Below, piece after piece: positions 1 to 64,000 of a stretch of 64,000 bases of DNA; the stretch's first letter is position 1, and each line of letters begins with the position of its first letter. The stretch is from Nostoc sp. PCC 7524 (lineage in GTDB: Bacteria > Cyanobacteriota > Cyanobacteriia > Cyanobacteriales > Nostocaceae): assembly GCF_000316645.1 (NCBI RefSeq), contig NC_019684.1, forward strand, positions 4,183,501-4,247,500. Reading direction: 5' to 3'. The translations under genes were made by a program, and so were the position numbers. Under the pieces are notes generated by a model, which ran no database searches, was not told the DNA's origin, and was given only the letters and a program-made list of their open reading frames with translations.

Positions 1-1
1 T

Positions 2-127
2 GCTCAAACAAAATGGTTGCAGAGACTTGCTGCAAGAGATGTTGCTCAATCCCCAGTCCCCAATCCCCAGTCCCCATATATTTCATTAAATGAAGAGAAA
101 TATAAAAAAATATTAATAGCTATGTAG
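2..127 (+). CDS. possible 3' end of a gene entering from the left edge
   Basis: The frame beginning at base 2 is open to a TAG at 125-127 and begins AQTKWLQRLAARDVAQ before running through a CCCCAGT/CCCCAAT repeat. In other cyanobacteria the low-oxygen trio is chlAII (aerobic Mg-protoporphyrin cyclase), heme oxygenase, hemN, so a cyclase end here would fit the two genes that follow. About 40 codons are visible and no motif is recognised, so identity is only a guess from context. Confidence 0.25.
   Translation, partial: AQTKWLQRLAARDVAQSPVPNPQSPYISLNEEKYKKILIAM
45..76. repeat. STRR heptamer repeat (CCCCAGT/CCCCAAT)
   Basis: Tandem degenerate heptamers of the short tandemly repeated repetitive type known from heterocystous cyanobacteria. 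The same heptamers recur in many gaps of this window. Confidence 0.8.
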
Positions 128-335
128 TTATACAAGCATTAATAGTTAAATGAGTTTGGGAGATATGAAAACAGCCAAGATCTGTATCGAGAGTGATAGT
201 TGCTAGATAGTGTCATACAGATCCTTTCTAAACCCAGAATAACAATCCTTTCACCTTGACATTGACTGTTAATTGGCAGCCATCGTGCGTCTGTCAGCGT
301 GACTGCCTGAAAACTGAAAAATTAAGGAAGCAACA

Positions 336-1049
336 ATGAGTAGCAATTTAGCTGTCAAACTGCGTTCTGGCACTCAAAAAGCTCACACAGCAGCAGAAAA
401 CGTGGGATTCATGAAATGTTTTTTGAAGGGAGTTGTAGATAAGGAGTGCTTTGCCAAGTTTTTGAGCAATTTGTATTTTGTCTACAGTGAACTAGAAACT
501 GCTATCCAAAGTCATGCTCGTCATCCGATAGTTGGTGCAGTTTACTTCCCCGAACTCAATCGTCAAGCTGCTTTAGAAACAGACATGGTATTTTACTATG
601 GTAGTGAGTGGCGCAGTCTTATTACACCCTCAACCAGCGCCCAGGCATACATCAACCGCATTCGAGAACTTTCTGCTCATGATCCTGCCTTGCTGATTGG
701 CCATAGCTATACCCGCTACATGGGGGATCTATCTGGGGGGCAAATGCTGCAAAAAATTGCTCAGTCAACTTTGAGGTTGTCAGGCTACGAAGGCACATCT
801 TTCTATAATTTTGAGCAAATTCCTGACAAGAAAGTATTTAAAGATCAGTATCGTCAGGCATTAGACTCATTAACTATTGATGATGCCACAGGCGATCGCA
901 TCGTTGCAGAAGCAAATATTGCTTTCCAATTCAATATGCAAATGGCTAGAGAACTAGAGGGAAGTTTAATCAAAGCGATTGGTCAAGTAGTGTTTAATAG
1001 CTTAACTCACAACAGTAACCCCGGTAGCACTGAAGCACCTGCAATGTGA
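336..1049 (+). CDS. ho: heme oxygenase (biliverdin-producing)
   Basis: Heme oxygenase opens heme with reduced ferredoxin and O2 to biliverdin IX-alpha, iron and CO, the first step to phycobilins. The 237-residue protein has the usual cyanobacterial length, the N-terminal SGTQKAHTAAE segment carrying the proximal heme histidine (about residue 17) and the distal-helix YMGDLSGGQ motif. The ATG has AAGGAAG at 324-330 just upstream. hemN follows 439 bases later on the same strand; this pairing is typical of the second, low-oxygen-induced heme oxygenase (HO2) rather than the constitutive HO1, but that assignment is inferred from context. The C-terminal tail (NSNPGSTEAPAM) is low complexity. Confidence 0.95.
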   Translation: MSSNLAVKLRSGTQKAHTAAENVGFMKCFLKGVVDKECFAKFLSNLYFVYSELETAIQSHARHPIVGAVYFPELNRQAALETDMVFYYGSEWRSLITPSTSAQAYINRIRELSAHDPALLIGHSYTRYMGDLSGGQMLQKIAQSTLRLSGYEGTSFYNFEQIPDKKVFKDQYRQALDSLTIDDATGDRIVAEANIAFQFNMQMARELEGSLIKAIGQVVFNSLTHNSNPGSTEAPAM

Positions 1050-1488
<439 letters not shown>

Positions 1489-2871
1489 ATGGTTTTTATT
1501 TCATCTGGTGTCAAATTTGATTTGGATTTGATTCAAAAGTATGACACTCCTGCACCTAGATACACGAGTTACCCACCAGCTACACAGTTAGCGGAAGGAT
1601 TTACCGAGAAAGATTTTCGCAACGCGATCGCCGCCTCAAATCACAGAAAATCACCTCTGTCTTTGTATTTCCATATTCCTTTTTGTCAGAGTGCTTGTTA
1701 CTTTTGCGGTTGCAATACAGTAATTTCTAACAATAAGAATATTGCCAAACCTTACTTAGAAAATTTGGCGCGAGAAATTGCACATACAGCATCATTGATT
1801 GATCACGGTAGAAAGGTACTGCAAATTCATTGGGGTGGTGGTACACCCAATTATTTAGATTGTGAGCAAGTAGAATTTTTGTGGCGACAAATTACTAGCA
1901 ATTTTAACCTTGATCCACAAGCAGAAGTTTCTATTGAGATTAATCCCCGCTACGTTGATGAAGATTACATTTTCTTTCTCAGAGAAATAGGGTTTAATCG
2001 GATTAGTTTTGGTATCCAAGATTTTAACCCCCAGGTGCAATTAGCTGTTAACCGCGTCCAGCCGGAAGAAATGTTATTTGATGTCATGAGTTGGATTAAA
2101 GCGGCTAAGTTTACAAGTGTAAATGTAGACCTAATTTATGGTTTACCCTATCAAAGTTTACAAACCTTTCGCGACACGGTGAAAAAGACTATTGCCTTAG
2201 ATCCTGACCGGATTGTTGTGTTTAACTTTGCCTATGTACCTTGGTTAAAACCAGCCCAAAAAAATATTCCTGTGGCAGCTTTACCGCAACCACAAGAAAA
2301 GTTAGAAATTCTCAAAATGACCATTGAAGAACTGACGAATAGCCAGTATTTATTTATTGGGATGGATCATTTTGCTAAGGCTAACGATGAGCTAGCGATC
2401 GCACAACGTCACCGCACCCTTCAGCGTAACTTCCAAGGCTATACCACCCACGCAGGTACTGACCTCTTTGGTTTTGGTGCTACATCTATCAGTATGCTGC
2501 ATGATGCTTATGTCCAAAATCATAAGCATTTAAAAGATTATTACCAAGCGGTTGCAGCAGATGTTTTACCTGTGAATAAAGGAATTAAACTTACGCCCGA
2601 TGATATTATCAGACGCGATGTCATCATGTGCATCATGTCTAATTTCCAACTGCACAAGCACGAAATAGCAGAAAAATATCACATCAATTTTGATCAATAT
2701 TTTGCCCATGAACTAAATTTATTAGAGCCATTAGCTGCTGACGGACTTGTGCATTTATCTACTAACCACATCCAAATTACAGATATTGGTCGGTTATTGG
2801 TAAGGAATATTGCTGTTGTCTTTGATAACCATAATCAAATGCAAGAAAAACAATTCTCCCGCGCCATATAA
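1489..2871 (+). CDS. hemN: oxygen-independent coproporphyrinogen III oxidase (radical SAM)
   Basis: HemN decarboxylates coproporphyrinogen III to protoporphyrinogen IX anaerobically using SAM and a 4Fe-4S cluster. The radical SAM motif is plain in FHIPFCQSACYFCGCNTV (CX3CX2CXC), followed by the HWGGGTPNYL glycine-rich SAM segment and the HemN C-terminal domain; 460 residues is the family length. I choose the ATG at 1489 over the TTG one codon earlier because TGGAGG (1479-1484) sits at proper distance. Together with the upstream heme oxygenase it would let tetrapyrrole synthesis continue when oxygen is scarce. Confidence 0.95.
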   Translation: MVFISSGVKFDLDLIQKYDTPAPRYTSYPPATQLAEGFTEKDFRNAIAASNHRKSPLSLYFHIPFCQSACYFCGCNTVISNNKNIAKPYLENLAREIAHTASLIDHGRKVLQIHWGGGTPNYLDCEQVEFLWRQITSNFNLDPQAEVSIEINPRYVDEDYIFFLREIGFNRISFGIQDFNPQVQLAVNRVQPEEMLFDVMSWIKAAKFTSVNVDLIYGLPYQSLQTFRDTVKKTIALDPDRIVVFNFAYVPWLKPAQKNIPVAALPQPQEKLEILKMTIEELTNSQYLFIGMDHFAKANDELAIAQRHRTLQRNFQGYTTHAGTDLFGFGATSISMLHDAYVQNHKHLKDYYQAVAADVLPVNKGIKLTPDDIIRRDVIMCIMSNFQLHKHEIAEKYHINFDQYFAHELNLLEPLAADGLVHLSTNHIQITDIGRLLVRNIAVVFDNHNQMQEKQFSRAI

Positions 2872-3201
2872 TACTGATGATTTTAAGTTCGTAGTCAGGA
2901 CTAAAGTCCTGACTTGTTCGCTTAGGGTTTCGTTCGCCTAGCATCCCCTACTCCTATGGTAAAGCAAGCCATAAGACTCATATTTGATTTTTGTTGGCGT
3001 AGCCTACGCTGGCGCATCAAAATTCAGTATGCCTAATAATCTGTTAGATATATTAATTTGTTTATATATAAATTATCGGAAAACTTTTCACATTGATTCA
3101 CTATATCTATCTTTTGACTTCAAAAGTTACTTCATCTGGCAGAAATAAGACTAAATTAAAGCTGTTAATCTGAGTAAAGATAAAACTTTTGAGGAGATTA
3201 T
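2872..3201. other. intergenic region with palindromic repeats
   Basis: No gene is seen. A perfect palindrome with arms AGTCAGGACT/AGTCCTGACT lies at 2893-2914 and belongs to a family seen again near 12075-12120. The segment near 2985-3030 (GGCGTAGCCTACGC) is another dispersed element with a relative near 47590. The promoter of the next gene must lie in the AT-rich last 150 bases. Confidence 0.6.
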
Positions 3202-3474
3202 ATGAATATTATTGCGTGGGTAATCTTAGGACTATTGGCTGGTGCGATCGCTAAGGCGATTTATCCAGGACATCAAGGTGGTGGTATCCTTGGCACAATG
3301 ATTTTAGGTATCATCGGCGCATTTATCGGTGGTAGTTTGTATAGCCTATTTGCAACAGGAACGTTACAACTGACGGCGACTGGTTTAAGTATTCCCGGAC
3401 TGTTAATAGCCATCATTGGGGCAATGATTGCCATCTACCTATGGGGATTAATCAGCAGAAGCCGCAGCGTCTAG
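3202..3474 (+). CDS. GlsB/YeaQ/YmgE family small membrane protein
   Basis: A 90-residue, very hydrophobic protein with three predicted membrane segments (about residues 2-20, 28-50 and 62-84) and the glycine-rich GLLAGAIAK and GTMILGIIGAFIGG signatures of the transglycosylase-associated protein family. Members are linked to envelope or general stress, but no reaction is known. The start is supported by GAGGAGAT just upstream. It is alone on its strand before the manganese catalase 120 bases downstream, and the pairing with an antioxidant gene would suit a stress role (inference). Confidence 0.9.
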   Translation: MNIIAWVILGLLAGAIAKAIYPGHQGGGILGTMILGIIGAFIGGSLYSLFATGTLQLTATGLSIPGLLIAIIGAMIAIYLWGLISRSRSV

Positions 3475-3596
3475 TTGCATAAGTCAATAGTAAACAGACA
3501 AGGTGTCAAGGAAAAGTTTTTTGCAAGAAATCAAGCTGGCAAATTGCAACGCTTGATTAATTTTCTTGCTGTTGAAATTAATTGCAGAGGCAGCTC

Positions 3597-4289
3597 ATGT
3601 TTTTCCATAAAAAAGAGCCTATTCATACAGTAAAGATTGATGAAGCTAATCCACGTTTTGCTCAGTTACTTTTAGAGCAATTCGGGGGAGCAACAGGAGA
3701 ATTATCAGCAGCGTTGCAATATTGGGTACAATCATTTCACGTTGAAAATGCTGGAATTCGCGATATGTTGCAAGACATTGCCATCGAAGAATTTGGGCAT
3801 TTAGAGATGGTTGGTAGACTCATCGAAGGTCACACTAAAAATGTGGATCAAACAGAGGCTTATAAAAGCACTCTCTTTGCTGTCAGAGGTATGGGGCCTC
3901 ACTTTCTTGATAGTCAAGGTAATGCTTGGACAGCAAATTACGTCAATGAAGGTGGCGACGTTGTGCGAGATTTGAGAGCTAATATTGCAGCTGAAGCTGG
4001 CGCTCGTCAAACCTACGAAGAGTTAATTAAACTATGTCCCGATCAAGGAACTAAAGACACTTTAGTTCATTTGCTCACAAGAGAAGTGTCTCATACCCAA
4101 ATGTTTATGAAGGCTCTAGACTCATTGGGTAAGTTAACAGATCCCTTATTTGGTAATATTCAGCCAGATGAAACTGTAGATATTTACTACAATCTGTCTA
4201 CTAATGGCAATGGTCATGATGAACGTGGCCCTTGGAATTCAGAGCCTACATTCAAATACATTGCTAACCCATTGGAAAGACGTTCTTAA
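3597..4289 (+). CDS. katB: manganese catalase (KatB-type)
   Basis: A non-heme catalase that dismutates hydrogen peroxide at a di-manganese centre in the cytoplasm. Residues matching the family's metal ligands are visible: E35 (GATGE), E65 and H68 (IEEFGH), E133 (AAEAG) and H166 (REVSH). I start at ATG 3597 (230 residues), preceded by AGAGG at 3586-3590, rather than the TTG at 3582; 230 residues equals what I recall for KatB of Anabaena PCC 7120. The C-terminus is shorter than in Lactobacillus-type enzymes, as in cyanobacterial ones. A DUF3891 gene follows in the same direction after an STRR tract. Confidence 0.92.
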   Translation: MFFHKKEPIHTVKIDEANPRFAQLLLEQFGGATGELSAALQYWVQSFHVENAGIRDMLQDIAIEEFGHLEMVGRLIEGHTKNVDQTEAYKSTLFAVRGMGPHFLDSQGNAWTANYVNEGGDVVRDLRANIAAEAGARQTYEELIKLCPDQGTKDTLVHLLTREVSHTQMFMKALDSLGKLTDPLFGNIQPDETVDIYYNLSTNGNGHDERGPWNSEPTFKYIANPLERRS

Positions 4290-4304
4290 TTGCAAGCAGA
4301 TAGA

Positions 4305-4422
4305 GGAAGTAGGGGAGTAGGGGAGGATGAGGGAGTGAGGGGAGACAAGGGAGACAAGGTAGAAGTTTTTGCCTAGTCCCCAATCCCCAATCCCCAATCC
4401 CCAATCCCCAGTCCCCAATCCC
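4305..4422. repeat. STRR tract between katB and the DUF3891 gene
   Basis: GGGGAGT/GGGGATG-type units are followed by seven or so CCCCAAT heptamers. It fills most of the gap between the two genes. Confidence 0.8.
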
Positions 4423-4447
4423 TTACCTAACATCGGGAGATGAATTT

Positions 4448-5176
4448 GTGATTGTTAATGCAACACAAAATGGATGGGAAGTTATCTACCATCGCGCTCA
4501 TGCTTTGTTAGCAGCACAATTAGCAGGACAGTGGCGACGCAAAAATTCTCCACTACGAATATATGAAACACTCGCCGCTATTTCTCATCACGATGATTTA
4601 GAAAAAGAGTGGGAGGAAGATAATCTAACTGAAGCGGGTGCGCCCAGGGACTTCACTATGAGCAAAGACACCTCAGTCGAGAAGCTGGCTGATTTGGTGA
4701 GTAATGCTCGTTATCGAGGCCGTTGGGTAACTTTATTAATTTCCAAACACCTCAGTCGTTTAAATGAACCAAAACGTGGTGAGTCTCCTGAACTAAATCA
4801 ATTTCTGGATGAACAACTGCACAACCAACAGCGTTGGCGAGAGGAACTAGGCTTGCAGACAGAAGATGTAGATGCAGCCTATGCTTTTATGCAGTGGTGC
4901 GATCGCTTATCTTTGATTCTATGTCAGCATGAACTACCTGCCGATGAGAGATTTTTAGAAATTAGTCAGGGGCCTGACGGTCAACGTTATGACATCATGC
5001 AGCGTAGTGATCATTTGGTAACTGTGCAACCTTGGCCATTTGAAGATGATAAATTTACAGTCAATATTGAGGCTTATAACTTAGAGCAAGTCAAGTTCGA
5101 TAGTAACGCTGAACTGACTCAAGCACTGCAACAAGCACCGATCAAAGTGCTGGAGTGGACTTTTATCAAAAGCTAG
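4448..5176 (+). CDS. DUF3891 family protein
   Basis: A soluble 242-residue protein of a family without known function. It starts at GTG 4448 with GGGAGATG a few bases upstream; an ATG at 4441 is out of frame and stops at once. A histidine/aspartate pattern (YHRAHALLAAQ, then ISHHDDLEKEW at about residues 49-59) and a later CDRLSLILCQHE segment resemble an HD-type metal fold, although I cannot confirm that by structure. It follows a manganese catalase and ends 24 bases before the small RNA region, convergent with purH. Confidence 0.8.
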   Translation: MIVNATQNGWEVIYHRAHALLAAQLAGQWRRKNSPLRIYETLAAISHHDDLEKEWEEDNLTEAGAPRDFTMSKDTSVEKLADLVSNARYRGRWVTLLISKHLSRLNEPKRGESPELNQFLDEQLHNQQRWREELGLQTEDVDAAYAFMQWCDRLSLILCQHELPADERFLEISQGPDGQRYDIMQRSDHLVTVQPWPFEDDKFTVNIEAYNLEQVKFDSNAELTQALQQAPIKVLEWTFIKS

Positions 5177-5283
5177 TAGTGTGGCTAAATTATTCCGGTT
5201 GTGCCAATAAAATTTTTGACTCAGCACTCAGAACTGGCTAAACGCCGCGCTACCGCTAACAGCACTCACTTTCAACCACAAAT

Positions 5284-5383
5284 TAAAAAGCACCTGGGAG
5301 TGTTGCCGTGTTTCCACCCCAAGTGCTTTTTGCTTTCAAATTGCTCCTCACACACAACTGGAGAATATCACTTATTTTCTTGA
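5284..5383 (-). ncRNA. small RNA, copy A (Yfr2-like)
   Basis: On the minus strand a block GTGTGTGAGGAGCAA is followed by a 14-bp hairpin (5285-5331; AAAAAGCAC... pairing with GTGCTTTTT, one G-U) whose loop reads GTGGAAACACGGCAACACT and which ends in a U run. GGAAACA loop motifs are typical of the cyanobacterial Yfr2 family. A TATACT at 5390-5395 is a fitting -10 element for a start near 5383. A second copy, with its own upstream sequence, lies 160 bases away. The family name is from memory; that it is a small RNA gene is well supported by the duplication. Confidence 0.6.
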
Positions 5384-5445
5384 AGGGCAAGTATATTGTG
5401 TGACACTTTGTGAACTGCACAGACAATAGTGTTTTGTCAATCAAT

Positions 5446-5536
5446 TAAAAAGCGCCTGGGAGTGTTGCCGTGTTTCCACCCCAGACGCTTTTTAGTTTCA
5501 ACTTGCTCCTCACACACAACTAGAGAATATCATTAC
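5446..5536 (-). ncRNA. small RNA, copy B (Yfr2-like)
   Basis: A near-identical partner of copy A: hairpin 5447-5493 with AAAAAGCGTCTGGG pairing to CCCAGGCGCTTTTT, the same loop, and the same GTGTGTGAGGAGCAA block upstream. The hairpins differ by compensating changes (GCAC/GTGC against GCGT/GCGC), which supports selection on structure. TATATT at 5543-5548 is a likely -10. The upstream GTGCAGTTTGCAAACTGTCAC matches GTGCAGTTCACAAAGTGTCAC of copy A, so promoter and RNA were duplicated together. Confidence 0.6.
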
Positions 5537-5600
5537 TTGGATAATATAGCTAGTCTGGTGAGTGACAGTTTGCAAACTGCACTAGCTCCAACATAAAAAT

Positions 5601-7139
5601 TTAGTGTAAAAAGTGACGTACACCAGTCAACACCATTACTAAACCCAGTTCGTTGGCGGCTTTGATGGAATCTTGGTCACGTAAGCTGCCCCCTGGTTGG
5701 ACAATAGCAGTAATACCTGCGGCGGCGGCGGTTCTGACGGTATCATCAAAGGGGAAAAAGCCGTCACTGGCGAGTGTTGCACCTTTAGCTTTGTCGCCAG
5801 CTTGTTCTAGGGCGATTTTTGCTGAACCGACGCGATTCATTTGACCTGCACCAACACCTAGAGTAGTGCGATCGCTTGTGATCACAATGGCATTAGATTT
5901 AACGTGTTTGCAAACTTTCCAAGCAAACAGCAATTCTGCTAATTCATCGGGTGTGGGTTGACGGTCGGTGACAACTTGCCATTTACTGGTATCTGCAACA
6001 ATGTCATCGGCAGTTTGCACCAGAAAACCGCCAGCAATTTGTTTGACTAAAGTTTTCGGGCCACTGCTTAAATCTGCTAAAGTCAAAACCCGCACGTTGG
6101 TTTTTTTGGACAGAATTTTTTGGGCTTCGGCATCACAATCAGGTGCAACAACACATTCTAAAAATGTCTTAGTTAGTTCGCTGGCGGTAGCGGCATCAAT
6201 TGGTTGATTGAGGGCGACAATTCCCCCAAAAGCAGAAGTAGAATCAGCATTAAAAGCCTTTTGGTAAGCTTCCACCAGGGTATTACCTAACGCTGTCCCG
6301 CAGGGATTGGTATGTTTGATGATGGTAGCGGCTGGTGTATCGGGAAATTCGGCAATAATACGACGGGCGGCTTCTAAATCAACTAAGTTGTTGTAACTGA
6401 GTTCTTTACCTTGTAGTTTTGTCGCCGCAGCCCAGCCACTGGCAGTAGTGCCGATTTGATACCAAGCCGCAGGTTGATGGGGGTTTTCGCCGTAACGCAG
6501 AGATTGTAATTCTGTGCCACTGAGATTGTATTGTTGGGGTAGGGATGCTTGAGATTGTTGACTGAGGTAGGAAGCGATCGCTTGATCGTAACTCGCTGTA
6601 TGTAAAAATCCTTTTAAAGCCGCCTTTTGGCGAAATTCTAGGGATGCTTCCCCGCTATTTTGCCGTAATTCCTGCAAATATTCGTCATACTGAGCCGGAT
6701 CACATAATACCGTCAAATGAGCAAAGTTCTTGGATGATGCCCGTAACATTGCTGGGCCGCCAATATCAATATTTTCAACAGCTTCTGCTAGTGTCACCCC
6801 TGGTTTAGCAATAGTCGCCTCAAAGGGATATAGATTTACCACTACCAAATCAATCGGGCGAATTTGGTTATTTTCTAAATCTGTCACGTCTTGAGGTACA
6901 TCCCGCCGGGCCAAAATGCCGCCATGAATCCGGGGGTGTAGAGTTTTCACCCGTCCACCTAAAATCTCTGGTGAACCCGTGTAATCAGAAACCTTGGTAA
7001 CTGGTATTCCCGCATCTTTAAGGGCTTGGGCTGTTCCCCCACTGCTGATTAAATCAAATTCAAATTCTTCAACCAAGCTACGGGCTAGGTCAATCAAACC
7101 AGTTTTGTTAGATACACTCAGCAGTGCTAGACGCGCCAT
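5601..7139 (-). CDS. purH: bifunctional AICAR transformylase/IMP cyclohydrolase
   Basis: PurH carries out the last two steps of IMP synthesis: formylation of AICAR and ring closure of FAICAR. At 512 residues it has the normal size. The N-terminal cyclohydrolase half shows SVSNKTG, SSGGTA and GGRVKTLHPRIHGG, and the C-terminal transformylase half shows the catalytic IIKHTNPCGTA, SAFGGIVALN and the closing GVRHFLH. It stands alone, convergent with the DUF3891 gene, with the two small RNA genes in between on its own strand. Confidence 0.97.
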   Translation of the reverse strand: MARLALLSVSNKTGLIDLARSLVEEFEFDLISSGGTAQALKDAGIPVTKVSDYTGSPEILGGRVKTLHPRIHGGILARRDVPQDVTDLENNQIRPIDLVVVNLYPFEATIAKPGVTLAEAVENIDIGGPAMLRASSKNFAHLTVLCDPAQYDEYLQELRQNSGEASLEFRQKAALKGFLHTASYDQAIASYLSQQSQASLPQQYNLSGTELQSLRYGENPHQPAAWYQIGTTASGWAAATKLQGKELSYNNLVDLEAARRIIAEFPDTPAATIIKHTNPCGTALGNTLVEAYQKAFNADSTSAFGGIVALNQPIDAATASELTKTFLECVVAPDCDAEAQKILSKKTNVRVLTLADLSSGPKTLVKQIAGGFLVQTADDIVADTSKWQVVTDRQPTPDELAELLFAWKVCKHVKSNAIVITSDRTTLGVGAGQMNRVGSAKIALEQAGDKAKGATLASDGFFPFDDTVRTAAAAGITAIVQPGGSLRDQDSIKAANELGLVMVLTGVRHFLH

Positions 7140-7432
7140 GTCTCAATTCCTCAGATGCGAAAGACCCCAATTTTTGCATAACCCTTGGTTCACTTCAAGC
7201 CCATTCAGGTTAACGGGGTTGTTGAGTGGGTATATAAATAGGGAAATGAGGAAGATGTAGCTTGCTTCTCTTACGATGGAGTAAGCCTACCCATAGGGTG
7301 GGAGATGAGGAACAATATATTTTTCCAGTCCCCTATCCCCATGCCCAATGCCCAACTCCTGCTATCGGGTGAAGTGTGCAAGCAACACTCGTTGTAGTAT
7401 GATGTTCATTCGTGCTACTTAAGGTAGAGGCA

Positions 7433-8608
7433 ATGACACCTCGATTCAAATACACCAGGGCAGAGCAAGAGGATATTCAACAACTGGGATGTATCCTCGA
7501 ACAGTGTTTTATTATGTCAGCTGGTGACAGTGAGATTTATGCCAAACGGATTGGTTTAGAAAACTTACGTGTTATCTATCGAGAGCAACAACTTGCTGGG
7601 GGACTGGCTATTCTCCCGATGGGTCAGTGGTGGGGGGGTCAGCGTGTACCGATGGCGGGAATTGCGGCTGTGGGTATTGCTCCAGAATATCGTGGTGATG
7701 GCGCTGCGATCGCACTAATCCAGCACACCCTTGCAGAAATTCACGCCCAGGAAGTCCCAATCTCAGTTCTCTATCCAGCTACGCAACGCCTATACCGCAA
7801 AGCCGGCTATGAGCAAGGCGGAAGTTATTGTACTTGGGAAATTAGCGCCGACAGTATCCAGTTACACGGGCAATCTTTACCTGTGCAACCTGTAGCTGTG
7901 ACAAGTCAAGATATTTTTCAAGATTTATATCAGCAGCAAGCACAAGTCACTCATGGCTATTTAGACCGACATCCCGCTATTTGGAATGGCATAATTCACA
8001 CAGATGATCCAACAACTGTCTACAGTTATTTAATTGGAGACAAAGACCAACCCCAAGGCTACATGATTTTTACTCAAGAACGCACCAAAGATGGCTCAAT
8101 CTTCAACATTAGAGATTGGACAGTTCTTTCCAGTGCTGCTGCACAAAGTTTCTGGGCGTTTCTCGCCAAGCATCGTTCCCAAATTGATCAAGTACGCTGG
8201 AAAAGTTCTCTAGTCGATGCTCTGACATTGTTGTTACCAGAGCAATCCGCCAAAATCCGTCAACAGGATCGTTGGCTGTTAAGGATAGTTGATGTGTGCA
8301 AAGCACTGGAAGCACGGGGTTATCCACAGGGTATTGCGGCGGAATTACATTTAGAAGTACAAGATGATTTATTAATTGCTAACCACGGTAAGTTTATTTT
8401 ATCTGTTGCCAATGGTCGGGGTGAAGTGACTAAGGGCGGTAAAGGTGAGTTAAGGCTAGATATTAGAGGTTTAGCATCTTTGTACAGCAGTTTATTTACA
8501 CCCCATCAGTTGCAGTTAACAGGGAAACTAGAAGCAACCGCAACAGCACTCTCCACAGCCACACAAATATTTGCAGGTGCATCCCCTTGGATGGCGGATT
8601 TCTTTTGA
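7433..8608 (+). CDS. Eis-like GNAT N-acetyltransferase with SCP2-like domain
   Basis: Two GNAT folds followed by a sterol-carrier-like C-terminal domain, as in the Eis family (multi-acetylating aminoglycoside acetyltransferases in mycobacteria; a structural homologue from Anabaena variabilis is known). The acetyl-CoA loop is seen in GIAPEYRGDGAA and the active-site tyrosine region in RLYRKAGYEQG. The protein ends in a C-terminal Phe (ADFF); in Eis the terminal carboxylate acts in catalysis, so the intact end matters. I take ATG 7433 (391 residues) with TAGAGG just before it, over a GTG at 7412. The natural substrate in cyanobacteria is unknown. Confidence 0.85.
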   Translation: MTPRFKYTRAEQEDIQQLGCILEQCFIMSAGDSEIYAKRIGLENLRVIYREQQLAGGLAILPMGQWWGGQRVPMAGIAAVGIAPEYRGDGAAIALIQHTLAEIHAQEVPISVLYPATQRLYRKAGYEQGGSYCTWEISADSIQLHGQSLPVQPVAVTSQDIFQDLYQQQAQVTHGYLDRHPAIWNGIIHTDDPTTVYSYLIGDKDQPQGYMIFTQERTKDGSIFNIRDWTVLSSAAAQSFWAFLAKHRSQIDQVRWKSSLVDALTLLLPEQSAKIRQQDRWLLRIVDVCKALEARGYPQGIAAELHLEVQDDLLIANHGKFILSVANGRGEVTKGGKGELRLDIRGLASLYSSLFTPHQLQLTGKLEATATALSTATQIFAGASPWMADFF

Positions 8609-8610
8609 TT

Positions 8611-8676
8611 AGGGATTGGGGATTGGGGATTGGGGATTGGGGAAGATGAGGGGGATGAGGGGGATGAGGGGGATGA
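8611..8676. repeat. STRR tract (GGGGATT, then GGGGATGAG)
   Basis: Four GGGGATT heptamers followed by nonameric GGGGATGAG units, directly after the acetyltransferase stop. Confidence 0.8.
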
Positions 8677-8745
8677 GATGGAGGCGTAAGCTTACCCCAG
8701 GGTAAGAGCAGAGGAAATAACTATTGCCTATTGCCTACTAAACTA

Positions 8746-9678
8746 ATGACTAAATTATTTACTATGCACCAAAGTTCTGGTCGCTGGCGTTTAGGGCTGG
8801 CGTTATCATTGTTGACGGTTTTCTTGTGGGGGATTTTACCTATTGCCCTCAAGGTGGTTTTGCAATCGCTGGATGTTTACACGATTATTTGGTTTCGTTT
8901 TTTGGTGTCGTTTGTTGTACTGGCGAGTTATTTAGGTTTGCGCGGTAAATTGCCGAAGCTAGGACAATTAAGTGCTAACGCTTGGAAGTTGTTAGCGATC
9001 GCTACTCTGATGTTAGCAGCTAATTATTTTTTGTTTATGCAGGGGTTGGCGTTAACATCACCTGCTAACGCGGAAGTGATTATTCAATTAGCTACCCTAT
9101 TGTTAGGCTTTGGGGGTTTGGTTGTTTTTCAAGAACGGTACAATTTGCAACAATGGTTAGGTGTTGGTGTCTTGACTTTGGGTTACATTTTGTTTTTCAA
9201 GGCTCAATTCACAAGTTTAATTACTTCCCAAGGTATCTATATTCTGGGTAGTGCCTTAGTAGTATTAGGCGCAGCAGTTTGGGCAATTTATGCTTTGGCT
9301 CAAAAGCAATTATTACAATCTCTATCTTCTGCCCATATTATGTTAATGATCTACGGGGGATGTGCTGTATTATTCACACCCTTGGCAAAAGTGGGAACAA
9401 TAATTACACTCAGTAATTTGCATTTATTAACGTTAGTTTTTTGTGGTTTTAATACTCTGATTGCCTATGGTGCTTTTGCAGAATCTTTGGAACATTGGGA
9501 AGCATCAAGGGTGAGTGCAGTGTTAGCTTTAGCGCCAATTGTGACTTTAATTGCCGTAGAATTAACATCCCTAATTGCACCTAATTTAATTCCTCCAGAA
9601 CGGCTGACAATTGTAGGGGTATTGGGTGCGTGTTTAGTAGTAGGTGGTTCGGTAGCGATCGCTTTAAAGAAATATTAA
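8746..9678 (+). CDS. EamA/DMT-family membrane transporter
   Basis: A 310-residue protein with about ten membrane helices arranged as two EamA repeats, each about 140 residues. The first holds LALSLLTVFLWGILPIALK and SPANAEVIIQLATLLL; the second begins near ILGSALVVLGAAVWAIYALAQKQ-type sequence. Members export metabolites such as amino acids, but the substrate cannot be read from sequence. ATG 8746 is preferred to TTG 8731. It is monocistronic as far as can be seen. Confidence 0.88.
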   Translation: MTKLFTMHQSSGRWRLGLALSLLTVFLWGILPIALKVVLQSLDVYTIIWFRFLVSFVVLASYLGLRGKLPKLGQLSANAWKLLAIATLMLAANYFLFMQGLALTSPANAEVIIQLATLLLGFGGLVVFQERYNLQQWLGVGVLTLGYILFFKAQFTSLITSQGIYILGSALVVLGAAVWAIYALAQKQLLQSLSSAHIMLMIYGGCAVLFTPLAKVGTIITLSNLHLLTLVFCGFNTLIAYGAFAESLEHWEASRVSAVLALAPIVTLIAVELTSLIAPNLIPPERLTIVGVLGACLVVGGSVAIALKKY

Positions 9679-9974
9679 TCATTTAGACTACATCAAAAAT
9701 ACTGAGGCAGACGATTTTAACATTTGTTATGATTGTATCGCTAGTAGCAATTTTGAGATAAAATCTCTTACAGGGTGAATTTTTATCTATCTCAGTATCT
9801 GCGAAAAAAATTAAATTTTCATCTTTGAATCAAGCAAAAAAATTATGCGGCTTGAATTCGGAATTCTCAGAATAAATCTATAGGACTGAAACGAATAGAA
9901 CTACTCAACTGGGGTGTCAGCATAACTACCAAAGCCAACGCATCTTGCACTCACACCACCAAAACAGTTGAAAA

Positions 9975-11672
9975 ATGAATGTTTTATGGAATCATTGGAC
10001 TAGCACTATGAGTAAAAATTTGCTCTTGCTAGTCTGTTCAATCTTGCTGCCAACATCTGGTATTAATAATTCTGTCATTGCCGCAGAGAGAGTTTATACT
10101 TCTTATTCAGCTTTAGAATTATCTATTTCTGTCGCTACATTAGAAGAGTATGCTAACAAAGGTATCGTTAATGCAGAGTTAGCAATTTATCAGGAATATT
10201 TAACAGCGCAAAAATTTCAGGAATTGCAGCAGATTTTACGCACTCCTTTAAAAGTTAGTCCGGTGATATTATCGCAATTTCTGCACACACCTCAAGGAGA
10301 ATTACTGCTACGGCGGTTAGCAGATGTTATTCAACCAAGATTTAGGCAAGCACAACCAGGATTTAATGCTTTACGTTCAGCGTTAATATTAGCGGCTGGT
10401 GAACCAGAAGGGTTAACCTTATTAAATCTATTACGTAAATATCCTAGTAATGGTGTCTATATTAATTTAGTGCAGAGCCTATCTATAGCGGCGGAATTAG
10501 CACAAGTAGTCAAGGAAACCCATCGTGCGATCGCAGTTGTCACTAATCAATCTAAAATAGAAGCCGCTACTATTCAAAATACTCAAGGTGTATCCCCATT
10601 ACCAGATTTAAGTAATCAGGGAAAAATCACCTCACAAAAGTATCAACTACGGTTTTTTGACTCCACACGCCACCGATTATTATTAACTGATATCTATGTT
10701 CCCAATCACCAAAACTCTGCACCAGTAATTGTTATTTCTCACGGCTTAGGTGCTGATAGCAGCAACTTTCAATATTTAGCGACACACTTAGTTTCTCACG
10801 GATTTGCTGTAGTCGTTCCCAACCATCCAGGTAGTAATGCTCAACAAGTGCGATCGCGTGTTAATCAGTCAGATCATGATGTCATATCACCACAGGAATT
10901 TCAAGACCGACCTGGGGATGTAAAATATATCTTGAATCAACTGGAAACCATGAACCAGTCTGATTCTAACTTTCAAGGTAGGCTGAATCTGCAACAAGTC
11001 GGCGTTTTTGGACAATCCTTGGGAGGTTACACTGCTTTAGCATTGGCTGGCGCGAAGATTAACTTTGAGCAATTGCAACGAGACTGCAAACCAGAGACAC
11101 TGCAAAAAACCTGGAATATGTCTTTATTATTGCAATGTCGGGCTTTAGCATTGCCCAACAAATCAGGACAACTAGCTAATTTACAGGATAACCGAGTTAA
11201 GGCAGCGATCGCAGTTAATCCCATCACCAGTTCTATTTTCGGTAAAGCTGGCTTCAACCAGATGAAAACCCCTGTGATGCTCATTGGTAGTAGTGAAGAT
11301 ACCATTGCACCGGCTTTATATGAGCAAATCTTACCTTTCTCTTGGCTGGCAAGTTCACAAAAATATCTTGCTGTGTTAGTAGGTGGAACCCATTTCACAA
11401 CTATTGGTAATAGCAATCCTGACAGTCAGCAAATATCTTTACCTGTGGATGTAGTTGGGGATGCAGTGCAAGCACATCGCTATATGAATGCTTTGAGCTT
11501 ACCTTTCTTTCAAACATATGTCGCCAATAATTTAGAATACTCACCCTACTTGAGTGCAGCTTATGCCAAAACTATTTCTAGTCAATCTTTAGGTTTAAGT
11601 ATAGTTAAATCTCTCAGCACTACAGAATTAGCACAAGCACTAGGAAAGCAATCTAAAAATATCCAACCATAA
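9975..11672 (+). CDS. secreted alpha/beta hydrolase with N-terminal DUF1400
   Basis: An N-terminal export signal (hydrophobic LLLLVCSILLPTSG, cleavage probably near VIAAE) leads into a DUF1400 domain (about residues 40-145), typical of cyanobacterial exported hydrolases, then an alpha/beta hydrolase domain with the oxyanion strand VIVISHGLGAD, nucleophile elbow FGQSLGGY and a late GGTHFTT histidine. It resembles dienelactone hydrolase/PAF-acetylhydrolase relatives; substrate unknown. A start at ATG 10008 (MSKNLLLL) would give a more typical signal peptide than ATG 9975. No close neighbour gene follows. Confidence 0.85.
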   Translation: MNVLWNHWTSTMSKNLLLLVCSILLPTSGINNSVIAAERVYTSYSALELSISVATLEEYANKGIVNAELAIYQEYLTAQKFQELQQILRTPLKVSPVILSQFLHTPQGELLLRRLADVIQPRFRQAQPGFNALRSALILAAGEPEGLTLLNLLRKYPSNGVYINLVQSLSIAAELAQVVKETHRAIAVVTNQSKIEAATIQNTQGVSPLPDLSNQGKITSQKYQLRFFDSTRHRLLLTDIYVPNHQNSAPVIVISHGLGADSSNFQYLATHLVSHGFAVVVPNHPGSNAQQVRSRVNQSDHDVISPQEFQDRPGDVKYILNQLETMNQSDSNFQGRLNLQQVGVFGQSLGGYTALALAGAKINFEQLQRDCKPETLQKTWNMSLLLQCRALALPNKSGQLANLQDNRVKAAIAVNPITSSIFGKAGFNQMKTPVMLIGSSEDTIAPALYEQILPFSWLASSQKYLAVLVGGTHFTTIGNSNPDSQQISLPVDVVGDAVQAHRYMNALSLPFFQTYVANNLEYSPYLSAAYAKTISSQSLGLSIVKSLSTTELAQALGKQSKNIQP

Positions 11673-11781
11673 GGTTTTGGCAATTTGGCAACCAAAATTT
11701 TACTTTTGCCATTTTAATGAATAATATCAACGGGAATCACGGGACAAAATTCCAATCCTACTTAAGTCCCATGAACCCATC

Positions 11782-11867
11782 GCCAGTTGTTGAAAAAGTG
11801 CTGTAGATTTACTCTACACAGAAGCAGACAATTTACAGCACTTTTTCACCGCTTCACGACAACTGGC
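11782..11867. repeat. long two-part inverted repeat
   Basis: Outer arms GCCAGTTGT (11782-11790) and ACAACTGGC (11859-11867) enclose perfect 13-bp inner arms AAAAAGTGCTGTA (11793-11805) and TACAGCACTTTTT (11834-11846). The inner arms with flanking A and T runs could terminate transcription in either direction, downstream of the DUF1400 hydrolase. Confidence 0.6.
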
Positions 11868-11982
11868 TAATTTTGATAACCATCATCAATATATTAATCT
11901 GTTTTGATTGTTGTTCGCACAGCGTGGCGTAGCCATACTGACTTGCGTCGGTTGGAAATAGAAAATAGGAAGTGGGGAATTA

Positions 11983-12222
11983 GGGAATTCCAGATAAAAA
12001 ATATTCCCTATGTAGGGTGCTTCAATTACAAATAATTTCTTGGTAAGTAGAAAGGTGTAAATCATTAAAGGTTTGTAGTAAGGACTTTAGTCCTTACAGA
12101 AGGACTGAAGTCCTTACTACGAAATCGATAGCAATAATTTTACATTGCTTAACATAGCTTGATTTATTTCTGCCGACTTACTTCTTTCCAGATTTTTTCT
12201 CACTGACGCACCCTATTAATTA
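11983..12222. mobile_element. diverged MITE-like element
   Basis: The left end GGGAATTCCAGATAAAAAATATTCC runs into TATGTAGGGTGCTTCA, and the right part has CTGACGCACCCTA. These match, less perfectly, the ends of the elements at 15471-15602 and 44020-44151. A second palindromic element sits inside it at 12075-12120. No coding capacity. Confidence 0.45.
12075..12120. repeat. palindromic repeat GTAGTAAGGACTT/AAGTCCTTACTAC
   Basis: Arms of 13 bases at 12075-12087 and 12108-12120 with a further internal AGTCCTTAC...GTC symmetry. It is related to the palindrome at 2893-2914. Confidence 0.65.
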
Positions 12223-13283
12223 CACTAAAATCTGATTGTAGAGACGCGATCAATCGCGCCTAAATGATGATATTTCTCCACGATAATTTTTCCATAAAAC
12301 TCAGTTAACACAAATTTATAAGCTCAACCGAGAACTAATAAATAATTTTACTAAACCTTTAATTATGCAAGCTCAAATAATCCCAAAATAGGTATCAATT
12401 ACATTTATGAATTACAGTTAATACTTAATATGTGCAACTTTTTATACATATCATTTTTTACGTTTCATATAAAAAATATATTCAAATAAAGTATTCTAAT
12501 TTGCACATTTTTTATAGAAACAAATAATTAAATAATTGCTGGTGACTATTTTATCAATCACTGATTTTTACAAAAAAACGAGATTATCAAGTATTGAGAA
12601 ATTTATATTGACTTTCATGATTATTGCCAAGCAATACAAATCACTCAAGACATAATCCTTAGATTTTGATAAGCCGGAATTTATAAATTTATATACATAA
12701 ATATTTTTATGCTTCTCTGTATTCTCAGCAAAATGAGCCACTGTAACTATTAATAAATACAAACTTTAAATGACACCATATTTGGATATTAAGGATATAG
12801 TAAAAATCTCTAGATATGGTTGACATAAGTAAGAAAATTATCTTAGGCTCTATATTCTTAATCTCAATTTTTAAACAAATGAAAATTTACCAGAAAAGAG
12901 TAATTAATTCCATTATGTTCAACATGAACAATGTTTGTATAATACAAATCAGAAAATTCAGCCAAAAGTCAGATATTTTTTTGCTGTTATCTAGCTTTTT
13001 TATAAGTATAAGAATGTAAGCAATTTATATATTTACTTTTTCATTCTAGGCACCAGCAAGAATAAAATTATTGTTCTGACTTTAGTTACTGTAGAGATTA
13101 ATGGAAAAATCAATCTGTAGGAATTTTATTTTATTTTTGAAAAAAAACTACACCTTATAACCACAAGTAAGTATCGCTACGCCTGCCGTAAGAGATACAA
13201 AAATCGCAGCAGACTACTATATATGTTTTATCTATAAAAACTGCTGCCAAAATACTCTGTTGCCCTATTTGAGGAATTTACTA

Positions 13284-15467
13284 ATGTCTAATATCAGCCT
13301 TAATCACGAAGATTTTGTTACTGACTCTTCACAAAACCAGGTAAAGTTTAGACATATATCTAAAATTTTACTCCGCCGACGCTTTATAGTCTTGGGGGTT
13401 TCTTGTGTAGTCATGTCAATGACTAGCTTATTGGCTGTTATGACTAAACCTACTTACAAGAGTCATATGCAAATTTTAGTAAGTTCTAATCTTCATCAAG
13501 GGGCAGAGGCTACTCAAATTGACAGTCAAAATAGTAAATTAAATCAACAATTTATTGACTATTACACGGCACAAAAAAACGTCATGCTTAGTTCTAAATT
13601 AATTGAACAAGCAGTAAATTCACTCCGTCCTGTCTATCCTAATCTGACTGTAGAAGATATCAAAGGTCAAAGTAATGACAGGCAGACATCTCCTCTTTTA
13701 GTAACTCAATTAGAGAGAAAAATTGGAACCAATAAGTATGTTAGTCCAGTTTTTGAAATTTCCTTCAAGGATAATGATCCAGTTAAAGCTTACAAAGTAT
13801 TATTAGCTTTACAGAAAGTCTACCAAGACTATAATACAGAGCAACAACAGGAGCGATTGAATAAAGGTTTAGCTTTTGTGAATGCTCGCTTACCAGTGAT
13901 TAGAAAACAGTTAAGACAAGCTGAAAGAAATTTAGAAAGTTTTCGTAAAAAGCATAACTTATTAGATCCTCAAGTACAAAGTCAAGTCCTGGTAAAATCT
14001 CTGGGTGATATTCAAAAACAAATCCAAACTACTCGCGCACAGTTGCAAGATGTACAAACTCGCCACAAAAATCTAGAAGAAAAAATTGCGGCTTCCAGGC
14101 AACAAGCAGTTATTAATTCTCGATTACATGAATCACCTCGCTACCAAACATTATTGAGTGAGATTCAAAAAACTGAGCAAACTCTAACTCAAGAACAGCT
14201 ACGCTACACAGATGACTCTCCTATTATTGAAAGTCTCAAGCAGCAACGCCAGAATCAATTACGACTATTACAACAAGAAGTAAAACAGGTGGCTGCAAAT
14301 ACTCAAAAAGCAGCAGCATTAACACAAAAACAGTTAGTAGGAGTTGAACCCCAGTTAGTTGAGGAATTAATTCAATTACAGACAACTGCTTTAGGACTCA
14401 CAGCTAACGAAAAGAGTTTGTTGGAGTCAGAACAGCGAATTCGTGCAGAGTTGAAAAAATACCCTAGTTTAATCGCAGAATATCAACGCCTACTTCCAGA
14501 GGTGGAAACTCATCGCCAAGCATTAGAACAAATGCTGCAAGCACAACAATCTCTGGGATTGCAAATTACTCAAGCAGGCTTTGATTGGCAAGTTATAGAA
14601 GCACCAACCCTGGGAACTGATAACAGTAATAACAGACTTTTATTGGTGTTTGGGGGTATGGTTATCGGCCCTGTGTTGGGTGTGATTATCGCTTTAATTT
14701 GGGGAATGCGTCATCGTGTGATTCATTCTACACGGGATTTGCAGCGAGTCACACATCTGAGATTACTAGGTTCTGTGCCAAAATTAGCAGCTCATGGGAT
14801 GGAAAAGCGGCTTCCTAGTTTGGCTTGGAACTGGCGACGCAATACAGCACCTCCTGTAATAGAAACCAGTTCTTGGCTACCTTGCCATGAAACCTTAGAT
14901 ATGGTTTATCAAAATACGCAAATCTTGAAGTATCCTTTTCCCTTTAATTCTTTGATGATAACTTCTGCAATACCAGGAGAAGGAAAGACAACTTTGGCGT
15001 TGGGATTAGCGGCGAGTGCAGCCCATATGCACCAACGGGTACTACTAATTGATGCTAACTTGCGATCGCCTAAACTACACAAAGTTCTACAATTATCTAA
15101 CGAATGGGGACTATCTCTACTCTTAGTTGATGAAACAGACACAACTATACAAGATTACATTCAACCCATTCACCCCTCAATTGATATTTTAACAGCCGGC
15201 CCTGTACCAGAAGATCCTGTCAAATTACTCAGTTCTCACCGCCTCAAAGAACTTATCGAGATATTTGAGCAAAGCTACGACCTAGTGCTGATAGATGCTC
15301 CAGCTATTTTAGGTACAGTTGATGCCAGAATTATGGCATCCTTATGCAATGGAATTATGATGGTGGGACGTATTGGTTGGGTAACTCAAACTGAAGTAAC
15401 TCAGGCTGTAGAAATTTTGAATCAGTTGAATTTAGTTGGCATTATTGCCAATGAAGTCAGCAACTAA
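13284..15467 (+). CDS. Wzc-type polysaccharide chain-length/BY-kinase ATPase
   Basis: An inner-membrane co-polymerase for exopolysaccharide export fused to a bacterial tyrosine kinase type ATPase. There is an N-terminal Wzz membrane helix (about residues 30-55), a long coiled-coil periplasmic part (about 150-440), a second helix (LLLVFGGMVIGPVLGVIIALI) and a C-terminal kinase with Walker A PGEGKTT, A' LLIDANLRSP and Walker B LVLIDAPA. It ends GIIANEVSN and so lacks the tyrosine-rich tail that Wzc autophosphorylates. ATG 13284 with TTTGAGG upstream is preferred to TTG 13260 (727 residues). No glycosyltransferases adjoin it. Confidence 0.88.
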   Translation: MSNISLNHEDFVTDSSQNQVKFRHISKILLRRRFIVLGVSCVVMSMTSLLAVMTKPTYKSHMQILVSSNLHQGAEATQIDSQNSKLNQQFIDYYTAQKNVMLSSKLIEQAVNSLRPVYPNLTVEDIKGQSNDRQTSPLLVTQLERKIGTNKYVSPVFEISFKDNDPVKAYKVLLALQKVYQDYNTEQQQERLNKGLAFVNARLPVIRKQLRQAERNLESFRKKHNLLDPQVQSQVLVKSLGDIQKQIQTTRAQLQDVQTRHKNLEEKIAASRQQAVINSRLHESPRYQTLLSEIQKTEQTLTQEQLRYTDDSPIIESLKQQRQNQLRLLQQEVKQVAANTQKAAALTQKQLVGVEPQLVEELIQLQTTALGLTANEKSLLESEQRIRAELKKYPSLIAEYQRLLPEVETHRQALEQMLQAQQSLGLQITQAGFDWQVIEAPTLGTDNSNNRLLLVFGGMVIGPVLGVIIALIWGMRHRVIHSTRDLQRVTHLRLLGSVPKLAAHGMEKRLPSLAWNWRRNTAPPVIETSSWLPCHETLDMVYQNTQILKYPFPFNSLMITSAIPGEGKTTLALGLAASAAHMHQRVLLIDANLRSPKLHKVLQLSNEWGLSLLLVDETDTTIQDYIQPIHPSIDILTAGPVPEDPVKLLSSHRLKELIEIFEQSYDLVLIDAPAILGTVDARIMASLCNGIMMVGRIGWVTQTEVTQAVEILNQLNLVGIIANEVSN

Positions 15468-15470
15468 TTT

Positions 15471-15602
15471 GGGGACTTCCAGATAAAAAAATATCCAAAA
15501 TGTAGGGTGCGTCAGTGCGAGAAAACCTAGCTGTACCAAGAAATTATTTATACTGACGCACCCGACAAACCGTCAATTTGGAATAATTTATTTTTTGGTG
15601 TT
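15471..15602. mobile_element. MITE-like element, copy 1
   Basis: About 132 bases with one end GGGACTTCCAGATAAAAAAA and the other, read in reverse, AACACCAAAAAATAAATTAT. Internal CGGGTGCGTCAG/GTAGGGTGCGTCAG segments form the inverted core around ACCAAGAAATTATTTATACT. The copy at 44020-44151 has the same parts in the opposite orientation. No coding capacity. Confidence 0.65.
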
Positions 15603-15628
15603 GCCTCGTTGAGACATTGTAATGCAGT

Positions 15629-15760
15629 AAAAAAAGGCTTGGTAAGGCCAAGCCTTTATATACCAAGCATTTACTACACCAAGATTAATTTAACCCCACT
15701 CTTACTTTAGTTCATCTCTCTATAGAGTGTATACAAATAATTTCAAACCTGATATGAGCT
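15629..15760 (-). ncRNA. tandem small RNA array, unit 1 (candidate)
   Basis: On the minus strand the unit ends in a perfect 10-bp hairpin (AAAGGCTTGG with CCAAGCCTTT, 15633-15657) followed by a U run, a good intrinsic terminator. Upstream is the conserved body GATGAACTAAAGTAAGAGTG...GTAAATGCTTGGTATA and, further up, CATATCAG...ATTTGTATACA, a promoter-like block. Body and promoter block recur in unit 3, and the body in unit 5. No open frame is conserved, so a small RNA of roughly 100 nucleotides is the best reading. Confidence 0.5.
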
Positions 15761-15775
15761 AATTTCGCAAATGAT

Positions 15776-15945
15776 AAAAAAGGTTTGGTCACCAACCAAA
15801 CCTTGATAATTGCTGTGCTTAACAACTTATTAAATTAATTTAAACTTACTTTCTTTACATATCATCTTCCTTAAGTATGTAACTATTCATCTGTACATAT
15901 GATATTTAACTGGCTTGGCAAAATTTGCCTTCCACATAAATGAGT
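15776..15945 (-). ncRNA. tandem small RNA array, unit 2 (candidate, diverged)
   Basis: The terminator hairpin AAGGTTTGGT/ACCAAACCTT lies at 15780-15804 and is followed on the minus strand by a U run. The body is more diverged but keeps CATATGATATG-like and GATGAATAG-like segments (15855-15905). The hairpin differs from unit 1 by base-pair-preserving changes (GGCTTGG/CCAAGCC against GGTTTGG/CCAAACC). Confidence 0.4.
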
Positions 15946-15957
15946 AAGTGAACAAAT

Positions 15958-16095
15958 AAAAAAGAGGCTTAAGCAATAACTCAGCCTCTAGTTATACCAG
16001 GTGTTTACCATATATTTTAAATTTATTCCCTATTTGACAATAGTTCATCTGTCAAAAAGATGTGTACAAATACTTGAAAATCTGATATGTGATTT
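15958..16095 (-). ncRNA. tandem small RNA array, unit 3 (candidate)
   Basis: Hairpin AGAGGCT/AGCCTCT at 15963-15989 with a U run on the minus strand. The body GATGAACTATTGTCAAATAGG...GGTAAACACCTGGTATAAC and upstream CATATCAGATTTTCAAGTATTTGTACACAT align well with unit 1. Confidence 0.45.
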
Positions 16096-16139
16096 CAATT
16101 GAGATCTAACAATAAGCTTAATTATACAAATATTCACAA

Positions 16140-16290
16140 AAGAAGACCCTGGGTTACAATCCAGGGCCAACACACGTTTTTCAGGCATTAACAGGCTAGA
16201 TTCTAGCTGATTATAAAAAATTTTTCCCCCATCTATAGAAAGATGATAAATAATTGCTTTGTATGATAAATAACTTAAATTAGGTTGCAA
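16140..16290 (-). ncRNA. tandem small RNA array, unit 4 (candidate, diverged)
   Basis: Hairpin CCCTGG/CCAGGG at 16148-16167 followed on the minus strand by TCTTCTTTT. The body keeps only pieces of the unit (GTTAATGCCTG and CATCTTTCTATAGATG). The spacing of about 180 bases to its neighbours fits the array. Confidence 0.3.
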
Positions 16291-16317
16291 AATAAGGCAA
16301 AAACTCACTAGTTAACA

Positions 16318-16435
16318 AAATAGGCTCGGTGATTAGCCAAGCCCATACATACCAAGAGTTTACCATATGTAATCAGTTTAGTTACACTACTACTTTAGTC
16401 CATCTATCTATAGATATGTACACACCCCCCATAGT
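16318..16435 (-). ncRNA. tandem small RNA array, unit 5 (candidate)
   Basis: Hairpin GGCTTGG/CCGAGCC (one mismatch, 16323-16343) then TATTTTG on the minus strand. The body GATGGACTAAAGTAGTAGTG...GGTAAACTCTTGGTATG and upstream TGTGTACATATCTATAGATA align closely with unit 1. This is the most upstream unit of the array on its strand. Confidence 0.45.
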
Positions 16436-16526
16436 TACTGTAGAGAGTTTCTGATGATACAATATTTAGATTAAATATCTGATGCTAAATCCCAGTCTGA
16501 CAGTTAGAAACTTACACCTAAAGCCC

Positions 16527-16630
16527 TATCCAATATGTAGGGTGCGTCAATCAGATAAACCCTCGGCATACTAAAAAATTATTCATACTGACTTACCTTA
16601 CTAACAGTCAATTTAGGATAATTTATTTTG
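16527..16630. mobile_element. MITE-like element, truncated copy
   Basis: ATATGTAGGGTGCGTCAATC, then TACTAAAAAATTATTCATACTGAC and AGTCAATTTAGGATAATTTATTTTG match the core and one end of the element at 15471-15602. The GGGACTTCC end is missing. Confidence 0.5.
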
Positions 16631-16664
16631 AATTTTGAATTTTGAATTAATTCATATACATCTC

Positions 16665-17249
16665 CTAATACAGTTTCAGAAATTTTTTAATGTTTTGACA
16701 CAATTTAGTGATCAAATTTCTTGGTTGAGATTTATATTTTATCCGTGAAAAAGAAGCAGATTTTGGAATTTTCCCCTCTAGCTGTGCGGCTTTATTTAAA
16801 TCTGATGTGGCTCTATATTCATAACCCAATTGTGAGCAAACTAATCCACGGGATTTATAAGCTGCAACATAGTGAGGGTTGAGGCGAATTGCTTGGGTGA
16901 AATAGGCGATCGCTTGTTGATATTCTCCTTGAGCGACGCTCTCCAAACCATAGTTATAGAAAGTTTCTGCATCCCAGCGATGGGCGGATACTTTTGATTT
17001 CTTTTGTTGCCCCACTGATACAGTCTTTGGCTGTGTAGCAGGTGGATATTCTGATTTGAGGAGATTATAAGCAGCGTTGATTTGTTTAATTTTTACTTCT
17101 GCTTGCTGTTTCTGTTGGGGATTGGTAAAGCGATCGGGATGCCAAATTTTCACCAACTGGCGGTAGGCTCGCTTGATCTCTATCTGCGATACACCAGCTT
17201 TTAACCCTAAAATTTCATAAGCATGATCGATATCAAGGCAATCGCGCAT
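16665..17249 (-). CDS. J-domain protein with TPR
   Basis: Residues 8-70 form a J domain (YEILGLKAG, AYRQLVKIWHPDRF with the Hsp70-activating HPD), followed by a short basic linker and one or two TPR units (AETFYNYGLESVAQGEYQQAIAYF-type helices, about 95-160), then a basic C-terminal tail. It is probably a co-chaperone that brings clients to a DnaK; the client is unknown. Its start lies only 26 bases from the start of the divergent tocopherol cyclase gene. Confidence 0.88.
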   Translation of the reverse strand: MRDCLDIDHAYEILGLKAGVSQIEIKRAYRQLVKIWHPDRFTNPQQKQQAEVKIKQINAAYNLLKSEYPPATQPKTVSVGQQKKSKVSAHRWDAETFYNYGLESVAQGEYQQAIAYFTQAIRLNPHYVAAYKSRGLVCSQLGYEYRATSDLNKAAQLEGKIPKSASFSRIKYKSQPRNLITKLCQNIKKFLKLY

Positions 17250-17254
17250 ACTGA

Positions 17255-18373
<1,119 letters not shown>

Positions 18374-18406
18374 AACTACTGCTATCATTATAGATGCTTC
18401 GTAGTT

Positions 18407-18480
18407 GGGGCTGTAGCTCAGCTGGATAGAGCGAGCGCCTCCTAAGCGCTAGGTCGCCGGTTCGAATCTGGCCAGTCCCG
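18407..18480 (+). tRNA. tRNA-Arg (anticodon CCU)
   Basis: A full cloverleaf can be drawn: acceptor GGGGCTG/CAGTCCC (one G-U), D stem GCTC/GAGC, anticodon stem AGCGC/GCGCT around loop CTCCTAA (anticodon CCT), five-base variable loop and T arm GCCGG-TTCGAAT-CTGGC. The discriminator base is G and CCA is not encoded. It reads the AGG codon. Confidence 0.96.
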
Positions 18481-18709
18481 TCATCAATTACGCATTTGCC
18501 CACACCAGCGATAAGCTACGCTCCGCCGTAGGCGATCGCAATGCCGATCTCTGGAATAATTACCTTATTTGCTAACTCCTGCTAATACGTGCTTTATTGC
18601 ATATTAGCGAAATATGCAAATATCTGTTTGGGTGAATTTGCTCGGTTCAGATTGTTATTTTTCTTATTTTTAGAGAAAATTATTCCACAATAGACGAAGT
18701 TATAGAGCC

Positions 18710-19279
18710 TTGAAGAATAATCTATTGTTTAGAGGTAAGTCATTTCAGTTTGTGGTTCTTTTTCTACCACTACTAATGTTTTTGGGATACCAAGAAGCAA
18801 AAAATAATGACACACAGCCCCAAGCAATTATAGTTTTGGGTGGATCAACCAAGAACTTAGAAAGGGAGAAATTTACAGCCAAATTTGCCCGACAGCATCC
18901 AAATTTACCTATTTTGATTTCTGGCGGTAGTCCACCTACATTCACCAGACAGGTTTTTGCCAAAGCTGGCATCAATTCCCAGCGATTACATTTAGATTAT
19001 GAAGCAGTAGATACTGTTACAAATTTTACTACATTAGTAGATGATTTACAAGCTCGCGGTGTAAAAAATGTGTATTTAATCACCTCAGATTTCCATATGC
19101 GCCGCGCCTGCGTCATTGGTGAGATAGTGCTGGGTAGTCGGGGAATTGGCTTTAAACCAATATCAGTCCCTTCCGAAAATACACCAGAACCGATTGAAAA
19201 ATCTGTCCGCGATGGAGCTAGAGCTTTGTTGTGGGTAGCAACTGGTTACACAGGGGCGAATGACAGTAAACATCGCTAG
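18710..19279 (+). CDS. YdcF family (DUF218) protein
   Basis: One N-terminal membrane or signal helix (FVVLFLPLLMFLGY) and then a DUF218 domain with QAIIVLGGSTKN, FARQHPNLPILISGG, DTVTNFTT and YLITSDFHMRRA. Relatives such as SanA act at the envelope, without a settled reaction. The best start is TTG 18710; an in-frame TAG at 18671 and no ATG or GTG in between limit it. At 189 residues it is on the short side for the family. Confidence 0.85.
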   Translation: MKNNLLFRGKSFQFVVLFLPLLMFLGYQEAKNNDTQPQAIIVLGGSTKNLEREKFTAKFARQHPNLPILISGGSPPTFTRQVFAKAGINSQRLHLDYEAVDTVTNFTTLVDDLQARGVKNVYLITSDFHMRRACVIGEIVLGSRGIGFKPISVPSENTPEPIEKSVRDGARALLWVATGYTGANDSKHR

Positions 19280-19384
19280 TAAGAAAGAGGGGTGTAGGAG
19301 TGTAGAGGTGTAGGGATTTCAAAACCTATACTTGTCAGTCACTCTCTACTTTCTATTCCCCACTTCCTACTCTCTGGTTTCAAG

Positions 19385-19678
19385 TCAGGCGGCTATTTCT
19401 TGTACTAGAACATAAGGCTGGAGGATCAGAGTATTAAATCGCTTTTGGCGATCGCTATTCCATTCTCCCATTTGGATAACTGAAGGTTTGGCTAACAATT
19501 GTTCATCTATCCATTGTTGCACTGATGAGATATTATCAGAGGCGATCGCTTCTCCCACATCCAGTAAATCTAAGTCTTGTGACACCAAAATCACCGCATC
19601 TCGTTGGACATGAGGAATCAACCATTCCCACTCTGCTTCATCCAAGGTTTCTCTTAATTCGTCTCTTAAATCTGACAT
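19385..19678 (-). CDS. DUF2288 family protein
   Basis: A 97-residue acidic, soluble protein with the DUF2288 pattern (DELRETLDEAEWEWLIPH, RDAVILVSQDLDLLDVGEAIA). The function is unknown. The ATG at 19678 has no strong ribosome site. It is convergent with ydcF and 100 bases downstream of the AI-2E family gene on the same strand, so it may be the last gene of that unit. Confidence 0.85.
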   Translation of the reverse strand: MSDLRDELRETLDEAEWEWLIPHVQRDAVILVSQDLDLLDVGEAIASDNISSVQQWIDEQLLAKPSVIQMGEWNSDRQKRFNTLILQPYVLVQEIAA

Positions 19679-19777
19679 GATTTGTTTATTTTCAGGTGTA
19701 TATGTTGATTTTACAGTAGTTAGCTATTAGGCATAGGGAATAGGGAAAAACAAAAAATGTCACTTATGTCGTAATCA

Positions 19778-20815
19778 CTAAACTTCGGATTTCATAGCAT
19801 TAATTTCAAACAAAGATACAATTACGCCTGTAATGGGAATTGAAATAAAAACTCCTAATAATCCCGCAACTCTTGCACCTACTAATAATGCAAAAAATAC
19901 CACTACCGGATTCAGATTGAGTGTGCCTTGCATGACACGGGGAGCAATGATATTATCTTGTATTTGCTGAAGGATAATGCAGGCTATTAATACTTTGAAT
20001 GCTAGCCAAACATTTTGAGATAACAAAAAGAAAGTAATGGTGCTGATGCCTAAAGTTGCACCAATACCTGGAATAATGTCAAGTATCCCAACGATGAATG
20101 CTAATAACAAAGCAAAAGGTACTTGAAATAATATAAAAACAATAAAAGTTGAAGTTGTCAAAAATAAAGTTAATAATAATTGTCCTCGAAAAAATCCTAA
20201 AAAATTACGTTGGATAATCTGTGTAAATTGATCACGACGGTTTCTTGGCAATATTCTGAGAATCAAATTCCAAAGTTTTTCACCATCCAAGAGCATAAAG
20301 AAGGCGACAACTGCAATCACTATAAAAGTAATAAAATTAGTCAGCAATTGTTGCACAATAGCTAAACTTGTAACTAAAGTTGATATGGCTTGATTACGTA
20401 ACTGTTCTTGAATGACGCTTAAATCTATTTGCAGATTACGATTACGCAATACTTCTTCAACTTTTTCTAGTAAAGGAACGAAAGAAGCTAAAAAAGCAGA
20501 GATACTATCAATTAATTGTTGTCCTTGAGATAAAACTGCTATACCCACTGTAATCAGTAATCCACCAAGAACCACAATACTAATTAGGAAAACTACGACA
20601 ACTGCTATACCTTTAGGTAAAAATCGCCGTAGCCATTTGACGGGGTAGCTGAGTAAAAAAGCCAAAATTGTGGCGAAGGTAAAAATAATAATGATGGTTT
20701 TAAAATACTCTAGAAGTTGAACAATAGTCCAACCGACAGCAACTAATAACAAAAAGCGGACTAACGCTAAATTATGCAAGCGATTCCACAGGTTTTTGGC
20801 TTCAAAGCCACTCAT
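19778..20815 (-). CDS. AI-2E family transporter (permease)
   Basis: A 345-residue polytopic membrane protein with seven to eight helices. It has an N-terminal pair (FLLLVAVGWTIVQLL, IFTFATILAFLLSYPVKWL), a central soluble/coiled segment (about 100-150) and a C-terminal set with FIVGILDIIPGIGATLG, the family signature. Relatives export autoinducer 2 or act as sodium/proton antiporters; the substrate here is unknown. Confidence 0.9.
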   Translation of the reverse strand: MSGFEAKNLWNRLHNLALVRFLLLVAVGWTIVQLLEYFKTIIIIFTFATILAFLLSYPVKWLRRFLPKGIAVVVVFLISIVVLGGLLITVGIAVLSQGQQLIDSISAFLASFVPLLEKVEEVLRNRNLQIDLSVIQEQLRNQAISTLVTSLAIVQQLLTNFITFIVIAVVAFFMLLDGEKLWNLILRILPRNRRDQFTQIIQRNFLGFFRGQLLLTLFLTTSTFIVFILFQVPFALLLAFIVGILDIIPGIGATLGISTITFFLLSQNVWLAFKVLIACIILQQIQDNIIAPRVMQGTLNLNPVVVFFALLVGARVAGLLGVFISIPITGVIVSLFEINAMKSEV

Positions 20816-20909
20816 AGATAATGGAGATAGGTTGAGTAACTGATTTTGAATTTACAAAAACCAAATGGCGATCGCCACCTTCTTAAAGCATATTTACTAG
20901 ATATTTTCT

Positions 20910-21548
20910 TTAACGCCCTAAATCGTGCATCTCGTTGATGACTGTGGTACATTTGTGCGTCACCGCCTCCAATTCCTCTTTGTTAGTAGAACCAGGAGTA
21001 TCAATTAATTGACCAATTCTGATAGATAGGGGAACTGCACGAGGAAGGGGTGAGCCTGGTTGTAGAATTTTCTCGGAACCCCACAAACATACGGGTAATA
21101 TGGGCGCTTTGGCCTTAGCAGCTAACAAGGCTGCACCCCTTTTAGGGTCTTGAATCCGACCATCGGGGGTACGAGTACCTTCTAAAAACACACCTACAGC
21201 CCAGCCATTATCAAGATATTCTAGAGCTGCACGGATAGCATTGCGATCGGCACTGCCCCGACTGACTGGGTAAGCACCATACAATTTAATCGCCTGTGCC
21301 AAAACAGGGACATCAAATAATTCTTCCTTAGCCATGTAAGCCACTGGCCGACGGACACAATTAGAGACAATCGGCGGGTCAAAATAGCTAGCATGATTAC
21401 TCACAACTACCAACGGGCCAGATTGGGGGACATTTTCCACACCATAAATCCGTCCCCGAAAGTAAGCGTGAAGCATCGGACTAACAATTGACCACTTAAA
21501 AGCGTGGTAGAGTGCCAGACTAATCAAAGGTTCGCGGCTTCGAGACAT
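20910..21548 (-). CDS. plsC: 1-acyl-sn-glycerol-3-phosphate acyltransferase
   Basis: Adds the second acyl chain to lysophosphatidic acid. The family motifs are present: NHASYFDPP (HX4D) near residue 50, GAYPVSRG, FLEGTRTPDG and ILPVCLWG. At 212 residues it is a compact form. It follows fabD on the same strand after a 100-base repeat gap, extending the plsX-fabH-fabD lipid initiation group. Confidence 0.93.
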   Translation of the reverse strand: MSRSREPLISLALYHAFKWSIVSPMLHAYFRGRIYGVENVPQSGPLVVVSNHASYFDPPIVSNCVRRPVAYMAKEELFDVPVLAQAIKLYGAYPVSRGSADRNAIRAALEYLDNGWAVGVFLEGTRTPDGRIQDPKRGAALLAAKAKAPILPVCLWGSEKILQPGSPLPRAVPLSIRIGQLIDTPGSTNKEELEAVTHKCTTVINEMHDLGR

Positions 21549-21551
21549 AAT

Positions 21552-21660
21552 AACTGGGGGAGTGGGGAGTGGTGAATGGGGAGTGGTGAATGGGGAGGGA
21601 TGAGTAATTAATCTTAAATCGCCCTACTCCCTAGTCCCTATTCCCTACTCCCTAATTTGG
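21552..21660. repeat. STRR tract between fabD and plsC
   Basis: GGGGAGTGGTGAAT units and then TCCCTATTCCCTACTCCCTA heptamers, reaching the fabD stop codon. Confidence 0.7.
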
Positions 21661-22533
21661 TAATTCCGCAACATTACGGACGTTTTCTAAAATTAAATCA
21701 GGAGTGGTACGTTTAATCAAACCAGTGAGGACGTTACCGGGGCCAATTTCTACTACTTTCTCAATGCTGTTGACTGGTAGTTGTAGGGCAATTTCTCGCC
21801 AGCGTACTGAACCAGTCATCTGTTGACTGAGGCGTTGCTTTAAAATTTCGGCATCAACGGCGGGGACTGGTTCAACATTAGATAATACTGGGACTGTAGC
21901 AGGTTGAAAGTCTACAGAGTCGAGAATTGCTTGAAACTCTGTTGCGGCAGATGCCATTAAATGTGAATGAAATGCGCCGGAAACTTTCAGGGGAATAGCA
22001 CGTTTAGCTTTCACTTGAGACATGACTGTTTGTACTGCCTCTGGTGTACCGGAGATGACTACCTGTGCTGGACTGTTGTCATTGGCTAAAACTACATCAG
22101 CAGTTTCAGCAATCACTTTTTCCAACTGTTCACGGTCAAAGTTCATCAAAGCTGCCATCATTCCCCCGGCTGCACTATCCATAAGTTCAGCACGTCGCTT
22201 GACTAGCTGTAATCCAACTGACCACTCAAATACATCTGCAACATACAGGGCAATATATTCTCCTAAACTGTGACCGGCAACTAAATCTGGCTGGTGTCCT
22301 TTTTCCCGAACTAGGTCGGCTAGGATACTCTCAACCACGTACAGACAGGGCTGGGTGTAAAATGTCTGAGATAATTTTTCTTCTTCATTTTGGCAGATAT
22401 CTGTCACCGACCAGCCGAGGATTGCCTCAGCTTGGGCAAACTTGTCTTTCACACCTGGTATATCTAATAAGTCTGTTCCCATGCCTAGGGCTTGAGAACC
22501 TTGTCCGGGAAACACCCATGCGGTTTTAGTCAT
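21652..22533 (-). CDS. fabD: malonyl-CoA:ACP transacylase
   Basis: Moves malonyl from CoA to acyl carrier protein for fatty acid synthesis. It shows FPGQGSQ at the N-terminus, the nucleophile GHSLGEY (Ser about 92), and GAFHSHLM with the catalytic His near residue 200. At 293 residues it has the usual size. It lies between fabH and plsC on the same strand. Confidence 0.96.
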   Translation of the reverse strand: MTKTAWVFPGQGSQALGMGTDLLDIPGVKDKFAQAEAILGWSVTDICQNEEEKLSQTFYTQPCLYVVESILADLVREKGHQPDLVAGHSLGEYIALYVADVFEWSVGLQLVKRRAELMDSAAGGMMAALMNFDREQLEKVIAETADVVLANDNSPAQVVISGTPEAVQTVMSQVKAKRAIPLKVSGAFHSHLMASAATEFQAILDSVDFQPATVPVLSNVEPVPAVDAEILKQRLSQQMTGSVRWREIALQLPVNSIEKVVEIGPGNVLTGLIKRTTPDLILENVRNVAELPN

Positions 22534-22555
22534 TGGTCAATGGTCAATAGTCATT

Positions 22556-22715
22556 GGAAAAGGGACTGGGGACTGGGGACTGGAGACTGGGGAGCCAGCC
22601 GCGTGGGCGGGTTTCCCGACTTGTAGCTTGCTTCCCCGAAGGGGTGCGGACTGGCGTGACTGGGGACTGGGTGAGACTTTTCCCAATCCCTAATCCCCGA
22701 TACCCAATCCCCAAT
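22556..22715. repeat. STRR plus dispersed GTGGGCGGGTTTCCCGACTTG element
   Basis: GGGGACT heptamers flank a segment GCGTGGGCGGGTTTCCCGAC (22604-22623) with the palindromic CTTCCCCGAAGGGG. The same core occurs inside the coding sequence of the STAND protein at about 51748-51775. Confidence 0.65.
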
Positions 22716-22717
22716 CA

Positions 22718-23710
22718 CTACCGTCCCCATTGGAAAATTGCTGCGCCCCAGGTGAGCCCGGCTCCAAAGCCGGATGTAGCAACGATGTCGTTGGGTTTGA
22801 TTTTGCCTTGGCGCACGGCTTCATCTAAAGCTAGGGGGATGGAGGCGGCGGAGGTATTGCCGTAGTTAGCAAGATTACTGATGACCTTGTGTTCGGGAAC
22901 ACTGAGGCGTTGGGCAACAGCATCAAGAATGCGCTGATTGGCTTGATGTAGTAGCAGCCAGTCGATTTGGTCAACGGTGAGGTTAGCGGCAAATAATGCT
23001 TTATCGATGATTTCTGGCACTTTTTGGGCGGCAAAGCGGTAAACTTCTTTACCATTCATGGTGATGGGTTGATAAGTACCTTGAGCCACATTTACGCCTG
23101 GGATGATTTCTTGGGGAGTATCTTGGTAGGCTAGATTGAGGTAGTGGTTTTGCGTACCGTCACTTTTGAGGGCAAATCCTAACAAGCGATCGCTATCATT
23201 GGCTTGCAATACAACTGCTCCTGCACCATCCCCAAACAAAACGCAAGTGCGTCTGTCTTGCCAATCTACCCAACGGGAGAGGATATCTGCCCCAATTAAC
23301 AGTATATGGCGATATACTCCAGTTCTAATGTATTGGGCGGCTGTGACTAGCCCAAACACAAACCCAGAACAAGCAGCAGTGAGGTCAAAAGCAACTGCTT
23401 TGGTAGCGCCTAACTGAGCTTGAATTTTACACGCACTACCAAACAGATCATCTGGGGTGGAAGTGGCTAGTAGAATCAGATCCAAATCAGCTGGTGTAAT
23501 CCCAGCCGAGGCGATCGCTTTTAGCCCAGCCGCAGTAGCTAGCCCACTCAAGGAATCAGTGGGATCTGCTAAACGACGCTGACGAATTCCGGTTCTGGTA
23601 GTAATCCACTCATCTGATGTTTCCACCAGTTGGGTCAATTGTTGATTGTGAAGGGAAGTTGCTGGTACTGCCGAACCACTTCCTGTAATTGCTATACCTA
23701 AATTTTGCAC
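22718..23710 (-). CDS. fabH: beta-ketoacyl-ACP synthase III
   Basis: Starts fatty acid chains by condensing acetyl-CoA with malonyl-ACP. The Cys-His-Asn triad is visible in TAACSGF (Cys about 113), LLHQANQRI and NYGNTSAAS; the closing GFGAGLTWGAAIF is typical. At 330 residues it is normal. It follows plsX and precedes fabD on the same strand. Confidence 0.96.
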   Translation of the reverse strand: MQNLGIAITGSGSAVPATSLHNQQLTQLVETSDEWITTRTGIRQRRLADPTDSLSGLATAAGLKAIASAGITPADLDLILLATSTPDDLFGSACKIQAQLGATKAVAFDLTAACSGFVFGLVTAAQYIRTGVYRHILLIGADILSRWVDWQDRRTCVLFGDGAGAVVLQANDSDRLLGFALKSDGTQNHYLNLAYQDTPQEIIPGVNVAQGTYQPITMNGKEVYRFAAQKVPEIIDKALFAANLTVDQIDWLLLHQANQRILDAVAQRLSVPEHKVISNLANYGNTSAASIPLALDEAVRQGKIKPNDIVATSGFGAGLTWGAAIFQWGR

Positions 23711-23827
23711 TCCTTGTCTCCCCAGCTATCAGCTTTTAGTCATTAGTCATCAGTCATTAGTCATTAGTCTTCAACTGCTAACCAATGACTTTCACTAGCT
23801 ATTAATTGCTAGTCTTGTGGCTGATTG

Positions 23828-24853
23828 CTAACTACTCTCACTCTGTAGCATCTCATATTGGGATCGCAGTTGTTGCATTACCTGATTATCTACAGCTTCT
23901 TTAGCCATGCGAATGGCGTTGAAAACTGAAGGAGCTTGAGAACTACCATGACCGATTAAACAAACTCCTGACACCCCTAAAAGTAATGCACCGCCATGTT
24001 CGGCGTGATCCATACGCTGTTTAATGCGTTTGAGGTTGGGTTTTAAAAGAGCTGTACCAATTTGACCGTGCAATCCTTGGGGTAATTCTTCCCGTAAGAT
24101 TTGTAAGATCACTCCACCGATGGCTTCAGCAAATTTGAGTAAAATATTGCCGACAAAACCATCACAGACTATAACATCAAATTCACCGGAAAGTACATCT
24201 CGCCCTTCCGCATTACCAATAAAGCTAATGTAAGGATTTTCCCGCAATAGCTCATGAGTCCGCAAGGCTAGTTCATTGCCTTTGGTGTCTTCCTCGCCAA
24301 TATTCAATAAACCTACTTTGGGTTCATCAGTACCGAGAACATATTGGCTATAAATTGAACCAATCACAGCAAATTGTTCTAAAAACTTGGGACGACAATC
24401 TACGTTTGCGCCCACATCCAGTATTAAAACTGGCTTACCTGCCTTAATTGTGGGAAAAACTGTACCAATAGCTGGACGGTCAACCCCTGGCAATCGTCCC
24501 AAACGGAGTAAGGCTGATGCCATTGCTGCCCCCGAATGACCAGCAGAGAATACTGCGTCTGCCTGTTGCTGCTTTACCAAATCCATCGCCACATTGATAG
24601 AAGCCTTGCGTTTGCGTCTGACCGCATTTAAAGGCTCTTCATCCATAGCGATCGCATCCTCAGCCGCTACAATCTCTACCCCTTCCACATTAGTTTTTGG
24701 GGGCAAGGCAGCTTTAATTTGTTGGGGATCACCCACCAATAAAACTTTCACACCTAATTCTTCACTGGCTCGTACCGCGCCAGTAACGATTTCACCGGGA
24801 GCGTTATCCCCTCCCATTGCGTCAATTGCTATCCGCACGCCAGTCGATCCCAT
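23828..24853 (-). CDS. plsX: phosphate acyltransferase PlsX
   Basis: Makes acyl-phosphate from acyl-ACP, the donor for glycerol-3-phosphate acylation. Signatures are IAIDAMGGDNAPGEIV at the N-terminus, SAGHSGAAMA and LLNIGEEDTKGNE. The 341-residue length is standard. It leads the plsX-fabH-fabD-plsC series, so the first steps of fatty acid and phospholipid synthesis are grouped. Confidence 0.96.
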   Translation of the reverse strand: MGSTGVRIAIDAMGGDNAPGEIVTGAVRASEELGVKVLLVGDPQQIKAALPPKTNVEGVEIVAAEDAIAMDEEPLNAVRRKRKASINVAMDLVKQQQADAVFSAGHSGAAMASALLRLGRLPGVDRPAIGTVFPTIKAGKPVLILDVGANVDCRPKFLEQFAVIGSIYSQYVLGTDEPKVGLLNIGEEDTKGNELALRTHELLRENPYISFIGNAEGRDVLSGEFDVIVCDGFVGNILLKFAEAIGGVILQILREELPQGLHGQIGTALLKPNLKRIKQRMDHAEHGGALLLGVSGVCLIGHGSSQAPSVFNAIRMAKEAVDNQVMQQLRSQYEMLQSESS

Positions 24854-24984
24854 TGCTTAGAGCTTCTTAGAAACCTTACAAATTTTACCAGATGGCTTTA
24901 CTGAAAAACCTTAACTTTCTGGCTGCCGAATTACTGTTGTGATTTTTGCAACAGATGATGACAGTAAGCCAACGATAGCACGAA

Positions 24985-25210
24985 TTATTTGGGAATGGGG
25001 AATGGGGAATGGGGAATGGGGCATAGAGCATTGGGATACGAGGAATTGGGGCAAGGGTGCAGGGTGCAAGAAGTGCGAATTTTCCCCCTCATCCCCCTCA
25101 TCCCCCTCATCTCCCTCATCTTCCTCATCTTCCTCATCTCCCTCATCTCCCCTGCTTCTTACCCAGCACCCAGTCCCCAGTCCCCAATACCTAGTCCCCA
25201 GTACCCAATA
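24985..25210. repeat. long compound STRR tract
   Basis: GGGAATG units (24990-25020), a CCCCTCATC/TTCCTCATC nonamer array (25084-25150) and CCCCAGT/TACCCAA heptamers to 25210. It fills the plsX-pepA gap and supplies the last codons and stop of pepA. Confidence 0.8.
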
Positions 25211-26672
25211 CCCAATTAACCAGCATTCTCACACCAAAGCCGGTGGCACCAGTGCCGTTATAGCCACTGTCTTTGTCTGCCCAAACTGGCCCAGCAATAT
25301 CTAGGTGCGCCCACGCAGTGTCTTTGACAAACTGTTTGAGGAATAAAGCGGCGGTAATTGATCCACCAGGACGGGGTCCGGTGTTTTTCATGTCGGCAAT
25401 GCTAGATTTTAAGCCTTCAAAATATCTGTCTTCCATTGGCATCCGCCAAATTTTTTCACCTGAGCTTTCTGAAGCTTGTTCTAGTTGTGCTACTAAAGCA
25501 TCGTCAGGAGAGTATAATCCGGCTATGTCGTCACCCAAGGCAATCACACACGCGCCTGTGAGGGTAGCTAAATCAACGATCGCATCTAATCCTAATTTGT
25601 CGGCAAAAACTAAGGCATCTGCTAGAGTCAAACGCCCTTCAGCATCGGTATTATTCACTTCAATGGTTTTGCCGTTGGATGCTGTGAGGATATCACCTGG
25701 GTGCATGGCGTGTCCGCTAATCATGTTTTCCGTCACAGCCGAGATAAAGTGAACTTCCACATCTGGCTTGAGTTGGGCGAGCGCTTTGGCTGCGCCTAAA
25801 GTAGCGGCTGCCCCACCCATATCGATTTTCATGGTTTCGATACCGCTACCCGCGCCTTTGATGTTGAGTCCACCAGAATCAAAGGTTAAGCCTTTACCGA
25901 CAATCCCTAGTTTGCGTTTGGGTGTACCTTCTGGTTTGTAGGTGAGGTGAATAAATTTTGGTGGCAAATCAGAAGCTTGAGCAACTCCTAAAAAAGCACC
26001 CATGCCTAATTTTTCACAGTCTGCTTGTTCCAGAATTTCAATCTGCAAACCATGATCTTGGGCAATTTGTTGGGCGGTTTCTGCCATCGTAATCGGTGTC
26101 ACAGAGTTGGCTGGTGCTGCTACTAATTGCCGAGCCAAGATTACCCCGGAAACGATTTGGTTAGCTTTGGTGATTGCGGCTTCTTGTCCCGCAAAGCCAA
26201 GAAATTCGATAGTTTCGACTTGTGAGCCTTTATCTTCTGGATCGGATTTAAAGCGAATGTCTTGGTATAGGGCTAGTTGTACACCTTCTGCTAGTGCTTG
26301 TACAGTGGCGGCTGGATCATTGTTCCACAAAGGAAAACTAAAGCCTAAAACTTTGGTTTTTTGTTTTTTGGCGACTTTGCCTACAGCCGCAGCCGCACGT
26401 CTAAGGGTGTCTGGTTTGAGGTGATCAGCTTTTCCTAAACCCACCAAAATGATTTTTTTGATGGGGCTAGCACCAGTCACACGAGTAAAAATGGTGCTGT
26501 TGGCTTTGCCTGTAAATTCTTCTTCTGCAATGATGTCTTTTAAAATGCCAGCAAACTGCTCATCTAAAGTTGCCAGTTCACCGGTTAACTCTACTGCTTC
26601 TTCAAATAATGCGATCGCTAACGTATCGCCAGCCCACTCTAGCAAGGGCTTGTCACTCAGTTGAATTGCCAT
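25191..26672 (-). CDS. pepA: leucyl aminopeptidase (M17)
   Basis: A cytosolic dinuclear-metal aminopeptidase, 493 residues. The C-terminal catalytic domain shows [14 protein letters not shown] and [14 protein letters not shown] with metal ligands and active-site residues, and KIDMGGAAA before them. The N-terminal macro-like domain is typical. The last residues (about WVLGTGD) are encoded by the beginning of a heptamer repeat, so the original stop was probably replaced by the repeat. Confidence 0.95.
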
Positions 26673-26822
26673 TTTTGAATTTTGTGTAAATATCCCTTCT
26701 TGTACAAGTATTGCTCAAAATTTTCGTTTCAGAGTGGGGGGGTTGGGGACTGAGAAGCAGTTTTATGATTGATAGTTTAAGAGCGATCGCTAGGAAAAAA
26801 ATACGAGAAATTGATCAAATAT

Positions 26823-27497
26823 TCATACTGCGGCTTGAGGTTTTTTCACTTTAGCCTCTAGCACAGCAGGCTCTACTGATTGTAGTTGACCATGATTCAG
26901 TGTCCAACAACGGTCTGCGATCGCCAGCATATCACCCGCATCATGTGTGACTACTAACAATGTCCAGTCTTGTTTGAGTTTCGCTAATAAACTCACTAAT
27001 TGCTGACGCATTGACCAATCTAAACCTGCTGTCGGTTCATCTAATAATAATAGATTGGGTTGGCGAATCAGTTGAACTGCTAGGGCTAAACGGCGTTGCT
27101 GTCCTCCACTTAAAGCATGAGGTGCAGCAGAGAGGGATAAATGCTCTAATCCTACTTCCCCTAGTGCTTGTCTAACCCGCTCAGTTCCTAGTTCGGGATG
27201 CCCTAAACGTAATTCTTCTAAAATCGTACCACCGCAAAAGTGCCGTTCGGGAAACTGAAATACTAAACCAGCTAATTGTTGTAGCTGTTCAGAGATGAGT
27301 TCTTGTTCTCGCCAAAAAACTGCTCCTGATGTGGGTTCAGCCAGTCCAGACAAAATCTCTAGTAAGGTACTTTTACCAGAACCACTAGGGCCAATTATCA
27401 ACCCTAGCTGTTGGGGTGGTAATTCCAAGTTGATGGATTTGAGAATTGCTGTAGGGCAAGCTGTGGGATGATAAGTTAGATTTCTGAGATAGAGCAT
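26823..27497 (-). CDS. ECF-type ABC transporter ATPase (EcfA/CbiO-like)
   Basis: A 224-residue ATPase with Walker A GPSGSGKST, Q-loop VFQFPERHF, signature LSGGQQRR, Walker B LLLLDEP and switch VVTHD. The Q-loop sequence FQFPE is typical of energy-coupling factor ATPases. The matching transmembrane partner EcfT is found at 37750-38673, 10 kb away, and no substrate-binding S protein is seen in the window. It would energise uptake of a vitamin or metal. Confidence 0.85.
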   Translation of the reverse strand: MLYLRNLTYHPTACPTAILKSINLELPPQQLGLIIGPSGSGKSTLLEILSGLAEPTSGAVFWREQELISEQLQQLAGLVFQFPERHFCGGTILEELRLGHPELGTERVRQALGEVGLEHLSLSAAPHALSGGQQRRLALAVQLIRQPNLLLLDEPTAGLDWSMRQQLVSLLAKLKQDWTLLVVTHDAGDMLAIADRCWTLNHGQLQSVEPAVLEAKVKKPQAAV

Positions 27498-27777
27498 TTG
27501 TTAAAATTACCGAAAATTTGGCGGTGATTGGGGATTGGGCAATAGGCGTAAACCTATAGATAAATCCAACGTTTAGCAGTTAACATCCGCTTGTTTTACT
27601 ATTTTGACCAATTTGTCCATTAGTAATAGCTACAACAAATATAGGAACTTGTAAAAATTACTCAAGTCTAGTTGAAGAGAGTATTTTAGCCGCACAAGAT
27701 GCAATTTTTAGTTACATATTTACTGGTTTTAAGTAACATATAAAACAATTTTAACCGCAATATTTCTGAGGCTGGTA

Positions 27778-28722
27778 ATGACTAAAAAGTTTTTTTCTCC
27801 TCAAATGCTGAGATTTTCTCAATTAACTAAGCTCGCGCAGACGACTTTTGGAGTAGCGATAGCCATCGCTCTCAATTTGTCGATAAATCCAAGTTTAGCT
27901 GGTGATCCCTTTCGCACTAATGAGCCTCGTAAAATTGGCGACAATACGGAAGCCGCTTTTAAAGCCGTCTTTTACAAAGGTGATTATCCAGCCGCAGAGC
28001 GTTATCTCAAACAAGCAGTATCTACCGAATCCGATGAACCTCTAGCTTATGCGATGAAGGCATCTTTAGCATACATTAATGGAGATTTGGCAGGACTAGA
28101 CAAGTACAGCCAAAAAACCCTAGCAACTGGGCAAAAATTGATTGCTACTGACGAATTACGCGGTAATATCTATGCTGCTGTCGGACATTTTTTAGAAGGT
28201 GCATTCATTCTCACCCGTGAAGGTACAATCAAAGGCGCACCCAAAGCTTTAAGTCGGCTAAGACAAGTCTATCAGCATCTAGATAAAGCTGAAGGAATTT
28301 CCCCTAAAGACCCAGAATTGAACTTGCTCAAAGGTTACATGGATTTGATGCTGGCGGTTAGCCTACCCTTTGCTAATCCAGATGAAGCAATTGAACGTCT
28401 AGAAAACAATGCAGCACCTGAGTATTTAGCACATCGAGGAATTGCGATCGCCTATCGTGACTTAAAACAATATTCTCAAGCCTTAGATTACGCTAACCGT
28501 GCCATAAAAGTTGCAGCAGACAACCCAGAGTTGTATTATCTAAAAGCCCAAATTCTCAAAGAACAGGGTACAAAAGACAAAAGCCAGCAACTAATTCAAG
28601 AAGCGATCGCTAATTTTGACACAGCCTTAACCAAAAAATCCCAACTCCCCAGAGATTTGGTAAAACAAATTGAACGCGAACGCAATAGTGCAGTAAATAG
28701 TTTAAATAATTTAGGTGGGTGA
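27778..28722 (+). CDS. Sll0314/Alr1548-type TPR protein, exported
   Basis: An N-terminal signal (VAIAIALNLSINPSLAGD; cleavage near SLA-GD) is followed by helical TPR-like repeats through residue 290. A TPR pair is clear at AYRDLKQYSQALDYANRAIK. It belongs to a cyanobacterial family named after Sll0314 and Alr1548, with no assigned function. Probably periplasmic. STRR sequence separates it from the next gene. Confidence 0.85.
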   Translation: MTKKFFSPQMLRFSQLTKLAQTTFGVAIAIALNLSINPSLAGDPFRTNEPRKIGDNTEAAFKAVFYKGDYPAAERYLKQAVSTESDEPLAYAMKASLAYINGDLAGLDKYSQKTLATGQKLIATDELRGNIYAAVGHFLEGAFILTREGTIKGAPKALSRLRQVYQHLDKAEGISPKDPELNLLKGYMDLMLAVSLPFANPDEAIERLENNAAPEYLAHRGIAIAYRDLKQYSQALDYANRAIKVAADNPELYYLKAQILKEQGTKDKSQQLIQEAIANFDTALTKKSQLPRDLVKQIERERNSAVNSLNNLGG

Positions 28723-28774
28723 TCAAGACAAAGGCATAGGGAATTGGGCATTGAGCAGTTAAAGAAATGCCTTT

Positions 28775-28830
28775 TCCCCCACTCCCCACTCTCCACTCCC
28801 TACTCCCTACTCCCTACTCCCCACTCCCTA
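28775..28830. repeat. STRR tract (ACTCCCC/ACTCCCT)
   Basis: About seven heptamers lie directly before the DUF3531 start. An open frame continues upstream through it but is not regarded as coding. Confidence 0.8.
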
Positions 28831-28839
28831 ATAACCAAG

Positions 28840-29292
28840 ATGTACATTCAATTTCGTGAATTTAACCCTTTTGATGTTTGGATTTGGCTGAAATTCAGTA
28901 CAGTTCCTTCTGAACGCGAGAAACAGTATATAGAAGAGGTGTTTAATTCCTGGTTTTACTTGGGAAAATTAGGTGCTTTTAATGCTGAAAATCTCCAAGT
29001 TCAAGAAACCGGATTAGATATCAGCTATATGGATTACGATTCCCAAGGTTACGACAAAAGCCTAGTGGCATTAATGCACAACATGGGAGAATTTGAGTAT
29101 GAAGGACAGTGGGCGCGTTGTTGGTTTGATTTGGGAACCAGTGATGCGATCGCTTTAGATATTTTAATTAATGCCCTCACTCAACTTAGTGAAGAATACG
29201 TCACTATTGAAGGCTTGTATATTGGCGGCGAAAATGAAGATTGGCCTGTCGCAGATAGTGAAAGTCGTGCTTACTCTATTTACGATAATTAA
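28840..29292 (+). CDS. DUF3531 family protein
   Basis: A 150-residue acidic soluble protein starting MYIQFREFNPFDVWIWL, the family's N-terminal pattern, with YLGKLGAFNAENL and GENEDWPVAD later. The family is confined to cyanobacteria and plastids as far as I recall and has no known function. I start at ATG 28840, because an upstream extension in frame to 28744 is made of heptamer repeat. A Nudix gene follows 8 bases after the stop, suggesting co-transcription. Confidence 0.85.
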   Translation: MYIQFREFNPFDVWIWLKFSTVPSEREKQYIEEVFNSWFYLGKLGAFNAENLQVQETGLDISYMDYDSQGYDKSLVALMHNMGEFEYEGQWARCWFDLGTSDAIALDILINALTQLSEEYVTIEGLYIGGENEDWPVADSESRAYSIYDN

Positions 29293-29300
29293 TCACAAAA

Positions 29301-29732
29301 ATGAGTAAATACAATGAAATTAGGGTAATAGCCTTGGGACTCATTCGGGATGAAAACAGAATTTTTGTTTCTGAAGGCTATGACCCTGTAAAACAATCAA
29401 CATTTTATCGTGCTTTGGGTGGTGGTGTTGATTTTGGTGAAACTAGCTTAGTAGCTTTAAAACGAGAATTTCAAGAAGAGATTCAGGCAGAGTTAACTAA
29501 TATTCGCTATTTAGGCTGTATAGAAAATATATTTATATATAACGCTCGCAAAGGACATGAAATTATTCAACTTTATCAATGTGATTTTGCCGATTCTGAA
29601 TTTTATCAATTAGAAAGTCTAATATTTTCTGAATCTGAGCATCATCAGCATACAGCATTGTGGATAGATATTGCCCGCTTCCAATCTGGTGAACTCAGAT
29701 TAGTGCCAGGAGAATTTTTCAATTATTTGTAA
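29301..29732 (+). CDS. Nudix hydrolase
   Basis: A 143-residue Nudix protein with the box GGGVDFGETSLVALKREFQ (then EEI), close to GX5EX7REUXEEXGU. The usual glycine near the end of the box is replaced by glutamine (IQAEL). Substrates of such small stand-alone members are nucleoside diphosphate derivatives and cannot be predicted here. It is probably cotranscribed with the DUF3531 gene. Confidence 0.9.
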   Translation: MSKYNEIRVIALGLIRDENRIFVSEGYDPVKQSTFYRALGGGVDFGETSLVALKREFQEEIQAELTNIRYLGCIENIFIYNARKGHEIIQLYQCDFADSEFYQLESLIFSESEHHQHTALWIDIARFQSGELRLVPGEFFNYL

Positions 29733-29932
29733 AATTTATAATTCCCTAGTCTACGGCTCGATTACTGTTTTGATTTTGAATTTTGTAAGCGCAGCTTTGC
29801 CTGCGGAGGTGTAAGCCTATCCGTAGGGTATTTTGAAGTTGCGCTCAAATATAATCTTCTTACTCCCTACTCCCTACTCCCCACTCCCAGCCCAAGTTAC
29901 TATCTTTGACTGCAACTCGGTATTCTAATTGA

Positions 29933-32614
29933 TTACTCCACCACCTCATTGACAGGGAATCGATCAATAAGTTGCATGGCACGGTAAGCGTTACGCTGTA
30001 AGGCATCTGGTAAATTGGGGACATGGGGTATTTGTGATAATAAATCCAATGTCCGGCGTAAAATCCGTACTACATCACCTTCATCTAAGGTGGTGTTTTC
30101 GCACAGTTCTACCCACTCTGTTCCTAAAGCCCACTGTTCGACAATGGCGATTAAGCCAATGTAGCGATTCTCCAAACCTACGGGCAGAGCTACGCCATGA
30201 CGATACTGCACCTTTAACACAGCCCGACGGATTTTTTGTAACCTTGACCAAGCTTCGTCTATCTCTGGGGAAAGGTTAAAGTTAACTCTACTATCTGGAC
30301 GGGGGGTTTCTGTGACTAAAGCGGCAATAACGGCGGCTAAATGCTGGGGATCTAAGTTGTTCAACTCACCACTAGCTAAAGCTAAACCTAACCAGAGTTC
30401 GTTCTCTCCCCGAATGGCGGCAGCGACTTGTCCTAGTTGTGTTGGTACTAAGTTATCTAAGCAATCAAATTGTTGCAAAATCGTAATTAGGTTGAGAAAT
30501 TCTTCCCAATGTCTTTGCGATTGTTGCTCTACTTGTGCTTCTAACTCTTGTAGTTCTTCTTGAATTTCGGCGTAGCGTTCCCGGCGCTTGAAAATCTTGG
30601 CCACATTACCTGATTGATACAGGGGATTGGCTTCAAGTTGGGCTTGTACAGCCGTCACACGATGCAATTGTTCTGCTACTTCTGGGGGTAGATGTAAAGA
30701 TTCATCAGGTTCAGGGATATTTTGCGCGATCGCATCTGTGATGGCATTCCCCCGGCACGATTGCCCAGGTTTAAAAATCAACTCTTGGGGCGGTAGAATA
30801 TCCTGTGGTACTTCTACGCGCGGTAATTCGGCATATAAATCTACGACATCTTCTGTAGCAGCCACATACCAGCGATTATCTTGACCTAAACACACCAAAT
30901 AGCTAGATTGACCAGCTGTAGGCGACTGACCGACTAAAACGGCGGTTATCGGTACAGATACTGCAATATTTTTGCCCTTGAGACTTAAAAGTGTGCCACA
31001 AACAGCAAAGTCCAGGAGCATTTTAATTTGTTCTTGTCTAGCTTCCTGGGCTTGTTCTTGTAGCGTTTTCAATAACTGGCGTTCTGCTTTCAGGCGTTGC
31101 CGCAATTTTTCATAAATAGCCAGTTCATGTTCACTAACGGAGGCGATTTGCTCGTCTATTTCGGCTAATTGGGCTTTGAGTTCGTCAATTAACTCATAGT
31201 CTGGTCTTAAGTGTAATGTCGCCATGTACTGCCCAAAACTGCGTTCTATCAGTTCCCTCGTTTCCTCTAAGGTGTGGGTTTGGAGTAAGTTCAACACCAT
31301 GCCGTAGCTAGGGGTAAACTGACTAACTAGGGGATCTGGCTTGGATGTGGCTAAATATGCCGCTTCTTTAGCTCCTTCAAAGGGAGTTTGCACCGTGACT
31401 ACATGACCTTGTTTATCCATCCCCCGCCGGCCTGCCCTACCCGCCATTTGCAGAAATTCGGAAGCGTTCAACAGGCGGTGTCCGGTGTCGGTACGTTTGG
31501 ACAGGGTGGAAATTACTGTTGTCCGGGCAGGCATATTAATCCCGGCTGCTAAGGTTTCCGTAGCAAAGACGACTTTAATTAAGCCTTGTTGGAATAATTC
31601 TTCTACTAAGAGTTTCCAAGCAGGTAAAATTCCGGCGTGGTGGGCAGCAATTCCCCGATACAGAGGGGCAATTTGTCCTGAACGTCCTGCTTCGGGGTTG
31701 CGGCTTAAAAAGTCATCGATTTGTCGCCGCAGTACCTGAGACTCATCATTATCTACCAGCCATAAGTCACCCACCTCTGCCACAGCTTTATCACATCCCC
31801 GGCGGCTGAAGATAAAGTAAATCGCCGGCAGCATATCCCGTTGCTGGAGGTGGTTCAATGTATAGATGAGGCTGGGAGCTTCTGGTCTGCCATTTCTACC
31901 TCTATCCCCTTGTTTTCTTTTACCTCTATTAGCCAGACGGGGACTAATTTTGGTTTTGCTGTCGTTTAGTAGGGGAAACAATCCCTTGGGATTACAGTAG
32001 TGAAATTCCAAGGGTACAGGGCGAAAATCAGAGTAAATCAGATCGGTAGGGCCGTGAACCCGATTTAACCAGTCGGTAAGTTGGTCACTATTGGCAACGG
32101 TGGCTGATAGGGCTACCAGTTGTACTTCACGGGGACAATAGATAATCGATTCTTCCCAAACTGTACCCCGTTGGCGATCGTTCATGTAGTGGCATTCATC
32201 CAACACTACTGCTTCCACATCTACCAAGGAGATACCAACTTGTCCTATGGGTGTACCATAGAGCATATTGCGAAAAATCTCTGTGGTCATCACCAAAATT
32301 GGTGCATCTCTGTTAATGGAGGCATCCCCCGTTAACAAGCCCACCAAATCAAACCCAAATTTTTCGCGGAAGTCACGTAATTTTTGATTGGACAGTGCCT
32401 TTAGGGGAGTGGTGTAAAACACCCGTTTCCCTCGTGCGAGGGCGCGATAAATGGCGTATTCACCAACTAAAGTTTTGCCCGAACCTGTGGGCGCACATAC
32501 GACAACAGAGCGCCCCGCGTTCAGGGACGCGATCGCATCTTTTTGAAATTGATCCAGATCAAAGGGAAATATCGACCCTAAGTCTAGTTCTTTTGATGGC
32601 GCGGGATAATTCAC
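29933..32614 (-). CDS. Ski2-like DExH RNA helicase
   Basis: An 893-residue superfamily 2 helicase related to Ski2/Mtr4. Motif I CAPTGSGKT, Ia TPLKALSNQK, motif II DECHYM, motif III LSATVAN, motif VI QMAGRAGRRG are all present, and the C-terminal 180 residues match the DSHCT-type helical domain. A long helical insertion (about 480-530) replaces the Mtr4 arch. It starts at GTG 32614. It probably unwinds structured RNA for turnover or ribosome assembly; the target is not known. Confidence 0.92.
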   Translation of the reverse strand: MNYPAPSKELDLGSIFPFDLDQFQKDAIASLNAGRSVVVCAPTGSGKTLVGEYAIYRALARGKRVFYTTPLKALSNQKLRDFREKFGFDLVGLLTGDASINRDAPILVMTTEIFRNMLYGTPIGQVGISLVDVEAVVLDECHYMNDRQRGTVWEESIIYCPREVQLVALSATVANSDQLTDWLNRVHGPTDLIYSDFRPVPLEFHYCNPKGLFPLLNDSKTKISPRLANRGKRKQGDRGRNGRPEAPSLIYTLNHLQQRDMLPAIYFIFSRRGCDKAVAEVGDLWLVDNDESQVLRRQIDDFLSRNPEAGRSGQIAPLYRGIAAHHAGILPAWKLLVEELFQQGLIKVVFATETLAAGINMPARTTVISTLSKRTDTGHRLLNASEFLQMAGRAGRRGMDKQGHVVTVQTPFEGAKEAAYLATSKPDPLVSQFTPSYGMVLNLLQTHTLEETRELIERSFGQYMATLHLRPDYELIDELKAQLAEIDEQIASVSEHELAIYEKLRQRLKAERQLLKTLQEQAQEARQEQIKMLLDFAVCGTLLSLKGKNIAVSVPITAVLVGQSPTAGQSSYLVCLGQDNRWYVAATEDVVDLYAELPRVEVPQDILPPQELIFKPGQSCRGNAITDAIAQNIPEPDESLHLPPEVAEQLHRVTAVQAQLEANPLYQSGNVAKIFKRRERYAEIQEELQELEAQVEQQSQRHWEEFLNLITILQQFDCLDNLVPTQLGQVAAAIRGENELWLGLALASGELNNLDPQHLAAVIAALVTETPRPDSRVNFNLSPEIDEAWSRLQKIRRAVLKVQYRHGVALPVGLENRYIGLIAIVEQWALGTEWVELCENTTLDEGDVVRILRRTLDLLSQIPHVPNLPDALQRNAYRAMQLIDRFPVNEVVE

Positions 32615-32749
32615 TCAATCACTATTTGCAACCGGACTGTTTACTATATTAACGAGTCTTTTGTCAACTTCGTTAGTGGGAATAGGGAATCAGGAATAGG
32701 GAATAGGAAAGAAAAGGGTTTTGATAACTCTTACACCACTCCCAACTCC

Positions 32750-33562
32750 TCACTTCCCCAACTCTTGCGATCGCAATGCAGCTGCTTTGACTGCTTCAAT
32801 TAAGGCGGAGCGAAATCCAGCCTGTTCTAATTTGGCTAGACCTGCTATTGTAGTGCCGCCAGGGCTGGTAACGCGGTCTTTTAGTTCGGCTGGGTGCATT
32901 TTGCTCTCTTGCAATAATTGGGTTGTCCCCAACACGGTTTGTAATGCCAGTTGATTGGCTATGGCTCTAGGTAATCCGGCGGCAACTCCTCCATCGGCGA
33001 GGGCTTCTACTAACACTGCTACGTAAGCCGGGCCACTGCCAGATAAACCGGTAACTGCATCCATCAAGGATTCAGCAACTTCTACAACTTGCCCTACGGC
33101 TGAAAATATTTGCTGTGCTAGCTGTTGGTGCTTAGGGTTGGTATATGCACCAAGGCACATAGCTGTCATCCCTGCCCCGACGGTGGCGGGGGTGTTAGGC
33201 ATGGCTCGAATGACTGGTAATTGAGGAAATGCTGCTTCTAGCTGACTCAAAGACACTCCCGCCAAAATGGAAATGACTAGGGGTGAGTGTTGTCTTAATA
33301 CAGTATCTGCTAATTCTTGGGCGATCGCAGTAAATACCTGTGGTTTCACTGCCAAAAACAAAACTTCTTGGGCTTGACTAAACACCAGACTGTTATCTGT
33401 GGTGACAGTCACATCATATTTTTCCTGTAAAAAAGCTTGGCGTGTTATTTGGGGTTCGCTGACTATAACTTCTGATGGGTGATAAATTCCACGCACAATA
33501 AGGCGGGATAACAGCGATTCTCCCATTACCCCACCACCAATTAAACCAAATTTTTTAGTCAT
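32750..33562 (-). CDS. proC: pyrroline-5-carboxylate reductase
   Basis: Reduces pyrroline-5-carboxylate to proline with NAD(P)H. It shows the dinucleotide fold GLIGGGVMGESLLSRL, IRAMPNTPATVGAGMT, TGLSGSGPAYV and DRVTSPGGTT. The length of 270 is normal. It is the last gene of the pipX-pipY-sepF-proC group on the minus strand. Confidence 0.96.
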   Translation of the reverse strand: MTKKFGLIGGGVMGESLLSRLIVRGIYHPSEVIVSEPQITRQAFLQEKYDVTVTTDNSLVFSQAQEVLFLAVKPQVFTAIAQELADTVLRQHSPLVISILAGVSLSQLEAAFPQLPVIRAMPNTPATVGAGMTAMCLGAYTNPKHQQLAQQIFSAVGQVVEVAESLMDAVTGLSGSGPAYVAVLVEALADGGVAAGLPRAIANQLALQTVLGTTQLLQESKMHPAELKDRVTSPGGTTIAGLAKLEQAGFRSALIEAVKAAALRSQELGK

Positions 33563-33653
33563 GAATTATATAGTCATTGCTCAATAGTCAATAGTCAATA
33601 GTCGAGATTTTGATCTTTGGACTCTTGACTATGGACTATTGACTAATTTAATT

Positions 33654-34247
33654 CTATTGTGCCATCCGGTTAGGTTCACTGCCCCAATTGGGAGTAGGAC
33701 TGGCAGGGCGAGATGGACGTGCTGGGGGTTGGGGTACTTCATGAATAACTCCACCTTGGGTGCTAACTTGCACGCAACTAGGCGTAAACAAAAAGATACT
33801 TTCTCCGATGCGCTCTTGATGTCCATCGAGGGCGTAAGTTCCACCTGCAACAAAATCAACTGCCCGTTGAGCTTGATCAGGGTCCATGATTGTCAAGTTC
33901 AACACTACAGACTTACGCTCACGTAATGCTTGAATTGCCTGGGGCATTTCTTCAAATGTACGAGGTTCAAGCACTAATACTTCCGAAATCCCGTTAATTG
34001 CTCCTGGCATACCAATCACATTCCCCATCGTGGATTTTGTTCCTGTTGCTACTTCATCACCAATTGTACTCATGGGTTCACGCCAACGTCGATTGGCTGG
34101 AGCAGCTTCTGCCGGGGCTGGTTGGGGATTTTCTTGTTGATACAGGTTTTGGTAGTTATCTGTATCTGCCTCTTCTTCGTAGTATTCATACTCTACTTGC
34201 TCGTTGAGACCTACAAAGTCTCGCAGTTTAGAAAATATGTTGTTCAT
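33654..34247 (-). CDS. sepF: cell division protein SepF
   Basis: A partner of FtsZ that attaches it to the membrane (Cdv2 in Synechococcus). It has an N-terminal amphipathic start ([14 protein letters not shown]), an acidic tyrosine-rich linker ([19 protein letters not shown]), the SepF core with [17 protein letters not shown] and [20 protein letters not shown], and a proline-rich tail. It lies between pipY and proC, a gene order common in cyanobacteria. Confidence 0.95.
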
Positions 34248-34620
34248 TTAGCTGCACTCCTTCTGCAAATTGCCTTTATATATTCGGTACTTGGTTGATG
34301 TAGCCAATGGGAACGCTACAAAGGGCAAACTGGCCAATTAATTTTATCGCTATTTGTAGCATCTACTACTGTTATTGGCAATGAACTGGCTCTACTGGGA
34401 ACGCCTGTACATTAACCTAGATACAATAATTGAGTCAAGATTATATCTCAACAGATATCCGAACGGAAGTTAATTTTACCGCTCATTTCTAAGTTTTTAC
34501 TTTTCTTAATACCAAATTTTTTGTATGTTATTGCACCAGTATGCCTGAGTGGGGCATTGGGTATTGGGGTAAATTCTGATCTGATCCCCTGCTTCTTTAT
34601 GGTGCCTATTGCCTATTCCC
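34248..34620. other. sepF-pipY intergenic region
   Basis: 373 bases without a gene. I see only a weak GGGGCATTGGGTATTGGGG repeat remnant near 34551 and AT-rich sequence that probably holds the sepF promoter. Confidence 0.6.
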
Positions 34621-35289
34621 TTAACTGCGGTTGCCAAACAAAATAGTCCCTAATCTTACCATCGTTGCCCCAGCTTCTACTGCCAATTGGTAGTCCCCTG
34701 ACATCCCCATAGACAACTCTCGCATTTTGATGCGAGTCCAATTTTTAGCAGCTATTTCTTTCGCTAATTCTTGAGTGCTATTAAATACATGAGATATTTC
34801 CGCATCTTTTAAGCCGAGTGGCGGAATTGTCATTAAACCCTGAATTTGTAAATTTTTACACTCATTGAGTGCAGGTAAGTCGGTTAGTAGTTCTGGTACA
34901 CTCCAACCTGACTTACTGGGATCTGGAAGAATTTTCACTTGCAGGCAAACTTGGGGGCTAACTCCTAGCTGTTGCGCCAATTCATCTAGACGCTGTGCCA
35001 ATTTCAAGTTATCTAGGGAGTGAATCCAGTCAAATAGTTCCAAAGCTTTTTTTGCTTTGTTACTTTGCAAATGGCCAATAAAGTGCCAAGTAATATCCGA
35101 TAAGTCGTGTAACTCGGCTTGTTTAGTAGCAGCTTCTTGGATACGATTTTCGCCAAAGTCACGGATACCGGCTGCATAAGCAGCGCGAATAACTTCAGAC
35201 GGTACTTGCTTAGTTACAGCAATTAACCGTACTGAAGGAGGAATTGATGCACGAATTGTAGTAATACGTTCGCTAATCGAACTAATCAT
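34621..35289 (-). CDS. pipY: PLP homeostasis protein PipY (YggS family)
   Basis: A 222-residue single-domain PLP-binding protein with IRLIAVTKQVPSEVIRAA (PLP lysine in TK), FGENRIQEA, WHFIGHLQSNK and the phosphate-binding MRELSMGMSGDYQLAVEAG. It buffers pyridoxal phosphate. Its start overlaps the pipX stop by four bases (ATGA, 35286-35289), so the two are translationally coupled; in cyanobacteria PipX and PipY are functionally linked. Confidence 0.95.
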   Translation of the reverse strand: MISSISERITTIRASIPPSVRLIAVTKQVPSEVIRAAYAAGIRDFGENRIQEAATKQAELHDLSDITWHFIGHLQSNKAKKALELFDWIHSLDNLKLAQRLDELAQQLGVSPQVCLQVKILPDPSKSGWSVPELLTDLPALNECKNLQIQGLMTIPPLGLKDAEISHVFNSTQELAKEIAAKNWTRIKMRELSMGMSGDYQLAVEAGATMVRLGTILFGNRS

Positions 35290-35564
35290 TGGAAGGTGCG
35301 TTGGAAAACACTCTGAAGCTGATCGTACTCCTGTAACTGACCATTGCGACGCAAAGTCCGCAAGCGATTTTCCAACAACATTCTCGCTTCAGTACGTCCT
35401 ATGGGCTGGAACTTAACGCCTTTAATGTCGTTCACTACTAAAAAAAACAAGCGTTGAGCATAAAGTGTAGTGAACAAATCCTGGGCTTCATCAACCATGC
35501 AGATCCGATATAGCAAGCCCCAAGTTGGGTGATTTATGTAGGTTTCTACGATTTCTGGATTCAT
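35286..35564 (-). CDS. pipX: PII-interacting protein PipX
   Basis: A coactivator of the nitrogen regulator NtcA which is sequestered by PII when 2-oxoglutarate is low. At 92 residues it shows the Tudor-like PipX core NHPTWGLLYRICMV and YAQRLFFLV, and two C-terminal helices starting GRTEARMLLENRLR. I choose ATG 35564 over the TTG one codon upstream. It is translationally coupled to pipY. Confidence 0.95.
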   Translation of the reverse strand: MNPEIVETYINHPTWGLLYRICMVDEAQDLFTTLYAQRLFFLVVNDIKGVKFQPIGRTEARMLLENRLRTLRRNGQLQEYDQLQSVFQRTFQ

Positions 35565-35567
35565 CAA

Positions 35568-36166
35568 TTCATCAAGTTAGGAGAATAATATATTTATTTG
35601 CAGTCAAATACAAACATTCAGGACGATAATGTCTCTCTTTCGCCGGAATATTTGTGCAAATTCATTTGAGAATCAGCAGATTTTACCCTTTAATGTGGCT
35701 AATAAAGACCTGATTTTAGTTCGCATGGGGTAGATGAAGCTAGCAGTAGCGAAGCAGAGAGGCTCAACAATGGCAAGAACCTAATTTTTTCTTAACCTAA
35801 TTATCGAGTAGTTAGGCGATCATACTAGCAAAGCGATCGCCTAGTGACTGAGTAGGCGGCACAGAAAAGTCATCACCCGCTTTTGGGAATTTGTCACTAA
35901 TGATCATGGGATGCGCCCTGTGAAGTTGCTTAGGGCAGAAGCGGACTCTCATACTGCTGTTTACTCTAACTTCTCTCTATGCTGCCATAATTATCGCTTG
36001 ATAGAGCAAAATAGCCAACAGGGGAATTTTCCTAATAACTGTTGGTGATAACAGTCTGTATTGTTACAGTTTGGGAAAATAGTTATTAGGCAATAGGCAA
36101 TAGGCAATAGGCAATAGTTATTCTCCCCTGCTCCTCTACTCCCCTACTCCCCTGCTTCCTCATCTC
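35568..36166. other. 600-base intergenic region upstream of pipX
   Basis: No gene is seen. It contains a HIP1 site near 35837, and at its right end AGGCAAT heptamers (36087-36115) and a CTCCCCTACTCCC tract (36121-36160). The promoter of pipX should lie in the first 200 bases; I found no clear GTA-N8-TAC NtcA box. Confidence 0.6.
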
Positions 36167-37603
36167 CTACTTGACTATTTTCAATGCGGCTAGCTGCGCT
36201 TGGGCTTTGTGCAGGGATTCGTACCATTCTTTTTCCGGATCGCTGTCGGCGACTATGCCAGCGCCTACTTGTCCCCAGACGGTTTTGAGTTCTGAGTGGG
36301 TGGTTAGTAGTAGGGTGCGGATGAAGATATTTAAGTCTAGATTGCCTCGCCAATCTAAATAGCCACAGGAGCCATAGAATAAACTGCGGCGCATGGGTTC
36401 TAGTTCTTCGATAATTTCCATACACCGGACTTTAGGACAGCCTGTAATCGTACCACCGGGGAATAAGGCACGAATTAAGTCAATGGGGGTGCGATCGCTT
36501 CTCAAGTTTCCTTTAACGTTGCTCACTAGGTGCATTACATGACTATATCTCTCTATGGTCAATAATTCATCAACTATAACCGAACCCCATTCACAAACTC
36601 GCCCTAAATCATTACGTTCCAAATCTACTAGCATGATGTGTTCGGCTCGTTCTTTGGTGTTGCTGAGGAGTTCTTGAGCTAGTTGCTGATCTTGTTCTGG
36701 AGTTATGCCACGCGATCGCGTGCCGGCGATGGGCCTAGTTTCGGCTTGTCTATTTTGCAGCATGACTAACCGTTCTGGTGAACAGCTAATAACTTCTCCC
36801 CAAGGGGTTTGCCAATAGCTAGCGAAGGGGGAAGGATTGATTTTATGTAAAGCTTGGTAAATTGCCCAGCCATCAGCTGAGGTTGTAGCCGCAAAGCGCA
36901 AAGATAGGTTTGCTTGAAAGATGTCTCCTGCCTGAATATATTTTTTGGCGCTGTTAACGGCTGTTTCGTAATCTGCCTGAGAGGTAAAAAATTCCGGTGT
37001 AACAGGATGATAGGCGGCTGGGGTTATGTACTGGGGTGAATTTTCTGTATCTCTGTTTGCTAACCGCAGTTCTAACTCATCCAAATCAGAGATATCGCTG
37101 GCAGCTAACCACAGAATTTGTTTTTTATGATCCAACACGGCAAAAGCATCTGGTTCATACCAAAAAGCTACAGGAAACGGCAAGGGATCAATTTTTTTCT
37201 GGGGTAGCTGTTCAATTTCCCAGGCGACATCATAGCCTAGCCAGCCTAGCCAACCGCCGGTAAAGGGGAGGTGGGGAGGTGGGGGAGATGGGGGAGATGG
37301 GGGAGATGGGGGAGTGGGGGGAGATGGGGGAGAATTGCTACTTTGTCCCCTACTTTGCAATAAGTTATCTAAAAAAGGCAAAACTCCCCCCAGTTTTGGT
37401 GTCCACATCTGGGGGACTCCATTGACTATCCTGGGTGCGCCTGCACAGATGGAATAGCGGCTGAGTTGGGGTTGGTTGGTTGGTGTGGGGTAGGGACTTT
37501 CTAAAAGGGTAGCGATTCCGGGTGTAGTTTTGGGGTGAAATAGAGCAGAGAAAATTTCTGAACCAGTACGATTTTCTAAGGGAAGCGATCGCCAATACCA
37601 CAT
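36167..37603 (-). CDS. chorismate-binding enzyme, PabB/TrpE family
   Basis: Aminates chorismate with a glutamine amidotransferase partner, yielding aminodeoxychorismate (folate) or anthranilate (tryptophan). The conserved C-terminal half shows RPIAGTRSRG, ERAEHIMLVDLERNDLG and FPGGTITGCPK. PIAGT, not PIKGT, is TrpE-like, and the LLES...S tryptophan site is seen at the N-terminus, but length and lack of trp neighbours suggest PabB. Residues about 90-113 are a Pro/Ser tract (PPSPPTPPSPPSPPSPPPP) encoded by a GGGGGAGAT repeat. Confidence 0.8.
   Translation of the reverse strand: MWYWRSLPLENRTGSEIFSALFHPKTTPGIATLLESPYPTPTNQPQLSRYSICAGAPRIVNGVPQMWTPKLGGVLPFLDNLLQSRGQSSNSPPSPPTPPSPPSPPSPPPPHLPFTGGWLGWLGYDVAWEIEQLPQKKIDPLPFPVAFWYEPDAFAVLDHKKQILWLAASDISDLDELELRLANRDTENSPQYITPAAYHPVTPEFFTSQADYETAVNSAKKYIQAGDIFQANLSLRFAATTSADGWAIYQALHKINPSPFASYWQTPWGEVISCSPERLVMLQNRQAETRPIAGTRSRGITPEQDQQLAQELLSNTKERAEHIMLVDLERNDLGRVCEWGSVIVDELLTIERYSHVMHLVSNVKGNLRSDRTPIDLIRALFPGGTITGCPKVRCMEIIEELEPMRRSLFYGSCGYLDWRGNLDLNIFIRTLLLTTHSELKTVWGQVGAGIVADSDPEKEWYESLHKAQAQLAALKIVK
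37262..37335. repeat. GGGGGAGAT tandem repeat inside a coding region
   Basis: Nonamers GGGGGAGAT repeat in frame with the chorismate-binding enzyme and give PSP/PPS on the minus strand. The unit belongs to the same type as the intergenic G-rich nonamers near 8650 and 25090. Confidence 0.85.
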
Positions 37604-37639
37604 AAAAAGTCAACCCCTTTGGGGAATTCAAAATTCAAA

Positions 37640-37715
37640 ATAGTCTACGACATCTCTACGAGAGGCTAACGCCAACGCGTAGCGTCTCGTAGAGAAGGCT
37701 TGCGCCTACAAAATT
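37640..37715. repeat. dispersed palindromic element (CTACGAGAGGC...GCGTCTCGTAGAG)
   Basis: CTACGAGA (37654-37661) and TCTCGTAG (37685-37692) form arms around AACGCCAACGCGTAGC. Flanking AAAATTCAAAAT sequences repeat on both sides. No coding capacity. Confidence 0.6.
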
Positions 37716-37749
37716 CAAAATTTTTAGTACAAAACTCTCGCCGTTAAGT

Positions 37750-38673
37750 TCAAACTTGATTTCCTAGAGCTAGTCGGACTCCCCAAAATAAGGTTAAAGT
37801 AGCGATCGCTAGCCAATCCCATGATTTTAAACGCAGATCATGCCAAGGAACTCGGTGTTCGTTAGGGCTGGTAAAACCACGTACCATCATGGCACTCGCC
37901 ATTTGTTCGGCGCGTAAAAGTAAATTTTCTAATAATCTCTCTGCTACAATCATCCAGACTTTAAAAGCACCTTTTAAACCTAATTTTTTCCAATTGATTG
38001 CCCTTGTCATTACAGAACGCACTAAATTCTGTACTTCTTCTAAAACTAGGGGAATAAAGCGTAGGGATAAAGTTAAAGTCAAAGTAATTTCGGTGACGGG
38101 TATTTTAAATCGCCGCAGAGGTTGCATTAAACTTTCTATACCAGCCGTGATTTCTTCCGGTGCTGTTGTGAGTAAATATAAGTTGGTGCTGTAGATGACA
38201 GTAAATAAAATCGTACTCAAGCGCGTTGCTAAATCTAGAGAACGGCGAGTTACTTTCACAGGGCCTTGGTGAAATAGAACATAGCTATAGTTTTTACTAC
38301 TTTTTACAGCTTCTGGAACGGCTGGGGAATTATTAGTATCGCCTGGCTGGAGAACTTGGGAGTTAACAGGTAGGCGCGGCTGATAATTTACACCCAAGCC
38401 ATCGGGGCTGATAGCTGCGATCGCAAACACGAGAAATCCTAGTGTTAATAACCAGCCCATCTGTTGCTGCCACACTCTTCGGGGAATTCTCGCAATTAAA
38501 GTAAAAATAATTAATAGTGCTACCAGTAATACACGCCATTGATTATTAGCAAAACTGTAGCTTGTCAGAAAACTCATCAGCCAAATAAATTTGACGCGGG
38601 GATCGAGTTTGTGTAGCCAAGTTTGCGGTTGTTCTAGATAAAGCCCCAGAGGTAGCGATCGCAATAAATCCAT
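37750..38673 (-). CDS. ECF transporter transmembrane protein EcfT (CbiQ family)
   Basis: The 307-residue membrane protein has the family's N-terminal LHKLDPRVKFIWLM, four to five helices, and the coupling segment VMTRAINWKKLGL with AEQMASAMMVRGF that contacts the ATPases. An insertion of about 50 residues (about 105-155) in the middle is longer than usual. The likely partner ATPase is at 26823-27497. It lies between the chorismate-binding enzyme and der on the same strand. Confidence 0.9.
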   Translation of the reverse strand: MDLLRSLPLGLYLEQPQTWLHKLDPRVKFIWLMSFLTSYSFANNQWRVLLVALLIIFTLIARIPRRVWQQQMGWLLTLGFLVFAIAAISPDGLGVNYQPRLPVNSQVLQPGDTNNSPAVPEAVKSSKNYSYVLFHQGPVKVTRRSLDLATRLSTILFTVIYSTNLYLLTTAPEEITAGIESLMQPLRRFKIPVTEITLTLTLSLRFIPLVLEEVQNLVRSVMTRAINWKKLGLKGAFKVWMIVAERLLENLLLRAEQMASAMMVRGFTSPNEHRVPWHDLRLKSWDWLAIATLTLFWGVRLALGNQV

Positions 38674-38748
38674 GTTTAGTCAATAGTCAACAGTCAACAG
38701 TCAATAGTTATAGCTCACTAACTACTGACTACTGACTACTAGCCTATA

Positions 38749-40110
38749 TTAAACACGAGTTGCTCGGTTGGCACTACCAATTTCCATATCCCGAACTTTT
38801 TTGCTGCGCCACAACAGACGAATAGGAGTCCCTTTAAAACCTAGCTGTTGGCGGAATTGTCTTTCAATGTAACGGCGATAGTTGTCGTTAAAGCGTTTAG
38901 CTTCGTTGACAAATAGGGCAATGGTTGGCGGTTGGGTGGTGACTTGTGTACCGTAATAAATTCTGCCTTGTTTGCCACCCCGTGAAGTTGGGGGAGAATG
39001 CCATTTCACCGCATCTTCTAAGACTTCGTTAATTACTGATGTACTGACACGGCGTTTGTGTTCCACCGCCGCTTGATTGACTAACTCTAAAATCTTTTCT
39101 ACCCGTTGTCCCGTTAAGGCGCTGACAAAGATGGTATCTGCCCATTCCGTAAAATGTAGTCTGGCTTCCAGATTTTTTTCGTAATCGTAGATAGTATAGG
39201 AGTCTTTTTCGACTGCATCCCACTTATTGACGACGATAATACAAGCTCGTCCTTCTTCAATAATTCGTCCTGCTAATTTTTGATCTTGCTCGGTGACACC
39301 ATCCAAAGCATCTAAAACTAGTAAAACCACATCGGCGCGCCGAATTGCTTTGAAAGCTCGATTAATGCTAAAGAATTCGGGGCCATATTCCACATTTTTC
39401 TTTTTGCGAATGCCGGCGGTGTCAATGAGGCGGTAAGCTTGCCCATCCCGTTCCAGAAAAGTATCAATTGCATCGCGGGTTGTGCCAGAAATTGGGCTGA
39501 CAATTACTCTTTCTTCACCCACAAAGGCATTCAATAGGCTGGATTTACCAACATTTGGCCGTCCGACGATCGCAATTTTGATTTCATTGCTTTCTGGTAC
39601 TTCCGTGACGGCTGGGATATGTGTAATGAGTTCGTCTAATAACTCCCCTGTACCGTTGCCATGAATCGCAGATATAGGGTATGGTTCTCCTAACCCTAGT
39701 TCCCAAAATTCGGCAGCTTGAATTAGTCCCTGTTCTGGGGATTCACATTTATTCACTGCCAGTAACACGGGAACTGGTTGTTGGCGTAACCATTCGGCTA
39801 TTTCTTCATCTGCCGAGTTAGGGCCAGTTTGACCATTAACAACGAAGATAGCGGCACTAGCTTCTGTCAGGGCTGCTAGAGCCTGTTGACGAATCAGGGG
39901 CAGAAATTCCGTGTCATCGTTAAATACTAAACCACCTGTGTCTACCACTAAAAACTCGCGATCGCCCCAGTAGGCAGGCATATAAGTGCGATCGCGCGTT
40001 ACACCCGGTTCATCGTGGACAATCGCCGTTTGTTCCCCGGCGAGTCGATTAACCAGGGTGGATTTGCCCACATTGGGGCGACCGATAATTGCAACAATTG
40101 GCAGTCCCAT
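38749..40110 (-). CDS. der: ribosome biogenesis GTPase Der
   Basis: A double-GTPase factor for 50S assembly. Two G domains are seen, each opening with GRPNVGKS (near residues 9 and 183), with DTGG and DTAG motifs, NKCE and NKWD, then a KH-like C-terminal domain ([16 protein letters not shown]). The length of 453 is normal. Confidence 0.97.
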
Positions 40111-40324
40111 AAACCAAGGGTAATTGAGAGAGAAAGGATACTATATCACATCTCTCATTATAGGTGACAGGGATAGGGGACAGGGGACAGGTGACAGGTA
40201 ACAGGGGAAGAAAAATCTGAGAACCAATGCTCAATAAATCTTCTCTCTCCCAGATGATTTACCGTCCAACTTTAAAAAATAGCATAGCAACAGAACTGGC
40301 AGTTACCTCACAGGAGATTACAGC

Positions 40325-41200
40325 TTGAAAAATCGTAAGTGGCTGCTTGAGTCCAGTGAATTAGTTCTGCAATACTTTCGCTGGTTATGTTTATTAATAT
40401 TCTGTATCCTAATATACGCCAAGTTCATTGAACCAAATTGGATTGAGATCAATTCTTTACAACTGACTCTACCCCATCTGGCATCAGAATTTAATGGCTA
40501 TCGGATTGTCCAAATCAGCGATATTCATCGAGATGAATGGATGACTACGCGGCGGTTGCAGCATATTGTTCGCTTAGTCAACGAACAAAAACCGGACTTA
40601 GTAGCGATTACCGGGGACTTGGTAACTCGGAACTCACCCCAACTTATCCCTTCACTCAAGCTAGCTTTGGAACAGCTGACACCGCGCGATCGCACTGTTG
40701 CTATATTGGGTAATCATGACCACGAAAATGATACCCAAGCCATTATCAAAATACTCAAACAAAGCGGCGTATTTGACCTGAATAATACTGTATACACACT
40801 ACAACGGGACAATGCCATTTTAACTATCGCTGGTGTTGATGATGTGGGTATGGGTAAAGCCCGCTTAGATTTAGTGTTGCAGCAGTTACCCCAACAGGGA
40901 GCAGCCATTTTACTAGCCCATGAACCAGACTTTGCCAATATCAGCGCCGCGACACAAAGATTTGATCTGCAACTGTCTGGACATTCCCACGGCGGACAAG
41001 TCCGACTACCGATTTTGAAACCTTTAGTTTTACCACCTTGGGGTGAAAAGTATTATTCAGGAGAGTATCTGATAGAGAAAATGCTGTTGTACACCAACCG
41101 AGGTTTAGGAATGACGGGCTTACATCTGCGTTTATTTTCACGTCCTGAAATTACCGTCTTGAACTTAGTTACCTCAAACCCTAACCTTCAGACACGGTAA
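40325..41200 (+). CDS. metallophosphoesterase, membrane-anchored
   Basis: An N-terminal membrane helix (WLCLLIFCILIYAKFI) is followed by a calcineurin-like fold: QISDIHRDEW, ITGDLVTR, ILGNHDHEND, LLAHEPDF and LSGHSHGGQ provide the two-metal ligands. It resembles the YaeI/UDP-diacylglucosamine hydrolase-like branch; the substrate is unknown. It starts with TTG 40325 behind CAGGAGATTA. Confidence 0.88.
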   Translation: MKNRKWLLESSELVLQYFRWLCLLIFCILIYAKFIEPNWIEINSLQLTLPHLASEFNGYRIVQISDIHRDEWMTTRRLQHIVRLVNEQKPDLVAITGDLVTRNSPQLIPSLKLALEQLTPRDRTVAILGNHDHENDTQAIIKILKQSGVFDLNNTVYTLQRDNAILTIAGVDDVGMGKARLDLVLQQLPQQGAAILLAHEPDFANISAATQRFDLQLSGHSHGGQVRLPILKPLVLPPWGEKYYSGEYLIEKMLLYTNRGLGMTGLHLRLFSRPEITVLNLVTSNPNLQTR

Positions 41201-41396
41201 ATCAAGCCTCTATATGAGGCTACTGTGTTTTAACATCTAACTAACCGCTTACTTACCCTGCGGTTTCACGGGCGGGATGCGTTTACCTTGATGTCTCTTT
41301 GCATTTAAACATTCTCTCAATAAATTGGTGTCAATTTATACGATTTTAATTCTCTCTAGTCGTTATACTCATTTCTAGGTTCTACCTGGGAAATGT

Positions 41397-41420
41397 GAAG
41401 TGGCTTTGCCACTTCTTTTT
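41397..41420 (+). terminator. intrinsic terminator
   Basis: GAAGTGG-CTTTG-CCACTTC hairpin followed by TTTTT. It lies 200 bases after the phosphoesterase stop; an earlier end is possible. Confidence 0.75.
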
Positions 41421-41489
41421 ATGGGTGCAATTGGTTGCTCACAAAAAGTAAAAAGTCATGCTGTTTAACTTTTTACTTTTCACCTTTAT

Positions 41490-42575
41490 TTAGTCATTAG
41501 TCATAGAATCGCGCCATTTTTCCTGATTTTCTTTCATCTCTGCTTCCGGCGATCGCGCTAATAACCAATTCTTCCAACGTAAAGGTTTTTGCTTTTCTAC
41601 ATGATTGATTAACTGCATAATCGATACATCTGCTTTGATTGGAGTCTTTAAATCAAAATTAATCGTCTGTAAAATTTTTATATCATCCTTGATAAAATGC
41701 TGAATAAAAACATTAGTCAGCCACAGCACTAAGCGATTTAATAACCAACCGTTCAATCCTTTACGTTTCTTAGTTAAGAAAATAGTTTGAATTTCCGAGT
41801 TTCCAGCATCAATCATCCGCAATGTCAGCATGATATGTAGATGTAATAAATCTGGACCCACGCTTACGGTAAAGGTACTACCATACCAATAAGAAATACT
41901 GTAAAAATTATTTTTATATAAAGGACGCAGCAATTTAAATAACCAAGCATCTTTATGGTTACGTCTCTGCTTAGTAAAAATAATTGCATTTTGATTGATT
42001 TCCTGTTTTTCAAAAAGAATATCTAATGGCAGCTTATGAACAGCATAAAAGTGTTGAATGTCAATAGCATTGATCATGATTACATGAGGGTGACACTTCA
42101 TCACAAACCTTGAGCCAAGGACACTTTCACACTCATGAAACTCTAATTCTGGTACAAAGGGTATGGGTTGTCTGGGACTTTCACCAGTCCAAACCCAAAT
42201 TATGCCGTATTTTTCGGCTGTAGGCCAGGTTTTTAATTTTAAGGGTAGGGGTTCTTCTAAACAGGGAATTTCTACACATATTCCCTGATCGTTAAACTTC
42301 CAGTGATGAAAACCACAACGCAGTTCATTACCTTCTACTATGCCTTCTGATAGATCCGCACCCATATGTGGACAGTAAGCATCTACAATCACCGGTTGTC
42401 TATCTTCACTACGGTAAATTACTAATTTCCTACCCAAAATTGTTAGAGATTTTACTTCACCTATAAGTAAATTATGAGCAGGCATTACCCAATACCATCC
42501 TTCAATAAACCGCTCTGGATTATTGAAGTTTTTAGGTTTACGATTTGATTTGACAGGTTGAAAATTGGCATCCAT
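41490..42575 (-). CDS. Rieske non-heme iron oxygenase
   Basis: A 361-residue Rieske-type oxygenase alpha subunit. The 2Fe-2S site is CPH...CGFHH (about residues 68-92) and the mononuclear iron site lies in NAIDIQHFYAVHKLP with D, H and H in the expected spacing. Such enzymes hydroxylate or desaturate aromatic, terpenoid or sterol-like substrates with electrons from a reductase; the substrate is unknown. It is not close to chlorophyll genes. Confidence 0.85.
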   Translation of the reverse strand: MDANFQPVKSNRKPKNFNNPERFIEGWYWVMPAHNLLIGEVKSLTILGRKLVIYRSEDRQPVIVDAYCPHMGADLSEGIVEGNELRCGFHHWKFNDQGICVEIPCLEEPLPLKLKTWPTAEKYGIIWVWTGESPRQPIPFVPELEFHECESVLGSRFVMKCHPHVIMINAIDIQHFYAVHKLPLDILFEKQEINQNAIIFTKQRRNHKDAWLFKLLRPLYKNNFYSISYWYGSTFTVSVGPDLLHLHIMLTLRMIDAGNSEIQTIFLTKKRKGLNGWLLNRLVLWLTNVFIQHFIKDDIKILQTINFDLKTPIKADVSIMQLINHVEKQKPLRWKNWLLARSPEAEMKENQEKWRDSMTND

Positions 42576-42893
42576 TTTTAAGGTTTCACTGATAAGTGAA
42601 GCGGTTGCCCTACAAATAACATGAAGATATTTACAAAACAGTGATTTTGAGTACCATCAGCCAATATTTCAAGCCTGAATAATGATGTTATGTATAGATT
42701 ACTTATTCTTTTAACAAAGGATGTGCTGCTAAGTTTAATTAAAAATATTATGTGATTTTACTGATTCAATTAATATTGAATAATCACTTCATTTCCAAAT
42801 TTAAGTAAAATGCAACTCTTTCTATTTAAAACAACCCCGATTGATGGAAGACATCGGGGTTATGGAAGATGGAATAATTTTCTGTAGAGAAAA
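42576..42893. other. intergenic region between the HMA and Rieske genes
   Basis: 318 bases without a gene. It holds a hairpin terminator at its right end (separate entry) and AT-rich DNA that should carry the Rieske gene promoter. Confidence 0.6.
42833..42861 (-). terminator. intrinsic terminator of the HMA gene
   Basis: AACCCCGAT/ATCGGGGTT arms with an 11-base loop and GTTTTAAAT after it on the minus strand, 33 bases downstream of the HMA gene. Confidence 0.7.
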
Positions 42894-43088
42894 TTACGCG
42901 GCTGGATATCCAGCAGCAGCTAAAGCATCCTTAATAGTTGTTTCTGATGCTTGTGATTCCACAACGACTAGCTTAGTTTGAGGATCAGCCTGGATAATCG
43001 CCTCAGCATCAACTGTTTTTACTGCATTAGTAATCTTGCTGGCACAAACAGAACAAGCCATGTTGGGAACTGTAAGGTTGATTGTCAT
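42894..43088 (-). CDS. HMA-domain metallochaperone
   Basis: A 64-residue heavy-metal-associated domain of Atx1/CopZ type with the metal-binding NMACSVCASK near residue 12 and the ferredoxin-like beta-alpha-beta pattern ending ALAAAGYPAA. It is likely a copper (possibly other soft metal) chaperone delivering to P-type ATPases. The start is ATG 43088, since the six extra upstream codons lack support. It is divergent from the thioredoxin-like gene. Confidence 0.9.
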   Translation of the reverse strand: MTINLTVPNMACSVCASKITNAVKTVDAEAIIQADPQTKLVVVESQASETTIKDALAAAGYPAA

Positions 43089-43308
43089 AGATTTACGGAA
43101 ATTCAAGCAGTCTGCGCTTTCATCATAGCTAGGAAATAGTTCACACTAAAGCTCAAATGGCAACATAAACTGAATATTTGATGGAAAAACTAGAGTTACC
43201 GAGTACCAAAGCATTGGTTTTTCAAACAACCTCTTAGTCAGTGCTTCCTCCCTCCCCTCCTCAGTTACACTAAAAAAGAGATTACTTAATAACTTTTAAT
43301 AAAACGTT

Positions 43309-43887
43309 ATGACTACAAATTCACCTGTCAAGCCGGAAACTACTACTGGGACTAGATTGAGAAATTTTTTGATTGTTATAGTAGCGATCGCTCTCAGCGT
43401 TGCCTTATTCTTGGGATTGCGGACTGAGAAAACTTCTGTTTCTCTTGCGAGTTTAGATGAAGCATCTACACCCTTAGAAGTAGCTACTACCAACGGTAAA
43501 CCCTCTATAGTAGAGTTTTATGCTAATTGGTGTACTGTCTGTCAAAAAATGGCTCCAGATATTTCTAAATTAGAACAGCAGTATACTGACAAAGTGAATT
43601 TTGTCATGCTGAACGTAGATAATACCAAGTGGTTGCCAGAGATGCTGAAATACAGAGTAGATGGTATTCCCCACTTTGTATTTTTAAATAAAGAAGGAGA
43701 AAGTGTTGCTCAAACCATAGGTGATCAACCCTATACAGTTATGGCGAGTAATTTAGAGGCTTTAGTGAATGGTTCCGCTTTACCTTATGCCCAAGCTAGT
43801 GGTAAAGTTTCTCAATTTTCTACACCAGTAGCGCCTACCGCTAGCCAAGATGATCCGCGCAGTCACGGTAGTCAGGTAGTCAATTAA
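43309..43887 (+). CDS. txlA: HCF164/TxlA-like membrane-anchored thioredoxin
   Basis: A membrane anchor (NFLIVIVAIALSVALFLGL) and a thioredoxin domain with EFYANWCTVCQKMAPD; the WCTVC active site is near residues 74-78 and the cis-proline in GIPHFVFL. HCF164 passes reducing power across the thylakoid membrane for cytochrome b6f assembly. It is 192 residues and ends in a polar tail. It is divergent from a copper-type metallochaperone gene, with 220 bases between starts. Confidence 0.9.
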   Translation: MTTNSPVKPETTTGTRLRNFLIVIVAIALSVALFLGLRTEKTSVSLASLDEASTPLEVATTNGKPSIVEFYANWCTVCQKMAPDISKLEQQYTDKVNFVMLNVDNTKWLPEMLKYRVDGIPHFVFLNKEGESVAQTIGDQPYTVMASNLEALVNGSALPYAQASGKVSQFSTPVAPTASQDDPRSHGSQVVN

Positions 43888-44157
43888 GGGACTTCCAATT
43901 AACAATATTCTCGGAACCCCACCCCGCATTTGCTAACGCCAAATTTCCCCTCTCCGCTTGCAAATAAGTGATTAAGGGATGGGGTGAAATCTATGTGTAA
44001 CAAGCGTTTGATCTTAGGGAACACCAAAAAATAAATTATCCAGAATGGACAGTTTTTTAGAGTGCGTCAGTGTTATAAAACCTAACTACACCAAGAAATT
44101 ATTCATACTGACGCACCCTACATTTGGAATATTTTTTTCTCTGGAAGTCCCTTAATT
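43882..44157. repeat. 16-bp perfect inverted repeat enclosing a MITE-like element
   Basis: AATTAAGGGACTTCCA (43882-43897) and TGGAAGTCCCTTAATT (44142-44157) are exact inverted copies. The right arm is the GGGACTTCC end of the element 44020-44151. The left arm overlaps the txlA stop codon region. Confidence 0.7.
44020..44151. mobile_element. MITE-like element, copy 2
   Basis: AACACCAAAAAATAAATTAT at the left and AATATTTTTTTCTCTGGAAG at the right, with GAGTGCGTCAG and CTGACGCACCCTACATTTGG inside: the same element as 15471-15602 in inverted orientation. No coding capacity. Confidence 0.65.
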
Positions 44158-44197
44158 TCACATCAGTGGTGTGAGTTATTCCCCTTTTATATTGGAA

Positions 44198-44782
44198 TTA
44201 AATACTTTTACTCTGCTTCCTATTAGTAAAAAAGCTATTAAAACGCCGCCAGTTTGCCCGCACAACTTTCCACTGTTGTAGAGTATGCAATATGATGAAA
44301 GCTAAAAATATATACGCTATCCAAAAATGAATGCTTCTACCCAAATCTACTAAATTAGAGTTTTGTGGAAAAAAATCGGGTAACGTCAACCCAAACAAAC
44401 GAACGTTGTTACTTTTAAAAGAATTAGAAAAAAAGAACCCACTCACTGGAACTGCAAACATAAATAGATACAGCAAAGTATGCAGTACAAATTTACGCTG
44501 CCATTCAGGTGTGAACTTGGGCAAATTTTTAGTGTATTTTCGCCACCATACCTGCAACAAAACTAAAATACGCCAAGTCAGCAAAGCCACTACTAAAGCT
44601 CCCATTGACTTGTGGAAATCATACAATTCACTTCTGAAAGGAGTTCCACGGGATAGACGAGCCATACCTGAGCCAGTAGTAAACAAAACTAAGTAACAGG
44701 CGGCCATGATCCAGTGTATAGACATTAGTCGCTTAAAAGCTGAGTTAAGCCTACCTTTCCTAACTACTGGTGTTGCATTCAT
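44198..44782 (-). CDS. cytochrome b561-like membrane protein
   Basis: Four membrane helices with histidines placed as heme ligands: SIHWIMAACYLVLF, DFHKSMGALVVALLTWR, VLHTLLYLFMFAVPVSGF and SIHFWIAYIFLAFIILHTLQQW. At 194 residues it matches di-heme b-type cytochromes of the CybB/Cytochrome_B_N class, which move electrons to or from the quinone pool. Two small membrane-linked genes lie upstream on the same strand; they may form one unit. Confidence 0.85.
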   Translation of the reverse strand: MNATPVVRKGRLNSAFKRLMSIHWIMAACYLVLFTTGSGMARLSRGTPFRSELYDFHKSMGALVVALLTWRILVLLQVWWRKYTKNLPKFTPEWQRKFVLHTLLYLFMFAVPVSGFFFSNSFKSNNVRLFGLTLPDFFPQNSNLVDLGRSIHFWIAYIFLAFIILHTLQQWKVVRANWRRFNSFFTNRKQSKSI

Positions 44783-45006
44783 ATAAACACACCTTATTTA
44801 GCTATAGATTTGTATCTCAACTGCAAGATTTATAAACAGATATATATAAAAATTAAGAAATATTTATGACAGAGTTGTGACGTAGGCAATATTTTTCGGT
44901 TACTGTTTTGCAAGTGCTGTTAGGGGAGCGGGGCGTGAGCAGCGTGCTGAGTAGGGTGTAATGCTCTTAAAGTTCAGTATTGAAAAGTTCAGAGTAGCAG
45001 CAATAT

Positions 45007-45252
45007 CTAAGGTTGTATTTTCTCTTGTTGATCAGACTCTAAAACACCACTACGAATCATTAGTTGTGGCCAAATTAACAGAAAAAAAGCCATCCATACT
45101 AACACAGGCATAGAGATAATAACTGTTAGCCAAATAGTATGAAAGATTAACCAGCTACTACTAATTATAGTTATACCTGTAAGCAAAATTGACCAAGGTT
45201 GACACCACCAAGGCTTATATCTCCAAGGATTGAGAGGCTGTTGTTCAGACAT
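45007..45252 (-). CDS. hypothetical two-helix membrane protein
   Basis: An 81-residue protein with two membrane helices (ILLTGITIISSSWLIFHTIWL and VIISMPVLVWMAFFLLIW) and charged ends. I do not recognise the family. It lies between the 158-residue gene and the cytochrome b gene on the same strand (39 and 224 bases), so it may be a subunit or assembly factor of the cytochrome (inference). Confidence 0.6.
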   Translation of the reverse strand: MSEQQPLNPWRYKPWWCQPWSILLTGITIISSSWLIFHTIWLTVIISMPVLVWMAFFLLIWPQLMIRSGVLESDQQEKIQP

Positions 45253-45291
45253 TATTTTCTAATAAAATCAATCAAAATATAGTCAGGATTA

Positions 45292-45768
45292 TTAGCGTCT
45301 GCGCCTAATTTGCGCTCTCCATTCTTCCAATGAGACGTACTTGTTTTCTATAATATCTAAAGCCTCAATCATGCCATTAGAACTGAAGACACGAAACCAA
45401 TAAATTGTGTAATTGTAATTCCCTGGATCATCTTCAAAAACGCGCACTGTGTAGTAAGGTTGAGTGGGAGTAGGAACGCTATCTATGATGGCTGAAACTT
45501 GAATTTTTCCTTGAGATAGGCTTTCAATTTCTTTGGCTTTACGTTGTACTAGCGGTAGTCTCCAGACTAAGTTAAGTGCTGTTTTTTCATCAATTTCTTT
45601 GCTAGTCTGAGCAACATTGATAATTTTATGTGTTTCTAGTCCAGTTGATAGTTGAAGCACAGCTAGCTGCTTGTCGGCTTTGTTTCTAGTAATTTGAGCG
45701 ATCGCTAGATGTCCTGCTACTCCTATGAACAAAACAGTCATGAGAGGATACCAGATGATTCTTTTCAT
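45292..45768 (-). CDS. hypothetical exported or membrane-anchored protein
   Basis: A 158-residue protein: a single N-terminal hydrophobic segment (PLMTVLFIGVAGHLAIAQ) and then a soluble domain with TPTQPYYTVRVFEDDPGNY and FRVFSSNGMIEALD. I start at ATG 45768 with AAGGACA upstream; a longer frame to 45819 lacks support. I do not recognise the family. It heads the minus-strand group with a small membrane protein and a b-type cytochrome. Confidence 0.65.
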   Translation of the reverse strand: MKRIIWYPLMTVLFIGVAGHLAIAQITRNKADKQLAVLQLSTGLETHKIINVAQTSKEIDEKTALNLVWRLPLVQRKAKEIESLSQGKIQVSAIIDSVPTPTQPYYTVRVFEDDPGNYNYTIYWFRVFSSNGMIEALDIIENKYVSLEEWRAQIRRRR

Positions 45769-45819
45769 GTCGCTGTCCTTGAGGATTGTAGTTACACTTA
45801 CAGTCCGGTTTGAAGTCAC

Positions 45820-46509
45820 TAGAACATTTTACATTTATTTACAATTTAAGACAAAAGTAGATTAAAAGATAGCGATCGCATCAACGATGTCAGATATGAA
45901 GAGAGCCGTTAGTGGTAGTAGGATCTTGAGCAGCGTGCTGACTTGAAATACCCCACCCCAAGAGCCTTTGACAGTTTCAAGTTCCGAGTGGGAAATCTCA
46001 CTCATTACTTAGCATTCAGTGAAGCAATCTGATGTCAAGGTATTGTAGTAAAAATTAATACTAATTAAGTTATCATATATATAGTGATTAATGATGATAT
46101 CACCTAATTGTAACGGTTGATTTAGGAATACTTTATGTATAATTCATAGCGTTATACTAATGGCTAGTCAAAAATACGAGTAGCGAGATGAACCATATTC
46201 AACCAGATTATGACTAAGGCCACGGAGAGCCTATGCTTGTAGATATAGCAGTCCGCTTTGATTTCTGATAGCTTATGTGGCGTAAGCCATACTTATTTGC
46301 GTAATTAAGCTACAAAGTACAGATAAGAAGAGTATGAGGTGTACTCGATTTTTTCAAAAAAAAAGAGGAATCCTATATTCACAATAAAATTACTTGCCAG
46401 TCTAGTCTAGTCCAATTGAAAAATTAGCGATCAATTTACCTTCGCTGATTCATTAAAAACAATAACTTAGTCTGCCAGGCTTCAACTCATAACCAAAGGA
46501 GACGCATCT
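45820..46509. other. 690-base intergenic region
   Basis: No gene is seen. There are GAGCAGCGTGCTGA (45930-45943; also 44938-44951) and GTGGCGTAAGCCATAC (46275-46290) dispersed elements. An A-run and AT-rich DNA precede the peptidase gene. The divergent promoters of the two flanking genes must lie here. Confidence 0.6.
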
Positions 46510-47274
46510 ATGCCAGATTCTGCTGTGGAATTCTCTAACTTAGAAAAGTTTCAGTCTACTAATACTACCGTCAAACTCACTGAAGCTGATCCTGAAATTA
46601 TCAAAGAAATTCAAGCTTTACTCACGACCAAAGGCTTGTATAAAAGTAAAATTGATGGCATTCCAGGGGAGTTAACCCAAAAAGCATTTGCAGAATTCAA
46701 AGAAAATGTTTGGTTAGATTCTCCTGAATTGTTAGGGCCAACTACTGCGGCTGCTTTGTTAGAAATTGCAGAAAACCATCAAACTAATGAAGAACAAACT
46801 CAGCAATTAAAACCATTAGCTACATCAATCATAAATACTAAAACTGGACGTTCTTTGAGGTTAGTTACTGGAGAAACAGTTTACGAAAATGAACTAATAG
46901 TTGCAGGGATTCCTCTAACTTGGGGGGAAGTGACTAAAGGATGTGACCCAGAAAGAAATCCAGAGTCAAAAACAATTATTAACAACATTATCAAAGCAGC
47001 TAGAGGCTTTGGCAAAATTCGTGATAAATACGGCCTTCCCATTGCTATTAATTCTGCCTATCGTCCGCCATCTGTAAATCGGCGGATAGGAGGCGCACGT
47101 TATTCTCAGCATATAAACGGTCTAGCACTGGATATTGCTCCATCAGACGGCAACTTTGGCAAACTGTTACAAATTTGTCGCGCTTCTGATTGCACAGGAT
47201 TAGGTAGAGGAATGCACAGAGGTTTTATCCACTGTGATTGGCGGCCAGGTGGTCGGGTGGTATTTGACTATTGA
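46510..47274 (+). CDS. peptidoglycan-binding M15 family peptidase
   Basis: A 254-residue protein with an N-terminal peptidoglycan-binding domain (about residues 28-85: EIQALLTTKGLYKSKIDGIP and GPTTAAALLEI) and a C-terminal M15 domain (INSAYRPPSVNRRIGGARYSQH, LALDIAPSDG, FIHCDW) carrying the His/Asp/His zinc site of D-alanyl-D-alanine carboxypeptidases. No signal peptide is evident, which is odd for a wall enzyme. AAAGGAGACG is a strong ribosome site. Confidence 0.88.
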   Translation: MPDSAVEFSNLEKFQSTNTTVKLTEADPEIIKEIQALLTTKGLYKSKIDGIPGELTQKAFAEFKENVWLDSPELLGPTTAAALLEIAENHQTNEEQTQQLKPLATSIINTKTGRSLRLVTGETVYENELIVAGIPLTWGEVTKGCDPERNPESKTIINNIIKAARGFGKIRDKYGLPIAINSAYRPPSVNRRIGGARYSQHINGLALDIAPSDGNFGKLLQICRASDCTGLGRGMHRGFIHCDWRPGGRVVFDY

Positions 47275-47614
47275 CCCTCCGAATTTTAGATTTTAAATTT
47301 TGGATTTTGGATTGTCTTTGGTACAAGCCCCGTCCCACAGAATTTTGCATTTGAAATTTTGGATTTAATCTAAAATCGCAAATCCAAAATCTAAAATTGA
47401 TGAATCTCCAAGCTGCACCCCTTTATGGGTGCAGTCAATCTAAAATCTAAAATCTAAAATTGATTGACTATAAGTAGTGTCCGATAAATTAAATAATAGA
47501 CATCTTCCTGATTAAAGTTATGACATTTTTTGTACTCATAACTTCAATTTTTGAATCTAATTTCGATACAAAACTCCAATTTGATTTTTGTTGGCATAGC
47601 CTGCGCTAGTAACT
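47275..47614. repeat. intergenic region of AAATCTA/TTTTGGA repeats
   Basis: Heptamer-like AATCTAA and TTTTGGAT units in both orientations (about 47285-47462) enclose a hairpin CTGCACCC-CTTTAT-GGGTGCAG at 47413-47434. After that AT-rich DNA and a GGCATAGCCTGCGC element (47593-47606) reach the coaE stop. No gene is seen. Confidence 0.7.
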
Positions 47615-48205
47615 TCAGAAACCAGATCTGATTGCGACATCTATTTGTTTTAGTAGTGCTTCTAAGGTGCTGGAATTATCTAATACGATATCAGCGTGAG
47701 ACGCTTTTTCTGTGAGGGATAATTGACTATTGATGCGGGCTGCGGCTTGTTCTTTTGTGAGATGATTACGCTCGATTAATCTTTGCAATTGTTGTGACTC
47801 AGAACAAGTAACAACCCAAATTTCTGTGACTAAATTGGTCATCTGAGCTTCAAATAACAAAGGGATGACTAATACTATGGTTGGTGCAGAAGATTCTGCG
47901 ATTGCTTTGAGAAAGCGATCGCGCACATAGGGATGAATGATATTCTCTAACCAACGACGTTCTTCTAGATGCTCAAAGATAATGTTTCCTAGTTGTTGAC
48001 GGTTGAGGTTGCCATCAGCAAGTAATATTTGTTCACCATAACGGTGAGCGATCGCATCTAAAATCGGCGAACCTATAGATACTGCGTCTCTAGCATAAAT
48101 ATCTGCATCCAAAATCGGTAGATGATAAGCACTAGCTAAATAATTAGCTACAGTAGTTTTGCCTGTAGCAATTCCTCCAGTTAAGCCGATGATGCGTTTA
48201 GTCAT
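47615..48205 (-). CDS. coaE: dephospho-CoA kinase
   Basis: The last step of coenzyme A synthesis. P-loop GLTGGIATGKTTV, then DADIYARDAV, HPYVRDRF, VLVIPLLFEA and WVVTCSESQQLQRLIERN match the family; 196 residues is normal. No operon partner is evident. Confidence 0.96.
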   Translation of the reverse strand: MTKRIIGLTGGIATGKTTVANYLASAYHLPILDADIYARDAVSIGSPILDAIAHRYGEQILLADGNLNRQQLGNIIFEHLEERRWLENIIHPYVRDRFLKAIAESSAPTIVLVIPLLFEAQMTNLVTEIWVVTCSESQQLQRLIERNHLTKEQAAARINSQLSLTEKASHADIVLDNSSTLEALLKQIDVAIRSGF

Positions 48206-48456
48206 TAGTCATTCTTCCCTGTGCAGCTAGATAGGTACAGACACAATTTATTTTTGGCTATGACTGCAAATAAATTCTCACTAAATCAAAAAAATGTAAA
48301 GTTTCAGCAGTTAAATTACTGATACTCAGTTAAGTTTCCTCTAAAAAGGCTAAGTTTGTTTGCTAACTGGGTTTTCTCAGAATCAAATTCATACTCATGT
48401 TAGTCGTTGATACATTAAGTATCGCAAGTGTCGGTCATAGTGAGAGAAATAGTGGT

Positions 48457-51400
48457 TTAGCACTTAGCACCCAAAGTCATTAAGGCAGATTTTTGAGGCG
48501 TTGTTAAACCTGTTACTGCATAGATATTCATCTGTTCATAAATCTGCTCGGCTTTGAAAGTATTGATACGCTGTTTTGTGTTCATATCCCAAATTGTGAT
48601 AGCAGCATAACCATCACCAGCCGCGAGAAGATTACCTTCTGGGTTGAAGGCAGCGCACATTACCCAAGTGTCATGTCCTTCTAAGGTAGCTATACAATTA
48701 CCACTGCCTACATCCCAGAGTTTAATTGTATTGTCGCTGCTGGTACTAGCTAGGGTACTACCATCAGGACTAAAAGCGATCGCCCACAGCATATCTTCAT
48801 GTCCTTGCAGTGTGTGGAGACATTCCCCTGTTTCTACATCCCATAACTTGATGATTCTCTCTACACTACTACCAGTAGCCAAAGTCCGACCATCAGGGCT
48901 AAAAGCCACCCACCATACCCAGTTATGATGTCCGGAAATTGTGCGGTAGCACTGTTTGGTGGTGATGTCCCAAATGTTAACGGTGTAGTCAAAACTACCA
49001 AATGCTAACTTTGTGCTATCGGGACTAAAAGCAACTGACATTCCTAGGTGTACGGGGAAGGTATCTAATAATTGTCCCGTAGCCGCATCCCACAATTGAC
49101 TGGCTTTGTCATAGCTAGTGCTAGCTAAAAATCGCCCATCAGGACTATAGGCGACTCCTGTCACCATGCCTACGTGTCCTTGGAGGGTTTTGCTACACTG
49201 ACCTGTGGTGACATCCCATAACTTAATGGTGGTGTCAGCACTGGCGCTGGCTAGGGTGTGTCCATCTGGAGCAAAGTCTACATCAAAAATCAAATCTGTG
49301 TGTCCGTATAAAATACGACATTCACCGTCTAATGTCCAAAGTCGTACAGTCCGGTCTTCATTCCCACTTGCAACGATCGCTGTCATGGGACTCCAGGCTA
49401 CGGATTTTACCCAGTTATTTCTGCCCTTAAATGTTCTAAAACACTCACCAGTGGCGACATCCCACAACTTGAGAGAGAAATCATCTGCACCAGTAGCCAG
49501 TAAAATACCTTGGGGGTTAGCTGCGATCGCATCTACTGAATTGGCGTGTCCTTGCAAGGTTTTCAGGCATTGAAAAGTAGTAATATCCCAGAGGCGAATT
49601 GTACAATCTATACTGCAACTAGCGAGGATTTGATCGTTGATGAAGGCGATCGCTAGTATGCCATTAGAATGTCCTTCTAAAACGCCGAGGCCAACACCTT
49701 GATCCACATCCCAAAGTCTAATTGTTTGATCTAAGCTCCCACTAGCAAGTATTCCTGATGAACTAAAAGCAACAGATTTGATCCAATCTGTATGTCCTTG
49801 TAAGGTATGAATACAAGAACCTGTAGTTATATCCCATACTTTAACTGTGTGATCTCCACTACCGCTAGCGAGTATATTACCTTGAGGATGCAACTTTACA
49901 GACCAGACTTTACTGCTATGTCCACGCAGAATTTGAGTACATTCCCCCAAGTTGATATCCCAAAATCTAATAGTAGATTCAGCGTAACTACTTATTAAAG
50001 TAGTTCCATCGTGATGAAAAACAACACTAAGAACACCACCATGATGACTGGCTAGAGTTTGCCAACACTGGCCGGTTTTGACATCCCACAGCTTAATATT
50101 GCCATCTTGTCCCGCAGTGGCTAAGGTACTACCATCAGGACTAAACGCCACACACCAAGTCAAACCTATATGTGCCTGACATTCAATTAATTGCTGACTA
50201 CTGACGACATCCCAGATAATTAAGTAACCATCGAAATGACCGGTGGCCAAGGTTTTACCATCAGGACTGAAGGCTATAGTCATAATATTAGAAAAAGTGG
50301 TAGCAAATACAGATTTCGATAAATCCGCATGAGCAAAGTTCACTCTTTTGAGAGGAGTGTCTTGGAGATAGACTTGCCAAATTGTTAAACCAGAGAAATT
50401 ATAACCAGTTAAATCAGTTTTGAGGTGGCACAGAAGATTTAAGATATTACCGCCTGCGTATCCTGGTTCTAGAGGAGAAGATGGATTTTTGATTGTGTGT
50501 AAAATCTGTGTGAGTTGAGTTTCTATTGCTTGTTTAGTTCGTAGATTTTGCAATAAATACTCAATGATGGGTTGAAGAATGAGCTTGGTTTGAGCAATGC
50601 GGATGTAATCTTTAGCAGTGGCTTTAATTACAGCGTGGCTGTTAAACAGTGTGGGAGTTGTCTGTTGATGCTGGAGAATTTCTGTACATACCTGCTGTAT
50701 AAATTGGTTTGCCACATATTCCATCACCACGGGTTGCAGCGTGAAATGAACTGATGTTTCTGGAAGAGATTTTTTTTCAATCAGATTACGCCGACTCAGA
50801 GAATCTAGAGCCTCAAGGAGTTTCATTGATGATATTGGTAAGACCAAATCGCCACGTAAATCTGCTAAAGTGACAGCCTCGCGGTTAATCGCTAACCAGA
50901 AAATTAGGTCTTTTTCTAAAAGTGATAGACGATAGAATTGCTGCCCTAACAAGTCGTAAATACTACCAAAAACTGTAGAACCTTGAGCGAAAAATTCCGC
51001 GATATTACCATCAAATAATTCTTGAATCGTAGTAGCGATAATTTTTAAAGCCAGGGGATTACCAGCGTAGTGTTGAATGAATTTTTGCCAATCAGCATCA
51101 GAACCGCAGAAAAAGCTTTTCGTTCTAACTAATTCTAAAGCAGCGATCGCACTCAAACCTGGAAGTTGCATTGATCGCACTGGCAGATTCTCACCTTCTA
51201 ATCCTGCTACTTCTTGGGGTTTTTCGCGGCTGGTGAGGATGACACAACTTTGATGAAATGTTTCACCGATTTGCTTGAATAAATTGCCGTAGTTTTCGTA
51301 ACCCAGTTGGTAACGCCCAGAATGATCGCCACTAGCTAAGATTGATTCGGTATTATCTAGGATTACCAGACAACGGTGCGATCGCAAATGCCCCATGAAC

Positions 51401-52155
51401 TGTGAAATCAGATGAGTAACATTCTCTGATAAACTCACAGGTTGTCCGCAGGCGAAGAATTGCAGCAAATTCGCTAGCAGTTCCCCCAAGGTGGGACTAT
51501 TGCCCAGACTGCGCCATACCACAAACTCAAACTCCCCTTGAATTTGCTGTGCTAGCTTCACCGACAGAGAAGACTTACCAATTCCCCCCATGCCTAATAA
51601 TGCTACCAACCGACAGCGATCGCGAATTATCCAATGGGCTAATTTACTAACTTCCTCTGTACGTCCGAAAAAAATTGATACATCAACAGCTTCACCCCAG
51701 TCTGTGTGGGGAGTGGGGAGGAGCCACTGCGTTGCGGAGGACAGTTGCGTGGGCGGGTTCCCCGACTTGAGCAAACTGTCCGTTGGGGTTTCCCCCGTTG
51801 TAGCAAGTGACGTTGGGGAGTTGGGAGTAGGGGAAGATAAGGTAGTGAGATTGCTTGCTTGTTGCTCCGTGTTCCTATTGGCTTCTGTGGCGCGAACATA
51901 ATCTTGGGGGGTTAAATCTAAACCAAAGGCTCGAAAAAAATAGGTCAGAGTTTGCTTATCAACCCCTTCTTCCCGTGACAAAACCTTAGAAATAGTGAAA
52001 GGAGCTAACTGAGTACGGTAACTCAATTCTTCGATGGTGAGCCTAGCCCCATCGTTTTCCAACATCTCCGCTTGATGCCTAGCCTCCTGAAGCTTGCTAA
52101 ATCCAGAAAGACTGAGGATAACACCACGCCTGCGTTTTTGCTTGTGCAATTCCAT
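48457..52155 (-). CDS. STAND NTPase: HTH, NB-ARC, pentapeptide-like and 14 WD40 repeats
   Basis: A 1232-residue signalling protein. Order: N-terminal helix-turn-helix (about 35-90), repeat-derived linker (about 100-145), NB-ARC (P-loop ALLGMGGIGKSSLSV, Walker B CLVILDN, ILTSREKP, GNPLALKI), winged-helix region, pentapeptide-like NFSGLTIWQVYLQDTPLKRV, then 14 WD40 units each ending in LWDV-like motifs, enough for two seven-bladed propellers. STAND proteins assemble on ligand binding; the ligand and output are unknown, and no catalytic effector domain is fused. Some relatives are anti-phage sensors, but no defence genes adjoin it. Confidence 0.92.
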   Translation of the reverse strand: MELHKQKRRRGVILSLSGFSKLQEARHQAEMLENDGARLTIEELSYRTQLAPFTISKVLSREEGVDKQTLTYFFRAFGLDLTPQDYVRATEANRNTEQQASNLTTLSSPTPNSPTSLATTGETPTDSLLKSGNPPTQLSSATQWLLPTPHTDWGEAVDVSIFFGRTEEVSKLAHWIIRDRCRLVALLGMGGIGKSSLSVKLAQQIQGEFEFVVWRSLGNSPTLGELLANLLQFFACGQPVSLSENVTHLISQFMGHLRSHRCLVILDNTESILASGDHSGRYQLGYENYGNLFKQIGETFHQSCVILTSREKPQEVAGLEGENLPVRSMQLPGLSAIAALELVRTKSFFCGSDADWQKFIQHYAGNPLALKIIATTIQELFDGNIAEFFAQGSTVFGSIYDLLGQQFYRLSLLEKDLIFWLAINREAVTLADLRGDLVLPISSMKLLEALDSLSRRNLIEKKSLPETSVHFTLQPVVMEYVANQFIQQVCTEILQHQQTTPTLFNSHAVIKATAKDYIRIAQTKLILQPIIEYLLQNLRTKQAIETQLTQILHTIKNPSSPLEPGYAGGNILNLLCHLKTDLTGYNFSGLTIWQVYLQDTPLKRVNFAHADLSKSVFATTFSNIMTIAFSPDGKTLATGHFDGYLIIWDVVSSQQLIECQAHIGLTWCVAFSPDGSTLATAGQDGNIKLWDVKTGQCWQTLASHHGGVLSVVFHHDGTTLISSYAESTIRFWDINLGECTQILRGHSSKVWSVKLHPQGNILASGSGDHTVKVWDITTGSCIHTLQGHTDWIKSVAFSSSGILASGSLDQTIRLWDVDQGVGLGVLEGHSNGILAIAFINDQILASCSIDCTIRLWDITTFQCLKTLQGHANSVDAIAANPQGILLATGADDFSLKLWDVATGECFRTFKGRNNWVKSVAWSPMTAIVASGNEDRTVRLWTLDGECRILYGHTDLIFDVDFAPDGHTLASASADTTIKLWDVTTGQCSKTLQGHVGMVTGVAYSPDGRFLASTSYDKASQLWDAATGQLLDTFPVHLGMSVAFSPDSTKLAFGSFDYTVNIWDITTKQCYRTISGHHNWVWWVAFSPDGRTLATGSSVERIIKLWDVETGECLHTLQGHEDMLWAIAFSPDGSTLASTSSDNTIKLWDVGSGNCIATLEGHDTWVMCAAFNPEGNLLAAGDGYAAITIWDMNTKQRINTFKAEQIYEQMNIYAVTGLTTPQKSALMTLGAKC
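51700..51835. repeat. dispersed repeat within the STAND coding sequence
   Basis: GGGGAGT units, then GCGTGGGCGGGTTCCCCGAC and TTGGGGAGTTGGGAGTAGGG. The core matches the intergenic element at 22604-22630 with small changes that keep the reading frame. Confidence 0.7.
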
Positions 52156-52416
52156 GAAATTTTCAGGACAAGGACAAGTTAAGGTTAATTTTATTGGTTT
52201 TAAGAAAAATCAAGCTGCCTCTAAACTTGATACAAATCAATATACGACATAATTCTGAGGCGTTGCAGAGTGCTGATCGACTAGCAAAGCGGCACTTGAT
52301 TGGTTACAAAACTTAAGTTAGTGCTTAACGCCTTGATCTTGGCTGGTGCAGATGGGGTGGAACAGACAAACTGGGATTGTCAGCAATAAAACACTGAAAT
52401 CACAGGACTAAATATC

Positions 52417-52614
52417 ATGTTTGCATCAATTATTCTGCTAATGCGTAACCATCTGGGTAATACCAAGTTTAATCAACTGCGTGGCAAATTGATTGCTATG
52501 CACGCTCAGACTATCACTTACTTTTGCGATCGCTTTCATATTGACAATGCTACCCGTCAGCATCTCATCCGTCTAGCTCGTGACAACGGCAAACGTTTGG
52601 GGTTACTTGCTTAA
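52417..52614 (+). CDS. small hypothetical protein (65 residues)
   Basis: A basic, soluble protein with MRNHLGNTKFNQLRGKLIAM, HAQTITYFCDRFHI and TRQHLIRLARDNGKRLGLLA, regular enough to be real. The start could be ATG 52417 or 52441; neither has a good ribosome site. Similar sequences of about 40 bases flank it (52303-52350 and 52608-52651). It stands 92 bases before the NdhK-like gene on the same strand. Function unknown. Confidence 0.6.
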   Translation: MFASIILLMRNHLGNTKFNQLRGKLIAMHAQTITYFCDRFHIDNATRQHLIRLARDNGKRLGLLA

Positions 52615-52706
52615 CTTAGCACCTTAACACCTTTATCTTTACTGGTGCAGTTCTACAAGTCATCAGAAACTTGAGTTATCAAGATTATTCTTAGGTACTC
52701 AAACTT

Positions 52707-53414
52707 ATGACAAACACAATTATCAATCCCGCAGAAACTCCCCAAGTTACCCAAAACCTATCAGAAAACTTCATTCTTACCACCCTAGACGACCTGTATA
52801 ACTGGGCGAGAATGTCCAGTTTGTACCCGATGATGTTTGGTACAGCCTGCTGTTTCATGGAATTTATGGCCGCTTACGCTTCCCGCTTTGACATGGAAAG
52901 ATTTGGCATGATTCCCCGTGCTACTCCCAGACAAGCCGACTTAATGATTACCGCCGGCACAATCACTATGAAGTATGCACCAAATTTAGTGCGACTTTAT
53001 GAACAAATGCCCGAACCCAAATATGTTATTGCAATGGGAGCTTGCACCATCACCGGCGGAATGTTTAGTGTTGATTCTCCCTCGGCTGTCAGAGGTGTAG
53101 ATAAATTAATCCCCGTAGATGTCTACATACCCGGTTGTCCTCCCAGGCCAGAAGCCGTCATTGATGCAATTATCAAACTGCGGAAAAAAATCGCTAATGA
53201 CAGTCTGCAAGAAAAGCAAAACACCCAACAGACTCACCGTTATTACAGCACCACTCACAAAATGAAAGTAGTTGAGCCAATTCTCAACGGACAATATCTC
53301 AGAAGCTCAAAGCGTGAAATACCACCCCAAGAACTACCTCCCTCATCCTCATTCCAACTTGCACCAAACACAAAACAGAAAACTTCCGTAAAACCTCCGT
53401 GTCCCTCCGCGTAA
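52707..53414 (+). CDS. NdhK-like (NuoB family) iron-sulfur subunit, paralogue
   Basis: Closely related to NdhK, the N2-cluster subunit of the NDH-1 complex. All four cysteines are kept: [10 protein letters not shown] (two), [10 protein letters not shown] and GCPPRPEA. It differs from the usual NdhK around [20 protein letters not shown] and [10 protein letters not shown], and there is no ndhC or ndhJ beside it. Instead two Coq4-type genes, a methyltransferase and a P450 follow. The C-terminal residues ([12 protein letters not shown]) come from a CCTCCGTGTCCCTCCGCG repeat. It may be an alternative NDH-1 subunit or a redox partner of the cluster. Confidence 0.88.
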
Positions 53415-53438
53415 ACCTCCGCGCCCCTTTGCGTTGCT
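53395..53438. repeat. dispersed CCTCCGCG repeat at the end of the NdhK-like gene
   Basis: CCTCCGTGTCCCTCCGCGTA and CCTCCGCGCCCCTTTGCGTT span the stop codon of the NdhK-like gene and fill the gap to the next start. Confidence 0.6.
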
Positions 53439-54398
53439 ATGAATATGTTTGTCTTCTCCCCTCAAGAACTCCCCTTTGTCTTAGCAACACTCACCACAGT
53501 AGCCGCTCAACCAAAAACACTCTCACCCCTAGAGCAGCAATTTTTACAGGTAGTGAATCAACTACACCAAGGTAATGTAACAATTGCAGACTTATCCCCC
53601 ATCACACCTGCACAGATAGCCGAAGTAATTCCTCATCCCCACCAACGCAAAATCTTACTACAGATGGCGATGGTGATGGCGATGGTAGATGGGGAGATTA
53701 CACCCATACAACAAAAAGCATTGCGATCGCTAGCTGATATCCTAGGTGTGAATGAACAAGGCTTAAGAGTATTACACAAAGCAGCCAACGGTCACAAACT
53801 CCTCGCCCGCATCGATATGATGCGGCGGATTATGGGCAAATTTATGGGTGCTGCTTACCAACAAGAAGGATTTCTTGGCATTAAGAAAATGCTAACTCCC
53901 TTCTTCAATGGTGGCGAAGATGCAGAAGTCGCTTGGAAGTATCGCCAATTAGGACTACTACCACAAGGAACTCTAGGCCGTATCTTTTGGGAACACTGCA
54001 CCCAACACCACTTTAGTTTTCCTGGTGAAGCTGGCGGTATTCCTGAACGCTTAGTATTTCATGATTTTGGGCATATCCTCTCAGGTTATGGCACAGATCC
54101 CCAAGGTGAGATTCAGCAGGGAGCATTTCAAGCAGGTTACATCCGCGAAGATGGCTTTGTATTTCTGCTATTTGTAATTTTACATTTCCATTGGGGGATG
54201 CAAATCACACCTGTTGCAGATGCCAATGTGGGACTGTTTGATATTCCCTTAGTCATGCACGCACTGCAAAGAGGAGCAGCTTGTAAAGTAGACCTTTCCG
54301 ATAATTGGAACTTTTGGGAAGTAGTGGATGTGTCTGTAGGTGAGTTACGCGATCGCTATAGTATCCCTTCCCTTGAGCTTAAAGGCAATAGGGAGTAG
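53439..54398 (+). CDS. Coq4-type protein with N-terminal TerB-like domain
   Basis: A 319-residue protein. The N-terminal 130 residues are helical and include MAMVMAMVDGEITPIQQKAL, reminiscent of TerB-like domains. The C-terminal part has FHDFGHILSGYGTDPQGE (His208, Asp209, His212, Glu224), exactly the HDXXHX11E zinc motif of Coq4. Coq4 in eukaryotes and proteobacteria acts on a ubiquinone precursor ring; cyanobacteria make plastoquinone, so the substrate is probably another quinone or lipid (inference). It starts 24 bases after the NdhK-like stop. Confidence 0.8.
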   Translation: MNMFVFSPQELPFVLATLTTVAAQPKTLSPLEQQFLQVVNQLHQGNVTIADLSPITPAQIAEVIPHPHQRKILLQMAMVMAMVDGEITPIQQKALRSLADILGVNEQGLRVLHKAANGHKLLARIDMMRRIMGKFMGAAYQQEGFLGIKKMLTPFFNGGEDAEVAWKYRQLGLLPQGTLGRIFWEHCTQHHFSFPGEAGGIPERLVFHDFGHILSGYGTDPQGEIQQGAFQAGYIREDGFVFLLFVILHFHWGMQITPVADANVGLFDIPLVMHALQRGAACKVDLSDNWNFWEVVDVSVGELRDRYSIPSLELKGNRE

Positions 54399-54440
54399 GG
54401 AATGGGGAGTAGGGTAATTTTCAACACAGGAGAAATTCCC

Positions 54441-55493
54441 ATGAATGAAAAAAAACTGCAAGCATTTGTAGGACAGGTTGTTGCTGATATGGCAGCCAGT
54501 ATGTCCGCAGCGATGACAGATATTGGACACAAACTTGGTTTATATCAAGCAATGGCTGGTGCAGGGCCAATGACAGCGATGGAACTAGCTTTAAAAACTG
54601 ATATCCATCAGCGTTATGTGCTGGAGTGGTTAAATAACCAAGCCGCCGGCGGTTACGTCACTTACGATCCAGTTAATCACACCTACGAGTTACCCGACGA
54701 ACACGCAATGGTGCTGGTGAATGAAGCTAGTCCTGTATTTATGGCTCCAGGGTTTGATTCTGTGGCTGCCATGTGGCTGGATGAAGAAAAAGTTATAGAT
54801 GCTTTTCGTACTGGCAAAGGTATTGGTTGGCATGAACATCATCATCGGCTGTTTTGCGGTACTGAAGCATTTTATAAAACTGGCTACCGCAGCTTTTTGA
54901 CTACAGAATGGATTCCGGCTTTAGAAGGTGTAGAGGACAAATTAACAGCAGGTGCCAAGGTTGCTGACGTTGGTTGCGGTCATGGTGCATCTACAATCAT
55001 CATGGCTCAAATGTACCCAAATTCAACATTTTGGGGTTTTGATTATCATGATCAATCCATTGAAGTCGCTCGTCAACGAGCCGCAACTGCCGGAGTTGGA
55101 GACAGAGTAAAATTTGAGGTAGCAACGGCTAAGAATTTTCCCGGCTCTAACTACGACTTAGTTTGTTTCATGGATTGTCTGCACGATTTGGGAGATCCTG
55201 TAGGTGCAGCCAAGCACAGCCGAGAAGCATTAGCGAATGATGGTACTGTACTGCTAGTTGAGCCATTTGCTGGCAATGAAGTTGAGGAAAACCTGAACCC
55301 CGTAGGTAGGCTTTTTTATGCTGCTTCTACGGCATTTTGTACTCCTAATTCTCTCTCTCAAGAAGTGGGTTTGGGACTAGGCGCACAAGCAGGAGAAAAG
55401 AGACTGGCACAAGTGATGTCTCAAGCTGGTTTTAGCCAGTTTCGACGTGCTACACAGACACCGTTTAATCTCATCTTAGAAGCCAAGGTGTGA
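54441..55493 (+). CDS. SAM-dependent methyltransferase with winged-helix N-terminus
   Basis: A 350-residue class I methyltransferase: a helical/winged-helix N-terminal half (AMTDIGHKLGLYQAMAGAG, TDIHQRYVLEWL) and a Rossmann domain with AKVADVGCGHGAST, WGFDYHDQSIEVARQRA and LVCFMDCLHDLGD. It resembles the Rv2258c-like group of small-molecule methyltransferases. I start at ATG 54441 with AGGAGA upstream. It lies between two Coq4-type genes in the same direction, so O- or C-methylation of a quinone-like ring is an obvious guess. Confidence 0.85.
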   Translation: MNEKKLQAFVGQVVADMAASMSAAMTDIGHKLGLYQAMAGAGPMTAMELALKTDIHQRYVLEWLNNQAAGGYVTYDPVNHTYELPDEHAMVLVNEASPVFMAPGFDSVAAMWLDEEKVIDAFRTGKGIGWHEHHHRLFCGTEAFYKTGYRSFLTTEWIPALEGVEDKLTAGAKVADVGCGHGASTIIMAQMYPNSTFWGFDYHDQSIEVARQRAATAGVGDRVKFEVATAKNFPGSNYDLVCFMDCLHDLGDPVGAAKHSREALANDGTVLLVEPFAGNEVEENLNPVGRLFYAASTAFCTPNSLSQEVGLGLGAQAGEKRLAQVMSQAGFSQFRRATQTPFNLILEAKV

Positions 55494-55570
55494 ATTTTAG
55501 CCAGAGCGATCGCTAGTTGGGAGAATAAGATTAAAGGCGATCGCCTCACCCACAATCAGGGTAACTGATT

Positions 55571-56224
55571 ATGCTCAAACAATTACACAAAATCAAGGCT
55601 CTTTTGGCAGCTAAAAACTCCGGTCATTTGGGTGATTTTGCCATTCTCAAGTCTGATTTATTTGGTGCTAAAGTCGCACCCGAAGTAGCTACCAGAATGC
55701 AACCATTACAGGGATATCATCCGCCGATTGATTTAGAGAAGTTAAATCAATATCCTCCAGGCACATTTGGCCGGGAATATGCCACTCATATGCAAGCAAA
55801 TCACCTCCAGCCAATGAATGTTAGCCCAGAATTAGAGGCTGTGGCTAGGCGCAATGTCTTTGCTTTACGCTACGTCGTCACCCACGATATTTTTCATGTT
55901 TTACTTGGCTTTGATACTACCTACGCAGGTGAAATTGGCGTATTAGCTTTTGCTGCGGAGCAAAATTTTAGTAAATCTCTTAAAATCAGCTTACAGTTAG
56001 CTAAATTTCTTTATCCTTTACTGGCTCCTCAACAAACCAAGATGATTTTCGCCAACCTCAAAAAAGGTCAAAAACTAGGTAGAAAAGTAGATTTTTTGTT
56101 AAGTTATCCCTTTGAAGAACACTGGCATGAACCCATTGAGGAATTGAGAAAGCATTTAGGATTATTAGAATTGATCATAAATCCACCAATTACAGATAAT
56201 ATTCTTTCTCAAGATTCCATCTAA
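55571..56224 (+). CDS. Coq4-type protein
   Basis: A 217-residue protein with the whole Coq4 core: THDIFHVLLGFDTTYAGE holds His105, Asp106, His109 and Glu121 in HDXXHX11E order, preceded by FGREYATHMQANHLQP and followed by FEEHWHEPIEELRKHLG, all typical of the family. It is only distantly similar to the other Coq4-type protein of the cluster. A P450 gene starts 24 bases later behind AAGGAG, so the two are probably cotranscribed. Confidence 0.88.
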   Translation: MLKQLHKIKALLAAKNSGHLGDFAILKSDLFGAKVAPEVATRMQPLQGYHPPIDLEKLNQYPPGTFGREYATHMQANHLQPMNVSPELEAVARRNVFALRYVVTHDIFHVLLGFDTTYAGEIGVLAFAAEQNFSKSLKISLQLAKFLYPLLAPQQTKMIFANLKKGQKLGRKVDFLLSYPFEEHWHEPIEELRKHLGLLELIINPPITDNILSQDSI

Positions 56225-56248
56225 AGCTTTAGATAAGGAGCATTACTG

Positions 56249-57631
56249 ATGATTACAGCACAAGAAAATTCCACCAATCAAATTCTTCCTAAGTTACCAA
56301 TTAAACCACCCATACCTAGATGGCTACAAACTTTGAGGGTGCTGATAAATCCTATCTATTATCTCCAGAAAACACAACAGGAATATGGTGATATATTCAT
56401 ATCAGAATTTGGTGGCTTTCCTGCACAAATAATTATTAGTAATCCCCAAGCTATTCAAGAACTATTTACTGCTGATGCTCAATTATTTTATTCAGGTGAA
56501 GGTAATAATACAATTGAACCGTTGGTAGGGACTAACTCGTTGATTTTGTTGGATGGCGATCGCCACTTACAACAGCGTAAACTTTTAATGCCTTCTTTCC
56601 ACGGTGAACGAATGCGGGCTTATGGTGAGTTAATCCGTGATATTACTAAGCAAGTCGCCAGTCAATGGAATATCAAAAAGCCATTTGTTGCCCGTCCTAC
56701 TATGCAGGATATTTCTCTGCAAGTCATTCTCAGGGCTGTATTTGGACTCAAGGAAGGTGAACGTTACCAACAAATCAAACAAGTTTTAACTGAGATGTTG
56801 GATAGTTTTAATTACCCTTTGAGTGCTGTTTTTCTATTTTTCCAATTTTTGCAACATGATTTAGGTGATTGGACTCCTTGGGGAAGGTTTGTACGCCGCA
56901 GAAAGTTACTGGATAAATTGCTTTACCAGGAAATTAATGAACGTCGCACTCAAGTTGAGAATCAAGGTGAAGATATTTTGAGTTTGTTATTGTCTGCGCG
57001 GGATGAAAATGGTCAACCCATGACTGATGTCGAGTTACGGGATGAGTTAATGACTATGCTATTTGCTGGGCATGAAACTACAGCGATCGCTTTATCTTGG
57101 GCATTATATTGGGTGCATTATATTCCTGAAGTTCGCGACAAATTACTGCAAGAACTCAACTCGATTGATATAGCAAATGCAGACCCTACAACAATTACTC
57201 AATTACCTTATTTAAATGCTGTTTGCTCAGAAACCCTAAGAATTTATCCGGTAGCTTTCTTTAGTTTTACCCGCATTCTCAAAGTACCGATGAAATTCAT
57301 GGGTTACGATTTATCCCCAGAGATGAGAATTTCTCCCTGTATTTATTTGACTCACCATCGCCCAGATATTTATCCTGAACCTGAACGATTTAAACCAGAG
57401 CGTTTTTTAGAACGTCAGTTTTCACCTTATGAATTTTTCCCCTTTGGTGGTGGTAATCGTCGCTGTTTAGGTATGGCATTTGCCCTGTTTGAAATGAAGT
57501 TAGTTTTAGCAACAATCCTCTCAAATTATTCCTTGGAATTGCTAGACAAAGTGCCGCTCAAACCTGTGCGCCGTGGTATAGTATTTGCTCCCAATGGTGG
57601 CGTAAATTTGATGGTAAAAGAGAAGAAATAG
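56249..57631 (+). CDS. cytochrome P450, CYP110-like
   Basis: A 460-residue P450 without an N-terminal anchor. Oxygen-binding I-helix AGHETTA near residue 272, K-helix ETLR, and the heme loop FGGGNRRCLG with the cysteine ligand near residue 406. The general look is that of the cyanobacterial CYP110 family, some of which hydroxylate fatty acids or terpenes. AAGGAGCATT gives a strong ribosome site. As the last gene of the cluster it could hydroxylate the product of the Coq4/methyltransferase steps. Confidence 0.92.
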   Translation: MITAQENSTNQILPKLPIKPPIPRWLQTLRVLINPIYYLQKTQQEYGDIFISEFGGFPAQIIISNPQAIQELFTADAQLFYSGEGNNTIEPLVGTNSLILLDGDRHLQQRKLLMPSFHGERMRAYGELIRDITKQVASQWNIKKPFVARPTMQDISLQVILRAVFGLKEGERYQQIKQVLTEMLDSFNYPLSAVFLFFQFLQHDLGDWTPWGRFVRRRKLLDKLLYQEINERRTQVENQGEDILSLLLSARDENGQPMTDVELRDELMTMLFAGHETTAIALSWALYWVHYIPEVRDKLLQELNSIDIANADPTTITQLPYLNAVCSETLRIYPVAFFSFTRILKVPMKFMGYDLSPEMRISPCIYLTHHRPDIYPEPERFKPERFLERQFSPYEFFPFGGGNRRCLGMAFALFEMKLVLATILSNYSLELLDKVPLKPVRRGIVFAPNGGVNLMVKEKK

Positions 57632-57655
57632 CAGGCAAGCATAACTCAAGACTTA

Positions 57656-57680
57656 GCCCGTTGATTCTAAATCATCGGGC
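57656..57680. terminator. hairpin between convergent P450 and LOG-like genes
   Basis: GCCCG and CGGGC arms with an internal TGAT/ATCA pairing and one mismatch, followed by TATTTGCTTTTATATTTT. It could serve either gene but fits the P450 best. Confidence 0.55.
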
Positions 57681-57702
57681 ATATTTGCTTTTATATTTTA
57701 AC

Positions 57703-58194
57703 TTACCCTGAAATAAGAGTTTTAACAGTAGCGATCGCATCCCCTACACTCTCAACAATATAAACATTTTCTGGTGATAATCTCTGAAAGAAAATCTGGC
57801 TTTCTATGTCATCATTGAGCAAAATTATTGGCTTATTTGCTTTCACTGCCAAAGCAATTTCAGATGCAGTTCCCGCACCCATACCACAGGCAATCACTAC
57901 ATCACTAGAGAGAACATTAATATTATTACGAGCGTTCCCCATATCTGTAAAAATTGCAATATCAACCGCTTCAGAAATCCCATCTTGTTGATATCTGGGG
58001 AGAATACCTAAAGTTAAACCATTAGCAGATTTTGCTCCCTTACTGGCTGCATCCATCACTCCTACATTTCTACCACCAGTTAACAAAATCCATCCTTCTT
58101 GAGCAATTAATTGCCCTAATTCATAAGCATTTTGGCTATCATAATTTGTTGCTCCTTCACCAGCACCCATTACTCCAATTACAGTTTTTTTCAT
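57703..58194 (-). CDS. TIGR00725 family (LOG-like) protein
   Basis: A 163-residue SLOG-type Rossmann protein with GVMGAGEG, LLTGGRNVGVMDAASKGA and ACGMGAGTASEIALAV, the glycine-rich nucleotide-binding pattern and GTxxE turn of the lonely-guy/lysine decarboxylase-like group. Members probably bind a nucleotide; whether it has phosphoribohydrolase activity is unknown. Confidence 0.85.
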   Translation of the reverse strand: MKKTVIGVMGAGEGATNYDSQNAYELGQLIAQEGWILLTGGRNVGVMDAASKGAKSANGLTLGILPRYQQDGISEAVDIAIFTDMGNARNNINVLSSDVVIACGMGAGTASEIALAVKANKPIILLNDDIESQIFFQRLSPENVYIVESVGDAIATVKTLISG

Positions 58195-58284
58195 TATGTT
58201 TTTTAAGTGGGGAGTGGGGGGATGAGGAAGATGAGGGGAATAAATAACTCTTGCTCGCTGCTCCCTGCCCCTTGCCTTTCTTAA

Positions 58285-58887
58285 TTACCATGTCTCAGCC
58301 CAATAGACAATTTCCGAGCTTGAACTGTCAATGGCTACGCCGTAGCTATCTCCATGATTCCACTTAAAGCCGGGTTGACCTTTATCTTCAGCATTTAATA
58401 CTAATATTTCATAGGAAGGCGGAAAAGCTACTGCCCCATCTGAATTACTGGTATAAAAAAAAGTGGTTGGTACACCCTTGGGTAAATTCACATGGTCGTT
58501 AGTGTCACCGCCTCGGTATTGGCGTTTAGCTACTTGTCTGTATTGCGTCAGTAATTGTTGAATCTGTTCCGGGGACTTTTTCAGCCTGGCCTGAAAGAAA
58601 CTACCACCTTGCATAACTCCTGGAGAGTAAGCGATACGAACTATTTCACCATCAATAGAAGTCTCAGAGGGAAAGTGTGTAATTTCGTCATGACTAGACC
58701 AGAGTTGGTTACGAATTTCTTCGTAGCGTGAGGTATCAGTAATTATCTGGGGTTGACTGCTGCTACTAACAGCTTTTCTGAGAAAGTAACTTCCCCCGAC
58801 AACACCAACACCGCCCAGGGAGAATAAAACTATCATGGTGAATTTAACTAAGTGCGATCGCTTCATAGAGTTGGGTAGCTCTAACAT
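58285..58887 (-). CDS. hypothetical membrane-anchored protein
   Basis: A 200-residue protein with one N-terminal membrane helix (FTMIVLFSLGGVGVVGGSYFL) and a soluble domain with SYEILVLNAEDKGQP and SYGVAIDSSSSEIVYWAETW. It may start at ATG 58866 instead. I do not recognise a family. It stands alone between repeat-filled gaps. Confidence 0.7.
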   Translation of the reverse strand: MLELPNSMKRSHLVKFTMIVLFSLGGVGVVGGSYFLRKAVSSSSQPQIITDTSRYEEIRNQLWSSHDEITHFPSETSIDGEIVRIAYSPGVMQGGSFFQARLKKSPEQIQQLLTQYRQVAKRQYRGGDTNDHVNLPKGVPTTFFYTSNSDGAVAFPPSYEILVLNAEDKGQPGFKWNHGDSYGVAIDSSSSEIVYWAETW

Positions 58888-59199
58888 CTATAGCTATATA
58901 CCCAACTACTAAACTAAATTCGTAATCTTTCGGAGATGTCTGTGAATATATTGATAAAAACTTTGTCTAACTGAGGAAAATACGGCTAAATTGTAAAATC
59001 CTGATGAAGATTGCTAAAGGCTATCTAGTAGAAACTACGGTGGTAGAGGCAGGGGAGCAGGAGAGCAGAGGAGAGATTTTCTTTCCCAATCCCCAGTCCC
59101 CAATCCCCAATCCCCAATCCCCAATTTTGCAACTATGTACCAGAGATCCGGTAATGTAGTATCTACACTACTTACTACTTAAAGCCACTAGCTGCAACC
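58888..59199. other. intergenic region with STRR
   Basis: 312 bases without a gene. It includes a G-rich run (59045-59075), CCCCAGT/CCCCAAT heptamers (about 59090-59124), and GTACCAGAGATCCGGTAATGTA shortly before the serC start. Confidence 0.6.
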
Positions 59200-60378
59200 A
59201 TGTCAGAGCATCTTACGCCCCCAACTAATAAGCCTCAAGTTCCTCATTTTTCTTCCGGCCCTTGTGCAAAACGCCCTGGTTGGTCGGTTGCTAATTTGCA
59301 AAACGCCTGTGTAGGTCGTTCCCATCGCTCTGAAGATGGTAAAGCCAAATTAGGAGAAGCTATTGAACGTTCTAAACAAATTCTCGGTATTCCTGCTGAT
59401 TATCGTTTAGGTATCGTTCCAGCTTCTGATACTGGTGCTGTCGAAATGGCATTATGGTCACTGCTGGGACAAAGACCCCTGGATATTTTGGCCTGGGAAA
59501 GTTTTGGTCAAGAATGGGTCAAAGATGTTGTAGATGAGTTGAAATTGTCTGATGTGCGTTTGATGAAAGCGCCCTATGGCAGTTTGCCCAATTTAGAAGA
59601 AGTTGATTTTAGCCATGATGTGGTGTTTTTGTGGAATGGCACAACTTCCGGTGTAAGAGTCCCCAATGGTGACTGGATTAAGGACGATCGCCAAGGATTG
59701 ACTATCTGTGATGCTACATCAGCTGTGTTTGCAATGGATATCCCTTGGGAAAAAATTGATGTCCTCACCTACTCTTGGCAAAAAGTCTTGGGTGGTGAAG
59801 CACAGCATGGTGTGATTGTTCTCTCACCCCGCGCCGTGGAACGTCTGGAAAGCTATCAACCAGCTTGGCCAATACCTAAAATCTTCCGTCTCTCACAAAA
59901 AGGTAAGCTCATTGAAGGTATTTTTAAGGGCGATACTATCAACACCCCATCCATGTTGTGTGTAGAAGATGCCCTGGATGCTTTAATTTGGGCAGAAAGT
60001 ATTGGTGGGCTGTCTGGCTTAATTAATCGCAGTGAAGCTAACCTAGCAGCAATTACTAAGTGGGTTGAGCAAAGCAGTTGGGCAGACTTTTTGGCAGAAA
60101 GACCAGAAACTCGCTCTTGTACCTCAATTTGCTTAAAAATTGTCGATGCCGGTTTTGCTAGCCTCAGTCCAGAAGATCAGGCTAAATTCGCTAAGAAAAT
60201 GGCGAAACTGTTGGAAAAACAACAGGTAGCTTACGATATCGCTCCCTACCGTGCTGCACCCCCCGGACTGCGAATTTGGGGAGGTGCGACAGTAGAAACT
60301 GCAAATATTGAGGCTTTACTGCCTTGGTTAGATTGGGCATACGCCACAGTTAAAACTGAGTTTGCGGCTGTGGCTTGA
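59200..60378 (+). CDS. serC: phosphoserine aminotransferase
   Basis: Makes phosphoserine from phosphohydroxypyruvate and glutamate in serine synthesis. The 392-residue protein opens [12 protein letters not shown], has [41 protein letters not shown] and the PLP-lysine segment [10 protein letters not shown]. It belongs to the branch found in cyanobacteria and alpha-proteobacteria (like TIGR01365), not the E. coli branch. Confidence 0.92.
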
Positions 60379-60480
60379 GGATTGGGGATTGGGGATTGGG
60401 GATTGGGGATTGGGGACTGGGGACTGGGGACTGGGGACTGAGAAAAATCTCCCCTGCTCCCTTACTCCCCTACTCCCCTG
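60379..60480. repeat. STRR tract (GGGGATT then GGGGACT, CTCCCCTA)
   Basis: About ten heptamers lie directly after the serC stop, then C-rich heptamers to 60480. Confidence 0.8.
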
Positions 60481-60527
60481 GTCCGAGTAACCTGCCAAAT
60501 AGCAAAATGCGATCGCCCAATAATGTC

Positions 60528-61787
60528 CTAACGCTTTGCTAGTTCTGGTGTTCGTCCTTTCAAGCCAATCATTAATTTGAGCATGAATATTTTCAACACA
60601 GGTACACGCCCTAAAAACCATAAACCTAAGCGACGCACTAGCACTACAGGTAGGAATTGATTAGAAAACATCCGATCTAACAAGTCGGTGAACCCTAAAA
60701 TCGTTAGGTTCTCGCGCTTGCGCCAACTTTCATAGCGTTTGAGTACCTGGAGTTTCCCAATATCTTCACCTGCTTGATGGGCGGTTTGAATGATTTGCGC
60801 CAAGGCTGCTGCATCTCGAATGCCCAAGTTTAAACCTTGTCCACCGACGGGATGACAATTGTGGGCGGCATCTCCCAGCAATGCCAAGCGGTGTAGGGCA
60901 TAACGATCGCTTTGCATGAGTTGTACCGGAAAAATAAAGCGATCGCCTAGCAATTCCAACTTACCCATTTGATTACCGTAGCGGCGGGTGAGTTCTTCTA
61001 AAAATTGCTCGTCATTTAAAGCACACAAGGCTTTGGCTTCCTCGTGGGGAGCTGTCCAAACGATGCGGCAACGGTTTCCCGGTAAAGGTAAAATCGCAAA
61101 GGGGCCACTCGTCCAAAATCTTTCGTAGGCGGTGTCGTTGTGAGGTTTTTCCGGTTTGACGAAGGCGACAATACAAGACTGCCAATATTTCCAGCCGTGA
61201 GTTTTAATTCCAGCCGCTTGGCGAATAGGCGATCGCGATCCATCGGCGGCTACAACTAACTTACTTCGCACTACATTAATTTGCCCGGCAATGTTGATTT
61301 CTATTACTGCTTCCTTTTGTTGATACTGTATATTTACCACTTCTGCCGGACACAGATAAGACACATTCGGGCAATTGTGGACAAACTCCTGCAAAGGTTG
61401 CAATAAAGCTTGATGTTCTGCCACATAACCCAACTCTGGTGTCCCTAAATCGCTGGTTTGAAATTCCACCACATCAGGATAATCGGCATCAGATAGGCGG
61501 ACTTGGCGGTATTTTGCAATCTGGGGTAATATCTTATCCCAAATGCCAATGCCTTGGTAAATAAGGGCTGAGAGCATATGCACTGCGTAGGCTTGCCCTT
61601 TGGAGACTGCGGCTGATGTCACTTTAGCTTCAATCAGCAGCACACTCAAGCCCGAATCTTTTAAAGCGGCGGCGAGAGTTAACCCAACAATTCCACCGCC
61701 GACAATTACCAAATCATAATCATATCCCCGCAATTCTGGCGGTGTCGGTTGGGGGGAAATAGTTTGATTAAGCTGCTTTAGCGCCAT
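60528..61787 (-). CDS. UbiH/Coq6-family FAD-dependent hydroxylase
   Basis: A 419-residue flavin monooxygenase. The FAD-binding VIVGGGIVGLTLAAAL, the VVAADGSRSPIRQ (DG motif) and LLGDAAHNCHPVGGQGLNLG (GD motif) are all intact. Related enzymes hydroxylate the ring of ubiquinone precursors; in cyanobacteria the role is open and could be plastoquinone-like lipids or salvage. It lies 3 kb from the Coq4/P450 cluster on the other strand. Confidence 0.9.
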   Translation of the reverse strand: MALKQLNQTISPQPTPPELRGYDYDLVIVGGGIVGLTLAAALKDSGLSVLLIEAKVTSAAVSKGQAYAVHMLSALIYQGIGIWDKILPQIAKYRQVRLSDADYPDVVEFQTSDLGTPELGYVAEHQALLQPLQEFVHNCPNVSYLCPAEVVNIQYQQKEAVIEINIAGQINVVRSKLVVAADGSRSPIRQAAGIKTHGWKYWQSCIVAFVKPEKPHNDTAYERFWTSGPFAILPLPGNRCRIVWTAPHEEAKALCALNDEQFLEELTRRYGNQMGKLELLGDRFIFPVQLMQSDRYALHRLALLGDAAHNCHPVGGQGLNLGIRDAAALAQIIQTAHQAGEDIGKLQVLKRYESWRKRENLTILGFTDLLDRMFSNQFLPVVLVRRLGLWFLGRVPVLKIFMLKLMIGLKGRTPELAKR

Positions 61788-61930
61788 TGTTACGAGAAAT
61801 TAAGCCATGATAGTTCTTATTGTGACGCGATCGCCCCATCTAGGGCAAGTTGAATGAAGTAAGAAGGCGATCGCGTTTCTAGATTAAAATCTCTCTTAAG
61901 CACCCCAGGAAAAAATTTCTGAATCAACCG

Positions 61931-62770
61931 GTGAAAACTGACACCCTGTTTTATAGCCTCTTCCAAGCCTTTCCCAAAATATTTTTTGAATTAATTGGGC
62001 AGCCTGAAACTGATGCTAATACCTATCAATTCACCTCCATTGAACTGAAACAACAAGCATTTCGTCTTGATGGCGTATTTCTACCGACAGCCGCTCATGT
62101 AAACCAATCAATTTACTTTCTGGAAGTGCAGTTTCAGAAAGATGAAGCTTTCTATCATCGCGTGTTTGCAGAAATATTCCTTTATTTATACCAATATCAA
62201 CCTGCAAATGACTGGCGTGCAGTTCTTATCTTTCCTCGCCGCAGTCTAGAACCCCAAGAATCTAAAGCGTATAGTTTATTACTTAACAGTCCCTTAGTGC
62301 AGCGTGTCTATCTAAACGAATTAAGTGAAAGCGACAATACTTCAGTAGGAGTTGGTATTGTGCAGCTTATTGTGGAAAGCGAACGTAAAACAGCCACAAA
62401 AGCTAGACAGTTAATTGAGCAAACGCAACAGCAATTAACAGACCCACTTACCCAAAAAGAAATTATAGAATTTATTGAGACTGTAGTGATTTATAAATTT
62501 CCTCAACTTAGCCGCGAGGAGGTGGAAGCTATGTTAGGGTTAGATGCCATTAGAAACACCAAAGTTTATCAAGAAGCCAAAGAGGAGGGCAAACTTGAAG
62601 GCAAGCTTGAAGGCAAACTTGAAGGCAAACTTGAAGGCAAGCTTGAAGCAATTCCTGGGTTTTTAAGACTGGGATTGAGTTTGGAGCAAATTGCCGAGGC
62701 TATGGGATTAGATGTGGAGTTGGTAAGACAAGCCTCAGCAGAACAATCTTCCAATGGGCTTGATGTATAA
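61931..62770 (+). CDS. Rpn/DUF2887 family nuclease-like protein
   Basis: A 279-residue protein of a cyanobacterium-rich family with a PD-(D/E)XK-like core: FRLDGVFLPT and FLEVQFQKDEAFYHRVFAEI carry the Asp and Glu, but Gln replaces the usual Lys of EXK, as is common in DUF2887. It starts at GTG 61931. After the core, five GKLE units (about residues 220-239) are encoded by a 12-bp tandem repeat, then a helical GLSLEQIAEAMGLDVELV segment. Such genes are multicopy and often behave as mobile. Confidence 0.82.
   Translation: MKTDTLFYSLFQAFPKIFFELIGQPETDANTYQFTSIELKQQAFRLDGVFLPTAAHVNQSIYFLEVQFQKDEAFYHRVFAEIFLYLYQYQPANDWRAVLIFPRRSLEPQESKAYSLLLNSPLVQRVYLNELSESDNTSVGVGIVQLIVESERKTATKARQLIEQTQQQLTDPLTQKEIIEFIETVVIYKFPQLSREEVEAMLGLDAIRNTKVYQEAKEEGKLEGKLEGKLEGKLEGKLEAIPGFLRLGLSLEQIAEAMGLDVELVRQASAEQSSNGLDV
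62588..62648. repeat. 12-bp tandem repeat coding for GKLE units
   Basis: GGCAAACTTGAA/GGCAAGCTTGAA repeats five times in frame in the DUF2887 gene. Confidence 0.9.
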
Positions 62771-62958
62771 ATTTGATTTGTGAAAATCAAGATGCTAAAA
62801 GCCAAATTTTTTCAAAAAACTGGCTTTTATTTTGTTTTTGTCCCCATGAGGGGACAGAACATTTATAGTAAATTCAAGGGTTTAAGACCCCTACATCTAC
62901 ACGTAGTATCAGTTGAGTTGGGGTTTAAATCCCCGACTCCAAGTGTCTTTAATTTTAA

Positions 62959-63040
62959 AGTAATAAGTAATAAGTAATAAGTAATGGGTATTACTCATTA
63001 CTCATTACTCATTACTCACTACTCATTACTCACTACTTAT
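62959..63040. repeat. AGTAATA/ATTACTC inverted heptamer array
   Basis: AAGTAAT heptamers (62959-62984) meet ATTACTC heptamers (62990-63036) head to head, giving a potential hairpin of about 25 pairs. It lies just downstream of the YebC gene stop. Confidence 0.75.
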
Positions 63041-63050
63041 TTATGTACAC

Positions 63051-63806
63051 TTATACAACACTCACAGCTAATAACTGCTCTGACATATCAAAGTTAGATG
63101 TAACATTCTGCACATCATCGAGACTTTCTAGGGTATCAATTAACTTGAGGAGCGATCGCGCCTGATCTGCATCTGTCACTTCGACATTGTTACTAGGAAT
63201 CCAGCGTAATTCCGCATCACTGACTTGAAAGCCTTGCTCTTTTAAGGTTTGGTTGAGGGTTTCTAAATTAGCAACTTCCGTCAACACCTCCGCCGTTTCA
63301 TCTTCCGTCATCTCATAGGATTCCGCGCCACCTTCTAAGGATGCTTCTAAAAGCTGGTCTTCATCTACTACACTTTGAACAACGCACACACCTTTTTGAT
63401 CAAACATCCAGCTTACACAGCCAGTTTCACCCAAGTTACCACCATTTTTACTAAATGCTGCTCGCAAATCAGCCGCAGTCCGATTACGGTTATCAGTGAG
63501 AGCTTCAATTAAAATTGCTACACCACCAGGCCCGTAACCTTCATAGCGAATTTCTTCCAAAATGGCATTATCACTAAAAGTACCTGCACCTTTAGCGATC
63601 GCCCTTTCAATGTTGTCATTAGGAATACCCGCAGCTTTGGCTTTTTCTATAGCTGTACGTAGTTGAAAATTCCCGACTGGATCTGGGATGCCATTTCTCG
63701 CAGCCACAATAATGGCTCTAGACAATTGGGTAAAGGTTTTACCCTTTTTGGCATCAACTACTGCCTTTTGGCGTTTAATATTTGCCCATTTACTATGACC
63801 TGCCAT
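63051..63806 (-). CDS. yebC: YebC/TACO1 family protein
   Basis: A 251-residue protein starting [23 protein letters not shown], with [18 protein letters not shown] and [19 protein letters not shown]. YebC proteins act as transcription regulators or, as shown recently, help ribosomes through proline-rich sequences. It stands alone. Confidence 0.96.
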
Positions 63807-63879
63807 AATTTGAATGATTTATGCTCTCTCCACAGATTAGGATATACATAGCTTCTGCCCAGATGCAAAGGGAAGATTG

Positions 63880-63960
63880 GGGATTGGGGGCTGGGGATTA
63901 GGTATTAGCTAAGAAGATTAGCCTTTAGGGTGTTGGGTTTTGTCCCCGTTTAGGCGTAGT
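63880..63960. repeat. STRR remnant at the right edge
   Basis: GGGGATTGGGGGCTGGGGATT near 63882-63900, followed by a GTTTAGGCGTAGTCTCTC dispersed element. No gene is seen from 63807 to the window end. Confidence 0.6.
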
Positions 63961-64000
63961 CTCTCTGTAGAGAATTATCAATTCGTCAGAACTCAGACAG

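Follow-up and report, generated by a model that had tools for sequence, protein, structure and literature searches.

Gene content of the locus

The window analysed here is a stretch of 64,000 nucleotides from Nostoc sp. PCC 7524. It contains a run of five genes, preceded by a small ORF, as follows:

52417..52614, + strand: short ORF of 65 aa, 5' of NdhK2; membership of the unit uncertain
52707..53414, + strand: NdhK2, a second NdhK/NuoB-type subunit; N2 cysteines kept, Y40 and M54 in place of canonical W and A
53439..54398, + strand: gene 2, TerB-like/Coq4-like fusion protein; HDxxHx11E at residues 208–224
54441..55493, + strand: SAM methyltransferase with an Rv2258c-like winged-helix domain; listed ORF start 54402, 54441 preferred
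55571..56224, + strand: gene 4, Coq4-family protein; HDxxHx11E at residues 105–121
56249..57631, + strand: cytochrome P450; P450 family match of 278 bits, plus motifs

A preliminary description had reported five co-directional genes with short gaps. All five ORFs were confirmed at 52707–57631 on the + strand, and the gaps along the run are 24, 3, 77 and 24 bases. A scan for promoters and terminators gave results near chance (17 promoter-like sites against a mean of 12.6, sd 3.7; 6 terminator-like sites against 5.2). The small ORF matches no Pfam family. A relative of it (66–77% identity) lies on the same strand 0.4–4.1 kb 5' of NdhK2 in 10 of 44 clustered loci, and a match is present anywhere in 13 of the 50 NdhK2 stretches. 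There is also a UbiH-like gene in the window, at 60528–61787.

The first gene, previously described as an NDH-1 iron-sulfur subunit, is indeed a member of the NuoB/NdhK family, with a match to Oxidored_q6 of 105 bits against a cut-off of 27 (Pfam). The identities proposed for the methyltransferase and the P450 hold too. The P450 contains both FGGGNRRCLG and AGHETT, and the methyltransferase has the Rv2258c-like domain HTH_65 (Pfam). The start of the methyltransferase is more likely to be 54441 than 54402, judging from the sequence, because AGGAGA precedes it and six relatives (350–356 aa) begin there. The enzyme resembles TnmJ (8g5s, E 7e-54) and the methyltransferase Rv2258c (5f8c, E 2e-45) over most of its length. 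TnmJ is placed, in PMC9464397, in the cluster for tiancimycin, an anthraquinone-fused enediyne.

It had also been claimed that there are two different Coq4-type proteins with complete HDxxHx11E motifs. The motif is complete in both, but only gene 4 is a clear Coq4 (69.6 bits against a Pfam cut-off of 22.9). Gene 2 falls below the cut-off for Coq4 (13.3 bits against 22.9, E 0.05) and also for TerB (E 1e-4). Its motif residues H208, D209, H212 and E224 are nevertheless invariant in 13 sequences, and a profile of these 13 sequences finds the cyanobacterial Coq4-type protein Alr8543 (PDB 6e12) at E 7.6e-6. A PHROGs search gave no match for gene 2 or gene 4. Both proteins share HDxxHx11E with COQ4 and Alr8543; the difference is that gene 2 is a TerB-like fusion. 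For Alr8543, PMC9774615 states that the obsolete entry 3KB4 contained geranylgeranyl monophosphate, and that 6E12 contains magnesium ions. The idea that Coq4 replaces a missing UbiD was rejected: UbiD was found in all seven genomes out of seven, so Coq4 is not needed as a substitute.

NdhK2 and its quinone-site positions

NdhK2 is a second copy. The other NdhK, at G000:C2:4346918, is in an ndhC-K-J-like setting, with an NdhC-like ORF before it and an NdhJ-like ORF after it (both named by eye), whereas neither NdhC nor NdhJ was seen beside the window copy. NdhK2 resembles the NdhK of cyanobacterial and chloroplast NDH-1 (for example 6hum chain K) over nearly its full length. It has 235 residues, and the alignment with the NdhK of the solved NDH-1 is gap-free from residue 4 to residue 213, including the C-terminal tail. 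The N2 cysteines C48, C49, C113 and C144 are all retained.

The differences from canonical NdhK lie near the quinone pocket. Two of six published quinone-site positions are changed, one from Trp to Tyr (54 of 54 NdhK2 sequences) and the other from Ala to Met (49 of 54, Met54 being absent from the remaining five). The six-position test is not significant when taken alone (2/6, p 0.14). Between residues 20 and 165 there are 17 fixed differences, with 13 of them inside residues 35–73 around the N2 Cys pair, a region that was picked after the data had been seen. In bovine NDUFS7, Y40 aligns with the channel Trp46, and M54 with Met60, whose side chain is reported to be directed at the centre of the head group. 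Met is also the residue at this head-group position in ubiquinone- and menaquinone-reducing complex I.

The median dN/dS for NdhK2 is 0.08 (53 sequences), which is strong purifying selection. NdhK2 forms a lineage of its own, under selection and altered in the surroundings of the quinone pocket. In a rooted tree of NdhK, four NdhK2 sequences (L019, L057, L061 and L178) lean to the canonical side with a support of 69, but the root consists of three distant NuoB-like sequences on a branch of 3.0 and is unreliable. The window protein has Y40, M43, M51, M54 and Y90 in common with slr8031 of Synechocystis, which is already listed as NdhK2 in a review table (PMC7058544). Literature searches returned no account of NdhK2 beside Coq4, P450 or methyltransferase genes.

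Neighbours of NdhK2 in related genomes

Conservation of the five-gene order, which had been suggested as a check, is not observed: the complete set is present in only 2 of 155 family genomes, where the gene orders are unlike, and literal conservation is therefore rejected. Scytonema sp. NIES-4073 carries all five genes. The preliminary description had named a lack of conserved order beyond close relatives as a refutation; this applies to the literal order but leaves the association, which recurs, untouched. NdhK2 is present in at least 51 of the 155 genomes (49 at ≥388 bits, together with a fragment in G191 and a copy in G617 assigned by the tree), this being a lower bound since further genomes with several matches, such as G599, G610, G625, G643 and G687, were left unassigned. 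At least one partner follows NdhK2 on the same strand within 4.5 kb in 34 of 51 loci, while 17 have no listed partner. The partners counted were the methyltransferase, TerB-Coq4 (the gene 2 type), VOC, Coq4 and P450, using identity cut-offs but no length cut-off, and fragments are included, for example of the methyltransferase in L156, Coq4 in L165 and P450 in L115.

In 29 of 47 loci, a P450 ortholog lies no more than 1.5 kb after Coq4 (the P450 match is partial in two cases), and because of this the arrangement is not attributed to chance. The 47 Coq4 genomes include G568, G611, G651 and G536, whose copies are partial or broken; the 38 for P450 omit G640, G655 and G666 (63–64% identity). Of the 11 genomes with the methyltransferase (a 36% match in G642 is not counted), 10 also have NdhK2. 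So do 8 of 8 with TerB-Coq4, a set that takes in G604 and G618, where the gene is a fragment, and G635, where it is split, but leaves out G619 and G641, whose matches have 32% identity. The corresponding minimum overall is 51 of 155. Its co-occurrence with Coq4 is modest (23/47, odds ratio 2.7), and related genomes were treated as independent data in these tests. Fourteen genomes have NdhK2 and none of the other four genes, and 26 have Coq4 or P450 but lack NdhK2. This coupling is loose, and unrelated neighbours are therefore also allowed. The gene content between the flanks, which are a WD40 gene on one side and a UbiA-Ppx block on the other, varies freely and includes fragments, and NdhK2 is found at further genomic sites.

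CCP5 is an unclassified strain in the taxonomy whose distance was judged from sequence identity. Here the order is nitronate monooxygenase, small ORF, YdhR, TerB-Coq4 and NdhK2, with TerB-Coq4 adjoining NdhK2 despite being only 49% identical. The same line without TerB-Coq4 precedes slr8031 on plasmid pSYSG of Synechocystis 6803, so that two monooxygenase-type genes upstream of NdhK2 are common to both. In Argonema and in genome G393, TerB-Coq4 shares a run of genes with an aromatic ammonia-lyase and an enzyme of the ScyA type. These ScyA-related clusters share the TerB-Coq4 protein, there beside an aromatic-compound pathway, but show no match in those stretches for NdhK2, the gene-4-type Coq4 or the P450 ortholog.

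Possible functions

The explanation we favour, though tentatively, is that NdhK2 is an alternative quinone-site subunit of NDH-1, and that the ligand of that site, a quinone or a prenylated aromatic, is what the enzymes around it act on. NdhK2 would substitute for the ordinary NdhK, next to a shared NdhH. The complex would then have a remodelled pocket, with Tyr in place of Trp in the channel and, going by the position in complex I, Met in place of Ala facing the head group. Each neighbouring enzyme may have its own step on the compound, prenylated aromatic or quinone-type, that binds in this pocket. The Coq4-type proteins would carry out decarboxylation-type chemistry at a metal site, the P450 would hydroxylate and the methyltransferase would methylate. 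This is consistent with the presence of a UbiA 4-hydroxybenzoate prenyltransferase no more than 10 kb from Coq4 in 14 of 47 loci, and with the in vitro decarboxylation of a CoQ precursor by COQ4, as given in PMC7615680. The non-significant six-position test and the absence of Met54 from some sequences count against it, as do the independent loss of partners, the presence of UbiD, and the search for a second full-length NdhH. The latter found none in the 14 genomes covered, G620 having only an additional partial match and G668 a weak match. The preliminary description had proposed a pathway modifying a quinone, prenyl or fatty lipid, perhaps feeding a special form of NDH-1, and this is partly supported; the pocket changes and the recurring neighbours, including those in Synechocystis and CCP5, favour it, while the loose coupling and the loss of order do not.

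The ligand is slightly favoured to be a modified quinone acting as electron acceptor, rather than an inhibitor. An inhibitor would point to a tolerance island, in which the enzymes would make or degrade a compound that blocks the quinone site of NDH-1. NdhK2 would then be an insensitive copy of the target that sustains respiration and cyclic electron flow. We consider this possible but unlikely. Biosynthetic genes are known to be accompanied in some cases by a duplicate of the target, and the cluster does hold a variant of a core housekeeping protein in NdhK2, but no scaffold-building synthase is found among the ten window genes scanned. The neighbours include VOC, YdhR and ABM proteins, families that occur in tailoring or resistance as well. 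Retention of NdhK2 without the other four genes is what might be expected of a tolerance gene; retention of Coq4 or P450 without NdhK2 is harder to square with a product that is toxic to canonical NDH-1. The changed positions correspond to inhibitor contacts in complex I, with Trp46 contacting a biguanide and Met59/Met60 in the rotenone pocket, according to PMC7614227 and PMC9503403.

The free variation between the flanks, the modest co-occurrence with Coq4 and the additional sites of NdhK2 would also fit a subunit that replaces NdhK in some growth condition, the Coq4, P450, methyltransferase and VOC genes being merely co-located at a fast-changing site. This too seems rather improbable, given the same-strand partners in two-thirds of the loci, the near restriction of methyltransferase and TerB-Coq4 orthologs to NdhK2 genomes, and the divergent TerB-Coq4 adjoining NdhK2 in CCP5. 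Finally, NdhK2 could act outside NDH-1, as a small iron-sulphur protein that passes electrons to the adjoining oxygenases, for example the P450, or serves them as a scaffold. The oxygenases are recurrent neighbours, and the N2 cysteines are retained although no NdhC or NdhJ is nearby. However, the N2 cluster is normally buried inside the complex, and the likeness to NdhK, including the tail, together with the purifying selection, suggests that the complex interfaces are kept, which makes this reading very improbable.

The known variants of NDH-1 differ in their membrane-arm subunits. A quinone-site subunit swap tied to quinone-type enzymes, as in the module that we prefer, would be a new way of retuning NDH-1. 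Bacterial Coq4 proteins, which are poorly understood, also gain a partner at the genomic level, and the presence of slr8031 in the model strain Synechocystis 6803 makes quick testing possible. A spare NdhK with altered quinone-site residues, next to a shifting set of enzymes that seem suited to modifying quinone-like molecules, may point to a quinone, or a compound of the quinone site, that has yet to be described. It is conceivable, though decidedly unlikely, that some cyanobacteria make a ubiquinone-like quinone, in which case the Coq4-type proteins would decarboxylate a prenyl-hydroxybenzoate, the P450 would hydroxylate it, O-methylation would follow and an NdhK2-type NDH-1 would reduce the product. 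This would amount to a second quinone circuit within a plastoquinone membrane.

The five-gene cluster and its conservation

The window (G000:C2:4183501-4247500, within a 6.7 Mb genome whose relatives mark it as cyanobacterial) contains five open reading frames in one direction, separated by short gaps of 24, 3, 77 and 24 bases, as the preliminary description had stated. The features discussed here are:

52707-53414, + strand: gene 1, NuoB/NdhK type by family match (NdhK2)
53439-54398, + strand: gene 2, TerB-Coq4
start probably at 54441, + strand: gene 3, winged-helix methyltransferase
55571-56224, + strand: gene 4, Coq4 family
56249-57631, + strand: gene 5, P450 family
60528-61787: UbiH-like hydroxylase
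52417-52614, + strand: small ORF of 65 residues, no Pfam family
48457-52155, - strand: WD40 protein gene (also L200:578-4291)
5282-5357 and 5444-5519, - strand: two tandem Cyano-1 sRNA matches

Gene 2 gives TerB-like and Coq4-like matches that each fall under the Pfam cut-off. Its motif HD..H(x11)E is invariant across 13 aligned relatives, and its profile retrieves the structurally solved Coq4-type protein Alr8543 (E 7.6e-6). For the methyltransferase, the top match among solved structures is TnmJ.

The expectation that the five-gene order is conserved was not borne out. Among 155 same-family genomes the full set occurs only in the window genome and in Scytonema sp. NIES-4073, and the orders differ, the methyltransferase preceding TerB-Coq4 in the latter. 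Smaller associations recur. NdhK2, found in at least 51 of the 155 genomes, is also present in 10 of the 11 genomes with the methyltransferase (Fisher p 6e-5), all 8 with TerB-Coq4 (9e-5), 23 of the 38 with the P450 (6e-5) and 23 of the 47 with Coq4 (0.009), the significance being overstated because related genomes are counted as independent. Coq4 and P450 occur together in 27 genomes, and the methyltransferase has no co-occurrence link with Coq4 or P450 across the 155 (p 0.7).

The neighbourhoods were analysed using 47 Coq4 loci (46 stretches around orthologs, plus the window) and 51 NdhK2 loci, one per genome, for which 31 stretches around the remaining copies were added to the others fetched. 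Coq4 is followed by the P450 within 1.5 kb at 29 of the 47 loci (two P450 genes being partial) and preceded by NdhK2 within 3.5 kb at 19; UbiA lies within 10 kb at 14, a count limited by the stretch ends. Counting fragments, 34 of the 51 NdhK2 loci have at least one partner on the NdhK2 strand no more than 4.5 kb downstream (methyltransferase 9, TerB-Coq4 7, VOC 10, Coq4 20, P450 23), and the other 17 have none of these five there. At many loci an LDcluster4 gene, an unknown gene and a UbiA 4-hydroxybenzoate prenyltransferase lie downstream on the opposite strand.

Upstream of NdhK2, relatives of the 65-residue ORF (66–77% identity) are found at 10 of 44 clustered loci, and the WD40 gene lies on the opposite strand at several Nostocaceae loci.

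NdhK2 and its quinone site

The window genome has another NdhK at G000:C2:4346918, with an NdhC-like ORF before it and an NdhJ-like ORF after it (named by eye from their sequences). In a tree of 54 NdhK2, 23 canonical and 3 further copies, the split between NdhK2 and the rest has a support of 88 and a branch length of 0.34. The genome count, a lower bound, comprises 49 genomes with a match of at least 388 bits (the others among the matches listed being at about 380 or less), one fragment and one copy placed by the tree. The 3 further copies, at loci L059, L063 and L065, are, on their tree position with canonical NdhK, a different paralog; that of L065 comes after an NdhH-like gene, named by eye. 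Each of 14 genomes tested has one full-length NdhH. In two related genomes (loci L161 and L166), the search turned up a single NdhH, with NdhK2 about 3 kb upstream.

Purifying selection acts on NdhK2 (median dN/dS 0.08, 53 sequences; canonical NdhK 0.036, 23 sequences). Values for the partners are 0.063 (methyltransferase), 0.138 (TerB-Coq4), 0.150 (Coq4), 0.151 (P450) and 0.191 (VOC).

Between residues 20 and 165 there are 17 fixed differences between NdhK2 and canonical NdhK (each >80%; 54 vs 23 sequences), of which 13 fall in residues 35–73 (hypergeometric p 7e-6, for a region picked post hoc from the list), which include the tandem N2 cysteines. Six quinone-site residues of NDUFS7, listed in a review table (PMC9503403), map via mouse NDUFS7 to residues 40, 53, 54, 69, 70 and 71 of the window protein. 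Two of the six differ, which alone is not significant (p 0.14). Residue 40 is Tyr in 54/54 NdhK2 and Trp in 23/23 canonical sequences. Residue 54 is Ala in 23/23 canonical sequences; in NdhK2 it is Met in 49 of 54, otherwise Ser (3), Ala (1) or Ile (1). It aligns with bovine NDUFS7 Met60, which is described as pointing toward the head-group centre (PMC9503403). Met also occupies this position in the NuoB-like sequences of three distant genomes within the phylum (G236, G106, G240), which are taken to be ordinary complex I subunits.

A possible prenylated aromatic ligand

COQ4 carries out zinc-dependent decarboxylation of a CoQ precursor in vitro (PMC7615680), and UbiD was found in 7/7 genomes tested. 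We suggest that the Coq4-type proteins, P450 and methyltransferase may modify a prenylated aromatic compound, and that NdhK2 would give NDH-1 a pocket fitted to this compound, or insensitive to it. The pocket changes can be explained both by a compound that accepts electrons and by one that inhibits. Strictly, neither version matches the independent losses: 14 of the 155 genomes have NdhK2 without any of the other four genes, and 26 have Coq4 or P450 without NdhK2. These losses keep alive the alternative that the neighbours are unrelated to NdhK2.

The combination had been thought undescribed, and we found no account of NdhK2 associated with Coq4, P450 or methyltransferase in the open-licence literature, though subscription work may exist. 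In that literature, searches on Coq4, cyanobacteria and P450 gave papers of which none, by title, concerns such a cluster (PMC5159609 among them), and those on plastoquinone with NdhK, NdhH and quinone binding, and on pSYSG with NdhK, found nothing.

Occurrence in other lineages

NdhK2 is also found in the unclassified cyanobacterium CCP5 and two genomes of other families (G060, G039). The Synechocystis pSYSG protein slr8031 has the signature residues, by alignment only, being absent from the tree; it is already named NdhK2 in a review table (PMC7058544), the only open-licence source found for it. At the CCP5 locus NdhK2 is preceded, all on one strand, by a nitronate monooxygenase, a small ORF, a YdhR-type monooxygenase and TerB-Coq4, the last sharing 49% identity with that of the window. 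Immediately ahead of slr8031 lie relatives of the first three of these (77%, 40% and 71% identity); none of the three has a match at the other loci searched. A WD40 protein likewise lies upstream of slr8031. The NdhK2 of G039 is followed on its own strand, about 4 kb away and beyond two opposite-strand ORFs, by an ABM monooxygenase and a VOC protein.

TerB-Coq4 is also the last gene of a run in Argonema (compared by eye) and G393 (families scanned) that comprises an aromatic ammonia-lyase, an AMP-ligase, a ScyA-related enzyme and a ketoacyl synthase III, plus an O-methyltransferase in G393; neither stretch has an NdhK2 match. TerB-Coq4 has further relatives in an acidobacterium, two Burkholderiales-type records and a deltaproteobacterium. 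At one other NdhK2 locus (L152), two small ORFs, SnoaL/NTF2-like by eye, flank NdhK2, and the methyltransferase and a glycosyltransferase-like ORF follow it.
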